DNA from: Deltaproteobacteria bacterium
GTDB taxonomy: Bacteria > UBA10199 > JACPAL01 > JACOUP01
Direction: 5' to 3'
Length of the DNA stretch: 64,000 nucleotides
Assembly: GCA_016177765.1 (NCBI GenBank)
Contig: JACOUP010000008.1
Coordinates: 705,165 to 769,164 of the forward strand
Translations under genes and position numbers: made by a program
Shown: piece by piece, positions 1-64,000 of the stretch
Layout of the letters: each line of letters opens with the position of its first letter
Position numbering within the stretch: position 1 is the first letter of the stretch
The notes under the pieces: model-generated
Database searches by the model: none
What the model saw: the letters and a program-made list of their open reading frames with translations, nothing else
Told to the model about the DNA's origin: nothing

Positions 1-391
1 CTGACCGGATCCAACTGTTCCAACCGCCGTCCAGGACGGAGACATGGGGATGCCCATAATACCTCAAGAGCCACCAGAGACGGGAGGCTGGAGCCCCTTG
101 CCCGTTGTCATAGGCGACAACAACAGTCTCATGACCAATCCCACTCTTTTCAAGAACCGCCTGAAACCCCCTCTTGTCCGGCAACGGATGACGCCCCGGG
201 CCTTCTTTCCCCGATAAAGGCCCGTCAACATCCAGATGGATCGCCCCCGGGATATGTCCTTCTTCATATTGTTTCTTCCCCTCTCCCGGCTTTCCCAACA
301 TCCAACGGCAATCGACAATCCGCAAATCATTGTCCTGCAGGTGTTGGCCCAACCACTCACTGCCCACAAGGGGACTTGTCTCTTTCTTCAT
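1..391 (-). CDS. Thiosulfate/3-mercaptopyruvate sulfurtransferase, N-terminal part (cut by window edge)
   Basis: This is the first 130 residues of a tandem-rhodanese sulfurtransferase, which moves sulfane sulfur from thiosulfate or 3-mercaptopyruvate to a thiol acceptor. Visible family motifs are IVDCRW near residue 25, YEEGHIPGAIHLDVD, VVVAYDN, ASRLWWLLRYYGH and VLDGGW, which together make up the N-terminal non-catalytic rhodanese domain. The catalytic cysteine loop lies in the second domain, beyond the left edge. The ATG at 391 follows an AT-rich spacer shared with the divergent DUF971 gene. Whether it prefers thiosulfate or mercaptopyruvate cannot be decided from this half. Confidence 0.9.
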   Translation of the reverse strand, partial: MKKETSPLVGSEWLGQHLQDNDLRIVDCRWMLGKPGEGKKQYEEGHIPGAIHLDVDGPLSGKEGPGRHPLPDKRGFQAVLEKSGIGHETVVVAYDNGQGAPASRLWWLLRYYGHPHVSVLDGGWNSWIRS

Positions 392-411
392 AATTTGTTG
401 TATAGCATTTC

Positions 412-435
412 AACTTTTTATGCAGATAAAAAGTT
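412..435. promoter_or_regulatory. Perfect 10-bp inverted repeat in a divergent promoter region
   Basis: AACTTTTTAT and ATAAAAAGTT are separated by four bases (GCAG) in the 97-bp AT-rich spacer between the leftward sulfurtransferase and the rightward DUF971 gene. It is followed by TA-rich sequence with several -10-like hexamers such as TATAGT. The position suggests a shared operator or divergent promoter; no regulator is identified. Confidence 0.4.
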
Positions 436-488
436 AGAAATACTTATAGTAATATACTATATAAACGGATGTGGCCCTGCCCGCAACC

Positions 489-875
489 ATGAAAGCGATT
501 AAAATTTCAGACAACCCTCGGGGACTCCTCCTGGAATGGTCGGATGGTTTTCAGGGCGTTATTCCTTTTACAACCCTGCGCCAGCAGTGCCCCTGTGCCA
601 TTTGTAAGGGAGAGCGTCTCCCGTTTGACCCGATGGGAGGTATCGGAGGGAGAGCAGGATCTCCCTCCGATCAAAGCGAACCATCTGGCTTGGCCAGTGG
701 TGAGCAAATAGTTCCAAAGGACCTCTTTAAAGTAGGGAGCTATGCGATCGGCCTCCGTTGGGGGGATGGGCATGACACCGGGATTTACAGCTTCGATTAC
801 CTGCGCCAGTTAGTGGAAAATACTAGTCCAAGGGTGGTTCACCCAAGGGTGATTCACCCAAAGGAAAATAGCTGA
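489..875 (+). CDS. DUF971 / GBBH-like N-terminal domain protein
   Basis: This small protein (128 aa from the ATG at 489; a GTG at 471 is an alternative) matches the DUF971 family, related to the N-terminal domain of gamma-butyrobetaine hydroxylase. It shows the family's beta strands (LLLEWSDG), the RQQCPCAICKGER cysteine cluster (CxCxxC) and the end motif YAIGLRWGDGHDTGIYSFDYLR. Members sit near Fe-S and P-loop assembly genes, but the molecular role is not established. A 30-aa low-complexity segment interrupts the centre. The last residues (about 114-124) are encoded by two copies of the 15-nt palindromic unit, read as VVHPRVIHP, and overlap the 3' end of the convergent glycosyltransferase gene. 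Confidence 0.85.
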   Translation: MKAIKISDNPRGLLLEWSDGFQGVIPFTTLRQQCPCAICKGERLPFDPMGGIGGRAGSPSDQSEPSGLASGEQIVPKDLFKVGSYAIGLRWGDGHDTGIYSFDYLRQLVENTSPRVVHPRVIHPKENS

Positions 876-1476
876 CAGCGCCGTTGGGATCGGTACCAAC
901 CCCAAGCGGTTCGATATGGAGCGGTCGCACGGAGGTCTCTACAACGATCTTAAAACCTTTCTTCCTCGCCTTCTCGCAAAAGGAAAAATCCTCACTCAGG
1001 TTCCCAAACCCCTGCCACTCACTGGTAAACCAGGGGGGCTTCATTTTTTCAAACACCTCTCGGTGGATCAGGAGACAGCCGGCACCGACAACATCAACCG
1101 TGAGGGGCTTCTTTTTCTTCTCTAGTAGAACCGGCTGGTAATTCCCGTTTTTGTCTTTGCTGAAAGCCATCAACTCATGGGGAATGGTCCGCTTCCGGTA
1201 GAGGCCGCTCACAATCGGCTGGTTCACCTTTAAAAGTTTAGTCAGGGTATCCGGGGCTGGAAGGATATCGGCATCCAAAAAGAAGAGGTGCGTCGCCCCG
1301 ATCGGGTGTTCCAGCATCTTCCGGATCAGGTAATTGCGGGCCCGGTCCACAAGGGCCCCCTGAAAGACCATTAACTCAGACTGAAGGGGTCGTTTCAATT
1401 CCAAAACGGCAGAAACTACTTGCCAATAGATTAACGGGGTCGCCAAGGGGATACCGATCACTATGCGAGGTTTCAT
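823..1476 (-). CDS. Family 2-like glycosyltransferase
   Basis: This protein of 217 aa resembles small GT-A fold glycosyltransferases. It opens with IVIGIPLATPLIYWQVVSA, has the FFLDADILP motif (a DxD-like metal and nucleotide-sugar site) near residue 90, and VVGAGCLLIHREVF plus GFGNLSEDFSFCEKARKKGF, the usual acceptor-side ED motif with C-terminal helix. No signal peptide or membrane segment is seen, so it is probably cytosolic. The acceptor and sugar are unknown. Its last ten or so residues (PLGESPLGEPPL) come from the 15-nt repeat and it overlaps the DUF971 gene tail to tail by 53 bp. Confidence 0.8.
   Translation of the reverse strand: MKPRIVIGIPLATPLIYWQVVSAVLELKRPLQSELMVFQGALVDRARNYLIRKMLEHPIGATHLFFLDADILPAPDTLTKLLKVNQPIVSGLYRKRTIPHELMAFSKDKNGNYQPVLLEKKKKPLTVDVVGAGCLLIHREVFEKMKPPWFTSEWQGFGNLSEDFSFCEKARKKGFKIVVETSVRPLHIEPLGVGTDPNGAVSYFPLGESPLGEPPLD
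832..859. repeat. 15-nt palindromic unit, 2 copies, at a convergent gene overlap
   Basis: Units GGGTGGTTCACCC and GGGTGATTCACCC are joined by AA. They lie in the shared tail of two convergent genes and encode VVHPRVIHP on the plus strand and GESPLGEPPL on the minus strand. Confidence 0.85.
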
Positions 1477-1557
1477 TATTAGTAATTTCCTTACTTCGTT
1501 TCTCTCATAAAAACAAACAAATTGACAGCACCCTCAAGGCTCTTTTATGAAGAAGAG

Positions 1558-2463
1558 ATGACACAACCTCTCTACCAGTCGGAAATTTCGCATCTCAGAC
1601 TCCTTTTCCGAGGAAAGGTCCGTGACATTTACGATTGCGGTAACGAACTCCTCCTGGTCGCCACAGACAGGCTTTCCGCATTTGACGTTGTCTTCCCAAC
1701 CCCCATTCCCGGGAAGGGAGAAATCCTGACCCAGATGAGCCTCTTCTGGTTCGAAAAAATGAAGGGGATCCTGCCCAATCACCTTTCCGAAAAACCGGTC
1801 AAGTCCCTCTTTAAAGATCCCAAAGAGGTTTCTCTCTATGAAAAAAGGTCGATGCTGGTCAAAAAGACAAGGGCCTTGACCGTAGAAGCCGTAGCCAGGG
1901 GATATCTGGCTGGATCAGGCTGGAATGATTACAAGGAAACGGAAAAGAGTGGTTTCCCCAAGGTCTGCGGTGTTTCTCTCCCAAAAGGATTGAAGGAGGC
2001 CCAAAAACTCCCCGAACCGATCTTCACCCCCTCCACCAAGGCCCCCCAGGGAACTCACGATGAAAATATCACCTTCGAGGAAGCGGTCAAAATCATCGGG
2101 CGGGAACTCTTGGAAAGAGTCAAAGAGGCGACCCTTAAAATTTATTCGGATGCCGCTCGTTACGCTGAAAAACGGGGGATCCTGATTGCCGATACCAAAT
2201 TTGAGTTCGGCCTTTTCAACAACGAATTGATCCTGATTGATGAGGTCTTGACACCCGACTCCTCCCGCTTTTGGCCGAAAAATGATTATCGGGTCGGACT
2301 CTCGCCCCCCAGTTACGACAAACAGTTCGTACGGGATTACCTCAACGCAACCGGCTGGAACAAAAAACCACCGGCCCCGGAACTTCCAGGAGAAATAGTT
2401 AAAAAAACAGCGGAGAAATACTTTGAGGCCTTCCGCCAGCTGACCGGCAAATCAAAAATTTAA
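1558..2463 (+). CDS. purC: Phosphoribosylaminoimidazole-succinocarboxamide synthase
   Basis: SAICAR synthetase joins aspartate to CAIR with ATP in purine biosynthesis. The 301-aa length is that of the longer (yeast ADE1-like) subfamily. Motifs are RGKVRDIYDCG at the ATP site, DRLSAFDVV, VKKTRALTVEAVARGYLAGSGW, STKAPQGTHDENI and LIDEVLTPDSSRFW. The ATG at 1558 gives an N-terminus of normal family length; an in-frame TTG at 1522 would add 12 residues with no ribosome binding site visible for either. It overlaps the convergent radical SAM gene by 12 bp. No other purine genes are nearby. Confidence 0.95.
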   Translation: MTQPLYQSEISHLRLLFRGKVRDIYDCGNELLLVATDRLSAFDVVFPTPIPGKGEILTQMSLFWFEKMKGILPNHLSEKPVKSLFKDPKEVSLYEKRSMLVKKTRALTVEAVARGYLAGSGWNDYKETEKSGFPKVCGVSLPKGLKEAQKLPEPIFTPSTKAPQGTHDENITFEEAVKIIGRELLERVKEATLKIYSDAARYAEKRGILIADTKFEFGLFNNELILIDEVLTPDSSRFWPKNDYRVGLSPPSYDKQFVRDYLNATGWNKKPPAPELPGEIVKKTAEKYFEAFRQLTGKSKI

Positions 2464-3399
2464 GTCCACCATGACCTTCTGGAAGCGCTGTTTGATCTCC
2501 CGCCCGGTTGTTTGAACGATAGTCTTTCTATCGATCCGGTAGTGCAGGTAGTAAGGAACAATACAACCGCAACGATCACAATCGGCCTTGGGACCCAACA
2601 TACACTTTTCCTTGACCTCACCGTGGGTCGTAAGCGAATACCCTTTGCTGGCAAAGATGCAGTTGTCGGTTACCTTGCGAGAGTTTTCAGAAAGCATCAG
2701 CTTCAAAACCCCCTCCGGCATTGCAATAAAATCCCCATATTTTTCTTTTTTCAGCCGGAGCAGCTTCTGAATAACAGCATCGCGAGCCTCCCAGCCGATC
2801 CAGAGGTCATCGGGCAATCCCTCAATCGGGGTGTAGAAATCGAACATCATCCCTTTTAGAAATGTTGTTGTCCGCCAATCTTCCAGGACCTCTTCAATGG
2901 TATCCTTGTTTAACGAGGTCACACACATCGCCCCGGTCACATGGAGATTTTCACGACTGCAGTTTTTCTTCATCTCCTGATAAAGCCCCTTTTGCCGGCG
3001 CATTTTTTCATGGGCCTCTTCGTTACCGTCAATGGAAAGGTGAAAAAAGAGATCCGGCCAGTCGGGTAGCGGGATGGTCCCATTGGTCACAATCAGGTTA
3101 TGGAGAAAATGTTTCTTGCACCTTTCAATAACCCCTTTCCGAAGCAGCGGCTCCCCTCCGACCCAGGTACAACTATGGAGGAATTTGGAGGTCTTTTTGA
3201 GTTCCAGAATTCTCTGTTCCCACCCTTCGGCATCAAGGGTTCCCTCCTGTTCCTGTTCAAAAAAATAACAGTGAGCACACCGAAGGTTGCACTGATCGGT
3301 CACATCCACCGAGATGAAAGACCCCTTGGGAAATCCGACGGTAAAGAAAAAAACCTGCGGGATGAGGTGATAGCGGAAAAAAGGCTTTATTTCCCCCAT
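2452..3399 (-). CDS. Radical SAM / SPASM-like enzyme of unknown substrate
   Basis: This 315-aa protein has the radical SAM cluster motif CNLRCAHC near residue 37, followed by GGEPLL (the GGE motif that binds SAM) and LSIDG, as in the MoaA/PqqE/SPASM superfamily. Further cysteines near the C-terminus (about residues 247-280, CMLGPKADCDRCGC) are consistent with an auxiliary Fe-S site. The substrate cannot be inferred. It is divergent, by 20 bp, from a small hypothetical gene, and its 3' end overlaps purC. A second radical SAM enzyme (HpnH) lies 340 bp away but the two are not similar enough to suggest a shared role. Confidence 0.8.
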   Translation of the reverse strand: MGEIKPFFRYHLIPQVFFFTVGFPKGSFISVDVTDQCNLRCAHCYFFEQEQEGTLDAEGWEQRILELKKTSKFLHSCTWVGGEPLLRKGVIERCKKHFLHNLIVTNGTIPLPDWPDLFFHLSIDGNEEAHEKMRRQKGLYQEMKKNCSRENLHVTGAMCVTSLNKDTIEEVLEDWRTTTFLKGMMFDFYTPIEGLPDDLWIGWEARDAVIQKLLRLKKEKYGDFIAMPEGVLKLMLSENSRKVTDNCIFASKGYSLTTHGEVKEKCMLGPKADCDRCGCIVPYYLHYRIDRKTIVQTTGREIKQRFQKVMVDLNF

Positions 3400-3419
3400 A
3401 ACCCTGCTAAGTAAGCAAT

Positions 3420-3743
3420 ATGATCGAACTCGTCAATTATAATAACGGGACTCTTGAGATCGTTGGTGACGGCCAAAAACTCTCTCTCCCTCGCGAAAAG
3501 GCCTATTCCCTGGTGATGGCGGCCCGGATGCATACTATTGAGGGATTCAAAAAAAAACTGGAGGGGTTAAAATCACCCTTGGGTGAAACACCCCTTGTCG
3601 GTCTCATCCTGGATCAGTTCCCCAAACTGGATCATACCGGACAGTGGAACCTGAAGGAGAAATTCGCCCGCCTGCGGACGCTCGCCACCGACTACCCTAC
3701 CCCTCCTCAAACTGAGGTGGCTGAAAAGATCCTCCTTTTTTAA
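3420..3743 (+). CDS. Small hypothetical protein carrying a 15-nt repeat
   Basis: A 107-aa protein that I do not recognise. It begins [19 protein letters not shown] and is predicted to be soluble, with a short beta-rich N-terminus followed by helices. Residues 51-59 ([10 protein letters not shown]) are encoded by the 15-nt palindromic unit, which appears to be inserted in a loop. It sits between two radical SAM genes on the opposite strand and its stop overlaps the end of hpnH by 4 bp. The tight packing and a normal ATG start support a real gene; nothing indicates its function. Confidence 0.6.
3573..3594. repeat. 15-nt palindromic unit, 1.5 copies, inside a hypothetical gene
   Basis: A half unit TCACCC, linker TT and then GGGTGAAACACCC. 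The phase is that of GESPL-type reading. Confidence 0.7.
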
Positions 3744-4747
3744 TGAGAAACCATCGCCCGGATGGTGCGAAAGAGTCCCTTGAAAGAGCTAAAGGTATCG
3801 TCAACCGCTGAGGCCTCGTAGCCGCAATGGACCATGCAGTCGGCGCACTTTTCGAATCGGCCGGTCCCGTATTTTTCCCACTCCGTCCCTTCCATCAAAT
3901 CCTTGAAGGAATGCGTATACCCTTCTTGAAGAAGGTAACAGGGCTTCTGCCAGCCAAAAACATTGTAAGTGGGATTCCCCCAAGGGGTGCATTGATAATC
4001 GATCTCCCCCTTCAGGAATTTAAGAAAAAGTGGCGATTCATTAAATTTCCAGTGCTTCTTCGGCTTGTGCAAAATCTTGGAAAAGAGCTCACGGGTCCGG
4101 TTCCGTTTGAGAAAGTGTTCACGGTCAGGGGCCTTTTCATAGGAATAACCCGGGGAAATCATCATCCCCTCAACTCCCAGTGCCATCATCTCATCAAACA
4201 TCCTGCGGACATTCTCCGGTTTGGCCCCGTCAAAAAGGGTCGTGTTGGTGGTAACGCGGAAACCTCTCTTGAGAGTCTCCTGGATCGCCTCTGCCGCAAC
4301 ATCATAAACCCCTTCACGGCAGACCGCATGATCGTGATCCTCCCTAATGCCATCCATATGAATACTGAAGGTCAGGTATTTTGAGGGTTTGAAGAGATCC
4401 AGTTTTCGTTTAAGAAGGATCGCATTGGTGCAAAGGTAAATATATTTTTTTCGTTCTACCAACCCTGTCACAATCTGCTCAATTTCCGGATGGATCAATG
4501 GCTCTCCCCCCGGAATGCTCACCATCGGGGCCCCACACTCATCAACCGCCTTGAAACATTCTTCGGGACTCAGTCTTTTGTTCAAGGTTTCTTCAGGATA
4601 CTGGATCTTGCCGCATCCAGCACACTCCAGGTTGCAGCGGAAAAGGGGCTCCAACATGAGGACAAGCGGGTAACGTTTCCTCCCCTTCAACTTCTGGGAG
4701 ACGACATAGCCGGCCACGCGGGCCATCTGGGAAAGAGGAACAGACAT
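3740..4747 (-). CDS. hpnH: Adenosyl-hopene transferase HpnH (radical SAM)
   Basis: HpnH adds the 5'-deoxyadenosyl group of SAM to diploptene, the first step of side-chain extension to bacteriohopanepolyols. The 335-aa length is typical. The N-terminal [16 protein letters not shown], the cluster motif [14 protein letters not shown] and the phrase [13 protein letters not shown] are diagnostic of this family rather than of general radical SAM enzymes; C-terminal cysteines occur in the [11 protein letters not shown] segment. Its ATG overlaps the stop codon of the upstream nfu-like gene by one base, so the two are probably translationally coupled. Squalene-hopene cyclase is not in this window. Confidence 0.92.
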
Positions 4748-5466
4748 TAAAGCGAGTTTACTTCAGTTACTTCCGGGATCTGGGCCTTCAGTCGATTCTC
4801 GATCCCCATCTTCAGGGTCATGATCGAACTCGGACAACTGCTGCATGAACCTCGAAGGGTTAAGGTAACTACGCCATCTTCATAACTATGAAACACCACA
4901 TCTCCCCCATCCCGAGCCACCGCCGGACGGATTTCATTGTCCAGAATGGAACGGATTTTAGTTTCGATCTCACTGGTCTCACTCGTAGAGATGGCCGGCT
5001 CCTTGACATTCGCAATAGTCTTGTCCGATTCCAGATAGGCCTTGAGGCTGTCAATCACACTATCCATTAATTCCGGCCAACTTAACTCGTGGGTCTTGGT
5101 TATCGTCACAAAGTTCGTCCCCAGAAAAACACCGCCAACTCCAGTCACCTTAAAAAGTTCGCGTGCTAGAGGGGCTTCAGTCGTTGAAGCCACGTTTGGG
5201 AAATCAAGTCCGCCCGATCGCAGGATTGTCTTTCCCATCACACTGAATTTCACGCTGGAAGGGTTCGGCGTCGGCTCGGGGAAAACGGAGATGGATGGCT
5301 TTGTTTCAGCCTTGGGTGTAACATCCTTGGGCGAAGAATAGGTAGGCAACCCGGCCGCTGGCTTCGACGCGCCATAACTGGGGAGCCCTTTTTTGCCTTC
5401 TTCCTTTTCGGGGGAATCACCCTCGGGTGAACCACCCTTGAAACGATTGGTCAATTTTTCAAACAT
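4747..5466 (-). CDS. Nfu-type iron-sulfur cluster scaffold protein
   Basis: This 239-aa protein has two recognisable domains. Residues about 60-150 match the Nfu/NifU N-terminal domain ([13 protein letters not shown], a phrase typical of the family). Residues about 165-235 match the NifU C-terminal domain, with [10 protein letters not shown] and the cluster-binding CSSC. Such proteins carry and deliver 4Fe-4S clusters. Being coupled to hpnH, it may supply that enzyme's cluster, which is inference. The first 55 residues are a poorly conserved linker in which two 15-nt repeat units encode GGSPEGDSP. The RBS upstream of ATG 5466 is AAGGAGAAA. Confidence 0.9.
5410..5437. repeat. 15-nt palindromic unit, 2 copies, in the nfu N-terminal linker
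   Basis: GGGGGAATCACCC and GGGTGAACCACCC joined by TC. They are read on the minus strand as GGSPEGDSP at residues 10-19. Confidence 0.8.
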
Positions 5467-5541
5467 GGTTTTTCTCCTTATTTAAGGGCCAGTGTAGGTC
5501 CGTTAAAACCGGCTTGTCAAGGAGGGGAATGATTGGAAATC

Positions 5542-5817
5542 TTAGGCCGCTTCGTCCTCAACGCTGTAGTTCGGAAACATAATCACAGCGGGATGGACTT
5601 TCAGGGCCTTCGCCAAGACGAGCGCCCTGTCTCGACCAATCTGCTGACGACCTGATTCCATATTGGAAATATTGGCCTGGGTCATGCCGGTTAACTTGGC
5701 CAACCCCCCTTGAGTTAGCTCCTGTAAATTACGAAGTGTAGCCAGCATTTCCCCCGGCGTCATTGAAGCAGGATCTTCCCCTACCACGAAATCCTTTTTA
5801 TTGATCTTTTTCTTCAT
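5542..5817 (-). CDS. XRE-family antitoxin (HigA-like)
   Basis: A 91-aa protein with a helix-turn-helix of the XRE/Cro type: LATLRNLQELTQGGLAKLTGMTQANISNMESGR at residues about 25-57. It lies immediately downstream of a RelE/HigB-like toxin gene (11-bp gap), the toxin-first order typical of higBA loci. The ATG at 5817 is preferred because AAAGGTGA lies at correct spacing; a longer reading to 5859 would overlap the toxin gene. It should neutralise the toxin and repress the operon. The N-terminal 20 residues are lysine-rich. Confidence 0.85.
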   Translation of the reverse strand: MKKKINKKDFVVGEDPASMTPGEMLATLRNLQELTQGGLAKLTGMTQANISNMESGRQQIGRDRALVLAKALKVHPAVIMFPNYSVEDEAA

Positions 5818-5827
5818 CGGATCACCT

Positions 5828-6100
5828 TTAGTAGCTGTGTGGATTGATCTCCACGACATAAACAGTTAATTGGTCCTTATCTATTTTATAAATCACCCTC
5901 CATTGCCTGTTCAGACGAGAGGAGCGAAACCCGCCCCACTCTCCTCTAAGGGCTTCATCATGGAACCCCTTCATCAACCTTAACCCCTGTGGCCCCTCAA
6001 GTTCGACAATGCGCTTCCAGGCGAGGTAGCTTCTTTTTATCTCAACGGGGGCCCGTTTAAATACCTTGGCAACCTCCTTATGCTCCAGAACAGTATACAT
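5828..6100 (-). CDS. RelE/HigB-like toxin
   Basis: A 90-aa basic protein resembling the RelE/ParE superfamily of ribosome-dependent mRNA interferases. It ends in the usual strand pattern RQWRVIYKIDKDQLTVYVVEINPHSY, with the conserved WR(V)IY phrase, and has EVAKVFKRAPVEIKRSYLAWKR as its first helices. Its target is inferred from the family only. The upstream 80 bp is very AT-rich with overlapping palindromic stretches and a TATAAT three bases before the ATG, and no Shine-Dalgarno is visible, so translation may be inefficient or leaderless. It is co-directional with the XRE gene that follows. Confidence 0.82.
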   Translation of the reverse strand: MYTVLEHKEVAKVFKRAPVEIKRSYLAWKRIVELEGPQGLRLMKGFHDEALRGEWGGFRSSRLNRQWRVIYKIDKDQLTVYVVEINPHSY

Positions 6101-6176
6101 TCATTATAACAAATATTCAATATGTTAAATATGTCAACGGTAAAAACAGGTATCAGGCCTATTTGTAACTTGATCA

Positions 6177-6893
6177 TTATCCCTTCCGCGCCAGGTACAT
6201 CGCCTTCCGGAAAATCGCTCGGAGGTGGAAGATATCGGATTCAGTCGGCCGGACCCGGCGGAAGAGATCCCGGATCACCACCATATTCCGAAAAGGGTTC
6301 TGGGGGTCCAGATACTGGATCGCCCGTAAGACCTCTTCTAAATGACCGATCATCCCCTCAAAACTCTTCCTTGTTGCCACAGCCGGCTTCGCCGGTTTTT
6401 TTATTTTCCAATCATGCAACAGTGACAATTCATAGGCGATCAACAAGACCGCCTGAGAGAGGTTCAAGGAAGGATTTTTTTTATTGGCCGGGATCGAAAC
6501 GATCCGGTCGCAATAGGCGGCCGCCTCGTTGGAGAGACCGATCTCCTCCGGTCCAAAGAGGATCCCTATTCTGGAACCTGGCTTCTCCCTTTTTAAGTAA
6601 GTAACAAGGTCGCGAGACGAAATCTGCCTCCGATTTCGATCTTCCCGCTCACAGGAGGTGCCAATTACAAAATGACAATCGGCCACTGCCTCAGGGATGG
6701 TCCTAAAAATTTTGGCCTTTTTGAGAATCTCCCCTCCCCCCATCGACATTTTCACCGCTTCCAAGTTGCGGGGATCACAACGCGGGCTAACCAAACGAAG
6801 ATCGGCAAACCCCATATTGTGCAAGGCCCGAGCGGAAGAGCCGACATTGCCGGCATACAACGGAGAGACAAGGATGAAAGAAAAATGGATCAC
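6177..6893 (-). CDS. TrmJ-like tRNA/rRNA 2'-O-ribose methyltransferase (SPOUT)
   Basis: A 238-aa SpoU/TrmH-family methyltransferase, closest to TrmJ, which methylates the 2'-OH of nucleotide 32 in tRNA. It has the three SpoU motifs: FILVSPLYAGNVGSSARALHN (motif 1), GILFGPEEIGLSNE (motif 2) and IPANKKNPSLNLSQAVLLIAYEL (motif 3, the SAM-binding knot). The GTG at 6893 is chosen as start because GTGA overlaps the stop of aguA by four bases; an ATG at 6917 in the same frame is possible. The Lys-rich stretch KIKKPAKPA corresponds on the other strand to a terminator-shaped hairpin. Confidence 0.88.
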   Translation of the reverse strand: MIHFSFILVSPLYAGNVGSSARALHNMGFADLRLVSPRCDPRNLEAVKMSMGGGEILKKAKIFRTIPEAVADCHFVIGTSCEREDRNRRQISSRDLVTYLKREKPGSRIGILFGPEEIGLSNEAAAYCDRIVSIPANKKNPSLNLSQAVLLIAYELSLLHDWKIKKPAKPAVATRKSFEGMIGHLEEVLRAIQYLDPQNPFRNMVVIRDLFRRVRPTESDIFHLRAIFRKAMYLARKG

Positions 6894-7942
6894 AAAGGTT
6901 GCTGTTGCGTCACACAATGAATTCCACCGAGACCCCAGACAAGATCTTCGGCACGGATCCCGATAATTTTACGGTCTGGAAAAACCGATTGCAAAATGGC
7001 GGTCGCCTCCCGATCGGTCTCCTGCCCAAAGACCGGGAGCAACACAACCCCATTGGCAATATAGAAATTGGCGTAGCTGGCCGGGAGGCAGTCGTCCTGA
7101 TACCCGATCCCCTTCGGGCCCGGGATCGGTTTCGGCATCGGCAACGGGATGACCGTTAAACGATTCCCATCCTGATCCGTCGCCTCCTTGAGGAGTTCAA
7201 GATTTTTTTGAAGAATCTCGTAGTTGGGGTCCCTGGAATCCTTGGTTGAAATGCAAACAACGGTCGTCGGGTTCACAAACCGGGCGATATCATCAATATG
7301 CCCCGACGTATCATCCCCGGCAATCCCACTTTTAAGCCAAATGACTTTTTTAATCCCGAGATATTCTAAAAGTTTTTGTTCAATCTCTCCCCGTGAAAGA
7401 TTCGGATTGCGTGTCGGGCTTAAGAGACAGGACTCGGTCGTCAAAAGGGTTCCCTTCCCATTCACATCAATTGAGCCCCCTTCCAGAACGATGTTCGTCG
7501 ACAAAATTTTGTGCCCCGTTAGCGTGGCAATTTTTTCAGGTACGGCATTATCGAGCGGCCGTGGCTCCCACCGCCCTCCCCAAGTATTAAAGATCCAGTC
7601 GGTCACCACAACATCTTTTCCATTTTTTATAAAAATAGGTCCAAAATCACGGATCCAGGAATCATTGGTTGGGATTCGATGAAAAATAATATTGGCAGAG
7701 ATCGGAACATCCCCTTTTTGCAAAAGCCCCAAGGCCTGTTTTTCTGATTTCTCATCATTTACTAAAATAGGGACCTTCTCCCGGGGAGAGAGCGCCTTTA
7801 CCATCGCCACCCAAACGACCGGAATCTTGTCCATCTTCCCGGGCCAGGTCTCCGGATTGTGCGGCCAAGCGAGCCAGGTCGCCTCATGCGGCTCCCATTC
7901 GGCCGGCATTCGGTAGGTTAACTGTGGCGGTGTTCCAGGCAT
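6890..7942 (-). CDS. aguA: Agmatine deiminase
   Basis: This enzyme hydrolyses agmatine to N-carbamoylputrescine and ammonia, a step of arginine-derived putrescine synthesis. The 350-aa length is normal. Family motifs are MPAEWEPHEATWLAWPHN at the N-terminus, NDSWIRDFGP, EGGSIDVNGKG, SGHIDDIARF and the catalytic cysteine in GGIHCVTQQ near the C-terminus. It directly precedes trmJ (4-bp overlap) and directly follows aguB, so the three are probably one operon. Confidence 0.96.
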   Translation of the reverse strand: MPGTPPQLTYRMPAEWEPHEATWLAWPHNPETWPGKMDKIPVVWVAMVKALSPREKVPILVNDEKSEKQALGLLQKGDVPISANIIFHRIPTNDSWIRDFGPIFIKNGKDVVVTDWIFNTWGGRWEPRPLDNAVPEKIATLTGHKILSTNIVLEGGSIDVNGKGTLLTTESCLLSPTRNPNLSRGEIEQKLLEYLGIKKVIWLKSGIAGDDTSGHIDDIARFVNPTTVVCISTKDSRDPNYEILQKNLELLKEATDQDGNRLTVIPLPMPKPIPGPKGIGYQDDCLPASYANFYIANGVVLLPVFGQETDREATAILQSVFPDRKIIGIRAEDLVWGLGGIHCVTQQQPL

Positions 7943-7947
7943 GAAAA

Positions 7948-8814
7948 TTATTTGACCAACCGGCTGTACGTATCAGTCCTGCGGGCCTTCAAAAAGGGCC
8001 AGTCCTTGCGGACGGCATTGATTTCTGCAAGATTACAAGGAACCAAGAGCAATTCCTCTTTGCGATCACTCGCCAGGGCAATCACCTCTCCCAACGGACT
8101 GGACACAAAAGAGCTCCCCCAAAAATGGAGGTGGTCTTCCTCCCCGACCCGATTCACCGCGGCGACAAAGACACCATTCGCAATGGCATGACTTCGTTGA
8201 ATGGTAATCCAGGCTTGTCTTTCTTTCTCATTCAACGACTGCTGACCTTTTTTCTGAACGGGCCATCCAATCGCTGTGGGGTAAAAAATAATCTCGGCCC
8301 CATCCAGGGCAAGAAGTCTGGCCGCCTCCGGGAACCATTGATCCCAGCAGACGCAAACACCGATCCGGGCATAGCGGGTCTGAAAACTCTTATACCCCAG
8401 GTCGCCCGGTGAGAAATAAAACCGCTCCCCGTAATAATTGGTAAGGTCATCCGGGATATGGGTCTTCCGGTATTTTCCAACCAGGAAGCCATCGGCATCA
8501 AAAACAACGGCGGTGTTGTAATAAACTTTATTTTCTGTCTGCTCAAATAGGGAGGCGACCAAAACAACCTTCTTTTCAGCCGCCACCTTTGACAGTCTCT
8601 CGGTTGAATCCCCGGGAATCCTCTCTGCCAGCTCAAAGAACTTTTTGTTTTCTACCTGACAGAAATAACGGGAGAGAAAAAGCTCTGAAAGAGAAATGAT
8701 CTGGGCCCCACGGTCGGCCAATTTTTTAATATCTTCCACCGCCTGTGAAAAATTGCGCCGGGGGTCCCCACTGCAGGCCCGCTGGACAAGTCCCAGAGTT
8801 ACCGTGTTGGCCAT
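7948..8814 (-). CDS. aguB: N-carbamoylputrescine amidase
   Basis: A nitrilase-superfamily amidase that converts N-carbamoylputrescine to putrescine, the step after aguA. The Glu-Lys-Cys catalytic triad is visible in SLSELFLSRYFCQ, YRKTHIPDD and GVCVCWDQWFPEAARL. The phrases RKTHIPDDLTNYYGERFYF and FWGSSFVSSPLGE are close to known AguB enzymes. ATG 8814 (MANTVTLGLVQ) is chosen as start; an upstream ATG at 8841 adds residues not expected in the family. Five bases separate it from aguA. Confidence 0.95.
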   Translation of the reverse strand: MANTVTLGLVQRACSGDPRRNFSQAVEDIKKLADRGAQIISLSELFLSRYFCQVENKKFFELAERIPGDSTERLSKVAAEKKVVLVASLFEQTENKVYYNTAVVFDADGFLVGKYRKTHIPDDLTNYYGERFYFSPGDLGYKSFQTRYARIGVCVCWDQWFPEAARLLALDGAEIIFYPTAIGWPVQKKGQQSLNEKERQAWITIQRSHAIANGVFVAAVNRVGEEDHLHFWGSSFVSSPLGEVIALASDRKEELLLVPCNLAEINAVRKDWPFLKARRTDTYSRLVK

Positions 8815-8893
8815 AAAGGCACTATACCGGAGCATCACCAACTTGCAAGAGGATCATTGACGATTTTCTCACCATAAGACATATTAAAAACCG

Positions 8894-9277
8894 ATGCAGT
8901 CGCTCAAAGAAGCCCTCCTCAAAACAGGACTGATCACCAAGGAAAAAATCAAGGCAGCCGAAGAGGCCTCAAAGAGAAGGGGCCGTCCCAATCCCCCAAA
9001 AAAAGCGGTGAGACCATCGACCCCACGACCCCCCAAGCCGGTTGAGAAAGTCCATGAACATCACATCCGCACCTTGTGTGAGGAGTGCCAAAAAAGTTCC
9101 CCGGACGTGGAATATTACCAACATCGCAAGAGGAGTCTGGATAAGTACTGGCTCTGCGTCAAATGCGCCGATGACCAATCTGTCCCGGATGACTGCCGCC
9201 AAACCCACCAGAGCCCCCAGGCCAAGACCGGCCTTTTCCGGCGGGAATATGGGGCCACTAAAGTTTTCCAGCCTTAG
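8894..9277 (+). CDS. Small protein with zinc-ribbon-like cysteines
   Basis: A 127-aa basic protein. The N-terminus MQSLKEALLKTGLITKEKIKAAEE resembles the start of DUF2058-type proteins, followed by a proline/lysine-rich linker (about residues 28-50) and a segment HIRTLCEECQKSS...YWLCVKCADD with two CxxC pairs, likely a structural zinc site. The last 30 residues look unconserved. No enzymatic motif is seen. It starts 79 bp from the divergent aguB gene and lies just upstream of the histone gene. Its role is unknown; nucleic-acid binding is a guess from charge and zinc ribbon. Confidence 0.65.
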   Translation: MQSLKEALLKTGLITKEKIKAAEEASKRRGRPNPPKKAVRPSTPRPPKPVEKVHEHHIRTLCEECQKSSPDVEYYQHRKRSLDKYWLCVKCADDQSVPDDCRQTHQSPQAKTGLFRREYGATKVFQP

Positions 9278-9287
9278 TTTTTCAACC

Positions 9288-9315
9288 TTGATATTTAAAA
9301 AGTTTCTGCTACAAG
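9288..9315 (+). promoter_or_regulatory. Candidate promoter of the histone gene
   Basis: TTGATA (9288-9293) and TACAAG (9310-9315) are spaced by 16 bp, about 30 bp upstream of the histone ATG. The match to the -35/-10 consensus is moderate. Confidence 0.35.
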
Positions 9316-9342
9316 AGGTTGCTTCTAACCAAAGGAGAAGCC

Positions 9343-9549
9343 ATGAGCGACATGCTTGTTGTAGCCTCAAAGGTAAAACAATACATCCGTGAGAAATCGG
9401 GGATGAACACCTCAGCCTCCACACTCCAGGCCTTGACCGAGATCGTTAAAAAGACCTGTGACCAGGCGATCCAGACGGCCCAGCAGGAGGGGCGGAAGAC
9501 GGTGATGGACCGCGACTTCCCCGGTACCGGTTCAGGAGGGGCCGTTTAG
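9343..9549 (+). CDS. HMF-type bacterial histone
   Basis: A 68-aa protein that fits the minimal histone fold (CBFD/NF-YB/HMF family): a short helix (VVASKVKQYIREK), a turn with SGMNTSASTLQAL, a long central helix (LTEIVKKTCDQAIQTAQQEGR) and the loop-2 motif RKTVMDRDF, whose Arg-Thr pair and Asp are the conserved histone signature. It ends in a short GTGSGGAV tail. Similar small histones are known from Bdellovibrio and other bacteria and bind or coat DNA. The RBS AAAGGAG is strong, suggesting high expression. It is not near other nucleoid genes. Confidence 0.85.
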   Translation: MSDMLVVASKVKQYIREKSGMNTSASTLQALTEIVKKTCDQAIQTAQQEGRKTVMDRDFPGTGSGGAV

Positions 9550-9616
9550 CCCCCCAGTTTTTAAGGCAACTTTTGCCATTTCCCCTCCGATAAGTCCCGG
9601 GTGAGGGAGGGAAACG

Positions 9617-10018
9617 ATGGATAAAAACCAAAGTACGGCCCGAAGGGAAAGAAGGAAGTACGCCCGCCTCGATATTGCCGTCACCGTTAGTTACGCCGTT
9701 GTTTCCGGTAATGGTGAGCTCAGTCCCTACGCGGAGGCGATCAGCAGCGATATCAGCGCCGGGGGCCTAAGACTGATGACCCCGGCTGCCCTCCAGAATG
9801 GGTCGACCCTCGACCTGGAAATCTTTACCCCGGAGCAGGAGGGGAGCCCCATCCACGCCAGCGGTGAGGTGGTCTGGCAGAATCAGGTCTCTGAAAATAG
9901 TTTTGAAACCGGGGCGATTATCCGGCATATGGAAGAGAAGGACAAAAAGAAGTTTTTGGGCTTTGTCTTTGATCAGATGTCGCGCTTTGTCGGAACCACC
10001 AACCCGGCCGTTAACTGA
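9617..10018 (+). CDS. PilZ-domain protein, probable c-di-GMP receptor
   Basis: A 133-aa single-domain PilZ protein. The c-di-GMP binding motif RxxxR is present in RRERRKYARLD (residues about 9-19), and the second motif as SDISAGGLRL (D/NxSxxG) around residue 45. The rest is the beta barrel with GEVVWQNQ and FETGAIIRHMEEKDKKKF, and a C-terminal helix. It should bind cyclic di-GMP and regulate an unknown partner. RBS GGGAGGG precedes the ATG. It follows the histone gene by 67 bp on the same strand and abuts a convergent lytic transglycosylase gene. Confidence 0.88.
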   Translation: MDKNQSTARRERRKYARLDIAVTVSYAVVSGNGELSPYAEAISSDISAGGLRLMTPAALQNGSTLDLEIFTPEQEGSPIHASGEVVWQNQVSENSFETGAIIRHMEEKDKKKFLGFVFDQMSRFVGTTNPAVN

Positions 10019-10019
10019 A

Positions 10020-10790
10020 TTAAACCCGTCTAAAAACCTTTTGTTGAGGGGGAAGGCGGTCCTGCCCGTTGTTCTGGGGGGTGTCGTTGGAGGAGGGTTG
10101 CGGCATCAGACCCGTCAAGGGCGATTCGCCCAAGAGCGCCAGGCCGCTTTCTTTCAAACCTGAAAATCCCTTGTCCCAGTAGCCACTCTGGGTCCCCAGT
10201 TCGGCAAAGAAGTTTTTCAATACTGATGGTACATAGTTTTGGGTTTCGGCGTACGGGGGAATCCCTCCCGCCTTTTCAACCGCTCCCGGACCGGCATTAT
10301 AGGCGGCAATCGCCTTTGGTAGGTCTCCATCAAAACGATCGATCATCTGACGAAGGTATTTGGAACCGCCATCCACATTCTGCCTAATATCGAATGAATT
10401 CTTAACCCCCATTTCTCTCGCCGTGGAAGGCATCAGTTGCATCAACCCTTGAGCCCCAACGGGGGAAACGGCACGGGAGTTGAAATGACTCTCCTGCTTG
10501 ATAACCGCATTAATCAGTTCGGGCGGCAGGTTATATTTTGAGGAAGCCTCCTGAACGGCAAGATTAATTTCTTCTTGTTCCTCTTCCTTGGCACTGAGGG
10601 GCCGGAACGATTTTTGTTCGGAAATACCGGTTTTTGGTTTGGAAGAAGTTTCCTGAAGAAGGGCCGCAAAACTCCCTTCCTTTTTAGTAGACCCCACTTG
10701 ACTCTTTTCAGAACGGTCCACCTTTTGGGCAGAACCATATGGGTTGAGTTTGGGCAAGAGCATACCAAGGGATAATCTTGCAGTTTCCAT
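10020..10790 (-). CDS. Lytic transglycosylase (SLT domain)
   Basis: A 256-aa peptidoglycan lytic transglycosylase. Residues about 85-195 hold the SLT fold: LPPELINAVIKQESHFNSRAVS with the catalytic glutamate in the QES motif, GAQGLMQLMPSTAREMG, and AIAAYNAGPGAVEKAGGIPPYAETQNYV. Before it is an 80-residue polar linker and no clear signal peptide, an arrangement seen in export- or flagellum-associated enzymes; this is inference. After the domain, residues 220-224 (GESPL) come from one 15-nt repeat unit, then a Gln/Pro-rich tail. The repeat lies in a region that is unlikely to be structured. Confidence 0.88.
   Translation of the reverse strand: METARLSLGMLLPKLNPYGSAQKVDRSEKSQVGSTKKEGSFAALLQETSSKPKTGISEQKSFRPLSAKEEEQEEINLAVQEASSKYNLPPELINAVIKQESHFNSRAVSPVGAQGLMQLMPSTAREMGVKNSFDIRQNVDGGSKYLRQMIDRFDGDLPKAIAAYNAGPGAVEKAGGIPPYAETQNYVPSVLKNFFAELGTQSGYWDKGFSGLKESGLALLGESPLTGLMPQPSSNDTPQNNGQDRLPPQQKVFRRV
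10119..10131. repeat. 15-nt palindromic unit, GC-paired variant
   Basis: GGGCGATTCGCCC, in which the T-A pair of the stem is replaced by C-G. It lies in the 3' part of the lytic transglycosylase gene. Confidence 0.8.
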
Positions 10791-10841
10791 GCCAATCCAC
10801 GGATCAATAAAGTTAAGTGATCACAGCTAGTTAAAGATAAT

Positions 10842-10889
10842 GGGGTTGAAACAAGGGGGGTCTTCAACCCCCTGAACCGGGGGGTTGAA
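10842..10889. terminator. Hairpin cluster downstream of a membrane-protein gene
   Basis: TTCAACCCCC (10863-10872) and GGGGGTTGAA (10880-10889) form a perfect 10-bp stem directly after the stop of the 10891-11319 gene. A further GGGGTTGAA copy at 10842-10850 can pair with the same arm. No T-run follows on the minus strand, so this is only a terminator-like or attenuator-like structure. Confidence 0.4.
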
Positions 10890-10890
10890 A

Positions 10891-11319
10891 CTACATCTTG
10901 GCCAACAGCTCTGAGAGCCAGACAATGTTACCGTAATAGGTATCGACCAGGAGGCCGGTAACGTACCAGACCGGGGCATGCGAGAGTTTGATATAACCAC
11001 CGAGAGAAAACCGGGAACTGTAGTGCCAGACATAGTCGCCGGTCAGTTTCTTGAGGAGGAAACCGCTCGCCAGTTCCACCCCAAAAAAGACCAGCATATA
11101 ACCAACGGCCCGAAAGAGGAGGGGGTAATAGACCAGCTGATTATGGACCGGTTCAAAGAGAAAGGCGATAAGACTATAGATCGGAAACATCCAGAGAGAG
11201 GTGTTGGCAGAAAGCCGCCAGCTTTTATTTTTGACCCTATCCTTCACACCGGTATAGAGGATCTCCCCGATCCAGCCGGCAAGACCAAACAAAAGATACC
11301 TCCAGACGGTAGCACTCAT
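10891..11319 (-). CDS. Integral membrane protein (putative ABC-transporter type IV-like family)
   Basis: A 142-aa hydrophobic protein with about four membrane segments: YLLFGLAGWIGEILYTGV, LWMFPIYSLIAFLFEP, LLFRAVGYMLVFFGVELASGFLL and a final VWYVTGLLVDTYYGNIVWL. The FGLAGWIGEILYTG and GVELASGFLLKKLTG phrases resemble the PF06541-type membrane family, whose role is unclear. Its ATGA start overlaps the stop of the upstream M15-type peptidase gene by four bases, so the two are coupled. A strong hairpin follows its stop codon. Confidence 0.7.
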   Translation of the reverse strand: MSATVWRYLLFGLAGWIGEILYTGVKDRVKNKSWRLSANTSLWMFPIYSLIAFLFEPVHNQLVYYPLLFRAVGYMLVFFGVELASGFLLKKLTGDYVWHYSSRFSLGGYIKLSHAPVWYVTGLLVDTYYGNIVWLSELLAKM

Positions 11320-12227
11320 TGGTTTTTCCTTTCGATCTCTATAAAATTCGAGGTAACCTCATCCGGCATCTCGGCAAATGGTTTCTGGCAGAAGAGTGCC
11401 TGTAGGCGAGCCCTGCCTAAAGAAACATCTCCGGGTAACAACACTGAAAAAGTCTCTCCTTTTTCCTTGACCAGAGCACACCCCTCTTTGGGCCTAAAAA
11501 GAGGCTGTTTTCCTCCCCCCTCTGAGACCAGACTGACCTCTTTCACCCCAAACGGGTAATCGGTCACCTGCACGAAGGAAATTTCTGCCGGTTGACCGGG
11601 AGGGTACCGGTCAAAATCAGTGGTGAGGAAGATCCTCTTGTTGTGGTCCGCAATCGTGGTTCCGGTTTTGGAGGAGGTTTCATCCCAGAAACGGGGCTTT
11701 CCGGTATCCAGATGAAGCGTCTTCGTGTGATAAAAACCGAGGCCGCAACAGTCCTTATCCCGAAGTTCCTGCCATATTTTCCGGGCCAGATTGTAATTCA
11801 GTTGCAGATCAGCCGCCAGACCGTCTTTGTGAAGGCTTGCCTTCCCGGCCATCTTCCCGGCCTTCCGGAGTTGTTCATTTTCCTCCGGACTCCGGTAGCC
11901 GGAGCGGATCTGGATCGGGCGAATCCGGTAGTTATCTTCCAGGTAGTCCAAAAGGGCAATCAACCGGAGGGCGATCCGGTCTCCGTACTGATCGGCGCCA
12001 AAGAACTGATTGATCGCCTTCCTCCCCTCTTCGGAATAATCCTTCTCCTTGTTCCGGTAGGAGACCTTCAATCGACGGTGACTCCCCCACTCCTGGAGTG
12101 AAACAGTCCCATCCCCCTCAAGAAAGAAACGGCCATGCCCCGGCGGGAGAGAGAGACTGGTGGCATCGCTATTAAAAGAAAAACCGATCAGGCCCAGGAG
12201 AAGACTGTAAATGACCCGGTTATTCAT
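11316..12227 (-). CDS. Secreted M15/DUF882-type peptidase with C-terminal extension
   Basis: A 303-aa exported protein. From ATG 12227 it has a signal peptide (MNNRVIYSLLLGLIGFSFNSDA); a longer reading to 12302 would put this hydrophobic stretch inside the protein. Residues about 85-190 match the zinc D-Ala-D-Ala carboxypeptidase/DUF882 fold: IRSGYRSPEENEQL, the SLHKDGLAADL motif (SxHxxGxAxD, zinc His and Asp) and LHLDTGKPRFW (HxD). The C-terminal 110 residues look like a beta domain (FLTTDFDRYPPGQPAEISF). It likely trims peptidoglycan in the periplasm. It is coupled to the downstream membrane-protein gene. Confidence 0.8.
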   Translation of the reverse strand: MNNRVIYSLLLGLIGFSFNSDATSLSLPPGHGRFFLEGDGTVSLQEWGSHRRLKVSYRNKEKDYSEEGRKAINQFFGADQYGDRIALRLIALLDYLEDNYRIRPIQIRSGYRSPEENEQLRKAGKMAGKASLHKDGLAADLQLNYNLARKIWQELRDKDCCGLGFYHTKTLHLDTGKPRFWDETSSKTGTTIADHNKRIFLTTDFDRYPPGQPAEISFVQVTDYPFGVKEVSLVSEGGGKQPLFRPKEGCALVKEKGETFSVLLPGDVSLGRARLQALFCQKPFAEMPDEVTSNFIEIERKNQ

Positions 12228-12588
12228 CGGCCGCTCCACCGGTCCCTTGGCATCGCCTATGCCTCTGGTAACACCCCTGCATCTGTTTCTGGCGGCGTTC
12301 AATCTTGCGGTGGAGCCGGTCCCTTTCCGAAACAGACTTCACCACCGCCATCTTGTTATGGGTATCGGCCACCTGATTTTCCATCAGGACGCACTGACGA
12401 CGGAGCGATTCGCAGTGGGATTTTCCCCCGCTCCATTCCGGTTCGGAAATCGGTTTGGCCTTGTAAGGCTCCTTTTTGCCAAGCACAAAGGGGAGATACC
12501 GCCTCGCCTGGGGGAAGGCCACTACCGGTGGAAGGGCAAAGGCCGCAGGGGCAACCCCCAACAAGAGAACCAGAACGAGGAACCTCAC
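12220..12588 (-). CDS. Small secreted protein with two CX6C motifs
   Basis: A 122-aa protein starting at GTG 12588 with a clear signal peptide (VRFLVLVLLLGVAPAAFA, cleavage expected after AFA). The mature part is basic and helical, with CESLRRQC and CYQRHRRC, two CX6C pairs separated by about 30 charged residues, which suggests an antiparallel helical hairpin locked by disulfides. I do not recognise the family. It overlaps the start of the peptidase gene by 8 bp and is on the same strand, so it is probably the first gene of a three-gene envelope operon. Confidence 0.6.
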   Translation of the reverse strand: MRFLVLVLLLGVAPAAFALPPVVAFPQARRYLPFVLGKKEPYKAKPISEPEWSGGKSHCESLRRQCVLMENQVADTHNKMAVVKSVSERDRLHRKIERRQKQMQGCYQRHRRCQGTGGAADE

Positions 12589-12672
12589 AGAGGCCTTAGT
12601 AGCGAAAAGGGGGGGAAAGGACAATTGATTTTTCGGTTGCCCCCCTCCCCGCTTCGCGCTACCCTTTCGGGG

Positions 12673-13608
12673 ATGAAGCGATTTTGGCCCCTCCTCCTTC
12701 TCATCCTTGCTGGTTGCGGCTCCGGCGACGTCACAATCCAGGTCCCTTTTGTCCGCCTCTTTTATGTCGGGTCCGGAACCGGCAAGATCCTTTCCGCCAC
12801 CTCGGCCGACGGGGTCAACTTTACGGAGGAATCGGGGACCCGCTTTGAAAAAACGGGCGCCCGTCACCCCGATCTCTTCGAACCGGTTTCCAACCAGTTT
12901 GTCCTCTTTACCACCAAGGAAAACCGGCTCTTCAAGGCGACTGCAGACAGTATGAACAGCACCTTTACCGAAGAGACAACCTTTGACTGGGACAAGGGGG
13001 GAAACTCCTCCACCCACGCCATCACCGCCACCGGCCAAGATGAATCGGGCAAGACCACAACCACGATAGTGACCTTTCACTGCGCCGACGGAATTATTAA
13101 ACGATCTAACTATAGCACCAGCGAGGGGTCTCTTTCGGTTAATGCCCGGGCCCTGGTGAACAGCCACGGGAGTGGGGTCATCTGTGACCCAACCGTCATC
13201 AAAAAAGAGGATGGGACCTTTCTGATGTTCTACCGCTGGGCCCCTTCGGAGACGAGTACCGATGCGGCGGAACAGAAAATTTACGCCGCAGAATCCTCTG
13301 ACGGGTTGGATTACACCGCTGGGGTCGCCAAGAAGACAGAAGGCTCAAACTTCAAAACGGTGGCGACCAATGTTGTTCGCGATCAGGCCTCCGCCCCATC
13401 CGCAGTCAAAACAAATAGCAGTAAGGTTTACCTTTATGTTCAGGACGGGACCGGTTCCAGCTCTTCGGGCTTAATCGTCGGGATCAGCAAGGATCAAGGG
13501 GAAAATTTCAGTTTTCAGTCGGTCGCGATCACAGGCCTTTCCACGGCGAAGGCCCAAGACCCGCATGCGGTCCAGTTGGCAACAGAATCAGAAGAGGTGG
13601 TTCCCTAG
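12673..13608 (+). CDS. Lipoprotein with beta-propeller-like repeats
   Basis: A 311-aa lipoprotein. MKRFWPLLLLILAGC is a signal peptide with lipobox LAGC; Gly-Ser follow the cysteine, so outer-membrane retention is possible. The mature part has recurring strands such as TSADGVNFTEESGT, DPTVIKKEDGTFLMFYRW, AAESSDGLDYTAGV and GISKDQGENFSF, the pattern of sialidase or GH43-like beta propellers, but no catalytic motif is evident. The ATG at 12673 is chosen over upstream starts because it begins the signal peptide. It is divergent from the CX6C gene. Confidence 0.75.
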   Translation: MKRFWPLLLLILAGCGSGDVTIQVPFVRLFYVGSGTGKILSATSADGVNFTEESGTRFEKTGARHPDLFEPVSNQFVLFTTKENRLFKATADSMNSTFTEETTFDWDKGGNSSTHAITATGQDESGKTTTTIVTFHCADGIIKRSNYSTSEGSLSVNARALVNSHGSGVICDPTVIKKEDGTFLMFYRWAPSETSTDAAEQKIYAAESSDGLDYTAGVAKKTEGSNFKTVATNVVRDQASAPSAVKTNSSKVYLYVQDGTGSSSSGLIVGISKDQGENFSFQSVAITGLSTAKAQDPHAVQLATESEEVVP

Positions 13609-13611
13609 GTG

Positions 13612-15003
13612 TCAGATTTCTGAAGGAACCGTTTCCGGTTGTAGAATATTCGCAGGGACAATCAAAAACCCGGCCGCCGCCTCCTGAAGGACAAGGGGAG
13701 CGACTCGAGAGGCGACGGCTACCGCACCCAGAACCGCGGCGGTGGCCGCCACGACCGTCCCCGGGACCTCAACGGCGGTCCCCCGGATCACCTCCCAATC
13801 GTTTCTGGCGGTGGTAACCAGCTCTTTCCAAAAAGAAGGTCCTTCAACAAGAATCCTCTTGGCCCCATTTCCCGGTGGGAGGGCACGACCACCAGGCGAA
13901 CCATCGCCCGGCAATGCCGGAGCTCCCGGAGGGGTATCAATGGTCCTGACTGGAACCCCTTCTTTGGCTAACTCACGAACAATTTCAACAACCGTAACAC
14001 GAACTGCTTCACGATCAAAACCGCCACCACCACCGGGAGGACCTCTCCGGTTATTCCACCAATGCCGGAGCCCCTCAATGATCCCATGACCAAAGACGGC
14101 CGCCACCGCCCCACCCACCACAAAGACAGAGACAAGCCAACCCCACCCGGGGGCCCCCTCTGGCGCCTTTGGCGCCACCTTCATGAGCGCCTTGGCAAAC
14201 TCTTCCACCCTTGCCGGGTCGTCCACCTCAATCGGGAGATTGCGGAGGTGTTCCGGTAATCTTGCCCGTAACGCAGCCAATCCTGTTTCACCACCGGCCT
14301 TTTTGGCCTCCACCATCTCCCTCAGATTGACCCCGGAATCACCGATCCCCTTCCCGACAAGATTTTCCCGCCAGATCTCAAACTGATCCCTCGTCAGTCC
14401 TCCTACGAGTAACGCCCCCCCCTGCCTTCGGAGATAGTCCCCCTGGATCCTTCCCCAGGCGGCATAGGTCAACGCCTCCCATGATTCGTTCGTTCGAAAG
14501 GAGTAAGGTATCTCAACGTCCGCTTCCCTGACCGCCAGTGAATTCTTGGTCCTGTCATTGACCCGGTCCGCCACCAGAAAGACCCGTCCTGTTAAATCAT
14601 CCCTCGCCATCGCGATCAACGGACTCCGGTAGGCGGTGTCCGCAGGGTCAATCACCCCCCGTTGAATCTTGACCCATTGGTCATTCCAACCAGGCAGTAA
14701 AAGATCCGGGCTTGAAACATCCCGGAGAGAACCGGTCAGTCTCGTGAGAGAACTATTGGCACACGGGAGATCCCCCACCATCAGGACAACATCTTCCTGG
14801 ACTGTCGGGGAGGGAAGGACAAGAGGACTTTGGTCCGGCGGCATCTCCGGAAGTTCTACCTCTCCTTTGACGCAAACGGAATAAAAGCCAACCTGACCGG
14901 CCAGCGCCTCTTCGACATCTTGCCGAAGAGGAAGATCCTCCAAATAGGTCACCGGTTGCGTTCCTGGAAAGCCGATTGTCCTTGTTGATCCTGGTTCACC
15001 CAT
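13612..15003 (-). CDS. Large hypothetical membrane-associated protein
   Basis: A 463-aa protein I do not recognise. There is no N-terminal signal peptide. Residues about 1-270 are soluble and acidic with helical segments; about 280-300 (WLVSVFVVGGAVAAVFGHGI) is a membrane segment followed by a basic tryptophan patch and a GPPGGGGG linker; a second hydrophobic segment lies near 415-435 (VVAATAAVLGAVAVASRVA). Pro/Gly-rich linkers separate the parts. A similar plan (long soluble region, late alanine/glycine-rich membrane segments, Pro-rich linker) is seen in the 33882-36110 protein. Function unknown. Confidence 0.6.
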   Translation of the reverse strand: MGEPGSTRTIGFPGTQPVTYLEDLPLRQDVEEALAGQVGFYSVCVKGEVELPEMPPDQSPLVLPSPTVQEDVVLMVGDLPCANSSLTRLTGSLRDVSSPDLLLPGWNDQWVKIQRGVIDPADTAYRSPLIAMARDDLTGRVFLVADRVNDRTKNSLAVREADVEIPYSFRTNESWEALTYAAWGRIQGDYLRRQGGALLVGGLTRDQFEIWRENLVGKGIGDSGVNLREMVEAKKAGGETGLAALRARLPEHLRNLPIEVDDPARVEEFAKALMKVAPKAPEGAPGWGWLVSVFVVGGAVAAVFGHGIIEGLRHWWNNRRGPPGGGGGFDREAVRVTVVEIVRELAKEGVPVRTIDTPPGAPALPGDGSPGGRALPPGNGAKRILVEGPSFWKELVTTARNDWEVIRGTAVEVPGTVVAATAAVLGAVAVASRVAPLVLQEAAAGFLIVPANILQPETVPSEI

Positions 15004-15104
15004 AAGAAAAACCCCCTTTTAAATTCAGCAGTATTATCGTCAGGAGGCGGGCGGAGTTGTGGGGAAAGATGCGGAAAATAGAAAAATGAAGAGATATCCG
15101 ATTG

Positions 15105-18100
15105 TTAGGGAATAACCTTTGGAAGAAGGCTCCTTTCAGTCACAGGCCATGTCGCTGGGAGTGGTAGTGCGGGATCTCCCCTCCCCTCCATCATCCGATC
15201 AATAACTGCTTCCCTCAACCCCACAGGGGACTCCGAAGGGGGGAGAGGATAGCCACCCCTTTCCAAGAGGGCCTCTAATCCCGGCTGGGCCGTTAGTGAA
15301 TTACCATCTGGGGAATTAAGGGCCGCCGTTGGGATGGAAGGGGTCAAACCGCGAGGAGGCGTCGGCCCCCCTTTATTCGGCACCGGCAGTTCACGGCGCC
15401 CGAGGTTCGCCCCATGACTCATCAAATTTTCACTCACCGTTATTTCCAAGGCAAAACGCCGGACAAAATCATCGGCCTCAGGAACCGTTGCAAAGGGGGT
15501 TCCGATAAAGGCGGGGATTCCGTGAGCCCCACGCACAGGAAGATTACGAACCGTCTCCCGCAACACCGCCGTCCCCTCCTCCGGTGTCCCGTCATAGGCG
15601 ACAAAACCCAAACGGGGGTGCATGGCCAGTTGGGCCGCTGAACCGGCCGACGGCGCATGGAACTGGACCGGTAATCCAAACCTTCGGGCCGCATCGGCAA
15701 ACCACCGGGCCACCAGTCTGTCCCCTTTTTCTGTGGAGGTCAAAATCAGACTATTACCAACAGCCAAGGCCCCGGACAAAAGGGCCGCCAGTGATGGAAG
15801 TGGTGTATGGTCTGAACCGATGACAAGCCCAACCCCCCTTGGACGGTACCTCAACTCTGTCCTTTCACCGGGATTGAAAGAGGTCGGTTGGGGTTCGACA
15901 AGCCGCGCGGCACTAACAGTCATCTGCCGGATCACCGTTGCCGCACCGACGGCCTCTTCTTGGGCATCGAGATAGCCGATCCCATACTCCGTCGCGAGCA
16001 ACGCCACCAGTTCATCCTCATGCCCGGCAACATAGGCGGCCAAACGATTCAGCGAATTTTCTCTTGTCTCCCATCGGAACTCTGCCGCTTGGCTTATCTC
16101 AGCCCTTTCAATGATCCCATTAAAATCAGGGGAAACATCCGTTACAAGGCGTCGCCTTAAACTGTCCGACCTCTGGGCCAGCTCAACTGGGATCATTGTG
16201 TTAGAGGTATAGGACCGCTTTGCCCTTTCTGGGCGCCTCTCCGGACGGACACGCATGAAAGGGGTCAGGGAGTCTGGCCCGCCTGCCTTGGGACCGGTTC
16301 CGGACATCCCAAAACCACCGAACGGTTCAATGCCAACGCGGGCACCAGTAATCCTTCTGTTAATGTAGAGGTTGCCGGCCCTCGCCTCGACCGTGAAACG
16401 CCGGATCTCACGCGGGTTGCGTGAGTAGAGCCCTGCTGTGAGGCCGAACTCTGTATCATTTAACAAACGGAGCGCCTCGTCAAAATCGCTAAACGTCAGG
16501 ACAGAGGCGATAGGGCCAAACATCTCCTCTCGGAGAACAGGATCAGAAGGTGGCGGCTGGACAATAAGCGTGGGGGAAACATAGGCACCGTTCCCCTCCA
16601 TTGGTCCTCCATGACTGTAAAATTCTGCGGTGTCTCTCAGTCTCTCCCGGGCCGGACCTAACTGATTCTCATCGATGGTGCGTCTTGCCCGCTCATCGAT
16701 CAACGGCGGCACCTCTGTTCCGGAGTCAAAGGGGTCTCCAACCTTCAGGCTCCGGAGCGCTGGCACAACCCGTGCCATGAACTCGGCGTAACGGTCCTCG
16801 TGGATAATCACGACTGAACAGGCGGAACATTTCTGCCCGGCATGACCGGTCATCGATTGAACAAAACCCCGCACGGCATCATCCATATCGGCATCCTTGC
16901 TGATGATGATCCCGTTTCGTCCCCCCATCTCGGTCACCGCCCGACGACTGCTCCCAAAGGAAGGGAGGTACGGCTGGGTGACCGCCCTCTCATAAAGACT
17001 CAAACCAACCGCTTTAGAACCGGTAAAGGCGGTTGAGGTCACGCGAGGGTCATTGACCAACAGCTCTCCCAGATCCCCCGCCCCAAAAACCAGATTGACC
17101 AGTCCCGGTGGAAAACCGGCCTCTCTCATTAGTCCCACAAATTCTGCCGCGATGATTGGTGCGGTGGAGCGTTCCGACGGCTTCCAGACAGCCGCATTCC
17201 CGGCGGCTACTTCTTGAAGAGTCATCCCGAGACCGATCGAGGCAAAATTCCATGGGGAGATGACCGCCCCGACCCCCCCTCCTCTGTAAATATCGGTATC
17301 GACCTCCATCAGGAGACGGGCATACCATTCGGCAAAGTCAATCGCCTCGGCGATATCGGCATCCGCCTCACGCCGGATCTTTCCGGAGGTCATCACCAGG
17401 GCGGTCAGTCGATTACGGTCCCGCCTCAGGAGTCTTGCGAAACCGAGAATCACCTCGGCCCGTGTCATGGGGGGTGTTCTGTTCCACCCGGTGGCCGCCG
17501 CGGCCGCCATAGTAATGGCATGATTGACAACCTCAGGGGTTGAATCAGGAACTGAACCGATCTCTTTTTGACGGGCAGAGGCCACCACCCGCTCAAACTC
17601 TTCCCTGACAGAGGCTTGACGAAAATCGAGGAGCGGTTCCGGTCGGAAGGGTCCAAACGGACCGTCGGCAAAGGGTGCTTCACCCAAGGGTGATTCACCC
17701 AAAGGTTGATTGACCCCTTGAGAAGCGGCGGCGAGGGCGGCAACCTCAGTTGGGGAACGGAGCAGGATTTCAGGATCTGGTCTCGAACGCCGGCTCTGGA
17801 CAAAACCTGAGTTTGAGCTGTTTTCCAAAACCCTCCTCACAAAATAGGCCATGCCGGGGATCAGTGGGCCGACCGGGGTATAAAACCGGCCGTTGTATCC
17901 CCTCCCCTCGACCGCGGCTCGCAAGATATCCCCTTCCATCCCGGCCAACATTTCAAAATCGATCGCCTCTTTGGGGACCCCCAACCTTTCAGCAATCGCC
18001 ATCCCCCTGGCAAGGCTCCGAACATTGTGGCTCCCAAGATCGGGACGCAAGAAACGCCAATTGGCAATCAGACGTCTCGCAAGATGCTCCCAGTTGGCAT

Positions 18101-19277
18101 CCGTCTCCCATTTATTGACAAAAACCGGATAATCCCAACCGTTCTGGGCACTGATTGATGTTTCAAAATCCCAGTTCGCCCCTTTGACGAGACGGATCCC
18201 GATCGGGGTACCGCCGCGGCCCGGAAGATCCCAGTCATCAACTTTATTGACCGGTCTTTGCACCCAACCCTCAAGACGATTCAAGTAATTTTCCGCATCC
18301 TTAAGATAGGCCTGGATAACAATGGCGGCGTCCCGGAATTCTCGAAACCGCGGTTGGGAAAGGACCTTCATAAAAATATAATAGGAGAGTTCGGCGATAT
18401 CGTATTGTTCCAAGTCAATGGTGATCGCAACGCCATTTTCCATGCAGGCTTCAAAAATCTTGGTGAGACGCGGGGCGACCCTTTGGTAACTCCCTTCCCG
18501 GTCAAGCGGATCGAGGTGAGGTTCCAGGGCGGTCAGTTTAATCGATACCTCGGCAAGCAATTTACCACCCGTGGTCCGAGGCCTGCCGGCATACTTCTGG
18601 CCCAAGGCCTTGATCATCTCTTCATAAGCGGTGACCTGGCGGTTCGCCTCGTCGTCACTCAGGCTCGCCTCCCCCAAGAGATCAACGGTTGCGTAGATCC
18701 GATGGCGGGCCAGCCGGTCCAGCTCCGGGGAGGCCCCGGTAAGATTCTCGCCCGGGATGAAGCGACGCCCCATCGAGACAATCTGGGCCCGCACCATCTT
18801 TGTGATCAAACCTTTTAGATAACCGGTCGGATGACCCAAGAACCTGTCCATCGTATGAAGAACAGGGTCGTTCTCAACAACATACTGGTAGACATGATCG
18901 GCTACAACGGCAGGATCGTTTTCGATCGTTGGAAAGGCCGAGGTCAAAAAAAGGATCTGTCGCAACCGCTCCGGATCCCTCGCAATAAAATTCATGACCA
19001 GCCGCTGGAACCAGGTCTCTTTGACCTCATCCTTGTACCGCGTTGCTTCTACAAGCAACTGACGGCCGATTTCTTTGGTCCTCCTCTCAAGTGGGTCTCC
19101 CGAGGGGGGGGATGGCGGAGTGCCGCTCGAATTGGGGGGACCCAAAGAAAAAGAGTCAACGGGGGGAAGGGCAACTTCAGGAGGGGCCCCTGCCGAAAAA
19201 ACACCATTGCTCTCATCAATCGTCACACAGGAGCTCGCGCGACGAAGAGGGTCTTCTGTGCAAAGGGTAACGGTCAT
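15105..19277 (-). CDS. putA: Proline dehydrogenase / P5C dehydrogenase PutA with extra C-terminal domain
   Basis: A 1390-aa bifunctional enzyme that oxidises proline to glutamate using FAD and then NAD. Residues about 110-490 are the proline dehydrogenase barrel (IDLEQYDIAELSYY, IRLVKGANWDFE, FEMLAGM, and YFVRRVLENSSNSGF). About 560-1050 are the aldehyde dehydrogenase domain (GNAAVWKPSERS, TAFTGSKAVGLSLY, and catalytic Cys in GHAGQKCSACSV). About 1080-1310 form a third, degenerate ALDH-like domain, as in long PutA proteins. No N-terminal DNA-binding domain is seen. At residues 521-535, between the two catalytic domains, the 15-nt repeat encodes PLGESPLGEAP. It lies 56 bp downstream of atpC on the same strand. 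Confidence 0.95.
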   Translation of the reverse strand: MTVTLCTEDPLRRASSCVTIDESNGVFSAGAPPEVALPPVDSFSLGPPNSSGTPPSPPSGDPLERRTKEIGRQLLVEATRYKDEVKETWFQRLVMNFIARDPERLRQILFLTSAFPTIENDPAVVADHVYQYVVENDPVLHTMDRFLGHPTGYLKGLITKMVRAQIVSMGRRFIPGENLTGASPELDRLARHRIYATVDLLGEASLSDDEANRQVTAYEEMIKALGQKYAGRPRTTGGKLLAEVSIKLTALEPHLDPLDREGSYQRVAPRLTKIFEACMENGVAITIDLEQYDIAELSYYIFMKVLSQPRFREFRDAAIVIQAYLKDAENYLNRLEGWVQRPVNKVDDWDLPGRGGTPIGIRLVKGANWDFETSISAQNGWDYPVFVNKWETDANWEHLARRLIANWRFLRPDLGSHNVRSLARGMAIAERLGVPKEAIDFEMLAGMEGDILRAAVEGRGYNGRFYTPVGPLIPGMAYFVRRVLENSSNSGFVQSRRSRPDPEILLRSPTEVAALAAASQGVNQPLGESPLGEAPFADGPFGPFRPEPLLDFRQASVREEFERVVASARQKEIGSVPDSTPEVVNHAITMAAAAATGWNRTPPMTRAEVILGFARLLRRDRNRLTALVMTSGKIRREADADIAEAIDFAEWYARLLMEVDTDIYRGGGVGAVISPWNFASIGLGMTLQEVAAGNAAVWKPSERSTAPIIAAEFVGLMREAGFPPGLVNLVFGAGDLGELLVNDPRVTSTAFTGSKAVGLSLYERAVTQPYLPSFGSSRRAVTEMGGRNGIIISKDADMDDAVRGFVQSMTGHAGQKCSACSVVIIHEDRYAEFMARVVPALRSLKVGDPFDSGTEVPPLIDERARRTIDENQLGPARERLRDTAEFYSHGGPMEGNGAYVSPTLIVQPPPSDPVLREEMFGPIASVLTFSDFDEALRLLNDTEFGLTAGLYSRNPREIRRFTVEARAGNLYINRRITGARVGIEPFGGFGMSGTGPKAGGPDSLTPFMRVRPERRPERAKRSYTSNTMIPVELAQRSDSLRRRLVTDVSPDFNGIIERAEISQAAEFRWETRENSLNRLAAYVAGHEDELVALLATEYGIGYLDAQEEAVGAATVIRQMTVSAARLVEPQPTSFNPGERTELRYRPRGVGLVIGSDHTPLPSLAALLSGALAVGNSLILTSTEKGDRLVARWFADAARRFGLPVQFHAPSAGSAAQLAMHPRLGFVAYDGTPEEGTAVLRETVRNLPVRGAHGIPAFIGTPFATVPEADDFVRRFALEITVSENLMSHGANLGRRELPVPNKGGPTPPRGLTPSIPTAALNSPDGNSLTAQPGLEALLERGGYPLPPSESPVGLREAVIDRMMEGRGDPALPLPATWPVTERSLLPKVIP
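17673..17715. repeat. 15-nt palindromic unit, 2 good and 1 degenerate copy, in putA
   Basis: GGGTGCTTCACCC and GGGTGATTCACCC joined by AA, followed by a decayed third unit (GGTTGATTGACC). It lies in the linker between the two catalytic domains of PutA. Confidence 0.85.
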
Positions 19278-19333
19278 AGGAGTGGCGTCTTGCGGGGTTT
19301 TATCGCCTACAGAGGGATTTGGTTGCGCCCTTT

Positions 19334-19600
19334 TTAGGCGACCGTTTCTATCTTCTGGGCGAGCAGGGTCACGCGGTCTTCCGCCACCTCGGCAAAGCCA
19401 CCGGAGATCTGGAAAGACTTTGTGTCAGAGCCGCTGGTATAGGTCAAACGCCCCTCCCCCAGCTCTGTCAGAAAAAAGGTGTGTCCGGGAAGGATCTGGA
19501 ACTCCCCCTGAAGACCGGGAACAGTGAGTGAATCGGCCGATTCACCGAGACAGACCGCCTTCTCAGGGGTCAGGATTGCCAGTTTTAGTTTTTCAGCCAT
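19334..19600 (-). CDS. atpC: ATP synthase F1 epsilon subunit, short form
   Basis: An 88-aa epsilon subunit containing only the N-terminal beta-sandwich (LAILTPEKAV, LTVPGLQGEFQILPGHT, FQISGGFAEVAEDRVTLLAQ). The C-terminal helical hairpin, which in most bacteria inhibits ATP hydrolysis, is absent and there is room neither for it nor for a frameshift before the stop. Short epsilons of about this size are known in green sulfur bacteria. It follows atpD by 29 bp with RBS AAAGGAGAAA and closes the ATP synthase gene series. Confidence 0.93.
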   Translation of the reverse strand: MAEKLKLAILTPEKAVCLGESADSLTVPGLQGEFQILPGHTFFLTELGEGRLTYTSGSDTKSFQISGGFAEVAEDRVTLLAQKIETVA

Positions 19601-19629
19601 GATTTTCTCCTTTTTTACCGGACACCCAC

Positions 19630-21983
<2,354 letters not shown>

Positions 21984-21986
21984 GGT

Positions 21987-24063
<2,077 letters not shown>

Positions 24064-24067
<4 letters not shown>

Positions 24068-24528
24068 TGAATTTCCTCTAATCTTTTGAGATACCCGTCG
24101 GCAAGCCGATGGCGGTCTTCTTCCTTCAAATGATCTCGAATTAATTTTTCAGCAATTTCTGTGGCCAGCAAAGCGGCCTCCTTTTGCAAGGCGGCACTGG
24201 CCTTGCGGACTTCCTGATCGGCAATCTTGGCCGATTCTCCCACCATTCTTTTTTCCCAGTCGGCCGTTTCCCGAAAAATCTTTTGCTTCTCCAACTCCCC
24301 TTCTTTTGTCAATTCTTCGACCAACCGTCCCGCTTCTTCCTCGATATGATTTAACCTCTTTTGATACCCATGGTGTTTTTCCGAGGCCTCACGCACCATG
24401 CGGGCCGATTCTTCAAGCCGCATCGAAATCTGCAACCGGCGATTCCTCCAAAACTCCCTGGCCGGTTTTCGCAGGAGAAAAAAGAGAACCCCTATAAAAA
24501 TTAAAAAATTGATGATTGGCCAAATCAT
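24064..24528 (-). CDS. atpF: ATP synthase b subunit
   Basis: A 154-aa membrane-anchored stalk subunit: one transmembrane helix (IINFLIFIGVLFFLLRKPARE) followed by a long charged coiled coil. It overlaps the upstream b'-type gene and the downstream atpH by 4 bp each, so these genes are translated as a unit. The presence of two distinct b-type genes is as in many deltaproteobacteria and photosynthetic bacteria. Confidence 0.93.
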
Positions 24529-24956
24529 AAAGGCCGCTCCAAGACTTTCTCGGCCAGATCCCGACCGAGTTGCTGGGCGTACTGGCGGAGCTGAAGGGCA
24601 ACCTCGTGCCCACGGCTTTCAACCTGTTTCTGGACTTCTTGCAAATGCCTCTGACCGGCTTCCCTCACGCGCCGGAACACCTGGGCCTGATGCTGTGTGG
24701 CCTCCCCTCTTTGCCTCTCTTTCACCTTCAACCCTCGGGTCCGCGCCTGGGCCAAAACCGCTTCAATCTGCAGGAACATTTTTTCCGTTTCCCCTTCGAG
24801 CTGGTCTGCCCTCTGCCGTTCGCCATCGGTCTTCTCTTGACGGGCCTTTAAAATCTTGAGTGTTGGCAGAAAAACAGCCTGTCGCAGTGTCAAAAAAGCA
24901 ATGAGAAACAGCGCCCATTGGACAAAAAAGGTGGCATTGGGGAAGAGGTCAATCAT
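24525..24956 (-). CDS. ATP synthase b' subunit
   Basis: The 143-aa second b-type subunit (often called atpF' or atpX): an N-terminal helix TFFVQWALFLIAFLTLRQAVF and a coiled coil LKILKARQEKTDGERQRADQLEGETEKMF. It pairs with AtpF to make a heterodimeric stator. It is the first gene of the F1/stator operon here; the membrane subunits a and c are not in this window. Upstream lies the bactofilin gene, 67 bp away. Confidence 0.9.
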   Translation of the reverse strand: MIDLFPNATFFVQWALFLIAFLTLRQAVFLPTLKILKARQEKTDGERQRADQLEGETEKMFLQIEAVLAQARTRGLKVKERQRGEATQHQAQVFRRVREAGQRHLQEVQKQVESRGHEVALQLRQYAQQLGRDLAEKVLERPL

Positions 24957-25023
24957 TGAAGAGGCGGAAACCTAGTATGCCGCTAAGACCTTGTCAAGAA
25001 GCGGGGAGGAACAGTTTTCCAGG

Positions 25024-25422
25024 CTAATAACTCTTTGTGGCGGTAGCCGCTTCCAGATTATGAACCGTCGCCTGTCTTCCCATGCTACAGGAGCCTTCGA
25101 AGATGACTCCCTCTTCAATCACGAGTGTCTGGGCCCCGATATCCCCCCGAATGGTGGCTGGGGAGTGCATCTCGATCCTGTCTTTGGCCGTGACTGTGCC
25201 GGAAACTTGGCCGTGGATGATGATGCTACCCACCTCTATCTTGGCATCGACCTCGGCCCCCTCACCAACGATCAGGGTCCCTTCCGAGAAGATCTCACCG
25301 GTAAACTTCCCATGGATCCGGACCGTCCCTTCGAAGGTGAGCTTGCCTTCGAACTCACACCCTTTCTCGAGCAGTCCATTCATGGAGGTGGTCACCTCCC
25401 TCACTGCCTTTTCTCCGAACAT
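25024..25422 (-). CDS. Bactofilin
   Basis: A 132-aa bactofilin (DUF583): a cytoskeletal protein polymerising as a right-handed beta helix. The repeat pattern is clear: LTFEGTVRIHGKFTGEIFSEGTLIVGEGAEVDAKIEVGSIIIHGQVSGTVTAKDRIEM (hydrophobic, glycine every 5-6 residues), within residues about 20-125. ATG 25422 is chosen because AAGGAGG lies seven bases upstream. Bactofilins beside parAB are found in Myxococcus and relatives, where they scaffold ParABS at the pole; a similar role here is inference. A four-unit 15-nt repeat array fills the spacer to parB and contributes the first bases of the ribosome binding site. Confidence 0.93.
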   Translation of the reverse strand: MFGEKAVREVTTSMNGLLEKGCEFEGKLTFEGTVRIHGKFTGEIFSEGTLIVGEGAEVDAKIEVGSIIIHGQVSGTVTAKDRIEMHSPATIRGDIGAQTLVIEEGVIFEGSCSMGRQATVHNLEAATATKSY

Positions 25423-25435
25423 AGATAGCCTCCTT

Positions 25436-25492
25436 GGGTAACACCCCATTGGGTGACTCACCCTTGGGCGAATCGCCCTTGGGTGAACCACC
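25436..25492. repeat. 15-nt palindromic array, 4 units, parB-bactofilin spacer
   Basis: Unit starts at 25436, 25451, 25466 and 25481 keep an exact 15-nt period: GGGTAACACCCC (degenerate), GGGTGACTCACCC, GGGCGAATCGCCC, GGGTGAACCACC. The middle pair shows the T-A to C-G exchange on both arms. The flank CCAAGGAGG forms the bactofilin Shine-Dalgarno. Confidence 0.9.
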
Positions 25493-25493
25493 T

Positions 25494-26453
25494 TTAAGCG
25501 GTTTTGACAATCAGATGATAGACACGGTCTAAATCATCCGGGGTATAATATTCAATAACAATCTTTCCCCTCTTGGGTGAATCCCCCTTGCCGGAGGAGA
25601 TGAGGCGGACCTGGGTTCCGAGGGCCCTTCTCATATCGTTGACCAGTGAGGCCAAACCGGGGGAGAGTTCCTTGTTCCCCCTTCCCCTCCCCCGGGATGA
25701 ATCCCCCTTTCCCGTTTTTAGAGGGCGTGCCAGGGCGATGATACTTTCCAGTTCCCGGACAGACCACCCTTCAGCGACCGTTTTATCACCGTAGTAGAGC
25801 TGTCTTTCGATCTCGGGAACTCCCAGTAGGGCCCTGGCATGCCCCATCGTGATCTTTCCCTCTCCCAGGAGATTTCTGACCTTCCCCGGCAATTTGAGGA
25901 GACGGAGCATATTGGTCACCGAGGTCCGATCCTTTCCCACTTTACGGGCAACCTCTTCCTGAGAATAGGAAAACCGATCGATGAGAACCTGGTATGCCGA
26001 GGCCTCTTCTATCGGGTTAAGGTCCTCTCTCTGTATATTCTCAATCAGGGCCAGCTCAAGCGATTCCCCCTCCGAAACTTCCTTGATGAGCACCGGGACC
26101 TCACTCAGGCCTACCCTCTTGGCCGCTTTCAACCGCCGCTCCCCGGCGATCAATTCAAAACCGGTGATCCCCTTTTTGACAATGAGTGGTGAAAGAATCC
26201 CTTTTTCCCGGATTGAGTCTGAAAGTTCTTGGAGTGCCTCTTCTTCAAAAATATGGCGCGGCTGTCGGGGGTTGGTTTGAATCTGGTCGACAGAAATGAA
26301 GGAATACCCGTGGGGCAAATCATTTCTTGACGTTTCCTCAACGCCCCACTTTCCCTCCCCTCCTTCCACCTTCTGTGGTAACGGCTCGGAAGCAACCATC
26401 ACCGGCCGTATCAGTGAAGCCAGCCCTCGTCCCAACCCTTTCCGGTTCTCCAT
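25494..26453 (-). CDS. parB: Chromosome partitioning protein ParB
   Basis: A 319-aa ParB/Spo0J. MENRKGLGRGLASLIRP is the ParA-interacting N-terminus; PRHIFEEEALQELSDSIREKG and ELIAGERRLKAAKRVGL are the CTP-binding core; the HTH region is EASAYQVLIDRFSYSQEEVARKVGKDRTSVTNML; the C-terminal dimer domain follows. Two decayed 15-nt units fall in the linker before the dimer domain (GKGDSSRG at about 249-253 and GKGDSPK at 289-293). It binds the parS sites near rsmG. Confidence 0.96.
   Translation of the reverse strand: MENRKGLGRGLASLIRPVMVASEPLPQKVEGGEGKWGVEETSRNDLPHGYSFISVDQIQTNPRQPRHIFEEEALQELSDSIREKGILSPLIVKKGITGFELIAGERRLKAAKRVGLSEVPVLIKEVSEGESLELALIENIQREDLNPIEEASAYQVLIDRFSYSQEEVARKVGKDRTSVTNMLRLLKLPGKVRNLLGEGKITMGHARALLGVPEIERQLYYGDKTVAEGWSVRELESIIALARPLKTGKGDSSRGRGRGNKELSPGLASLVNDMRRALGTQVRLISSGKGDSPKRGKIVIEYYTPDDLDRVYHLIVKTA
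25575..25587. repeat. 15-nt palindromic unit, single diverged copy in parB
   Basis: GGGTGAATCCCCC, read on the minus strand as GDSPK in the ParB linker. A similar but weaker copy, GGGATGAATCCCCC, lies at 25694-25707 (GKGDSSRG). Confidence 0.7.
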
Positions 26454-26462
26454 AAGCTCTCC

Positions 26463-27254
26463 CTATAAATTAACCACCTGCTGGTTTTGACCCTCCATCC
26501 GTTTCAAAAATTCTGCGGCCAGTTCAAGATAGCTCTGGGCACCCCTTGACTTGACATCGTAGAGGAGTGCCGGTTTCCCATGCGATGGCGCCTCAGAGAG
26601 ACGGACATTCCGCGGGATAACCGTTTGGAAGACCGTCTCGCCGAAGTGACTCCTCAATTCCCCCTCAACCTGACGGGCCAGGTTGTTCCGGGCATCAAAC
26701 ATCGTTAGTAGAATTCCAGCAATCGAAAGATCTGGGTTCAAAGATTGTTTCACAAGATCGATTGTCTTCAATAATTCACTGAGCCCCTCCAGCGCGTAGT
26801 ATTCGCACTGCACCGGGATCAAGACCGATTCGGCAGAGACAAGGCCGTTGAGGGTGAGCAGTCCCAAAGAAGGGGGGGAATCGATCAGGAGGTAATCATA
26901 ACGGGGGAGGAGTGGGGCCAAGGCCTTTTTCAAACGATACTCCCTCTCTTCAACCCCAACCAACTCCACCTCGGCACCGACAAGATTGGAACCGGAGGGG
27001 ATAATATCCAAAAAGGGGAGGCCCCCGGAAAGGATCAGGCCCGAGGCCTCCCCTTCCCCCCAGAATAAGTCATAAGTATTTGATTTTAATGAATTTTTAT
27101 CTATTCCGAGCCCTGAGGTAGTATTGGCCTGGGGATCACAATCAACAATAAGGGTCCTCTTTTCACTGACAGAAAGGGAGGCCCCAAGATTAACAGCGGT
27201 CGTCGTCTTCCCTACCCCCCCCTTTTGGTTACAAAGTGCTATGATTTTAGACAT
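26463..27254 (-). CDS. parA: Chromosome partitioning ATPase ParA
   Basis: A 263-aa ParA/Soj ATPase. It has the deviant Walker A CNQKGGVGKTTTAVNLG, Walker A' DCDPQANTT and Walker B LLIDSPPSLGLL. It follows the parS-containing spacer and precedes parB by 9 bp. The pair drives origin segregation with the nearby parS and bactofilin. Confidence 0.97.
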   Translation of the reverse strand: MSKIIALCNQKGGVGKTTTAVNLGASLSVSEKRTLIVDCDPQANTTSGLGIDKNSLKSNTYDLFWGEGEASGLILSGGLPFLDIIPSGSNLVGAEVELVGVEEREYRLKKALAPLLPRYDYLLIDSPPSLGLLTLNGLVSAESVLIPVQCEYYALEGLSELLKTIDLVKQSLNPDLSIAGILLTMFDARNNLARQVEGELRSHFGETVFQTVIPRNVRLSEAPSHGKPALLYDVKSRGAQSYLELAAEFLKRMEGQNQQVVNL

Positions 27255-27319
27255 TTAGGTATTTTTTAACTAGATTTGACGCTACATTAATATAGATATA
27301 TGTTCAAAATCAAGAAAAA

Positions 27320-27335
27320 TGTTCCACGTGGAACA
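27320..27335. promoter_or_regulatory. parS site (perfect palindrome) upstream of parA
   Basis: TGTTCCACGTGGAACA is a perfect 16-bp palindrome and matches the bacterial parS consensus at all but one or two positions. It is in the 141-bp spacer between rsmG and parA, 13 kb from dnaA. Confidence 0.95.
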
Positions 27336-27355
27336 TTTCAGGTGCAATAGAATAA

Positions 27356-27400
27356 CTTGAGCCAGGGTCTTGGAGGTACTCCAAAAGACCCTGGCTCAAG
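27356..27400. terminator. Strong hairpin at the 3' end of rsmG
   Basis: CTTGAGCCAGGGTCTT (27356-27371) and AAGACCCTGGCTCAAG (27385-27400) form a perfect 16-bp stem with an inner GGAG/CTCC stem. The rsmG stop codon falls inside the stem. No U-run follows on either strand, so it may act as an mRNA 3'-end stabiliser or non-canonical terminator. Confidence 0.5.
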
Positions 27401-28046
27401 CCATCAATTTATCCCAAATGATCAGGGTTCTTTCGGCGCGGGAGTAGGGGAGTTGATAGGGGACAATGGACTGCCTCAAGCGAGCCTTATGGATCAATTG
27501 GTCTATCCCCTTGAGTTCATCTGAGGGGAGCTTCCCTTTCATTAAAATTAACCTTCCGTGAGGTTCAAGAGAGGGGAGGGTACCCCTTAAAAAGTCTTTC
27601 ACCTTGAATGTTCCACGTGAAACAATCTGGTTGGTCTTAAGGATGATCTTCTTATCTGGCAGGTGGGCCCAAGTCGTCTCACAGCCTGGAAGGTCTAAAA
27701 TCCGGACCACCTCTCTTATAAATTCGACCTTTTTCCTCGTCGCCTCAACGAGAACAATCCTTCTCTCAGGTTGGATAATCGCTACTGGCAATCCTGGAAA
27801 TCCAGCCCCAGCCCCAACATCCATCAGGGATCCATCATTAAGGTGGGGGAGCAGGGCGAGAGAGTCAATGAGGTGCTTTTCCAAGACCTCTTCTTTTTTC
27901 GTAATCGCTGTCAGGTTGATCCGGCTGTTCCACTCAAGAAGGGCCTCGACCAAAGAAGCCAGCTTCTGAAGATTTATCTCCGACAAGGAAATCCCGAATG
28001 GCCTTAAGCCACCAACCAGAAAATTTTTTTCATCCGATGAAAACAT
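27396..28046 (-). CDS. rsmG: 16S rRNA (guanine-527-N7) methyltransferase
   Basis: A 216-aa SAM-dependent methyltransferase (GidB). Motifs are DVGAGAGFPGLPVAI (SAM-binding), VEATRKKVEFIREVV and SRGTFKVKDFL. It methylates G527 of 16S rRNA. It lies 7 bp downstream of mnmG, the ancestral gid operon. Its coding region contains the second parS site. Confidence 0.95.
   Translation of the reverse strand: MFSSDEKNFLVGGLRPFGISLSEINLQKLASLVEALLEWNSRINLTAITKKEEVLEKHLIDSLALLPHLNDGSLMDVGAGAGFPGLPVAIIQPERRIVLVEATRKKVEFIREVVRILDLPGCETTWAHLPDKKIILKTNQIVSRGTFKVKDFLRGTLPSLEPHGRLILMKGKLPSDELKGIDQLIHKARLRQSIVPYQLPYSRAERTLIIWDKLMA
27609..27624. promoter_or_regulatory. parS site inside rsmG
   Basis: TGTTCCACGTGAAACA matches the B. 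subtilis parS consensus (TGTTNCACGTGAAACA) exactly. It lies in the coding sequence of rsmG, 274 bp from the intergenic site. Confidence 0.93.
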
Positions 28047-28053
28047 AGGAACA

Positions 28054-29946
28054 CTACGCAGCCTTCTTTTTCTTCAGGGCGACCATCAAGAGAGAAAGGG
28101 CGACAGGGGTCGCCCCGGAAATTCTGGCCGCCTGTCCTATTGATAAAGGATTGATTTTATTAAATTTTTCTATCAATTCGCTGGAGAGGCCGGAAACGGC
28201 CTCGTAGCAAAAATCTTTTGGAATGCCCACCGACTCCATCCTCTCAAAACGGGAGACCTCTGTTGTTTGCCGATCAATATACCCCTGATACTTGATCTGG
28301 ATTTCGACTTGTTCAAGAACTTCAGCAGCTGAATCAAAAAGTGGTCCGCTAATCATCGCTCTCATCTTCACCAGCGTCATTTCGGGACGAGACAGGATCT
28401 CGGCCAAGGTTTGTGTCTTCCTCAAGGGAGAACTCCCGATAGCGACAAGCCTCTGATTGACCTCAGGGGAAGGGGAGGCGTGGGTTGCCTCCAAGAAGGC
28501 CCGCAATCTTTCTACTTGGGACCTCTTTTCACAATAGACCTGATAATCCTCCGGTGAAACCAGCCCAATCTGATGGCCGATATCCCGTAAACGAAGGTCG
28601 GCATTGTCTTCACGGAGGACTAAGCGGTATTCAGCGCGGGAGGTAAACATCCGATACGGCTCGGCCCTTCCCTCAACCTCAACCCCCTTCGTTACCAGGT
28701 CATCAATCAGAATCCCGATATAGGCCTGGGAACGGTTGAGGAGGAGGGGGGGGCGCCCTTTAATCTTGAGCGCCGCGTTGATGCCGGCCATTAACCCTTG
28801 AGCGGCCGCCTCTTCGTAGCCGGTCGTCCCATTGATCTGACCGGCAAGGTATAAACCCTCAACCTTTTTTGTCTCCAGGGTTGGCTGGAGCTGTGTTGGC
28901 GGGAGGTAGTCATATTCTATCGCGTACCCCGGTTTCAGGATCTCAGCCTCTTCCAACCCACGGATGCTCCGGAGCATCGCCAACTGGATATCCAGCGGGA
29001 GGGATGTGGAAAGACCATTGGGGTACCACTGTTTGGTAGAAAGTCCCTCTGGCTCTAGAAATATCTGGTGTCGCCCTCGATCGGCAAATTTGACAACCTT
29101 ATCCTCTATGGAAGGGCAATAACGGGGGCCCCTGGAGGTGATCCGGCCGGAATAGAGAGGGGATTGATCGAGGGCTCCACGAATGATCGCATGGGTCTTT
29201 TCATTTGTGTAGGTAATGTAGCAAGGAACCTGCGGCATGGTGATTTCTGTCTTTGAGAAGGAAAAGCGGGGGAGGGGATCATCCCCATGCTGGACCTCCA
29301 GTTTGTTAAAATGGATCGTCTTCTCATCGAGCCGAGGACAGGTCCCGGTCTTCAAACGACCCAGTTCGAAACCGAGGTTCAAGAAACTTCCCGACAACCT
29401 TCGCGCCGCAAGGTCTCCGGCACGCCCTCCCGGTTGATTGGTAAAACCGATATGCATCAAGCCTCGGAGGAAGGTTCCGGTGGTGATGATCACCACCTTG
29501 GCAGAAAAAAACTGACCGGTCTGGCATCGAACCCCACAAATAGTGTCGTTCTCGACAACAAGTTCATCAACCATCCGCTGTTTGATCTCCAAATGAGGTT
29601 GGTTTTCCAGAACCTGTTTCATCCGGAGCTTGTAGGCCAGGCTATCGGACTGACAGCGGGTCCCACGCACGGCAGGCCCCTTGCTCGCATTCAGTCGGCG
29701 GAACTGGATCCCGGTCAGATCGGCGTTCTTCCCCATTTCACCGCCAAGGGCATCAATCTCACGCACCAGATGCCCCTTCCCAAGCCCGCCAACCGCAGGG
29801 TTGCAAGACATCTGGGCGATGTTATCACTATTGGAAGTTAAGAGAAGGGTAGGGTGCCCCATCCGAGCGGCCGCAAGAGCCGCTTCACACCCGGCATGAC
29901 CGGCACCGATCACGATGACGTCGTATGATTTTCCAGCGGGCTTCAT
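28054..29946 (-). CDS. mnmG: tRNA uridine-5-carboxymethylaminomethyl modification enzyme MnmG
   Basis: A 630-aa FAD protein that, with MnmE, installs carboxymethylaminomethyl at U34 of certain tRNAs. The FAD motif is [49 protein letters not shown] and [20 protein letters not shown] are family signatures, and the C-terminal [22 protein letters not shown] is the MnmE-contacting region. One 15-nt unit lies 38-50 bp upstream of its ATG. Confidence 0.97.
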
Positions 29947-29984
29947 GAACGAGTTTCTAAATCAAAGGAGGGCAAAAGGGCAAG

Positions 29985-29997
29985 GGGTGATTCACCC
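29985..29997. repeat. 15-nt palindromic unit upstream of mnmG
   Basis: One GGGTGATTCACCC in the spacer between the stop of the 30009-33878 gene and the mnmG start. Confidence 0.8.
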
Positions 29998-30008
29998 AGG
30001 GGGAAGAT

Positions 30009-33000
30009 TTACTGGCAAAGAGGGGGAAGGGGACCAGCGTCACTTTGAATTTGAACAACACAATAGTTACTTCTGATAGCCTCCGGAGAAATACTTCTCG
30101 AATAGACCACTGCCTCATCAATCAGGCCACGGAAGTAACAATCAGAAAAACGACGACCGAATTCTCCTTCCGACCAAAGGGTATCCCAGGATTTCTCCTC
30201 AGACCAAACCTCCTCGCCATTGATGTAAATACGCACCAAAGTCCCGTCATAGGTGAAGCCAACTTGGTTCCAGGTTGCACGACTAATACCGACTGGGGTC
30301 AAGGCTGTATCATCCACAACACTAATAATCCTCAGGGCCCCTGAATCCCTTTTGATGTCAATCGCATTAGCACTCCCCGGCGAAGCAGATCCATACCAAA
30401 AAGGACTTGAGAAAGTGCACCGATCATCATCCGGCCCTTCCCAGGAAATCCAGAGAAAGACACCTCTCTCTTCTCTAGCGAGAGGAAAACCGTTGTGGGA
30501 AAGCAAACTGATCCGGTCATCAACACCATCAAACCAAAGAGCTCCTCCTATCAATCCCGGTTGCCAGAGAGGAGGACCGTCTTCTCCCATGAGGGCCCCA
30601 TTATTTCCGTGACCACTGGCATCACCCAACATAAAAAACCCGGGACCCTCATCAAACCGCCACCAACCGGCAACAGAGTTATCTGTGACAACACGGAAGG
30701 AGGAACTCACCGCCCGCCCGCCTCCAACCTTTCTCGCCTCTACCTGCCAGAAATAGGTTGTCTCCGGAGCAAGATTATCAACCACACAGTAGGTACGACC
30801 TATGTTTTCACAACCCCCTACGGGTCTCATCGGGGGATTAACCGGTTCAAAAAAGACGGTATAATCCACCCCTTCCTCTTCAACCTCGTCCCACTGAAGA
30901 AGAACCCTTGTCGGCGATAATACTACCCCATCGGCAGGGCGTTGCGAGACAGGGGCATTGATACGATCCTTGACAAGGACCTGTATCCGATCGGTCGCCC
31001 CCAGAAGACCTTCATCCAAGACGGAGATCTCAAATTCAAGAGGGGTATCCATCGCTACCGAGGGAGCCGTGAACCAAATTTGTCTTCCCCCTTCAAAATT
31101 AATAATAGAAACTGGAGGCCCCGAAACCTGCTCCCAAGAGGCAAACGGTACCGGTTGGGGGTCGTCCGGATCCGAAATATCGGCGATCAGTATAACCTCT
31201 TCCCCCTCGTTCACCTCCCGGTCCGGACCGAGATCGACAACGGGCGGTCGGTTGACAAAGTCAACGGTCACCGTCGCCTCAACAGGGGTGGAGCTCAGTT
31301 CTCCGTCACTGACAACCAATTGAATATGAATAACCTCCGGCTCCTGCGGGCTTTGGTAGTGAACGTCCGGTACCAAGAAGGAGTAGGTAGAGCCCCGATC
31401 ATCGATATTCGACAGCTGGGATGGGTCTTCCGGCGTCCAAATATATCGTAACGGAGTCCCCTCAGGGTCGGTTGAGCTTCCGGCATCTAAAGTTACCCTT
31501 GTTCGACTCCCGTCCGGTTGGGTTTCCGAAACGTTGATTGTGCTAACTTGCAGGCGAGCGATTGGGGACTGATTGGGCAGGACGCTCTGTTTCACTCGGA
31601 TCGTCACCGAGGCCGGTTCGCTCGGCAGACCATTAAGATCGGTCACTGTCAGTCGTATCTCTATCGGCGCCTCACATTCGGTCTCCCCCTGGGAACATTC
31701 GAGGGAAGGGGCTACAAAAAAGGTCTCCATCGTATTGTTCCGAGAAAAGGTTACCGGGAGGTCGGAGATCGCTTCCCAATGGTAGACCAGATCGGTGGTC
31801 CCATTCTCGGGATCACTGCTTCGGCCCCCGCTCAGGTTTACCCTCTCCCGAGGCCTTACTTCCGTGATCCCCGAAGGGACGGTTTCAATGCGCGCGGTCG
31901 GCCTCTCATTGACAGGGGTTGCCACAATCTCCGCAAGGGAGCTAAAAACATCCCCCCGACCGTCCCCCTTCGCAAACCAGACCGCCACAAACCTGTTTTC
32001 TCCGGGGGCCAATTCCTGATGAATGTTTATCGTACGATCCGGCGCAGCGAGTGAAACAGGTCGTTCGATGAAATCAAGATTCCCATTTAAGGCACTCGCC
32101 TCAATCACCGCCGCGGTATCCCCGACATGGCTTCTCTTTTCATAACTTACAATTAATTCTTCGGAATCATTTTTCGCACTGACCAGAAGCCGTGGTCGGC
32201 TGGCGACACTGATTTGGTCCTCGGGGCACAGCCCTCGTCCGTCTAGTTCTCCATCGCAGACCCTGTGCAACGCCGGTGTCCCTACCCGCACCAAGCCCGC
32301 TGGGCTGTAACGAACGGTCTGTAACATCAGGGCTGATTTGTCCTGATCATTGGCCACCACAAAACGGTCGTCCAGGGCAACAACATCCGGGTTATTACTA
32401 TTCCCAGAATCGGTCGAATCAATGGGCGTTGCATTCCAGGGGTTGAAGGTCTGGGGGTCCAGGGAACCACTGAGACCAAAAACCTGGCCGGCGATTGCCA
32501 ACCGGGCCTCCACACTTTGAACCCTGGATTCAAAGACAACCAGGAGCTTGTTGATATCGGGATTAAAGGCGACACGGGGATTGGTGGTTGTCACCACATC
32601 GGCTCGCGGCACACAATGATCACGGTATTCAGGATGAGAATCATCATCAGGATTGTTGGAACTGTCGGAATAGATCCGGATCAGGTCTTTATTGGGATTG
32701 TTGCGGGAACGCCCCGGACCAAAATCAAAATCGATGACGCGTCCGTAAACAGACCGCGAGAGCCACCGGTCACTATCCACGCAGGAGATAGTGTCTTTGT
32801 TCGTCTGCCAGACGGTGAAAAAGGCATCGGCGTTGTTCAAGGCAATAACATGGGGTTTCTCGTGACTGCTCCAGGACATGATCTCGTCATCGTTTCGCGG
32901 ACGAACCCCATCCTGGTTGGAGAAGAGCTGAATCTTGGAGAGGAGCCGCCCCTCGGTCCAGTTGGTGTTAACGGGCTCCAACGTCTCGGCCTCCACCATC

Positions 33001-33878
33001 TGCCCCAAGATGACGCTAAAAGAGGCCCCTCTCGGGTGACTGGCTGTTCCCTTTAGGGTCCAGGCGATCAGGAAACGCCCGTTCTTGTAGGCCGCAACCG
33101 GTTCCCGGTTTTCCTGGCAGTCGGTCGGGTTGGTGAGGCCGAACTCCTCGGTAAACCGGTCGTAGAGACAACCGTGGGTGGGGCGTTCGACACTGATCCT
33201 CCTTCGAGAGACCCGTTCTGCAACGCCGTCCCGATCGACCAGCTTGGCGTAGACATCCTGCCTCCCGGCCCGGCCTTCCTCACTCCAAACGATCAGATAG
33301 TGATGCCTGTCCGGATCATAGGCGACATCCGGCTCACTCCCCCCGGACGCCACAGAAACAGGGTTCGTTGCGACCCCCGTCAGGAATAGGGGATGATCCC
33401 AGATATCATTAAAAATCTTGTCACAGGCGAAACAGCGGAAAGAGGGGAAGAGCCGGCGAAAGTCGTGCTGGATCAGCAGTTTGTCATCAATCCCCTCGTA
33501 CGGCTTAAAAACCCCCTTCTTCCAGAGCGAAGAGAGCCTCTTCTCACTCATCCCCCACCGGAGGGAAGCGGCCTTGAGCCATTGGGGATCCAGGGCCTTT
33601 TTCCCTTCCAACGACCCCTTTCTTCGCAAAATCCCGACCTCGGCCTCCTGGACCCCACCCGTGGGTGAACCACCCTTGGGTGAATCACCCTTGGAAACTG
33701 CCGTGCGCTGGCCACTTCCCCCTTTTTGGAAAATCACCGTCGTCGGTTGAAAGGGGGAGGCGAGGGTTACCGTCTTTTGCGGCCCCCGGTTGGAAAAGAA
33801 TCTTTTTTCATCATCAGAACAGCCAAGAAGGGTCAGCCCCAAGAGGATCAGAAAAAAGATTTTGGATAAATTTCTCAT
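30009..33878 (-). CDS. Large lipoprotein with propeller-like, PKD/Ig, FN3 and LamG domains
   Basis: A 1289-aa outer-surface lipoprotein. MRNLSKIFFLILLGLTLLGC gives the lipobox LLGC. After a linker that includes two 15-nt units (KGDSPKGGSP, residues 63-72), residues about 160-640 hold repeated VAYDPDRHHYLIVW / VAYKNGRFLIAWT strands typical of beta propellers; 660-1000 carry three Ig/PKD-like domains (SSDPENGTTDLVYHWEA, SSTDPEGTPLRYIW, ISDPDDPQP); about 1000-1090 is fibronectin-III-like (ETTYFWQVEARKVGGG); about 1095-1280 is a LamG/concanavalin fold (WWRFDEGPGFFMLGDASGHG, GALWFDGVDDRI). It looks like an adhesin or polysaccharide-binding surface protein. It is inserted, with the next gene, between mnmG and mnmE. 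Confidence 0.8.
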   Translation of the reverse strand: MRNLSKIFFLILLGLTLLGCSDDEKRFFSNRGPQKTVTLASPFQPTTVIFQKGGSGQRTAVSKGDSPKGGSPTGGVQEAEVGILRRKGSLEGKKALDPQWLKAASLRWGMSEKRLSSLWKKGVFKPYEGIDDKLLIQHDFRRLFPSFRCFACDKIFNDIWDHPLFLTGVATNPVSVASGGSEPDVAYDPDRHHYLIVWSEEGRAGRQDVYAKLVDRDGVAERVSRRRISVERPTHGCLYDRFTEEFGLTNPTDCQENREPVAAYKNGRFLIAWTLKGTASHPRGASFSVILGQMVEAETLEPVNTNWTEGRLLSKIQLFSNQDGVRPRNDDEIMSWSSHEKPHVIALNNADAFFTVWQTNKDTISCVDSDRWLSRSVYGRVIDFDFGPGRSRNNPNKDLIRIYSDSSNNPDDDSHPEYRDHCVPRADVVTTTNPRVAFNPDINKLLVVFESRVQSVEARLAIAGQVFGLSGSLDPQTFNPWNATPIDSTDSGNSNNPDVVALDDRFVVANDQDKSALMLQTVRYSPAGLVRVGTPALHRVCDGELDGRGLCPEDQISVASRPRLLVSAKNDSEELIVSYEKRSHVGDTAAVIEASALNGNLDFIERPVSLAAPDRTINIHQELAPGENRFVAVWFAKGDGRGDVFSSLAEIVATPVNERPTARIETVPSGITEVRPRERVNLSGGRSSDPENGTTDLVYHWEAISDLPVTFSRNNTMETFFVAPSLECSQGETECEAPIEIRLTVTDLNGLPSEPASVTIRVKQSVLPNQSPIARLQVSTINVSETQPDGSRTRVTLDAGSSTDPEGTPLRYIWTPEDPSQLSNIDDRGSTYSFLVPDVHYQSPQEPEVIHIQLVVSDGELSSTPVEATVTVDFVNRPPVVDLGPDREVNEGEEVILIADISDPDDPQPVPFASWEQVSGPPVSIINFEGGRQIWFTAPSVAMDTPLEFEISVLDEGLLGATDRIQVLVKDRINAPVSQRPADGVVLSPTRVLLQWDEVEEEGVDYTVFFEPVNPPMRPVGGCENIGRTYCVVDNLAPETTYFWQVEARKVGGGRAVSSSFRVVTDNSVAGWWRFDEGPGFFMLGDASGHGNNGALMGEDGPPLWQPGLIGGALWFDGVDDRISLLSHNGFPLAREERGVFLWISWEGPDDDRCTFSSPFWYGSASPGSANAIDIKRDSGALRIISVVDDTALTPVGISRATWNQVGFTYDGTLVRIYINGEEVWSEEKSWDTLWSEGEFGRRFSDCYFRGLIDEAVVYSRSISPEAIRSNYCVVQIQSDAGPLPPLCQ
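33663..33690. repeat. 15-nt palindromic unit, 2 copies, in the large lipoprotein
   Basis: GGGTGAACCACCC and GGGTGAATCACCC joined by TT, preceded by a half unit CACCC. Read on the minus strand as KGDSPKGGSP. Confidence 0.8.
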
Positions 33879-33881
33879 CGT

Positions 33882-36110
33882 TTAATCCCCCCCCTCGATC
33901 CCCGACTCCGGGGGACGGCGGTGGTCATTCCCTGTTGGGGGTTGATTGTCCCCCGGTTTGTCCGGACCGGCCGGTTTCCCGGGCTGAAATGGACGTGGAG
34001 GGGTAAAGAGATCCATCCTCCAACTGACCCCCCAGACCCCGGCCCCCACACCGAGGGCCCCTAAACGACGGTACCACCGGTTGTGAGACTCCCCTTTAGG
34101 ATCCAAAGAATACCAAATGATTTGTGTCAAGAGATTTGAGGTGCCTGCCACCGCCGCCCCTGTCGCGATCTGGGCCCAATCGGCCCGCCGGTTATGATCC
34201 GCCACTAAAACACCGGCCGCCCCGGCAACGGCAACCCCAAAGGAACTCCCAAATTCTCCCCAGCCAAAAGAAGGGGCGGTCTCTGCTGGTCCTGCCGACC
34301 CTGTGGCACGAGCAGTGGGCATAGGAGATACTACAGACTGTAACGGTGGCCCCTCAACATCTCCCAAACGGACCACCTCTCCATGACTGGCCAGGAAATC
34401 GAGCCACTCCAGACGGGCATCCGGTTCCAGCCGGAGCTGATCGCCGCGAGAGGCCTCCAGGAGTATCAAGATAACCCCTTTTAACCAGGAGATCTCTCCC
34501 TTCCCCACAACCTTTTCCTCCAGGAGATCCCTCGCCTTCCGGCTATCTTCCCAAGAATGAGTAAAGGTAGAAGGAACCTCCGGCGACGCTTGTTGGATCG
34601 CCCCTTTGAGGATCTCCAACGCCTCCCCTTGCTCAGGGTGGGCCGGGTCAGGAGTGGTCGCGAGCAATGCCTCGATCGACAGGCTCCCCTTATTGATCCT
34701 TTCCAAAACGAGCGGTTCTGTTGCTGACGCTATCTTCTCTGGAGTCAGGGTCTCCCCCTCCGGCAACGGGTAGAGACGGGCGATCCTTGCGGTGACGAGG
34801 GGTGGGGTCTCCCCGAGAGAGATGATCTTCCGGGCAACGACCCCCACTACATCCTTATCAAAACGCTGGCTAAAAAAAGAACGCCATCTCATTACCTCTT
34901 CCGGCGTCAGTAGGTGGCCTACGGTCTCTTCCACCCGTCTGACATTGTAGAAGTAGAGGGCGATGGAGGCAATCCTTATCGCCTCAAATTCCGCGGCATC
35001 AGCCTCCGGGGCAGTCAGTCGTTCCTCAAACAATTTCCGAAACTGTTCGTCTATCGCCTCTACGTCGATAGTTATTCCCAAAGCCAGCAATTGTTCATCC
35101 AGCGCTATTTCACTCCTCGCAATTTCCCGGCCGTAAAGGGTTCTTTCAATGATGACCGTCAACGCTGTTTTATATCGCTCCTCAACAAACGAAAGGGGAC
35201 TCTGTCCCCCGGTATCCCTCATCTGCCCTTTTAGCCCCTTAAGACGGGCGGCCCCATCGGGGTCTTCCGAGACCGCCCGGAGCCAAGCCTCTCGGTAACG
35301 GGTGCGAAAGGCCTCCAAGGCCTCGCTCTTTCCTCCCCGAGCCTGATCCAAGACTTTAAAAAAGGCGGGAGATTCCTTTGCTACGAGGCTCTTCACGGCG
35401 GGCAAGGTCAGAAAATAGGCGGCCTCATCCTCCGATCGAAAGGGGGTATCCCCTAGTCTTGCGGGCTGGCGTTCCAAGGCAAAATAATTCGCGAAGGCGA
35501 GGAGCCCCTCTTCATCCGTTTGCGGCATCAGGTGACCCCTGCCGAAGGTCCCAAAGGTCGCCTCCTCCAAGGTCTTCCACGACGACCCTGAAGCCAAAAG
35601 AGGAGTTAACCCATTGACAAACGCCACTAATGAATCCCTCTTTTCCTTGGAGGGGATCCTCCTTGTTGCCACCCAGAACTCTTTGAGCGGGTCATAGACC
35701 GGATCGGTCAAGGCCCGGAGATTCCCCTCCTGTCCCGGATGGGAAACAAAGGTCACGATCTCCTGCCGCCACTGACCGATATTATCGGCGGTATTCCGGT
35801 CGTATTTTTCGAAGATAACTGGGAGCCACCGCCAGTCGGGGGGACTGTCGGCCATCGGGTGTGTTGAGATAATCGGTTTGCCCCGGCAGGTCTCGCCGTT
35901 TATTTTGATTTGTTGAGGGGAATAGGTGACCTGATAGCTGTCAGTGCAATCCGGACCCCGGTGGACCCGAAGGGTGACCTCCCCATCGCCCGCCTGATCC
36001 CCCGGTTCTACTTCGAGAAAAACCTTTTCGGTGACCACCGGCAGGCGCGATAGGTAGGAACGATCCGAGGAATGAACGACCCAAGATGGTGATTGCGCCT
36101 CTGAGCCCAT
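33882..36110 (-). CDS. Large hypothetical protein with C-terminal membrane segments
   Basis: A 742-aa protein I do not recognise. ATG 36110 (MGSEAQSPSWVVHS) is used; the reading frame is open to 36320, but that part overlaps the mnmE 3' end and is an Arg/Trp/Pro-rich shadow. Residues about 1-90 are beta-rich with a Cys pair (DCTDSYQV, NGETC); 100-600 are mostly helical with no recognised motif; about 625-720 has alanine/glycine-rich hydrophobic segments (FGVAVAGAAGVLVADH, WAQIATGAAVAGTSNLL, LGALGVGAGVWGVSW); the last 40 residues are Pro/Gly-rich. It precedes the lipoprotein gene by 3 bp, so the two may act together. Confidence 0.6.
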   Translation of the reverse strand: MGSEAQSPSWVVHSSDRSYLSRLPVVTEKVFLEVEPGDQAGDGEVTLRVHRGPDCTDSYQVTYSPQQIKINGETCRGKPIISTHPMADSPPDWRWLPVIFEKYDRNTADNIGQWRQEIVTFVSHPGQEGNLRALTDPVYDPLKEFWVATRRIPSKEKRDSLVAFVNGLTPLLASGSSWKTLEEATFGTFGRGHLMPQTDEEGLLAFANYFALERQPARLGDTPFRSEDEAAYFLTLPAVKSLVAKESPAFFKVLDQARGGKSEALEAFRTRYREAWLRAVSEDPDGAARLKGLKGQMRDTGGQSPLSFVEERYKTALTVIIERTLYGREIARSEIALDEQLLALGITIDVEAIDEQFRKLFEERLTAPEADAAEFEAIRIASIALYFYNVRRVEETVGHLLTPEEVMRWRSFFSQRFDKDVVGVVARKIISLGETPPLVTARIARLYPLPEGETLTPEKIASATEPLVLERINKGSLSIEALLATTPDPAHPEQGEALEILKGAIQQASPEVPSTFTHSWEDSRKARDLLEEKVVGKGEISWLKGVILILLEASRGDQLRLEPDARLEWLDFLASHGEVVRLGDVEGPPLQSVVSPMPTARATGSAGPAETAPSFGWGEFGSSFGVAVAGAAGVLVADHNRRADWAQIATGAAVAGTSNLLTQIIWYSLDPKGESHNRWYRRLGALGVGAGVWGVSWRMDLFTPPRPFQPGKPAGPDKPGDNQPPTGNDHRRPPESGIEGGD

Positions 36111-36153
36111 AAACTTGGCCCCTTTCTCGTCAGGTCTTTGGTAAGGTTGCGCC

Positions 36154-37590
36154 TTATTTTCCAATACAGAAACGGGCGAAGATCTCCCCCAGGATCTCGT
36201 CATTGGTGATTTCCCCGGTAATTTCAGAGAGATGGTTGGTCGCGATGAGGAGATCGGCCGCCAGGAATTCCAGCGACATCCGGGCCTGAACAGCCTCTTC
36301 CACCCTTTCCAGGCCGACAAGCGCCTTTTGCAAACAGTCCTTGTGGCGGCTGTTGGTCAGGAGAATCTCTGACGAGGTCATCGAGGGAGAACCGATCAAC
36401 CGCCCATAAAGGAGTCCCTTGAGCTCCTCGATCCCTTCATGATTTTTGGCGGAGATTGATAGGACCGGTGTGAGGGGAGGGGGGACTGGGGAAGGGGAGA
36501 GGTCTTTTTTGTTAAAAATCACCAGCGGTTTTTTATCCGCGATCTTTTCATACAGGGCAACATCTTCGGAACCAAATGGGACACTGGCATCCACAAGAAA
36601 CAAAATCAGATCGGCCGACCGGACCTGTTGCCAACTCCGGCGGATCCCTTCGGATTCGACAGGGTCATTCACGATGGACGGGTCCTGTCTCGGGTTCCGC
36701 CCAGCCGTGCTCACCCGTTCCGCTCGGCTGGGCGCCCGACCCTCGCCACCCGTCCCATGAATCCCCGCTGTATCCACAAGCCGGACCGGCAAGCCTCTCA
36801 GGTTGATCGTCTCTTCAATCAGGTCACGCGTAGTTCCGGGGGTTACATGAACAATCGCCCGATCCTCTTGCAACAAGGCATTGAGCAGGCTTGATTTTCC
36901 GACGTTCGGCCGGCCACAGATGACCACCCGGACCCCCTCCCGAAATTTTCTCCCTTCTTCATAACTGGAGAGAAGGGTCCGGATCCGTCTTTTCAAATCC
37001 TTAAGCCGCCCCTGAATTTCTTCGGAGTAAAGCCCGTGAACATCCTCATCCTCCGGAAAATCGATCATCGCCTCGATCTGGGCCCGGAGGACGCTCATAT
37101 CATTCCGCAATTTACCAACAACCAGGGAAAGGGCCCCGGAGAGTTGACGAGCCGCCAGTTCTGCCGATTTTTCAGTCTCACTTTCAATCAGGTCCGCCAC
37201 TGCCTCGGCCTGGGTCAGATCCAGCTTACCGTTTAAAAACGCCCGTTGGGTGAATTCCCCCGGTTCGGCCGGCCGGGCCCCCTCTTTGAAGAGTACCGCC
37301 AGAATCGATTGGAGAAGAACCGGGCTCCCATGGCAGTGAAATTCAACGACATCCTCACCGGTGTAGGAATGGGGGGCCTTCATCACCACGGCGAGGACTG
37401 TATCTGAAAAAATCTGGCCGGTGACCAGCTGCCGGGGCAGAATTTTGGAAAGTTTTTGGGAAGATTGCCAGACAGTGTCCGCGATAGAAATGGCTTTTTC
37501 CCCGGAAACCCTCAAAATCCCGATCCCGCCAAACCCTGGGGGGGTCGCAATAGCGGCGATGGTGTCGTCGAGGCTATTCTTCAAAGGCAT
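36154..37590 (-). CDS. mnmE: tRNA modification GTPase MnmE with an inserted segment
   Basis: A 478-aa GTPase that pairs with MnmG for U34 modification. The N-terminal domain has the formyl-THF-binding fold ([20 protein letters not shown]); the GTPase has G1 [16 protein letters not shown]2 TPGTTRD, G3 DTAG, G4 NKKD; the C-terminal FCIGK holds the invariant Cys. About 27 extra residues (279-305, Gly/Arg-rich) follow the DTAG motif; they are encoded by the 80-bp element found also in the Rsm22-type gene. This is the switch II region, so the insert must be tolerated by a mobile loop. Confidence 0.95.
36676..36755. mobile_element. 80-bp palindromic element, copy 1 (inside mnmE)
   Basis: The element has terminal inverted repeats GGACGGGT...ACCCGTCC and, inside, a perfect 10-bp stem CGCCCAGCCG/CGGCTGGGCG on the coding strand. 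It differs from copy 2 (50448-50527) by a single base. It adds 80 bp, plus one neighbouring base to keep the frame, to the mnmE GTPase domain. No protein is encoded by it in its own right; its origin is unknown. Confidence 0.85.
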
Positions 37591-37621
37591 GACGGAGGCC
37601 TACAAGAGAATCCCGCGGAAA

Positions 37622-39229
37622 TCAAGCGGGCCTGGAAACGATCCGGCCCCGGAGGAGGTCCCGCCAGCGGATGTCGCGGCTACTCATCCACTGCTGGAGG
37701 ACGCTCATCACCGTATTGACCAGGATATACAACACCAGGCCGACCGGGAGGAAGACCATAAAACCGGTGAACATAATCGGCATGAGCATCATCATCCGGG
37801 CCTGGGTCGGGTCAGCGGATGGGTTGGGGGTCAATTTTTGTTGCAGGACCATAAAGAGACCCAGGAAAATTGGAAGAATAAAATAGGGATCGGGGGCCGA
37901 GAGATCCTTGTAAAAACCGAAGAACGGGGTCTGGTAAAGGTCAATGGAACTGTACAAGACCTTGTAGAGGGCGATATAGATCGGCATCTGCAGGATCATC
38001 GGGAGACACCCCCCCAACGGGTTCACCTTGTGCCGTTTGAAGAGATTCATCGTCTCCATATTGAGACGCTGCTTGTCACCCTTGTACTTCTCGCGCAAAA
38101 GGGTGAGCTCCGGCTGGACCTTTTGCATCTGCTTCATCTGGCGAAGTCCTTTGAGTGTCAGGGGGTTCAGCAAAATTTTGACAAAAATTGTGAGAAGGAT
38201 GATGGCGATACCCCAATTGGGGACAAAATTATGGAAAAACTTGAGGAGATAGAGGATCGGTAGCGCCAGGAAGGAAAGCATCCCGTAATCGATCGTCTTG
38301 TCCAGACTGATCCCCAACTCCCTCAACGGTTCCATCTGTTTAGGCCCCAGATAGGCCGAAAACTGAAAGGCCTGCCCTCCGGAGGCCGGGATGGCGAAGG
38401 GGGGGGTATAGAGCGTCAGGCGTGACGAGTTCTTGTCAATGGAGTAGGTGATCGGTTGTTCCTGTGTGAGTCCCCGTGAAATAAGGGTGCGGATAAAATA
38501 CCGGTCTTCAAGGCCGGCCCAGGCGATCAGACCGGAATCGGTGCCATTCACCCCTTCCTTTTCCACCCCTTGATGGACCAGACGGCCGCCCGCCAGATAG
38601 ACAATCCCCTTGAGATCGGGCGGCCCCTTTAAAAAGCTAAGAAAACCGCCGGAATTGTTTTCCGGTTCCGAACCGACCCAGGCCAACCCCAGCTTTCCAG
38701 TCAGACCGCCTGGTTTGCGCCCCTCGATCTCGACCCCGAGGTCGATAAGATATTTCCCCTCAGAAAATCGATAGATCCTCCGGAGGAGGAGCTCCGGAGA
38801 AGACCACTCGTAGACAACCTCTCCGGGTGAGGAGCTCTTTTTTTCAAAGAGGGGCTGAACCGGAAGGTTAAAATTACACCCTTCACAAACAAGGAGCAGA
38901 CCGGCTTCCTTTCCCTCACTAATCAGGGGATGTTTCTGAAAACGAGAAAGGGTAAAAGAAATAAGCCCTCCGCCACGACGTGCCAGTGAACCCTTGTACA
39001 AACCGGTCTCGATTGAATCTTCCCCACCACCCCCCGTTGCCAGGGGAAAAATCTCCTTGCCGCCAGACAGGCTGGGCAAAGGGGTAGAAGAGTCGTGACT
39101 TATTGTCGAAGAGGTTGTGGGTGTTTCAGCGGGGGCTAGTTTTTCCGTCGGCTTGAAAATAATAGACCACCCGACAAAGATGAGAAAGGAAAGAACGGTG
39201 GCCAGGAGTAATCTCTTTTGGGTCTCCAT
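37622..39229 (-). CDS. yidC: Membrane protein insertase YidC
   Basis: A 535-aa Oxa1/YidC insertase of the Gram-negative type, with an N-terminal helix METQKRLLLATVLSFLIFVGW, a periplasmic beta domain (about 60-340) and the core FHNFVPNWGIAIILLTIFVK, with positively charged groove KMQKVQPELTLLREKYKGDKQRLNMETM and C-terminal helices. It inserts and folds inner-membrane proteins. Upstream neighbours are yidD, rnpA and rpmH, the usual origin-side order. Confidence 0.97.
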   Translation of the reverse strand: METQKRLLLATVLSFLIFVGWSIIFKPTEKLAPAETPTTSSTISHDSSTPLPSLSGGKEIFPLATGGGGEDSIETGLYKGSLARRGGGLISFTLSRFQKHPLISEGKEAGLLLVCEGCNFNLPVQPLFEKKSSSPGEVVYEWSSPELLLRRIYRFSEGKYLIDLGVEIEGRKPGGLTGKLGLAWVGSEPENNSGGFLSFLKGPPDLKGIVYLAGGRLVHQGVEKEGVNGTDSGLIAWAGLEDRYFIRTLISRGLTQEQPITYSIDKNSSRLTLYTPPFAIPASGGQAFQFSAYLGPKQMEPLRELGISLDKTIDYGMLSFLALPILYLLKFFHNFVPNWGIAIILLTIFVKILLNPLTLKGLRQMKQMQKVQPELTLLREKYKGDKQRLNMETMNLFKRHKVNPLGGCLPMILQMPIYIALYKVLYSSIDLYQTPFFGFYKDLSAPDPYFILPIFLGLFMVLQQKLTPNPSADPTQARMMMLMPIMFTGFMVFLPVGLVLYILVNTVMSVLQQWMSSRDIRWRDLLRGRIVSRPA

Positions 39230-39231
39230 GG

Positions 39232-39522
39232 TTAAGACCTCCTCTCCAACGAAATGGGGGGAAGATCAACCCCCCCTTCCTGAAAGGGGTGACACCGTAA
39301 AAGGCGACGGAGGGAGAGGACCATCGCCCGAGACCATCGTTCTTTTTGGAACAGTTGCCAGGCATACGCGGAACAGGTTGGCCAAAAACGACAGGAATGA
39401 GAGGGAAAAAAGAGGAGCCCCAAAGAGGGGCGGACCCCCCGATAAAGGGCAATGACCCCCAGCGAAAGCCCCCTTAAAAAATTATCCCCAACAGCTCCTA
39501 AGCTCTGAAAATAACTCGGCAT
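39232..39522 (-). CDS. yidD: Membrane protein insertion efficiency factor YidD
   Basis: A 96-aa member of the YidD family (GVIALYRGVRPSLGLLFFPSHSCRFWPTCSAYAWQLFQKE, the family's P-x5-CRFxPTCSxYA motif, and LLRCHPFQEGGVDLPP). It overlaps rnpA by 41 bp in another frame, and yidC follows by 2 bp, a common arrangement. A later start would truncate the conserved start of the domain. Confidence 0.93.
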   Translation of the reverse strand: MPSYFQSLGAVGDNFLRGLSLGVIALYRGVRPSLGLLFFPSHSCRFWPTCSAYAWQLFQKERWSRAMVLSLRRLLRCHPFQEGGVDLPPISLERRS

Positions 39523-39784
39523 TTGTCCTTTCCCCAGCCCCGGCCTTGATCCAAAAAGAGAGTTCCTGATCGGGCCCCAACAGATGACGCCCCTTCAGGT
39601 ATTCCCGGATAACCCTTTTGATCCGATTCCTTTCCACGGCAAGGCGAACCGACTTCTTGGAAACAATCACTGTCAGTCCTGTCTTCCTGGAATTTTTTTG
39701 CGATCCTGGCCGAAACGATCTCGACCGAAGAGTAATAACAAAACTTGGCAAAGAAAATTTTTTGGTGCTTTTGGCGAAAGACAA
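39482..39784 (-). CDS. rnpA: Ribonuclease P protein component
   Basis: A 100-aa basic protein with the RNase P signature RLAVERNRIKRVIREYL. It assists the catalytic RNA in 5' processing of tRNA. The N-terminus (MSFAKSTKKFSLPSFVITLRSR) is a little short for the family. It follows rpmH by 1 bp. Confidence 0.93.
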   Translation of the reverse strand: MSFAKSTKKFSLPSFVITLRSRSFRPGSQKNSRKTGLTVIVSKKSVRLAVERNRIKRVIREYLKGRHLLGPDQELSFWIKAGAGERTNAELFSELRSCWG

Positions 39785-39785
39785 T

Positions 39786-39935
39786 TTATTTTTGACTCGT
39801 CCTCACCGTGAGTCTCTTCCTCCCTTTGGCGCGTCGTCGTGATAAAACACGTTGTCCTCCGCTAGTTTTCATTTTGCTTCGAAAACCATGCGTCCGCTTT
39901 CGCCTGATTTTACTAGGTTGGAAGGTTCTCTTCAT
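39786..39935 (-). CDS. rpmH: 50S ribosomal protein L34
   Basis: A 49-aa protein, [20 protein letters not shown] at the start and [11 protein letters not shown] near the end, matching L34 throughout. It heads the rpmH-rnpA-yidD-yidC operon, divergent from dnaA. Confidence 0.96.
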
Positions 39936-39984
39936 ATCCAAGTCACACGGTTAAAGACTTTGCGAAAAACATTTTCGCGCGCGA

Positions 39985-40013
39985 GAGTAAGGAGCTTTAA
40001 CAGGCTTTGTCAA
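39985..40013 (-). promoter_or_regulatory. Candidate rpmH promoter
   Basis: Reading leftward, TTGACA (complement of 40008-40013) and TTACTC (complement of 39985-39990) are 17 bp apart, about 50 bp upstream of rpmH. The -35 is perfect, the -10 weak. Confidence 0.4.
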
Positions 40014-40141
40014 GATCGATTTTTTTCGTCAAGGCTTTCGCTGACTTCTCTTTTCCAAAAAAATTTTTCCAGTTTCATCTTGCCAGTCAAAAAGCTTTCC
40101 GCTAACAGTCCGTCCGCGTTTGAACAGTCTTCGTCAGTATC

Positions 40142-40189
40142 TTGTCGAAAGAGGCGGGCTCGTTTAAAGTTTTCAACAGTTGTGGATAA
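40142..40189 (+). promoter_or_regulatory. Candidate dnaA promoter with DnaA box
   Basis: TTGTCG (40142-40147) and TAAAGT (40165-40170) are spaced by 17 bp. TGTGGATAA at 40181-40189, complement of the consensus DnaA box TTATCCACA, lies near the expected start point, consistent with autorepression by DnaA. Confidence 0.45.
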
Positions 40190-40207
40190 CCTTGTGGGTA
40201 TCTCGTC

Positions 40208-41551
40208 ATGAGTGAAGTTTGGGCCCGCCTCCAGGAATCCCTGAAGGGGACTGTCAGCGAACTCCATTACAACACCTGGATCCGTCCAACCAAGTTGGTT
40301 TCATTCGACAAGAACTGCCTTGTTGTTGAGGTTCCCAACAAGTTTATCCGCGATTGGATCTATGACAACTTTCTTGAGGTGCTGCAAAGAGAGCTCTCCG
40401 AAATTGCGGGGTCCCCCTGTACCCTCCAGATCCGACTCCAGCCTGAAGATAAAACGAAGGGGGTTCCCGAGGCCCCTCGGGTGGACGAAACACTCCCTGT
40501 TGCCAAAAGGCAGAGGAGCCTGGTTCATGAATCTCTTATTGGCAAATACACCTTTGAGGGCTTCGTCGTCGGTGCCGCGAACCGGTTTGCCCACGCCGCC
40601 GCCCAATCGGTGGCGCATAAGCCCGGGGAAAGTTACAACCCCCTTTTCATTTATGGGGGGGTCGGTCTTGGAAAAACCCATCTTCTGAATGCGATTGGCA
40701 ACGAACTGATCAAGCGGCAACCTCAGGCCAAGGTCGTTTGCATCTCAACAGAGCGTTTTATGAATGAATTCATCCATGCCGTCCGCTTTCAGAAGATGGG
40801 GGATTTTAGAAAGAAATACAGGGACTCCTGTGATCTCCTCCTGATGGATGATATTCAATTCATCGCCGGTAAGGAAATGACTCAGGACGAGTTCTTTCAC
40901 ACCTTTAACTTCCTCTACGAGTCCCACAAGCAGATTGTTGTCACGAGTGATAAATTCCCAAAAGAGATCAGTAACTTGGAAGAACGCCTCCGGTCCCGTT
41001 TCCAATGGGGGCTCATTGCGGACATTCAACCCCCTGATCTGGAAACCAGGATTGCCATTCTTAAGAAAAAGGCGGAGGAGGATCGTATTCCCTTGAGTGA
41101 CGAGGTGGCTATGTACCTCGCCAGCCGGATCCAGTCCAACGTCCGAGAGCTAGAGGGGGCCCTCATCCGGGTTTCTGCCTTTGCCTCCCTGGCCGGGGTA
41201 CCCCTTGGTCTCGACCTGGCCCAGGAGGTATTAAAAAACATCCTTGGGGAATCGGGTCGGCTACTGACCATTGAAAAGATACAGAGGACGGTTGCCGATC
41301 ATTACGGGATCCGGCTTGACGATCTCACCGGGGCCAAGAGGCTCAAAGGGTTTGCCCTCCCCCGGCAGATCGCCATGTACCTCTGCCGTAAACACCTCCG
41401 GGCCTCTTTCCCGCAGATCGGCCATCAGTTCGGAGGGAAGGACCACTCAACCGTCATCCATGCCGTCCACAAGATTGAGGAAAAAATCCCTGTTGACGGC
41501 TCACTCAAAAACGATATTAGCTCCTTGGAAGACCGCCTGAATCTCTCTTGA
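40208..41551 (+). CDS. dnaA: Chromosomal replication initiator DnaA
   Basis: A 447-aa initiator: N-terminal domain I WARLQESLKGTVSELHYNTWI, AAA+ Walker A GGVGLGKTHLLNAIG, Walker B LLLMDDIQFIAGKE, and the C-terminal DNA-binding helix-turn-helix with GGKDHSTVIHAVHKIE. It unwinds the origin and recruits the helicase. dnaN follows after 200 bp that probably form oriC. Confidence 0.98.
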   Translation: MSEVWARLQESLKGTVSELHYNTWIRPTKLVSFDKNCLVVEVPNKFIRDWIYDNFLEVLQRELSEIAGSPCTLQIRLQPEDKTKGVPEAPRVDETLPVAKRQRSLVHESLIGKYTFEGFVVGAANRFAHAAAQSVAHKPGESYNPLFIYGGVGLGKTHLLNAIGNELIKRQPQAKVVCISTERFMNEFIHAVRFQKMGDFRKKYRDSCDLLLMDDIQFIAGKEMTQDEFFHTFNFLYESHKQIVVTSDKFPKEISNLEERLRSRFQWGLIADIQPPDLETRIAILKKKAEEDRIPLSDEVAMYLASRIQSNVRELEGALIRVSAFASLAGVPLGLDLAQEVLKNILGESGRLLTIEKIQRTVADHYGIRLDDLTGAKRLKGFALPRQIAMYLCRKHLRASFPQIGHQFGGKDHSTVIHAVHKIEEKIPVDGSLKNDISSLEDRLNLS

Positions 41552-41751
41552 TAACCTTGGGGATCAGCGTGGTGATAAATGGTGGACAACTTACAGGGCG
41601 GAATGTGTGGAGAACTTTCCAGCCCTTCCTACAAGACAGGGTCGGCTGTTTTTCTTTTTGTTTCAACCAGTTTTTAAGTTGTTCACCTGTAGACAGGGAA
41701 TACTACGACTACTATATTTAAATATTAACACTAAGAAGATAGGAGAAAGGG
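41552..41751. other. Probable oriC (dnaA-dnaN spacer)
   Basis: The 200-bp spacer has DnaA-box-like sites (TGTGGAGAA at 41606-41614, one mismatch from consensus, plus weaker ones around 41578-41590 and 41681-41692). It then has CTACGACTACTA at 41703-41714, which resembles the DnaA-trio array, directly followed by the AT-rich TATATTTAAATATTAA. This order matches the dnaA-dnaN origin of Bacillus. GGAGAAAGGG before dnaN is its ribosome binding site. Confidence 0.6.
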
Positions 41752-42861
41752 ATGAGCATGGAATTTAAAATAGGCAAGAGAGAATTTCTTAAAGCGTTGC
41801 AGTGGAGTCAGGGGATTGTTGAGAGAAAAACAACGATGCCGATTCTGGCAAATATTCTGTTAGAGACAGTTGGGAAGAAGTTGAAGATTGCGGCTACCGA
41901 TCTGGAAACAACAGTCCTTGTTGAGGTAAAGGCGGAGGTCTTTAAAACAGGAAAGGTAGCTGTTAATGCCCGAAACCTTTATGATATTGTGCGGGAACTC
42001 CCGCAAGAGGAGATCCGGGTTGAGGGGGAAAAGAATCAATGGTTGGAACTGAGGTCGGGGCAGTCAAAGTTCAGGGTTGTTGGGATGGACCCCGAGGAAT
42101 TTCCGACGTTGCCGGTTTCAAAAGACAAAAGGTTTCGGTTAGAACCAGAGACTATCCAGAAGATGATTGAAAAGACCCTTTATGCGGTCTCAACCAATGA
42201 AACCCGTTTAACCCTTAATGGAGTCTATCTGGAAGGGGCTGGAAAAGAGGGGACCCTCAGGATGGTGGCAACAGATGGGCATCGTCTTTCCTATGTGGAT
42301 AAGGAGATCAAGGGGGATTTGAAGATAGACAAGGGGGTCATCCTTCCCCGAAAAGGGATCGTTGAGCTGAAAAAATTGGTGGAAGATGGTGAAGGGGATC
42401 TGGCAATGGCCCTGGAGGAAAAACAGGTCGCTGTCAATCGTGGCGATGTCTCCCTCTTTCTGCGCCTGGTGGAGGGAGAATATCCCGATTATCAGCAGGT
42501 TATTCCCAAGAAGCTGGATCGTATCCTCTCGGTCGGTCGTGAGGTCCTGACAGGGGCCCTCAAGAGGAGTTCTTTAGTCTCCGTCGACAGGGCCAGGGGG
42601 GTCAATTTTTCAATCTCCCCAGGCCATCTGGAACTCACCTCCAGCCACCCGGACTTCGGGGAGGCCCGCGAGGAACTACCGGTGGAATACAAGGGGGAAT
42701 CGTTCCAGGTTGGCTTTAACGCCAGGTACCTTTTGGATGTCCTTGCGGTCATTCAGGATGAGAAGATCGTTATTGAACTCAAGGATGAAGTCTCCCCCTG
42801 TCTTATCCGCTCCGAATTCGACCGGGGGTTTCTCTCCCTTATCATGCCGATGAGAATATAG
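41752..42861 (+). CDS. dnaN: DNA polymerase III sliding clamp (beta)
   Basis: A 369-aa beta clamp of three similar domains; MEFKIGKREFLKALQWSQGIVERKTTMPILANILLE and FNARYLLDVLAVIQDEKIVIEL with the C-terminal LIMPMRI are characteristic. It is 9 bp upstream of gyrB. recF, usually between them, is absent here. Confidence 0.97.
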   Translation: MSMEFKIGKREFLKALQWSQGIVERKTTMPILANILLETVGKKLKIAATDLETTVLVEVKAEVFKTGKVAVNARNLYDIVRELPQEEIRVEGEKNQWLELRSGQSKFRVVGMDPEEFPTLPVSKDKRFRLEPETIQKMIEKTLYAVSTNETRLTLNGVYLEGAGKEGTLRMVATDGHRLSYVDKEIKGDLKIDKGVILPRKGIVELKKLVEDGEGDLAMALEEKQVAVNRGDVSLFLRLVEGEYPDYQQVIPKKLDRILSVGREVLTGALKRSSLVSVDRARGVNFSISPGHLELTSSHPDFGEAREELPVEYKGESFQVGFNARYLLDVLAVIQDEKIVIELKDEVSPCLIRSEFDRGFLSLIMPMRI

Positions 42862-45845
<2,984 letters not shown>

Positions 45846-45892
45846 AAGCTTTTTTACCCTAACATCACGAACACTGTTTGTAAACGACGAGA

Positions 45893-46543
45893 TTAGTTGA
45901 TCTTAGAAGGATCCAGGACAACCCCGACCAGAAGCCCGACAAAACCACCCGAATTGTCCAGACGGTGGGTGGTGGTGTAACAGGTACGGCCCCCGTGGTA
46001 GCCGTAGTCGGTAACATCACACACCCCATAATAGGCGGTCACCTCCGGCCCATTCCGGCCGACAAAGAGCCCCCCCGCCTCGAAGGCAATCACCGGGTGG
46101 ACAAAGGAATCGGTCGGGATTTCCACCCCCAGCCGGAGCTTTCCGGTCCCGCCAACCTTTTCCCCCTCTTTGGGTCCCCCGCCGATGACGAAGGCCGGCC
46201 CCCCCATGAGGGCGACAAAAAACGCCTGAAGGTTAAACTGAAGACCGGCCTCGGCCGTTTCATAGGCCCGCCAGTCTTCCATCTTGTGAAAGGCGGTGTC
46301 TCCCTCGACGAGGAGGGAATAGTTCCACTTCCGCCCGCCGCCGACAAGGAATCTCAGGTTCAAGTCCGCCGCAAAACGAGGGCCGGAGTTTTCACGAACA
46401 ACGGTGGCATCGACAAATTGGGCTGTCGGATGGCGGGGATGGACAGTAGCGAAGTCGACGGAATCGAGGGTGGCCCCGTTTCTATTACCAGCAATCGGGC
46501 TGATGGCGAGTCCTATCCTTAAGCGATCCCAGAAATCGGCCAT
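45893..46543 (-). CDS. Hypothetical protein, possible outer-membrane barrel
   Basis: A 216-aa protein with alternating strands and aromatic residues (FAADLNLRFLVGGGRKWNYSLLVEGD, LQFNLQAFFVALMGGPAFVIGGG, FVGLLVGVVLD), suggestive of a small beta barrel; it lacks a recognisable signal peptide, so an inner-cell beta fold is also possible. Three Cys occur near the end. It neighbours the broken metalloprotease gene; no family is recognised. Confidence 0.5.
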   Translation of the reverse strand: MADFWDRLRIGLAISPIAGNRNGATLDSVDFATVHPRHPTAQFVDATVVRENSGPRFAADLNLRFLVGGGRKWNYSLLVEGDTAFHKMEDWRAYETAEAGLQFNLQAFFVALMGGPAFVIGGGPKEGEKVGGTGKLRLGVEIPTDSFVHPVIAFEAGGLFVGRNGPEVTAYYGVCDVTDYGYHGGRTCYTTTHRLDNSGGFVGLLVGVVLDPSKIN

Positions 46544-46596
46544 GATGCCCTCTCTATCGGATAGGGTGAAAGGGAGTTGCTATGAATTTATCAGGT

Positions 46597-47115
46597 TTAA
46601 GGATTACCGAAAAATTCAGCCTGGATGAAATCGTATTGTTTTTGAAGAGTTGGGTTTGATTTGGCCTTTGCCTCAAAGCTGGCTCGATCAGTAACGTACA
46701 TCATATAAATCTCGACCAAGGCATGTTCCGGGCCGCGCTTGAGGTCCCCGGCGCTGGCGGTGACAAAGGAGGAATCCGCTACCTGCCAGTTTCGCTCCTC
46801 GACAACCCATTGGTTGAGAGCGGCGAAGTGTCCCCTCTCATCACTTTTGTCATACCCGGCGAGCGCCAGATTTTTCCCATGCTCCCCCTGCATATGGCGG
46901 AGGACACGGTTTTTCTTAACAACCTCGGCCCCAATACCGATTGGCATTGTCCACCCGTTGATCGCCGACCATCGGGCCATGAGGGTCCCTTCCATCAACC
47001 GGTTTTCCTCCTCGGTCGCCTCCAAAAATTTAAGTCCCGGGGACGGTTTGCGGTCTCTCAGTCGTTCAAACTCGGGGTGTGTCCTGGCATGAACGACGAT
47101 ATGACCGATCTCATG
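46597..47115 (-). pseudogene. 3' part of a tandem-domain metalloprotease, out of frame
   Basis: This segment reads HEIGHIVVHARTHPEFERL onward for 172 residues and continues the protein of 47058-49103 in the -1 frame. It supplies the HExxH zinc motif and the C-terminal part of the second domain, ending with GPEHALVEIYMMYVTDRASFEAK...FIQAEFF, which mirrors the end of the first domain (HPAESLAEAISLRF...VEREFF). The junction lies at about 47115-47127, near a run of five C. A single-base error or mutation would restore it; no programmed frameshift site is convincing. Confidence 0.7.
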
Positions 47116-49103
47116 GGGGAGGATTCCTGGAAACGTTCCACGATGTTAGTGGTCGGGAAATCAGGGAAGTGCTCTGCGTAAAAGGTGTCATTGGTGATAT
47201 CATCATAGATCTCAATTTCTCCACTCTCAGCATTGGTAGAGGCAAACCCACATTTGCCCGAAGGGCATTTTTCCCTCCGGACCAGTTTTTTGACGAGGTG
47301 CGCCTGTTCGGGCGGGAGGGATTGCAGGATCTCGATGGCGCTCCAGAGAAGTTCCGGTTCAAACGGGCGATCCCTTTCTTCGGCGACACTGATGCCGAAC
47401 CGTTTTTTCAGCAGGCCGACCGCCTGTTCCTTGTCAAAACGATACCCCAACCAAAGGTGTTGTCGGGCCGATAATCTGTCAATCTTGCGACCGTTGACCA
47501 AGAGATCGTAATCCCCCTCCGAAATTGCTGTCGGTTTCAGCCAGCCCTCCTTTTCGATCGGGATAGAGACCCTTCCAACCTCCACCTTTCCTTCGAACGG
47601 ATTCCCTGAGGCGTCGAGAAATTGTCCCCAAACCTGATACTGTGCCGGCCCGTCGGAGAAAAACTCCCTCTCCACAAACTCCAGTTGTTGTTGAACGACA
47701 CCCCCTTCTTTTTTTCTCTCCTCAAAGGCTTTTGGATCCCGGAATCGGAGTGAGATCGCCTCGGCAAGACTCTCGGCCGGGTGGCCTTTGCAGGAGTATT
47801 CATCCGTGCAGAAACCATGCTTTTTCTGCGACCAGACACGGGCCATTCTCAGATTGCTGTCGGTAATCTCCCTGAATTCTTTGGAGACAGTCTCCAGGAG
47901 CGGGGCAGAGACAAAGGCCCGGTTCATCAGCCGAAGGATCGTCAACTGGTCGTGCCCTGGACCAGTAATATCCGGGGCAGGATTTTCCCGGGTAGAAAGG
48001 CGTGTCTCCCACCCGGCCATCTCCCCCCATTGCCCCAGGGGGGAGGAGGCGAGGAGGGCCCTTTCCGGTCCGCCGCCCCGCAAGAGAGGGCCATAGAGAT
48101 CCTGATAGGCCAGAAGGCGCCGGTAGGTCAGAAGGTGCCCCACTTCGTGCCACAGATAGTCTTTAAATCGTTCGATCATCGGGTGTTCCTTGGCTTCAGC
48201 ACGAATCTTGGGGCGGTTTACCGTATAGAGCTTGTCGTAGATCTCGATCCGGGTCTCCCCGTTCTCGCCGATAAAGTTGGCAAAGGTGTGGGCGACAAAA
48301 CCGTTTTCCTGACGAACCGGTCTTGGCCTCCGGACCAGCTGTTTCAAGAGTTTTCTATCGGCCTCTTTCAGTCGGGCGATAATTTTATGGGCGGCTTGGA
48401 GTTCCTCGTTGGAAAATTGTCTTTTCCCGACTTCGATAATCTGGATCCCCATTTTACCAAACGGAGCCCGATAATCCCTGGGAGGCTCAGGGAGGACTGG
48501 TGGTGGCGGAGAGGGTCCCGCGGGAGGAGTTGGGGGGGCTTCGGGAGGGGGAACGACCGTGCCCGGGAGTGGTTCGATCTCGGGCAAGATATCGGGGATG
48601 GAGGCGAGGAGCGATGGAGCGACGGCACGGCGGGCGGCCTCTCCCTTTTCAAGGGAGTTTCGAATCCACAAATCAAGGTGATATTTTCCCCCGGAACTCC
48701 TCATGGTATCCAGGAGGAAGACCATCCCGCGGAGACGGCTCCCCTTGTTGTAGACGTTCAAGGCCCCGGCCAGTCCCTGCAGATCCTCCCTACTGAAATT
48801 GTTATCATCCACTGTTTTCGCAAGGAGGAGCCGGTAGACCTCTTCCGCCCCCTCCTGCCGCTTCTGGATCGTGGTGACCGACCCTTCGGGATCAACCTTT
48901 TTCTCCTGGAGGAGTCTTAGGATGGCCGGGGCGATCGTCCAGGATAGGTCTTTAGCAGCCTCTTTAAGAAACTGGCTCAAGGCCTCTTGACCGCCGCTCT
49001 CCCACTGGTCAAGGATCTCCGGGGCGACCTGGTTCCATTCATGGATAGTCAGGAGCTGGTCATCGGTCACGGTCGCCTGCAATTTTTCTCGAATCGTCGG
49101 CAT
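47058..49103 (-). CDS. HExxH metalloprotease-like protein, tandem domains (frameshifted)
   Basis: A 681-aa reading that begins MPTIREKLQATVTDDQL. Residues about 1-165 are a helical region, 170-210 a Pro-rich linker, and about 215-480 a zinc-protease-like domain with LWHEVGHLLTYRRLLAYQD (HExxH) and downstream H/E-containing WGEMAGWETRL; about 490-550 is a small beta domain (GKVEVGRVSIPIEKEGW). A second copy of the protease domain then begins (VKKLVRREKCPSGKCGFASTNAESGEIEIYDDIT) but is cut after about residue 658 by a frameshift before its HEIGH motif. The last 17 codons are out-of-frame. Full length would be about 830 aa. No signal peptide is obvious. Confidence 0.7.
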   Translation of the reverse strand: MPTIREKLQATVTDDQLLTIHEWNQVAPEILDQWESGGQEALSQFLKEAAKDLSWTIAPAILRLLQEKKVDPEGSVTTIQKRQEGAEEVYRLLLAKTVDDNNFSREDLQGLAGALNVYNKGSRLRGMVFLLDTMRSSGGKYHLDLWIRNSLEKGEAARRAVAPSLLASIPDILPEIEPLPGTVVPPPEAPPTPPAGPSPPPPVLPEPPRDYRAPFGKMGIQIIEVGKRQFSNEELQAAHKIIARLKEADRKLLKQLVRRPRPVRQENGFVAHTFANFIGENGETRIEIYDKLYTVNRPKIRAEAKEHPMIERFKDYLWHEVGHLLTYRRLLAYQDLYGPLLRGGGPERALLASSPLGQWGEMAGWETRLSTRENPAPDITGPGHDQLTILRLMNRAFVSAPLLETVSKEFREITDSNLRMARVWSQKKHGFCTDEYSCKGHPAESLAEAISLRFRDPKAFEERKKEGGVVQQQLEFVEREFFSDGPAQYQVWGQFLDASGNPFEGKVEVGRVSIPIEKEGWLKPTAISEGDYDLLVNGRKIDRLSARQHLWLGYRFDKEQAVGLLKKRFGISVAEERDRPFEPELLWSAIEILQSLPPEQAHLVKKLVRREKCPSGKCGFASTNAESGEIEIYDDITNDTFYAEHFPDFPTTNIVERFQESSPMRSVISSFMPGHTPSLND

Positions 49104-49216
49104 AAAAATCCATAGGTATTATCGGTAGTTTTCGGCTACTGTTTCGTTATTTTCTTCTGCGGCTCCTCACCTCTTGCCAAACCGGCTTAAATAGGTTCTC
49201 TTACCCACCGGCGGTT

Positions 49217-50176
49217 ATGGCTAACCCACCTGAAATATTTAGGATTTCTGCCTCCGAGGCCGATCAAAGACTGGACCGGTACCTTGTCCAGAAACTCTCC
49301 CTTTCCAGAAAAAGGGTCAAGGCGCTCCTGGACCGTGGGAAGATTTTTATCAACGGTCACAAGGTGGTGATCGCCTCCTGGGAGGTCAATCAGGGTGATA
49401 AACTTCAGGTTTTTTCAGAAAGGTCCGAGGAAGATCCTTCCCAGACCAAGCCCCAATTTTTGAAGGTCGCTTATGAGGACTCGGACCTTCTCATTGTGGA
49501 AAAAGATGCCGGGATCCCTTGTGAAAAATCGCCGGTTGCCTGGCGCCCCTCCATGGTGGCGATGGTCAATCAGTATTTAAAAAAGACCCACCCCCATCTT
49601 CCGGCCCACTATGTCGGACTGGTTCATCGTCTGGATACCGACACCTCCGGACTTCTTATTTATACCAAGACCAAAGAGGCGAACAAGATTACGGAGCAGT
49701 TTAAAAAACGAACGGTGGTGAGAAAATATTTGGCCCTTGTGGAGGGGAGGGTAGAGGGGGAGAAAAAAGTTTTGGAGGGGTACCTCGCTCAGGCCAATCT
49801 TCCCGGTGGTAAAAAGATAAAACTGGTTCCGAAGGGAAAGGGGAAGAGGGCGGTCACCACCTATACCGTTTTAGAGCGTTACGGGAAGGCAACACTTTTG
49901 GAGATTTCGATCAAGACCGGTCGGACCCATCAGATTCGTGTCCAGTTGGCAGCAATCCGGCATCCGATCCTGGGGGACCGGATCTACGGATCGACCGCTT
50001 CTCGTGATGGGTCGTCTTTCAAGCGTCAGGCGCTCCATGCCAACACCCTCTGTTTCCGTCATCCGGTGACCGGCAAAAAAATAGAGTTAATTTCTGAACC
50101 TCCCCGTGATTTTCGACGGCTTATCGATCGCCTGCGCGAAGGGTGGTCCACCCAAGGGCGATTCGCCCAGGGGTGA
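49217..50176 (+). CDS. rluD: RluD-family ribosomal large subunit pseudouridine synthase
   Basis: A 319-aa pseudouridine synthase. Residues 12-80 are an S4 RNA-binding domain (QRLDRYLVQKLSLSRKRVKALL); the catalytic Asp is in HRLDTDTSGLLIYTKT; TGRTHQIRVQLAAIRHPILGD is the second signature. The specific uridine cannot be told. The C-terminal 12 residues (GWSTQGRFAQG) come from the 15-nt array; the first two units carry TGG and CGA where the consensus has TGA, and the third unit's TGA is the stop codon. Confidence 0.92.
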   Translation: MANPPEIFRISASEADQRLDRYLVQKLSLSRKRVKALLDRGKIFINGHKVVIASWEVNQGDKLQVFSERSEEDPSQTKPQFLKVAYEDSDLLIVEKDAGIPCEKSPVAWRPSMVAMVNQYLKKTHPHLPAHYVGLVHRLDTDTSGLLIYTKTKEANKITEQFKKRTVVRKYLALVEGRVEGEKKVLEGYLAQANLPGGKKIKLVPKGKGKRAVTTYTVLERYGKATLLEISIKTGRTHQIRVQLAAIRHPILGDRIYGSTASRDGSSFKRQALHANTLCFRHPVTGKKIELISEPPRDFRRLIDRLREGWSTQGRFAQG

Positions 50177-50226
50177 TTCACCCAAGGGTGAGCCACACAA
50201 TGGTGTGTCACCCAGGGGCGCTAGCT
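50141..50226. repeat. 15-nt palindromic array, 6 units, at convergent gene ends
   Basis: Unit starts at 50141, 50156, 50171, 50186, 50201 and 50216 are exactly 15 nt apart: GGGTGGTCCACCC, GGGCGATTCGCCC, GGGTGATTCACCC, GGGTGAGCCACAC, TGGTGTGTCACCC and a partial GGGCGC. The first two show compensated stem changes. The array gives the stop codon of rluD and holds the stop of the convergent Rsm22-type gene. Confidence 0.92.
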
Positions 50227-51432
50227 GATAATTTTTAGGGGTGTCTCTTTCTCGACCCTTTTGATCGCCTCCATCTCAACAATATAACCCCTTTTAAGAC
50301 GATCGAATGGCGTATTCATTGGAGAACGATCGCGATCAAGTCTTTCGGTGTGGAGGAGCTGACCGGATTTTGCCGACTCCTCCCCGCACAAGACAACCTC
50401 CGATTTGCCGTTGGATCTCATCAGCGAAGAAACAACACGCCAACTTGGGACGGGTCCTGTCTCGGGTTCCGCCCAGCCGTGCTCACCCGTTCCGCTCGGC
50501 CGGGCGCCCGACCCTCGCCACCCGTCCCTGTCTGATCCTGCTAGAATCAAATACGAGCATTTTAAATAATCCTTTCGAATGCCAATCCTCTGGTCAAACT
50601 CCTCGATCATCTCTGTCGGTTCCCATTCAATGTAGGTATGGCACCAATCGCGCCGATTTTCTTTGAGCATCGGGCAGAGCCGCTGGTGTGTGCAGGGGGC
50701 AATGGTTATCGGGATATTTTGAGGGTTCTCACTACTGAGGAGGGCATCGTGGAGTTCCATCAATTCGAGTGTTGTCTTTCGGAGGGCCGGTTCTACAATA
50801 AGAATCTTTCCTTGGGGGGTGAGGTGATGATTGAGGAGCCGGATCAGCATGTTCCGGCGTTTCTCCGGATGGAATATCTCATTCAAGGTATTGACCATCA
50901 AGATCAAGTCATACCGGTCGTGGTGCAGAAAAGCGGGCAGGGGTTCTCTTTCGAGATCGGTTTTGACACTACGGAACTTGGAGGGGAGGGGAAAATGGGG
51001 TGAAAGTTTTTGGTGAAGGAGCCGTGCCTCTTCCAAAATGGCGCTATTCTGATCGACCGCGGTATAGTGAATGGAGGCTTTTGTAAAAAACAGAAGACTC
51101 CCTAGAAGCCCGGTGCCCGGCCCGCTCCCAAGGTCCAAAATTTTGATCGGTTCTTTTGTGTCTGGCCAACTGTCGGCTGGGGCCTGACGAAGGAGCGGCG
51201 GGATCTTGAGGGCGTTCACCAAAAGAAAATAGGCGATGTAGCCGGAACGCAGTTCTTTCTGATTAAAATAGTTTTTGGTGAGCGATCCCCTGTCGCTGGT
51301 GAACGACAGGCTGAGCTCAGCGACCCCTTTTTCAAAAAAACCGTAAGGAAAAGAGGGAGGCCTCTTCCCCTTGGCCGGGAAGTAGTAGCGTTCGATCAGA
51401 AAATCTTGAATGATTTTGTCGAGAGAGACCAT
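50221..51432 (-). CDS. Rsm22-family methyltransferase-like protein
   Basis: A 403-aa protein of the Rsm22/METTL17 family, which assists small-subunit assembly or methylates its rRNA. It has the SAM motif ILDLGSGPGTGLLGSLLFF (residues about 95-115), YDLILMVNTLNEI, and the C-terminal signature APCTHQRLCPML...DWCH with RKDYLKCSYLIL, whose cysteines bind iron-sulfur in relatives. ATG 51432 is used; a TTG at 51474 in frame is possible. Residues about 302-328 (Gly/Pro-rich) are encoded by the 80-bp element. Its stop lies in the 15-nt array. Confidence 0.85.
   Translation of the reverse strand: MVSLDKIIQDFLIERYYFPAKGKRPPSFPYGFFEKGVAELSLSFTSDRGSLTKNYFNQKELRSGYIAYFLLVNALKIPPLLRQAPADSWPDTKEPIKILDLGSGPGTGLLGSLLFFTKASIHYTAVDQNSAILEEARLLHQKLSPHFPLPSKFRSVKTDLEREPLPAFLHHDRYDLILMVNTLNEIFHPEKRRNMLIRLLNHHLTPQGKILIVEPALRKTTLELMELHDALLSSENPQNIPITIAPCTHQRLCPMLKENRRDWCHTYIEWEPTEMIEEFDQRIGIRKDYLKCSYLILAGSDRDGWRGSGARPSGTGEHGWAEPETGPVPSWRVVSSLMRSNGKSEVVLCGEESAKSGQLLHTERLDRDRSPMNTPFDRLKRGYIVEMEAIKRVEKETPLKIIS
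50448..50527. mobile_element. 80-bp palindromic element, copy 2 (inside Rsm22-type gene)
   Basis: This copy is identical to 36676-36755 except for one base, which turns a stem A-U pair into a G-U on the coding strand. Ends are GGACGGGT and ACCCGTCC. It is translated in a different frame from the mnmE copy, so the protein sequence is not what is conserved. Confidence 0.85.
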
Positions 51433-51491
51433 TTTTAGAAAGAGTTTATTTTTGACATTATCGGCCCTCACCAATAGCTATAGCACACTTT

Positions 51492-51638
51492 ATGTTATTT
51501 CGGGTTCTTTGTTCGATCGGCACCGTTTTTCTCCTCATAGCCCTCTACAGCTATTTCATAAATGGTATCTTGGGGAACGGTGTGATTGCACTGATCGCCT
51601 TCTGGCAGACTAGAGGAAAAATCGCTCTGCTAACGTGA
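51492..51638 (+). CDS. Possible small membrane protein
   Basis: A 48-codon reading frame in a 219-bp gap: MLFRVLCSIGTVFLLIALYS is a plausible membrane helix, with a second hydrophobic stretch (GILGNGVIALIAFW) and a short basic tail. No good ribosome binding site is seen and no homology is claimed. It may be chance. Confidence 0.25.
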   Translation: MLFRVLCSIGTVFLLIALYSYFINGILGNGVIALIAFWQTRGKIALLT

Positions 51639-51693
51639 TTCAATAAATGTGTGCCTGACCGAACAATTTAAAAATGAGTGTGCTAAGTCGCCT

Positions 51694-52200
51694 TCAGCAG
51701 ATGCCGATTGTTTTGCTTCGACGTTCAAGTAGGACAACATCTCGCCAACATCCGTCCATCTTACCTATTTTTTCTCGGATTCCTATTTCTCGAAAGCCGC
51801 AAGCTTTGTGCAAGGCCAGACTTGTTTTATTCTCTGGAAAAATTCCTGCCTGAATTGTCCAAATACCTTCTATTTCAGATGCTCCAATCAGAGCATTCAG
51901 CAAAAGATGGCCGATGCCTTTGCCTCGTACTACAGTTGCAACGTAAACACTCACTTCACAAACACCGGCATAAACGCACCTTTCCGAAACAGGGCTGAGT
52001 GCCGCCCACCCCGTAATTTGCCCCTCTTTTTCAGCAACCAACCGACATTTTTTCAAATGACCCTTATCCCATATTTCCCATGTGGATACTTCCTGTTCAA
52101 ATGTGGCGTGACAGGTTTTTATACCTTCAAGATAAATCTCTGCCACTATAGGCCAATCAGATTGGCCCAGTGGACGAATGTTGATTTGACTTGCATTCAT
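51694..52200 (-). CDS. GNAT-family N-acetyltransferase (phosphinothricin/methionine sulfone type)
   Basis: A 168-aa acetyltransferase. INIRPLGQSDWPIVAEIYLEGI, TCHATFE and the acetyl-CoA motif VSVYVATVVRGKGIGHLLLNALI are typical of PAT/YncA-like proteins, and IEGIWTIQAGIFPENKTSLALHKACGFREIG is motif B. The target is a small amine or methionine analogue, not known here. ATG 52200 overlaps the stop of the S23-type gene by 4 bp (ATGA). Confidence 0.9.
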   Translation of the reverse strand: MNASQINIRPLGQSDWPIVAEIYLEGIKTCHATFEQEVSTWEIWDKGHLKKCRLVAEKEGQITGWAALSPVSERCVYAGVCEVSVYVATVVRGKGIGHLLLNALIGASEIEGIWTIQAGIFPENKTSLALHKACGFREIGIREKIGKMDGCWRDVVLLERRSKTIGIC

Positions 52201-52556
52201 TGATTCCTCAAACTTTGCACTAATTTCGTCAACATTTGACAAATCGCTTGAAGATCGTCTCGTAACTCAGTCTTCTGGTTCCCAACTATCAAGCCCAGTT
52301 CGAATCCCAGTTCAATGAGCGGGACACATTCAAAAGCAGATCCTCGGGCAATGTAGTAAAAATTTGCTTTGTCTTTTGCATGCCAACGACCAGAACCCTC
52401 GGCAAGGTTGAGAGTGATGCTTGTGGCAGCTCTATTGAGCTGATCGCACCAACTGTACTGGTTTTTGATCTCTTTGGTAATTGTCAGAATCTTTTTGGAG
52501 AAACTGAAAGCTCTTTTATAAACATCCAAGCCTTCAAACGCAAACTGATCATTCAT
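52197..52556 (-). CDS. Four-helix bundle protein (23S rRNA-intervening-sequence type, S23)
   Basis: A 119-aa protein matching the S23/IVP family: FEGLDVYKRAFSFSKKILTITKEI, LNRAATSITLNLAEGSGRW (the NIAEGxGR-like signature) and FYYIARGSAFECVPLIEL. These small proteins form pentamers and are found inside 23S rRNA insertions or free in genomes, with unknown role. It is coupled to the GNAT gene. Confidence 0.88.
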   Translation of the reverse strand: MNDQFAFEGLDVYKRAFSFSKKILTITKEIKNQYSWCDQLNRAATSITLNLAEGSGRWHAKDKANFYYIARGSAFECVPLIELGFELGLIVGNQKTELRDDLQAICQMLTKLVQSLRNQ

Positions 52557-52566
52557 AAGTTTTTTC

Positions 52567-52657
52567 CGAAAAACGAATTACGAAGAACGTGAACGAAATT
52601 TGGCGTAGTTCGTTGACGTTTTTCGTTCTTCGTGGAAAATTTGTCTGCGCCAAATTT
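52567..52657. repeat. Three nested inverted-repeat pairs
   Basis: CGAAAAACG (52567-52575) pairs with CGTTTTTCG (52617-52625); ACGAAGAACG (52580-52589) with CGTTCTTCGT (52624-52633); AAATTTGGCG (52596-52605) with CGCCAAATTT (52648-52657). All are perfect. They lie in the spacer between the S23-type gene and tRNA-Leu. The arms cannot all pair at once, as they cross. Confidence 0.75.
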
Positions 52658-52661
52658 TCTG

Positions 52662-52745
52662 TGCCCGGGACAGGACTCGAACCTGCATGGTATTGCTACC
52701 GTCAGCCCCTCAAGCTGGTGCGTCTACCAATTCCGCCACCCGGGC
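52662..52745 (-). tRNA. tRNA-Leu (anticodon GAG)
   Basis: The minus strand begins GCCCGGGTGGCGGAATTGGT and closes with CCCGGGC plus A. The acceptor stem is perfect, the anticodon loop reads TTGAGGG (GAG), and there is a long variable arm and GTTCGAGTCC T-arm. CCA is not encoded. It lies 53 bp downstream of secG on the same strand, a common association. Confidence 0.95.
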
Positions 52746-52798
52746 AATCTACAGTACGGAGCCTTATAAAAGAATGTGTGGTCCGGTGCAAGAGAGAA

Positions 52799-53089
52799 CT
52801 ATTTCGAAGGCTGGGTTTCCGGGGGTGGGACGTTATCATCCAGCACCGATTTGGAGGTGGTTGGTTTCGCCATCTGGGCCAAGAGAATCGAAGTGACCAG
52901 AAAGACAATCGCGGAGACCGTCGTGATTTTGGAAAGTAATGTTGCCGCCCCGCGTGGCCCGAACATCGCCTGCGAACCACCGGCGCCGAAGGTGGCCCCC
53001 ATATCGGCCCCCTTGCCAGCTTGTAAAAGAACAACGGTGATAAGAAGGATGCAAACGATAAAATGAATGACAGTGATTAAGGTTTCCAT
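52799..53089 (-). CDS. secG: Protein-export membrane protein SecG
   Basis: A 96-aa SecG with two membrane helices (LITVIHFIVCILLITVVLLQ and LLSKITTVSAIVFLVTSILLA) and the family loop GKGADMGATFGAGGSQAMFG. It aids the SecYEG translocon. It follows tpiA by 6 bp. Confidence 0.96.
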   Translation of the reverse strand: METLITVIHFIVCILLITVVLLQAGKGADMGATFGAGGSQAMFGPRGAATLLSKITTVSAIVFLVTSILLAQMAKPTTSKSVLDDNVPPPETQPSK

Positions 53090-53095
53090 GGTAGA

Positions 53096-53842
53096 CTACC
53101 TCTGACAGATTTTTATAAATTGGTCAACAACGAGACTCGCCCCACCCACCAGCAGTCCTTCGACGTTTTTCACCCTCAAAAGTTCTTTTGCATTGTCCGG
53201 TTTGACACTACCGCCATAGATAATTCTTACCTGATCCGCTGTTGGGGCATCGTAAATCTTGGCGAGGGTATTGCGGATAAAACTGTGGACCTCTCCCACC
53301 TGTTCCACCGTGGCGTTGTTCCCGGTTCCGATCGCCCAGACCGGTTCATAAGCGATCACAAAATGTTTGAGGTCGGTCATCGCAATTTCCTGCAAGGCCC
53401 GTTTGAGCTGGCGTTCAAGGACCTCCATCGCCTGGCCGGCGTTCCTTTCCTCCACGGTCTCGCCGATACAGAGGATCGGGATCAACTCCTGCATCAGCGC
53501 GGCTCTCACCTTTTTGTTGGCGGTTTCGTCGGTTTCCCCGAAGAGGCGGCGCCTTTCGGAGTGGGCGATGAGGACGTACTGACAACCGGCCTCTTTCAGG
53601 AAGGAACCGGCAATCTCCCCGGTATAGGCCCCCTCCAGTTCCCAATAGAGGTCTTGACCGGCGGTCTTGAAATCGGTTTCCTGGAGGGCGATATGCGCCG
53701 AATAGAGGGTGGTAAAGGGGAGGGCAAAAACGATCTCAAGACCGGTGGTCTCTGCCAGTTTAAAACGGAATTCGGTGAGACGCTTCAGCGTATCACCGAT
53801 CGTCCCATGCATCTTCCAGTTCGCCACAATGAGATTTGTCAT
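53096..53842 (-). CDS. tpiA: Triosephosphate isomerase
   Basis: A 248-aa TIM. ANWKMH, IAHSERR (catalytic His), AYEPVWAIGTG (catalytic Glu) and RIIYGGSVKPDN are all present. It interconverts dihydroxyacetone phosphate and glyceraldehyde 3-phosphate. It is contiguous with pgk. Confidence 0.98.
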   Translation of the reverse strand: MTNLIVANWKMHGTIGDTLKRLTEFRFKLAETTGLEIVFALPFTTLYSAHIALQETDFKTAGQDLYWELEGAYTGEIAGSFLKEAGCQYVLIAHSERRRLFGETDETANKKVRAALMQELIPILCIGETVEERNAGQAMEVLERQLKRALQEIAMTDLKHFVIAYEPVWAIGTGNNATVEQVGEVHSFIRNTLAKIYDAPTADQVRIIYGGSVKPDNAKELLRVKNVEGLLVGGASLVVDQFIKICQR

Positions 53843-55042
53843 TTAGTCCTCCAAGGCCTTGATCCCCGGGAGTTCTTTTCCTTCCAGGAATTCCAGGGTG
53901 GCCCCACCCCCCGTGGAGAGATGGGTGATCTTTGATTCAACACCCGCCATCTTGACGGCCGCCAGTGAATCACCACCACCGGTTACGGAAATCGCCCCGG
54001 AATCGGCGATCTCCCTGGCGATGGTGAGGGTCCCCTTGGCAAATGAGGGAAGTTCAAACATCCCCATCGGTCCGTTCCAAAAAATGGTCTTTGCCTCACG
54101 GAGGATCTTGCAGAAATTATCCAGTGTCTTCGGTCCGATATCCAGCCCCTTCATCCCCTTCCGAATGTTGGCAGACAAGGTTGTCTCCACCGGAGATCCT
54201 TCCCTGGCTTCAGCGGCGACCCGATGGTCTGTCGGCAAATAAATCCTGATCCCTCGGGTCTTGGCCCTCTCCAGGATCCTGCTGGCCAGGTGGACCTTCT
54301 CCTCTTCCTTGAGAGAAGCCCCCACCTCAACCCCTTCCGCGGCGAGAAAGGTGTAACTCATCCCCCCGCCGATCAGGAGGGCGTCCACCTTGCCCAAAAG
54401 ATTCTCGATCACGCCGATTTTATCGGAAACCTTGGCGCCGCCGAGGACGACAACAAACGGTTTTGCCGGTTTGGGTGAATCACCCTTGCCCAGTAGTTTT
54501 CCCAAAAATTCAAGCTCTGTTTTGACCAAAAATCCGGCTCCTTTCTCCTTGAAATGGGAGACCATCCCGACGGTCGAGGCATGGGCCCGGTGACAGGTGC
54601 CGAAGGCGTCATTGATATAGATATCACCCAGGAGGGCCAACGATTTGGCGAAGGCCGGATCATTTTTTTCCTCTTCTTCATGAAAACGGAGGTTCTCAAG
54701 CAAAAGAACCTGTCCTTCTTTTAACTCGTAGACCAACTTCCGGACCGCATCCCCGACACAATCTTCCGGGAAGAGGAGATCCTGCCCCAGGAGTTCCGAG
54801 AGGCGTTCACCGATCCGAACAAGACTGTCTTCGGCATGAAATCCTCCCTTGGGGCGTCCCAGATGGGAGGCGAGAATAACACGCCCCTTGTTTTCCAGGG
54901 CGTAACGAATAGTCGGGAGCGACTCCCGGATCCGGGTGTCGTCGGTAATGTCACCTTGATCATTGCGGGCCACGTTGAAATCGACACGGAGGAAGACCCG
55001 TTTTTCCTTCAGGTCAAATTGGTCGATGAATTTGAGTGACAT
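53843..55042 (-). CDS. pgk: Phosphoglycerate kinase with a small insertion
   Basis: A 399-aa PGK; RVDFNVARNDQGDITDDTRI, HLGRPKGG, VVLGGAKVSDKIGV and WNGPMGMFELPSFAKGT are diagnostic. ATG 55042 is used; reading to 55069 adds nine residues overlapping the gap gene. Residues 186-190 (GDSPK) are one 15-nt unit, in a loop before the FVVVLGGAKV strand. Confidence 0.97.
   Translation of the reverse strand: MSLKFIDQFDLKEKRVFLRVDFNVARNDQGDITDDTRIRESLPTIRYALENKGRVILASHLGRPKGGFHAEDSLVRIGERLSELLGQDLLFPEDCVGDAVRKLVYELKEGQVLLLENLRFHEEEEKNDPAFAKSLALLGDIYINDAFGTCHRAHASTVGMVSHFKEKGAGFLVKTELEFLGKLLGKGDSPKPAKPFVVVLGGAKVSDKIGVIENLLGKVDALLIGGGMSYTFLAAEGVEVGASLKEEEKVHLASRILERAKTRGIRIYLPTDHRVAAEAREGSPVETTLSANIRKGMKGLDIGPKTLDNFCKILREAKTIFWNGPMGMFELPSFAKGTLTIAREIADSGAISVTGGGDSLAAVKMAGVESKITHLSTGGGATLEFLEGKELPGIKALED
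54473..54485. repeat. 15-nt palindromic unit in pgk
   Basis: GGGTGAATCACCC, read as GDSP on the minus strand. Confidence 0.8.
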
Positions 55043-55049
55043 CGGTTTT

Positions 55050-56060
55050 TTAAAGATGCTTGGAAACAATCTTGATCAGATCCACCATCCGGTAGGAAAA
55101 ACCGATTTCGTTATCATACCAGGCCAGCACCTTGACCAGGTGCTTTTCCAGAACATTGGTGGAGAGCATGTCAATGATCGCCGACTCGGTGTTTCCGTTG
55201 AAATCGATGGAGACCAGCGGCTCGTAGCAACAGGAAAGTATTCCTTTCAGGGGACCTCCGCCGGCAACCTCAAAGGCCCGGTTCACCGCGGGAATTGAGG
55301 CCTCTTGTTCCACTTCGCAAACCAGATCGATCAATGAAACATTGGGAGTCGGCACACGGATTGAAATGCCATCCAGTTTTCCCTTGAGCTCCGGAAGGAC
55401 AACCCCGATCGACTTAGCCGCGCCAGTGGTTGTCGGGATCTGGCTCAAGGCACCGGCGCGGGCCCGGCGGAGATCTTTGTGATACTTGTCCAGAATTTTC
55501 TGGTCGTTGGTGTAGGAGTGGATCGTTGTCATAAAACCGCGGCGGATTTTAAAGTTTTCATGCAAAATCTTGACCACAGGGGCAAGACAGTTTGTGGTGC
55601 AAGAGGCGTTGGAAATAATCTGGTGTTTGGCCGGGTCGTAAGTCTTCTCATTCACCCCGACCAGCAAGGTGGCATCGGCTTCTCTACCGGGGGCGGAGAT
55701 GATAACCTTCTTGACACCTTGCACGAGGTGTTTTGCCGCCGCCGGGCGAGCGGTAAATTTCCCCGTACACTCCAGGACAAGGTCGACATTTTCCTCCCTC
55801 CACGGAATTTCGGAGGGTTCCTGGTGCGAGACAAGCCGGATCCTCTTCCCATTAATCGAAAGATGACCATCCTCCCCCTTGAGATCGGCATGAAGACGCC
55901 CATGAATCGAATCATATTTGAGGAGGTGGGCAAAACCGGCCGGGTCGATCTTGTCATTGATCATCACAATGTCAAAATCGTCAAAAGAGCCCTCCACCCA
56001 GGCGCGGAGGATCCCTTTCCCGATGCGTCCCAACCCATTGATTCCAACGCGGGTTTTCAT
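55050..56060 (-). CDS. gap: Glyceraldehyde-3-phosphate dehydrogenase, type I
   Basis: A 336-aa GAPDH. GINGLGRIGKGILRAW is the NAD site, SNASCTTNCLAP holds the catalytic Cys, and VLPELKGKLDGISIRVPTPNVSLIDL and WYDNEIGFSYRMVDL are signatures. ATG 56060 (MKTRVGING) is used; the upstream frame to 56195 overlaps the groE promoter. It leads the gap-pgk-tpiA-secG series. Confidence 0.98.
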   Translation of the reverse strand: MKTRVGINGLGRIGKGILRAWVEGSFDDFDIVMINDKIDPAGFAHLLKYDSIHGRLHADLKGEDGHLSINGKRIRLVSHQEPSEIPWREENVDLVLECTGKFTARPAAAKHLVQGVKKVIISAPGREADATLLVGVNEKTYDPAKHQIISNASCTTNCLAPVVKILHENFKIRRGFMTTIHSYTNDQKILDKYHKDLRRARAGALSQIPTTTGAAKSIGVVLPELKGKLDGISIRVPTPNVSLIDLVCEVEQEASIPAVNRAFEVAGGGPLKGILSCCYEPLVSIDFNGNTESAIIDMLSTNVLEKHLVKVLAWYDNEIGFSYRMVDLIKIVSKHL

Positions 56061-56118
56061 GGCGGGGCGAAAGTATACAGCTTTGAACCCCTCCGTCAAT
56101 GGTGATTTTGCCAAGGGC

Positions 56119-56150
56119 CCCCTTGACAAGGGGAAAAGAATCACTATATT
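56119..56150 (+). promoter_or_regulatory. Candidate groES-groEL promoter with palindromic operator
   Basis: TTGACA (56123-56128) and TATATT (56145-56150) are 16 bp apart. The -35 lies inside the inverted repeat CCCCTTGACAAGGGG. No CIRCE (HrcA) element is seen; another repressor is possible. Confidence 0.5.
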
Positions 56151-56229
56151 CCCCCCGCCTTTGAAGAAGTCTAAAAGAGGCTGTTGAAAGGTCATTTAAG
56201 AGCAACCTTAAATTTAAAAGGAGGGAGTT

Positions 56230-58183
<1,954 letters not shown>

Positions 58184-58206
58184 GCTCCTATAATTCAATT
58201 GACTTC

Positions 58207-58256
58207 AAAAGCCCCGACGCGCTAGAAGGGATGCGGCGCGCGGGGCTTTTGTCTTT
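58207..58256 (+). terminator. groEL intrinsic terminator
   Basis: AAAAGCCCCG and CGGGGCTTTT form a 10-bp stem with an inner CGCGC/GCGCG stem and a loop, followed by a T-rich tract. It lies 24 bp after the groEL stop. Confidence 0.9.
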
Positions 58257-58280
58257 TAGGAAAAGGAAGGAACCATTCAC

Positions 58281-60113
58281 GTGAGTCGTTTCCATTGGGC
58301 GAATCGCCCTTGGGTGAAGCACCCTGGGTCGGCCGTCGCCGCCGCTTTTCTCTTTTGCTCCCCGGCGCCGCTCTTCGCGGTTGATTTTTCCGCCCACGGC
58401 TATTACCGGAACCGGACCGTTACCTTTCACGACCTGGATACCCAACAACCCAATAGTGGTGTCGCTCAACCCGGCTTAGGGGATAAACCATGCAAACCGG
58501 ATGCCTCACAGGCTGGTCAACCGGGGGACAACGACTGTTTCGGCAGTATCCTCTTCAACCAACATCGGCTTCGTGTGGAACCGATGCTCAAGGTCAATGA
58601 CAACATCTCCTTTCATATGCAGATGGATATTGTCGATAATCTCATCTTTGGGACGGAGAAGACCAAACAGCTCGATTTTGTCTCTCCGATTGTCGGGACC
58701 GTCCAACTCCCCGGTTCCGGAGGGGCCTTGGGGGTCGTGGGGGGGGAGGCGGGGGAGAACAAGGTTCTTCATATCCGCAGGGCCTGGGTTAATCTCTTGA
58801 CCCCGATGGGGGTTTTTCGTTTTGGACGTCAGCCCTCCCATTGGGGGCTTGGGATCTTTCAGAATGATGGCAACGGGATTGAGGATGACTTTGGCGATAC
58901 CTTTGACCGGATCCTTTATCTGGCCGCCCTGGATACCGAAAAGGCGGGGACGTTCAGTTTTGGCACAGTGGCTGATATCACCTTTGCCAATCAGCGAGAT
59001 CCGAGGATCAGCGGTCTTGGGGGGGCGATCCGTGGGGTGACAGAGGATATGCGGCAGTTCGCCGGGATCCTCATGTATGAAAAAGAGGGGGAAAACGCCG
59101 CCTTTTCACTCGGGACCTTTTCCGGGATCCGCTATCGCAACGGGAAGGAAGGGGATACGACGACAACGGCGCGTCGGGTCCTGGATGCCGACAACAACGG
59201 GATCCCCGATCTGGATGCGAGCGGGAATTCCCAGCTGACCGATCCCCTCCCGGCAGGTCATGACGGGAACACCTTTCTCTATTTTGCCGATATCTACACC
59301 AAGCTAAAATTCTTGAGGCACTACAAGATCCAGCTGGAGTACGTTTACCTGGGTGGCAAGCTCTCCACAGGCCTCGCGATTGATGCCGTTCCCTTTAATA
59401 ATCTTCCGGCCAATGCCCTCGGGCCGTATGAACTTGCGGATCAAAACAAATTTCAGGTCCATATGGCGGCGATGGAGGCGGAGGCGAATTACGATTTTGG
59501 CGAATTCCTGCTCCAGAGTGGTTTCGCCTCAGGCGATTCAGACCCGCTCTCCAGCAAGATCACCCAGTTTGGTTTTAGACCGGACTATCAGTTGGGGCTG
59601 TTGATGTTTCATGTCCCCTTGGGGCGTTCGCCATCCATCACCCAGGCCAACGGCAACGGCCAGGGGAGCCGCCTGCTGGTGGGGGGAGTCCCGGTGACCG
59701 GCAATTTCATCAATAATACCATTTACACCGCCCTGGGTTACAAACATCACCTGAATATCCAGAGCCTGATCCCCAAGAGCCGGGATGTGAAGGCCGGTGT
59801 CAAGGTTATTACTGGCTGGACCCACCAGTCCAACTTTAACATCGATTTTTCCGAAATTACCGGGATTCAGGGGCTCCCCAGGGTGACCAACAGCAAGCGG
59901 TGGTATGGGATTGAAGTAGATTCGAGCCTTGAGGGACGGTTCTTTGATTTCCTTCTGGCCCGGCTGGATACCGGTTTTCTCCTCCCCGGTTCGGCCTATG
60001 ATGTCGATGTGAACGTCTTTGATCCCGGCAACCTCTCCGCCGTCAACACCATCCCGTTTGATGGGGCCAACTGGGCCTTCGGTCTTCGCGGAACCATCGC
60101 TGTCGAATTCTAG
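58281..60113 (+). CDS. Outer-membrane beta-barrel protein (porin-like)
   Basis: A 610-aa protein starting at GTG 58281 (RBS AAGGAAGG) with a signal peptide (SAVAAAFLFCSPAPLFA). The mature part has recurring amphipathic strands and loops (FSAHGYYRNRTVTFHDL, LRVEPMLKVNDNISFHMQMDIVDN, MGVFRFGRQPSHWGLGI) and ends in a typical barrel strand WAFGLRGTIAVEF with terminal Phe. This suggests a porin or export channel of the deltaproteobacterial type; substrate unknown. Residues 5-15 (ANRPWVKHP) come from two 15-nt units placed before the hydrophobic core of the signal. Confidence 0.75.
   Translation: MSRFHWANRPWVKHPGSAVAAAFLFCSPAPLFAVDFSAHGYYRNRTVTFHDLDTQQPNSGVAQPGLGDKPCKPDASQAGQPGDNDCFGSILFNQHRLRVEPMLKVNDNISFHMQMDIVDNLIFGTEKTKQLDFVSPIVGTVQLPGSGGALGVVGGEAGENKVLHIRRAWVNLLTPMGVFRFGRQPSHWGLGIFQNDGNGIEDDFGDTFDRILYLAALDTEKAGTFSFGTVADITFANQRDPRISGLGGAIRGVTEDMRQFAGILMYEKEGENAAFSLGTFSGIRYRNGKEGDTTTTARRVLDADNNGIPDLDASGNSQLTDPLPAGHDGNTFLYFADIYTKLKFLRHYKIQLEYVYLGGKLSTGLAIDAVPFNNLPANALGPYELADQNKFQVHMAAMEAEANYDFGEFLLQSGFASGDSDPLSSKITQFGFRPDYQLGLLMFHVPLGRSPSITQANGNGQGSRLLVGGVPVTGNFINNTIYTALGYKHHLNIQSLIPKSRDVKAGVKVITGWTHQSNFNIDFSEITGIQGLPRVTNSKRWYGIEVDSSLEGRFFDFLLARLDTGFLLPGSAYDVDVNVFDPGNLSAVNTIPFDGANWAFGLRGTIAVEF
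58297..58324. repeat. 15-nt palindromic unit, 2 copies, in a signal peptide N-region
   Basis: GGGCGAATCGCCC and GGGTGAAGCACCC joined by TT. Read as WANRPWVKHP. Confidence 0.85.
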
Positions 60114-60138
60114 TGCCGCATCCAAGAAATTCCTTTAC

Positions 60139-60798
60139 ATGGACAACAGAACGATCGGGTTGGTCTTAAAAAAATTGGAGGCGGTTCTTCCGCAGTGGAA
60201 GATTCCGGTGGTCGGGGTGATGGCGGAGCGTCCCGGAGATAGGGCCTTTCATGTCCTGATCAGCACGATCATTTCCCTCCGGACAAAAGATGCCGTGACC
60301 GAACAGGCCAGCCTTCGGCTGTTTGATCAGGCCAAGACACCGCAGGAGATGGTTCGGCTTTCGAGGGGAAAGATTCGGAAATTAATCTACCCGGCCGGTT
60401 TTTATCGCACGAAGGCCAAAAACATCATTGAGGTTTGCCGTCTCCTCATCCAAAGGCATGGGGGCCGGGTTCCGAGGAAGATGGAAGAATTGTTGGCCCT
60501 ACCCGGTGTGGGCCGGAAAACGGCAAACCTCGTCATAACGGTTGGCTACGATGACTACGGCATCTGTGTGGACACGCACGTCCACCGGATCAGCAATCGC
60601 TGGGGGTATGTGAGGACAAAAACACCGGAGGAAACAGAAATGGTCCTGCGCCGGCAGTTGCCCAAAAGGTATTGGAAAACTTACAACGATATTCTTGTCA
60701 CGTTTGGTCAGAACCTCTGTCACCCGACCTCTCCCTGGTGTTCCAAATGCCCTGTTGAGAGTCACTGTCCCCGGATCGGGGTGAAAAGATCACGTTGA
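60139..60798 (+). CDS. nth: Endonuclease III
   Basis: A 219-aa DNA glycosylase/AP lyase for oxidised pyrimidines. The catalytic Lys is in LPGVGRKTANLV, the Asp in CVDTHVHRISNR, and the 4Fe-4S cluster motif C-x6-C-x2-C-x5-C is in CHPTSPWCSKCPVESHC. ATG 60139 is used. It follows the barrel gene by 25 bp. Confidence 0.96.
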   Translation: MDNRTIGLVLKKLEAVLPQWKIPVVGVMAERPGDRAFHVLISTIISLRTKDAVTEQASLRLFDQAKTPQEMVRLSRGKIRKLIYPAGFYRTKAKNIIEVCRLLIQRHGGRVPRKMEELLALPGVGRKTANLVITVGYDDYGICVDTHVHRISNRWGYVRTKTPEETEMVLRRQLPKRYWKTYNDILVTFGQNLCHPTSPWCSKCPVESHCPRIGVKRSR

Positions 60799-60837
60799 CC
60801 TTTGAGGTGCGATGATCCACAATACTTTTAGATCCTG

Positions 60838-62214
60838 ATGAAATTGACATTCTACGGCGCCGCAGAGACAGTCACCGGTTCCAAATTCCTGATCGAAAAC
60901 AAAAACAATTTTTTGATTGATTGTGGCCTTTTTCAGGGGTCCAAGGAGCTCCGGGTCAAGAATTGGGACCCCCCCCCTTTTGATCCGGCTTCTGTCAAGG
61001 CGGTCTTCCTGACCCATGCCCATATTGATCACAGCGGTTATATCCCCCTCCTCGTGAAGCATGGGTTTCACGGAAAGGTCCTGACGACGGAGGCGACCGC
61101 GGAACTTTGTTCTATCCTTTTGCCGGATTCGGGACACCTTCATGAAGAAGATGCCCGGTATGCCAACAAACAGGGTTTTTCAAAACACCATCCGGCCCTT
61201 CCTCTCTATACGGAGGAAGAGGCGCGGGCCTCTTTGCGGTTTTTTGAGACCTGGCCGATGGAAAAGAATTTTCTGGTGAACGAAGAAGTCGAGGCAACCT
61301 TTCATCCGGCCGGTCATATCCTGGGCGCCTCTCTGGTGGAGCTTCGGTTCCAGTACGGCAAGAAGAGGGTTCTCTTTACTGGTGATCTTGGCCGTCCCCA
61401 TTCTCCGTTTATGATCAAGCCGGCCAAAATCCTGAAGGCCGATTATCTGGTCATTGAATCAACCTACGGGAACAGGGAACATTCCGATGATGATGTACGG
61501 GACCGGTTTCAGGAGATTGTGAATTCGACTGCGGCCAGAGGAGGGACAATCCTCATCCCTTCGTTTGCCGTCGAAAGGGCCCAGGAGGTGATTTACCTCC
61601 TCCGCCAACTGAAGGAAAAGGGGAAAATCCCGGACCTGCCGATTTATGTGAACAGTCCTTTGACCATTGATGCGACAGAAATCTTTCGTAAATACCCGGA
61701 GGGGCACAAGATCAGCCCGCGATTACTGACCGATCATGCGACGAACCCCCTGGAGTGCGGGAATCTCCATTTCGTTCATGAATCATCGGAGTCCAAAAGG
61801 CTTGGCAGTCTGAATTCGCCGGTAATTATCATCTCCGGTTCCGGGATGGCGGAGGGGGGGCGGATCCTGCACCACCTGAAGCAAAAACTGCCTCAGGCCA
61901 GAAATACGGTCGTCTTCGTCGGTTTTCAGGCGGAAGGGACGCGCGGCCGTGCCCTGATTGGGGGGGCGGCGGCGGTCAAGATTCACGGAGAGACGATCCC
62001 CGTCCATGCCCGCATCGAACATATCGACAGCCTCTCGGCCCACGCGGACTATCGCGAAATCCTCACCTGGCTTGCCAACTTTGAAAAACCGCCGCGGATG
62101 ACCTATATTGTCCATGGCGAGAAAGAGGCGGCGGAGAGTCTTCAGCAGAAAATAAAAACCAAATTCGGTTGGAAAACGACTATCCCCAAATACGGTGAGT
62201 CGTTTGATTTGTAA
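60838..62214 (+). CDS. Beta-CASP metallo-beta-lactamase nuclease (CPSF/YSH1-like)
   Basis: A 458-aa RNA-processing type nuclease. The zinc motif is LTHAHIDHSGYIP (HxHxDH), FTGDLGR follows; the beta-CASP part has IIISGSGMAEGGRILHHL and the C-terminal IEHIDSLSAHADYREILTWL plus VHGEKEA. Members act on RNA ends; the substrate is unknown. ATG 60838 starts 40 bp after nth. Confidence 0.93.
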   Translation: MKLTFYGAAETVTGSKFLIENKNNFLIDCGLFQGSKELRVKNWDPPPFDPASVKAVFLTHAHIDHSGYIPLLVKHGFHGKVLTTEATAELCSILLPDSGHLHEEDARYANKQGFSKHHPALPLYTEEEARASLRFFETWPMEKNFLVNEEVEATFHPAGHILGASLVELRFQYGKKRVLFTGDLGRPHSPFMIKPAKILKADYLVIESTYGNREHSDDDVRDRFQEIVNSTAARGGTILIPSFAVERAQEVIYLLRQLKEKGKIPDLPIYVNSPLTIDATEIFRKYPEGHKISPRLLTDHATNPLECGNLHFVHESSESKRLGSLNSPVIIISGSGMAEGGRILHHLKQKLPQARNTVVFVGFQAEGTRGRALIGGAAAVKIHGETIPVHARIEHIDSLSAHADYREILTWLANFEKPPRMTYIVHGEKEAAESLQQKIKTKFGWKTTIPKYGESFDL

Positions 62215-62274
62215 GTAACAGGGGCTCGCGTCGCCCCCTCCACCGGCCGAGCCGGATGGAGCCTCCCCCTCAAC

Positions 62275-62299
62275 GGCCCTTTGGGCCTGTTTTATTTTA
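62275..62299 (+). terminator. Intrinsic terminator after the beta-CASP gene
   Basis: GGCCC-TTT-GGGCC is followed by TGTTTTATTTT. The stem is short and it overlaps the tail of the convergent CDF gene. Other GC-rich hairpins precede it (GGGGC...GCCCC at 62221-62237). Confidence 0.6.
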
Positions 62300-63245
62300 A
62301 TCGTTGTTCTATCGTTGCCCTTCTGTCTTCATACCCGGCCGGGTCGTAGTGGATCGTGACGTGGGAGTTTGGGATCCGGTTTTCGATGGCAAGCCGGAGC
62401 GATTCTGTCAATTCATGGGCCTCTTCAAAACTCTTGGCCCGGTCGACATCGATATGGAATTCAATCAGCTTCCGTGATCCGGAGCGGCGGGAACGAAAAT
62501 CGTGGTAGTCGGTAATGTGGGGTTGGTAGCCTCGAATAATGGTATTCACCTCTTCCCGGTAGTGGTACGGGAGCGCCTTGTCCATCAACTCATCCAAGGC
62601 CTCTTTGGCCAGACGACCGGCTCCCCAAAGGATAGAAAGGGTGAGCCCGAGGCTCACTATCGGGTCAATGAGTGTCCATCCGGTCTGCTGGATCAGGACC
62701 AGTGCGACAATAATGCCGGTGTTGGTAAAGATGTCGGTCGCGTAGTGAAGGGCGTCCGCCTTCAGGGTGAGAGATTCCGTTTTTGCCGCTGTCTTCCGGA
62801 GGTATCGGACAAGGATCAGGCTCACCACGATCGAAAAAACCATCATCCCGATCCCGAGCGGGATCTGGCTTAATTGTTCATCATGAAGCATCCTTTGGGT
62901 AGCGGCGTAGATCAGCGCCCCTGCCGAGGCAAAGATAAATAAGGATTGGAAGAGGCCAGCCAACCCTTCCGCCTTGCCATGCCCAAAGGGGTGGTCTTCA
63001 TCGGCCGGTTTGTCGGCGATCCGTATCGAGAGGTAGTTGACCAGTGAACTGAAGAGATCCAGGAGCGAATCGAGGGCCGAGGCGATCAGGGCGAGGGAAT
63101 GGCTGGCCACCCCAACGGCCAGCTTTAAAATAAAAAGGGCCACGGAGACCCCGACGGAAAAGAGGACCGCTTTTTTCTTTCTCCCTTCCGGTGTCAACGG
63201 ATGTTGCACAGGAAGACCTCTAGCCTGTTTTGGGCCGATTGGCAA
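62292..63245 (-). CDS. Cation diffusion facilitator (FieF-like)
   Basis: A 317-aa CDF exporter with six membrane helices. The metal site shows in SALDSLLDLFSSLVNY (DxxxD of helix 2) and ALHYATDIFTN (HxxxD of helix 5), the DDHD set of FieF/YiiP. The loop HPFGHGKAE is typical. The C-terminal domain (VTIHYDP) is present. It likely exports Zn2+ or Fe2+. Confidence 0.93.
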   Translation of the reverse strand: MPIGPKQARGLPVQHPLTPEGRKKKAVLFSVGVSVALFILKLAVGVASHSLALIASALDSLLDLFSSLVNYLSIRIADKPADEDHPFGHGKAEGLAGLFQSLFIFASAGALIYAATQRMLHDEQLSQIPLGIGMMVFSIVVSLILVRYLRKTAAKTESLTLKADALHYATDIFTNTGIIVALVLIQQTGWTLIDPIVSLGLTLSILWGAGRLAKEALDELMDKALPYHYREEVNTIIRGYQPHITDYHDFRSRRSGSRKLIEFHIDVDRAKSFEEAHELTESLRLAIENRIPNSHVTIHYDPAGYEDRRATIEQRLK

Positions 63246-63291
63246 TCACCCCTTGACGCAACTTTTCAAAAGTCTTAAGTCTTGTCCCGTC

Positions 63292-63702
63292 ATGCGTTGT
63301 CAAACGGAATACCTCTGGTTCCAGACCAAGAACAAAAAGGAACTGATCAATATTACGGAGGAGATCGGGCATTTCGTCAAAAAATCAGAGGTCCAGGAGG
63401 GGCTCTGTCTCGTCTCGGCGATGCATATTACCGCCGGGATCTGGGTCAATGATGAAGAGGGGGGGTTAAAGAAGGATTTAATGAAATGGCTCGAAGAACT
63501 GGCCCCCGCCGGGGACTACCTCCATCACCAAACCGGCGAGGATAACGCCGATGCCCACCTCAAAAGAACCCTGACCCATCACCAGGTCACCCTGCCGATC
63601 ACCAAGGGAAAACTGGACTTGGGCCCCTGGGAGCAGATCTTCTATGCCGAATTCGACGGCCAGCGCAAAAAACGGGTCGTCATGAAGGCGTTGGGTGAAT
63701 AA
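63292..63702 (+). CDS. yjbQ: YjbQ family (UPF0047) protein
   Basis: A 136-aa protein; ITEEIGHFVKKSEVQEGLCLVSAMHITAGIWVNDEE and NADAHLKRTLTHHQVTLPITKGKLDLGPWEQIFYAEFDG are signatures of the UPF0047/YjbQ fold, which has thiamine-phosphate synthase-like activity in E. coli. ATG 63292 is used; a longer frame overlaps the CDF gene. Confidence 0.93.
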   Translation: MRCQTEYLWFQTKNKKELINITEEIGHFVKKSEVQEGLCLVSAMHITAGIWVNDEEGGLKKDLMKWLEELAPAGDYLHHQTGEDNADAHLKRTLTHHQVTLPITKGKLDLGPWEQIFYAEFDGQRKKRVVMKALGE

Positions 63703-63740
63703 CCAGCTGTAATCGTAGGAAATTTCTAGAAAAATTAACA

Positions 63741-63755
63741 GCAACTTAAAGTTGC
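63741..63755. promoter_or_regulatory. 15-bp palindrome GCAACTT-A-AAGTTGC
   Basis: A perfect 7-bp inverted repeat between yjbQ and the partial gene at the right edge. It may be an operator or the base of a weak terminator; no T-run follows. Confidence 0.3.
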
Positions 63756-63775
63756 TTCAAGCCGATATTCCAGGC

Positions 63776-64000
63776 ATGGCTGGTCCCGGTTCTATCGATC
63801 CTAAAGCCCCGACTGGTTCCCCTCCATCCGTTGAGGATGGCGATAACGATCCTTCGGGTTTTGTCGAACTCTCCCCCGATCCCCCCTCGCCGGGAGACCA
63901 TTTTTTGCCGGTGCCGGACGGGGTTGAGGTGACTCTTGAGGATGCTCCTCCTGTTATTCCCTCTGGGACCGGCGCCTTACTGGTGGGTCCCACGGGGGAA
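63776..64000 (+). CDS. N-terminal part of a hypothetical Pro-rich protein (cut by window edge)
   Basis: Seventy-five codons remain open to the right edge from ATG 63776 (in-frame TTG at 63752 is possible): MAGPGSIDPKAPTGSPPSVE followed by more Pro/Asp/Gly-rich low-complexity sequence. It may be the start of a large protein like those at 13612-15003 and 33882-36110, but this is a guess from composition. Confidence 0.45.
   Translation, partial: MAGPGSIDPKAPTGSPPSVEDGDNDPSGFVELSPDPPSPGDHFLPVPDGVEVTLEDAPPVIPSGTGALLVGPTGE

Follow-up and report, generated by a model that had tools for sequence, protein, structure and literature searches.

The window examined here, a 64,000-nucleotide stretch of a contig from a Deltaproteobacteria bacterium, contains a gene for the tRNA modification GTPase MnmE whose reading frame runs without interruption through a short palindromic element (Table 1). 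The product contains the Pfam domains TrmE_N, MnmE_helical and MMR_HSR1, and both the G-domain motifs and the C-terminal FCIGK motifs are kept. The element lies in the switch II region, between the DTAG motif and the E..GI.RS helix, and a second copy is present in the same window, within a gene for a SAM-dependent methyltransferase for which no NCBIfam match was found. The genome to which the window belongs (1.92 Mb, 96.5% complete) is indicated as G000; other genomes are given by G numbers and single loci by L numbers.

Table 1. Position of the host genes, of the element copies and of the structural parts of the copy in mnmE
Feature	Coordinates	Strand	Remarks
mnmE, tRNA modification GTPase	36154..37590	minus	478 aa, open across the insert; ORF list, Pfam, PDB chains
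Palindromic element, 80 nt	36676..36755	minus	predicted to be translated in the mnmE sense as a 27-residue segment
Outer stem, arm a	36676..36683		copy-specific tetramer at 36676-36679
Outer stem, arm b	36748..36755		copy-specific tetramer at 36752-36755
72-nt core, GGGTGGC ... ACAGGACCC	36680..36751	minus	differs from the sister-copy consensus by 0-2 nt only
Second stem, one arm	36692..36695		partner 36739..36742
Second stem, other arm	36739..36742		partner 36692..36695
Third (inner) stem, one arm	36699..36707
Third (inner) stem, other arm	36725..36733
Second window copy	50448..50527	minus	one difference; same orientation to the gene, other reading frame
Host of second copy, SAM-dependent methyltransferase	50221..51474	minus	Rsm22-like by reading

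Comparison with the solved chains 1xzp, 3geh and 9hip revealed that the extra length of MnmE is exactly 27 residues, accounted for by the 80 nt of the element plus one additional base, and the same excess was found with respect to the MnmE proteins of four relatives; an earlier note on this DNA had proposed about 27 added residues with the frame kept by one base, and this estimate proved to be exact. The length of the loop between DTAG and the helix was readable in 25 of 27 relatives: it is the standard 8 residues in 22 of them, 10 in G013, 13 in G025 and 48 in G017, compared with 35 in the window protein, and all these lengths vary directly after DTAG-I-R. The same insertion in MnmE of distant bacteria, which the note had named as a refutation, was thus not observed among the relatives read. 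The note had called switch II critical for GTP hydrolysis and expected an unusual loop; that an insert at this point must be exceptional was not supported, given the range of 8 to 48 residues among relatives and the presence of an unrelated repeat in the loop of G017. The latter repeat (L041), which encodes the peptide GPELVEGVP, is to judge from its sequence an independent insertion into the same loop. The switch II segment of MnmE thus reads as a length-tolerant loop, which has been entered at least twice.

A segment of 27 residues adjoining switch II, which takes part in GTP hydrolysis, could be thought to inactivate the enzyme or to turn the gene into a pseudogene. This is improbable, as the whole frame and all the motifs are intact, the length of the loop differs among relatives, and similar inserts are found in HisF, TruA, FolC and PriA of the same genome, and in IleS, DnaX, HemB and TilS of relatives, not all of which are dispensable. 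Since the loop tolerates different lengths and the G-domain motifs are preserved, loss of function is not implied, and MnmE carrying the insert probably still works.

The palindromic nature of the element is evident at several levels. Its terminal arms are complementary at 8 of 8 nt and its inner arms (36698-36710 and 36722-36734) at 92% over 13 nt; the perfect 8-nt ends and the perfect inner 10-bp part described in the earlier note were thus both recovered. The 80-mer has a folding energy of -46 to -48 kcal/mol, depending on the strand, while shuffled sequences have means of -30 to -34, and an equally stable fold was reached by only 0 and 1 of 200 shuffles. In relatives the second stem covaries, being found as CTCGGG/CCCGAG, CTGGGGG/CCCCCAG or CTTAAGG/CCTTAAG. 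Over 37 copies from four genomes, changes on both sides occur in 14 of 26 pairs and 93% of the cells are paired; none of 500 shuffles was as high, and pairing drops to 27-50% in the slid controls. A class-wide set of 81 copies gives both-side changes in 21 of 26 pairs, with 94% of cells paired, a count that leans towards the covariance model to which that alignment was fitted. Outer-stem cells are paired in 96% of cases across copies. The stems vary around two invariant motifs, GGGTGRC and, on the opposite side, RCAGGACCC, and an apical GCGC...GAGCAC motif is present in many copies.

One explanation for stem covariation is selection on a fold; another is that, as the DNA is replicated, one arm is corrected against the other through template switch. 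Intergenic orthologous copies in G019 and G042, which belong to the same genus, display paired substitutions and paired three-base indels on both arms (L135 versus L265 and L136 versus L269), so arm-by-arm correction could also explain the pattern, and the use of covariation as a proof of selection was dropped. The flanks of these orthologous copies are 92-97% identical. At one site, an orthologous pair from the two genomes contains different cores, of 80 and 104 nt. In an RluA-family gene of G003 (L251) a short, nearly perfect hairpin consists solely of the element's left arm followed by the same arm inverted, the kind of product expected from a template switch.

A genome-wide search in G000 for the 80-nt sequence returned 12 close copies with 93-100% identity, each at a different place, among them the one at 50448, which is 98.75% identical over 80 nt and had already been noticed. 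Two of the twelve (L011 and L012) carry an extra 15-nt hairpin, reaching a length of 95, and a second subfamily is represented by a single copy of 102 nt in priA. About 11 of the 13 copies are in frame within genes: besides MnmE and the methyltransferase, the hosts named by NCBIfam are an RluA-family pseudouridine synthase, TruA, 3,5-diaminohexanoate dehydrogenase, a GlcD-like FAD oxidase, squalene-hopene cyclase, HisF, FolC, gamma-glutamyltransferase and PriA. Of the remaining copies, one occupies the 3' end of a gene that by reading is MutT-like and one is apparently intergenic. The window also contains a 15-bp palindromic unit of the AAGGGTGATTCACCC type: GGGTGANNCACCC has 25 matches, with 0.11 expected, at about 16 sites, including 832-859, 17673-17700, 33663-33690, 44340, 44652, 50171 and 54473. 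These units form arrays with a 15-nt period, such as the one at 50139-50218, in which changes in one arm are matched by changes in its partner. The additional 15-nt hairpin of L011 and L012 looks like one unit of this type.

A repeat of about 80 nt in many copies could in principle have led the assembler to join separate contigs. The probability of such an artefact is practically negligible: at each genic site the two flanks belong to the same gene and are in frame, and independent assemblies share insertions, namely HisF in G000 and G001, and the pairs L135/L265 and L136/L269.

Analysis of reading frames was performed on 32 genic copies from G000, G001 and G003, a copy being counted as genic when an ORF spans it, which means that the frame statistic is partly conditioned on that choice. 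The used frame is open in all of them, with a product of odds of 8e-5, while in each copy three to five of the six frames are open and one to three closed; the script did not assign the used frame of L007. Copies without a spanning ORF are apparently intergenic or supply the final codons of a gene. The used frames cover all six combinations of frame and strand, in both orientations, thus no single encoded peptide is selected. Eroded copies of G003 in which the full hairpin is lost (L093, L096 and L097) remain within open genes. The half-elements of this genome (L093 and L095-L097) were also considered as possible ends of a larger transposon, an idea which was rejected, since they resemble eroded copies whose host genes are intact.

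These data bear on the possibility of a tiny intron, or of a translational bypass of the byp/hop kind, in which the hairpin is cut out or skipped to give a normal protein. The very stable and covarying structure, the conserved loops and the location in essential, conserved enzymes are features that such an element would have; however, it is found in both orientations with respect to the gene, in which an intron would not work, the frame is always open and the length always frame-preserving, both needless if the sequence were removed, and the eroded copies without hairpin still lie in open genes. This explanation is very improbable, and removal of the hairpin by RNA processing is unlikely. The occurrence of both orientations, always with a stop-free frame, indicates on sequence grounds that the element is almost certainly read by the ribosome and tolerated, not spliced out.

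Related copies are abundant in G003, which belongs to the same order and to another family and has about 23 full copies, and two were found in G001. In G003 the host genes encode RsmE, IleS, an ArgE/DapE hydrolase, PurL, YggS, CcmF, IspE, HemB, AccC, DnaX, a YgfZ-like protein, QueG, CtaB and TilS, among others; in G017 copies lie within MutL and PolA, and in G019 within DnaE, where the element is in frame and absent from the orthologue of G042. In HisF the insertion is at the identical place in G000 and G001, which represent two genera. Using a covariance model built from the wider alignment, with a threshold of E <= 0.001, the family was detected in 22 of the 46 genomes that represent this uncultured class, which may be UBA10199 of GTDB, with a maximum of 23 matches in a single genome, and outside the class in 4 of 147 genomes of the domain (5 in G144, 9 in G176, 3 in G139 and 1 in G076); the copies of G144 share the fold and the fixed motifs of the family. 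Members are 74-130 nt long. They are mostly intergenic in G012, G009 and G019, and mostly genic in G000 and G003. Recent copies are found in G000, G003, G012, G017 and G019, and the sister genomes G002, G004, G007 and G024 are free of them.

An exact-pattern scan of GTDB contigs with the order-level motif gave no matches, and a scan with the motif of family f13 recovered mainly relatives, named 'Deltaproteobacteria bacterium' SJ577 and OFTM172. No match for the family was obtained in plasmids, nor for the exact motif in the viral collection. The gapped motif gave 8 viral matches; the others resemble chance occurrences, and the fold is present in L305 alone. This putative viral contig (IMGVR_UViG_3300036760_000384) contains all the fixed motifs and is a plausible family member. 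Searching the region against Rfam 15 retrieved no family, only weak matches to mammalian lncRNAs far below threshold, and the hairpin family is apparently unclassified.

The places occupied by the element are frequently used by other sequences. Indeed, orthologues that do not contain it often have a different repeat-encoded peptide in that position, as found for HemB (G005 and G004), AccC (several genomes), the ArgE/DapE hydrolase (G005), the dehydrogenase (G001) and MnmE (G017). From these comparisons, the loops hosting the element can be described as tolerant of inserts in general. At one position of a carotenoid-type membrane protein, G003 (L094) and G005 (L114/L193) contain two subfamilies of the element, and the protein of G000 (L300) has an unrelated palindrome at that position.

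The insert could alternatively be adaptive, tuning the GTPase cycling of MnmE or regulating its mRNA through the hairpin. The fact that two genera have retained the element at a single position of HisF is consistent with a function of this kind; conversely, the same DNA gives several different peptides in different genes, and in relatives the loops in question are taken up by unrelated repeats, a pattern more in keeping with tolerance than with a specific function. This possibility thus appears slight. The insertions mark loops that tolerate large inserts in MnmE, HemB, HisF, TruA, AccC and other enzymes, and because one DNA sequence is read in more than one frame and from either strand, loop tolerance can be told apart from selection for a peptide.

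A second aspect concerns the ends of the element. In G000 the outer tetramers are GGAC, GAGC, AGAC, CGAC, GGAT and CGGC, around 72-nt cores that are 0-2 bases off the consensus, and in 9 of 10 copies the exact complement of the tetramer is present at the opposite end. The fixed part ends with GGGT/ACCC and the outer 4 bp are variable; no direct duplication was noticed in the flanks that were read. In the 37 copies of the order, complementarity of the arms outside the core is 84-95% at positions 1-4, 70% at position 5, 46% at positions 6-7 and then near chance, the arm having the form NRRY. Complementary arms are longer elsewhere, extending over at least 16 positions in G019 and G042 and about 8 in G017. 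The outer four pairs differ between nearly identical cores yet stay complementary, indicating that the arms are set, or reset, around insertion.

With respect to orthologues, TruA has gained 72 nt, the RluA-family gene about 72, MnmE and HemB 81 each, and TilS about 93; between genes the net gain ranges from about 69 to 93 nt, and in DnaE it is about 141 nt, long arms included. A constant insertion length of 72 or 81 nt was rejected, since the value varies by gene. The idea that copies simply land in pre-existing long palindromes was also discarded: the empty DnaE gene of G042 lacks the whole stretch of about 141 nt, long arms included, so the long arms are not simply the old target.

Taken together, the insert is best described as a non-autonomous mobile hairpin, translated in frame and tolerated, which most likely leaves MnmE function in place and would be mobilised in trans; we assign to this reading a probability of roughly four in five. 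In the proposed mechanism, the 72-nt core GGGTGRC...RCAGGACCC would disperse, with complementary outer arms of at least 4 bp that differ copy by copy. A candidate trans-acting enzyme may recognise the folded strand and mobilise the element, and the arms could arise because the core lands in a palindrome or because one arm is copied from the other. Copies would land in genes in either orientation, and the survivors would be the frame-keeping insertions that place a flexible peptide, rich in Gly, Pro, Arg and Ser, into a tolerant loop. We infer that the mnmE mRNA is translated straight through the element, giving 27 residues in the variable loop after the G3 motif. A mobilising enzyme or an autonomous copy of the element was not found.

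The element could instead be a MITE of an ordinary known transposase, of the REP/RAYT, IS605-like or DDE type, with diverged ends. It is short, palindromic and multi-copy, with terminal inverted repeats in the form of perfect 8-bp ends, and Y1 transposases are present in G000, G004, G005 and G019. However, REP-type Y1 genes are absent from G003 (98% complete), which with about 23 copies has the most of its order, and from G001 (82% complete), which has 2 copies; nearly identical copies differ in their outer four pairs, and a copy with an internal gene was not found. An origin of this kind is rather unlikely. G000 has three Y1 transposase genes (C8:833546, C8:481451 and C3:20333), for which no link to the element was found, and Y1/RAYT was rejected as the mobiliser, as it does not track the copies. 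More tentatively, and with less than even chances, the element may belong to an undescribed superfamily extending beyond one class and defined by GGGTGRC...RCAGGACCC around covarying stems, whose mobility would depend on recognition of the folded strand and which would acquire copy-specific complementary arms at each insertion. To our knowledge, such arm-acquiring movement matches no known MITE, REP or IS. How the element moves can be put to the test, starting from the contrast between its invariant core and the complementary arms that differ from copy to copy.

Among known systems, structured RNAs in Rfam share with the element a conserved and covarying secondary structure, and none of their families was matched. 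REP sequences are similar in being dispersed hairpins, some at gene ends. They are described as 20-40 bp long and GTAG- or CGTC-tagged (PMC3733652); conversely, the element is 74-130 nt long and Y1 genes do not track its copies. YPAL and ERIC are MITE-like elements of enterobacteria, palindromic, about 100-170 bp long and known to give in-frame fusions. The targets of YPAL span or adjoin dyad symmetry (PMC2229807), a feature reminiscent of the complementary arms that surround the copies described here; however, YPAL and ERIC are mainly found between genes, and ERIC has TA termini.

A close counterpart is represented by the Rickettsia palindromic elements (RPE), short multi-copy palindromes found in frame in genes for conserved proteins and between genes (PMC2229807, PMC10969869); in the single case put to the test, a Rickettsia gmk gene with a palindromic insert is translated and its product is active (PMC2229807). 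The likeness, drawn from published descriptions, lies in the similar size, the multiple copies and the in-frame position in conserved genes, and by analogy the element may work as RPE do. RPE are about 100-150 bp long, and the copy in mnmE, at 80 nt, is shorter than most of them. Differently from RPE, it belongs to another bacterial group, has a fixed core with copy-specific complementary arms, uses both orientations and several frames, and displays, throughout a class, fixed motifs together with stems that covary; since arms and distribution differ, it is not filed as an RPE. The family would thus add to the natural experiment known from Rickettsia a second case on a larger scale, in which segments of 24-50 residues have been written into essential enzymes, apparently without breaking them.

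Follow-up and report, generated by a model that had tools for sequence, protein, structure and literature searches.

The window analysed here is a stretch of 64,000 nucleotides in which two genes, both on the minus strand, each carry in frame an 80-bp copy of one hairpin element. Copy 1 (36676..36755, + strand; 63.6 bits with covariance model R1) lies in mnmE (trmE), which encodes a tRNA-modification GTPase (ORF 36157..37590, - strand; Pfam MnmE_helical 2e-57, TrmE_N 1.5e-40). It is flanked by the GTPase segment VDTAGIH and by VNDPVE, and alignments to PDB MnmE structures break exactly here. Copy 2 (50448..50527, + strand; R1 59.9 bits, E 9.9e-10) lies in the gene of an Rsm22-type methyltransferase (ORF 50224..51474, - strand; Pfam PF09243, E 2.2e-14). 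A repeat search of the window aligned the copies at 99% identity, the sole mismatch being T at 36729 in mnmE against C at 50501 in the Rsm22-type gene. As the preliminary description of this DNA had stated, the change yields a G-U stem pair: on the minus strand, the mnmE copy has A-U where the Rsm22 copy has G.U (read on the plus strand, the difference is A.C). Its further claims, that the two copies are translated in different frames and that structure is conserved rather than peptide, also stand, with different peptides encoded in the two hosts, four different frames among 12 copies genome-wide, and compensatory changes across lineages.

In copy 2, the 5′ arm of the terminal stem (50448..50455, + strand) is a copy-specific GGA followed by conserved CGGGT, and pairs with the 3′ arm (50520..50527, + strand), conserved ACCCG followed by copy-specific TCC. 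Adjoining the 5′ arm, CCTGTC (50456..50461, + strand) comprises a conserved unpaired CCT, then G and the position of a Y.Y mismatch, and is nearly invariant in alignments A1 and A2; CCGTGCTC (50478..50485, + strand), at the base of the apical hairpin, occupies invariant columns of A2. The fold of the element, 70-88 nt long in most lineages, runs from a terminal stem ending in CGGGT/ACCCG through the unpaired CCT, the Y.Y mismatch and a long arm to an apical-hairpin base, CCGTGC/GCGCGG, with a T.G mismatch. Four motifs are almost invariant (GGGTCCTGYC, CCGTGCTC, GCGCG and GYCACCC). The long arm has a lineage-specific sequence with its pairing retained, and the outer base pairs of the terminal stem vary among copies with complementarity kept. 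The hairpin is more stable than dinucleotide shuffles, with z of -3.6 to -5.9 as RNA and -2.8 to -3.0 as DNA.

Covariation was assessed on alignment A2, 38 diverse copies aligned with MAFFT without structure. With the structure drawn on it by hand, which biases the share of paired cells upward and affects double changes less, standard pairs fill 89.1% of pair cells against 74.4 ± 0.8% after shuffling, and 165 cells are doubly compensated, with both partners changed, the shuffles giving 51.4 ± 6.6. None of 500 shuffles reached the observed pairing or double-change count, and sliding the partners by 1-3 columns dropped pairing to 38-48%. One position pair is almost never Watson-Crick, T.C and C.T being swapped in 36 of the 38 sequences (A.G for G.A on the other strand). 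Together with the conserved CCT bulge and the T.G mismatch, this swap suggests that some protein reads a folded single strand.

The source genome of the window (G000, 1.92 Mb) contains 12 clear copies by BLAST, in both orientations, and 13 by the covariance model, the extra one being weak and inside priA. Ten copies are full-length with cores 97-100% identical, two others (L011, L012) have a short internal insert, and the flanks are unrelated to each other; this dispersal disposes of the possibility that there are just two copies with flanking homology. Nearly all 13 places are within protein genes whose frame is unbroken, and one copy (L009) lies outside any long ORF. Four of 12 hosts are RNA-related (the rsm22-type gene, mnmE, an rluD-type pseudouridine synthase and truA), and the link to RNA genes, first put forward as perhaps chance, is probably just that. 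The remaining hosts are hisF, folC (Mur-ligase type), a squalene-hopene cyclase, an FAD-linked oxidase, a NUDIX hydrolase, a 370-aa ORF without a name, and two genes that we take, from reading their sequence without a database match, to be gamma-glutamyltranspeptidase-like and priA. Alignments to solved structures break at the element, where MnmE is longer by a net 26-27 residues, HisF by 29 and TruA by 24, sizes compatible with 78-81 nt given natural loop variation. No replication-strand bias was seen among the G000 copies in a hand count from dnaA (4 with the fork, 6 against).

In hisF, both genera of the family have copies at the same place, G000 (L010) and G001 (L028, L120). The G001 hisF copy has a loop, TCATAAATT, that it has in common with another G001 copy and that differs from its G000 counterpart, a pattern that reflects either gene conversion or repeated insertion at one site. 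Since this copy matches the G001 loop and not that of G000, sequence-identical copies could partly reflect gene conversion.

The window also holds a second, very short palindromic family, GGGTGATTCACCC and its palindrome-keeping variants, often in tandem with a period of 15, with 49 matches against 3.2 expected (832-859, 17673-17716, 25451-25493, 29985, 33663-33690, 44340, 44652, 50141-50219, 54473 and 58297-58324). It is intergenic and is also found in frame in pgk and at two places in gyrB, encoding GDSPKG or GDSPKP. Elsewhere in G000, L011 (C8:1097864-1097956) and L012 (544741-544833) have a GGGTGATTCACCC unit inside the hairpin element, making them 93 instead of 78 nt long and still in frame; a member of the one family of palindromes has apparently inserted into the other there.

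Three of 59 relatives carry the hairpin element: G001, G003 (98% complete, 23 copies) and G019, in which the copies are merely 71% identical. The matches listed in a degenerate-pattern search of GTDB genomes include Omnitrophota, Saccharibacteria, Krumholzibacteriota, Latescibacterota, Legionellaceae and other Gammaproteobacteria, 'Deltaproteobacteria', Myxococcales, Nitrospirae, Chitinivibrionia and an Acidobacteria bin (taxa as labelled in the records), and about ten bacterial phyla have members in which the predicted hairpin fold is kept. About a dozen further matches (Streptomyces, Sphingomonas and similar), in which the fold is missing, were rejected as chance. The covariance model detected copies, 1 to 104 each, in 36 of 36 other genomes, which had been picked because they carry a copy; within one Saccharibacteria genus the element is patchy, occurring in 66 of 174 genomes (E ≤ 1e-6). 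Nearly all hosts are metagenome assemblies. No Rfam family was found at the element in a gathering scan of the window or, at E ≤ 1, in 7 copy-bearing loci. Phages and plasmids were rejected as vehicles, with no match to either by blastn and a single pattern match among 2.9 million viral contigs. We found no paper describing the family in a search with subscription papers and preprints outside its scope, so this absence is weak evidence.

Copies may be paired or nested. All those retrieved from G071, a genome with about 100, stand head to head in doublets with a spacing of ~50 bp; head-to-head pairs also occur at L084, L086, L088 and L097, with none in G000, and one copy lies within another at L064, L100 and L114. 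In the Legionellaceae C5 bin (L077, L090, L092, L115, L119), the element is embedded in a longer repeat, bounded by GAATTCCCGC...GCGGGAAT and similar to CGTC-type REPs. In the gammaproteobacterial genome MAG_CA28 (about 100 copies; L056, L057, L058, L068, L084, L097), T-runs follow the copies, with flanks aaaatgactg...cgtttttt, and to judge from these flanks the copies may serve there as transcription terminators.

Insertion polymorphism between sister species shows that the element has moved. Three Saccharibacteria genomes (G148, G242, G247) are mostly 90-96% identical around shared copies, and a fourth (G169) is more distant. At a site in a gene that we read from its protein sequence as topA, G242 and G247 are filled and G148 and G169 empty, with 126 against 30 nt between anchors (+96 nt); at a site in what we likewise read as tgt, G148 and G247 are filled and G242 empty, with 120 against 45 nt (+75 nt). 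The LeuRS gene of G081 is 81 nt longer at its copy than those of G154 and G208, and the G062 IleRS carries two copies, both within loops missing from most of about 30 congeners. Net insertion sizes thus vary, from 75, 81 and 96 nt in DNA to 24-29 codons in protein alignments. The mobility proposed in the preliminary description, with gene conversion as its alternative, is supported by these filled and empty sites and by the 12-13 dispersed copies of G000. The comparison of flanks for a target duplication, which it had also suggested, gave no consistent duplication: none is constant at the filled and empty sites, where the flanks are hypervariable and the ends hard to place, and CTCG, present in a few Omnitrophota copies, is not general. 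The IleRS loops of Saccharibacteria (L264-L293; residues 217-258 and 790-843 of P0001) contain many other repetitive inserts in different species, for example RDDGSGRSEEPRNDGRDEASR, which probably represent further in-frame repeat families.

What moves the element was sought among its neighbours. Clustering of neighbouring genes at about 156 loci found only housekeeping genes, with no gene recurring beside the copies and no transposase, and the ORFs between close copies are host genes with no travelling gene among them. The preliminary description had suggested looking for a transposase or reverse transcriptase that acts in trans; movement turns out to require no Y1 transposase and no reverse transcriptase. 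Reverse transcriptase was rejected as the mover, since RVT_1 is missing from G000 and G003 and 14 of 30 element-bearing genomes are without a reverse transcriptase. The element could instead belong to the REP type and owe its movement to a Y1 tyrosine (RAYT/IS200-like) transposase, either still present or lost recently, a reading in keeping with the hairpin and its conserved mismatches, the head-to-head doublets of G071, the three Y1_Tnp genes of G000 and the intragenic copies, as reported for GTAG/CGTC REPs (PMC3733652). We nevertheless think it unlikely. G003 has no Y1_Tnp despite its near-complete assembly and many copies; Y1_Tnp occurs in just 8 of the 174 genomes of the Saccharibacteria genus, against 66 for the element; no element lies near any of 15 Y1_Tnp loci; and the element lacks the terminal GTAG/CGTC tag and measures 70-88 nt against 20-40.

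The ends of the copies bear on the chemistry of insertion. Complementary pairing extends outside GGGT/ACCC for a mean of 4.45 bp in G000 and 4.30 bp in G003, against 1.86 ± 0.44 and 1.46 ± 0.28 with flanks re-paired inside each genome, although the cores of the copies are nearly identical. This excess reflects either a preference for short-palindrome targets or the copying of ends from arm to arm during movement. Because removing just the 74-nt core would shift the frame in G000, at least part of the outer complementary bases should belong to the insert, which would tell against the otherwise attractive idea of a pre-existing 6-bp palindromic target as their sole source. A more speculative account, to which we give rather little credence, is that excision of the folded single strand takes a few flanking bases along, and that the other arm receives a copy of the free end before the element inserts, giving each copy its own perfectly complementary outermost base pairs. 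In this account a widespread, unrecognised enzyme would read the conserved mismatches, and the element would have been reshaping conserved proteins in different bacterial phyla.

In the Saccharibacteria genus, copies mostly measure 70, 73, 76, 79, 82, 85 or 88 nt, and a single class modulo three accounts for 54 of 79 distinct genome-length pairs. The classes of other lineages stand at 21:18:12 (18/51), with none dominant. The three-step lengths of the genus show selection on the reading frame after insertion. The 78-nt copies of G003 lie in frame, as do nearly all copies of G148, G247, G242, G169 and G145. Selection for open frames within the element was rejected, the number of open frames being what base composition gives. 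By hand count, the strand reading GGGTCCTG... is opposite to the host ORF in 37 cases and the same in 15 (binomial p 0.003). The likeliest cause is that the peptides of the opposite strand are hydrophilic and tolerated, but as copies are not independent, this is only suggestive. The lengths are also evidence against action at the RNA level, whereby the insert would be spliced out or bypassed by the ribosome to give a protein without it. The strong RNA fold, the conserved motifs and the position inside essential genes would suit such removal, but the inserts are stop-free in the host frame, which would be needless if they were removed, they occur in both orientations to the gene, and other lineages have copies outside genes; we regard this reading as improbable. 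Least probable is a role as a functional structured RNA or transcription terminator, scattered and then retained for its regulatory effect, since structural conservation across phyla and the T-runs after the G061 copies (aaaatgactg GGG...CCC cgttttttt) have to be set against copies in both orientations and in coding regions, patchiness among congeners, sites that differ between sister species and the lack of an Rfam relative.

We believe with reasonable confidence that the element, short at about 70-88 bp, is mobile without being autonomous, that what it conserves is a folded hairpin, and that an enzyme acting in trans would move it. It would move as a folded single strand, an intermediate to which its structure points, recognised by an enzyme encoded by the host or by an element. 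Spread within each genome would start from few founders, with insertion at many sites in either orientation, and intragenic copies would survive only in places where length and frame leave the protein readable. Each survivor would then be an insert of 24-32 residues, probably harmless and in a surface loop.

For the study of uncultured bacteria this carries a caution, since inserts of 24-32 residues in their proteins may stem from a DNA parasite and not from adaptation. The element spans tiny Saccharibacteria genomes and other phyla, its fold kept while the arm sequence drifts completely. A searchable model, pairs of filled and empty sites, and many host proteins (IleRS, LeuRS, MnmE, TruA, HisF, Tgt, TopA) are now at hand, and make the mode of movement of such repeats and their effects on proteins testable.

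Integron attC sites, imperfect hairpins with conserved mismatches, are recognised by fold rather than by sequence. The element is likewise an imperfect hairpin in which mismatches and structure are conserved over sequence, but it has no R/L box core motifs and is not found in cassette arrays. Like bacterial MITEs (Correia, NEMIS, Nezha and others), it is non-autonomous, palindromic and dispersed; unlike them, it conserves secondary structure and not terminal repeat sequence. No parental insertion sequence was seen among the neighbours of about 156 loci, nor a constant target duplication at the filled and empty sites. To our knowledge, no mover has been established for Rickettsia palindromic elements (RPEs). 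These palindromic repeats lie in frame within unrelated protein-coding genes (PMC3733652 and references there), and they are treated with intragenic REPs, whose targets include tRNA pseudouridine synthase genes, in 'GTAG- and CGTC-tagged palindromic DNA repeats in prokaryotes' (PMC3733652). REPs resemble the element in being short multi-copy hairpins with head-to-head doublets (as in G071) and some intragenic copies, tRNA pseudouridine synthase genes included, but are 20-40 bp long with a stem of 5-13 bp and end in an unpaired GTAG or CGTC, whereas the terminal bases of the element vary and are complementary to its other end; nor does the element share the RAYT (Y1_Tnp) association of GTAG REP families. 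With RPEs it shares its place in frame within conserved ORFs, but it has its own motifs and a spread over about ten phyla, RPEs being described from Rickettsia. The best reading is that it behaves like REP and RPE repeats yet probably forms a separate family, taking in-frame palindromic insertion, known mainly from Rickettsia and some REPs, to a far wider range of bacteria.
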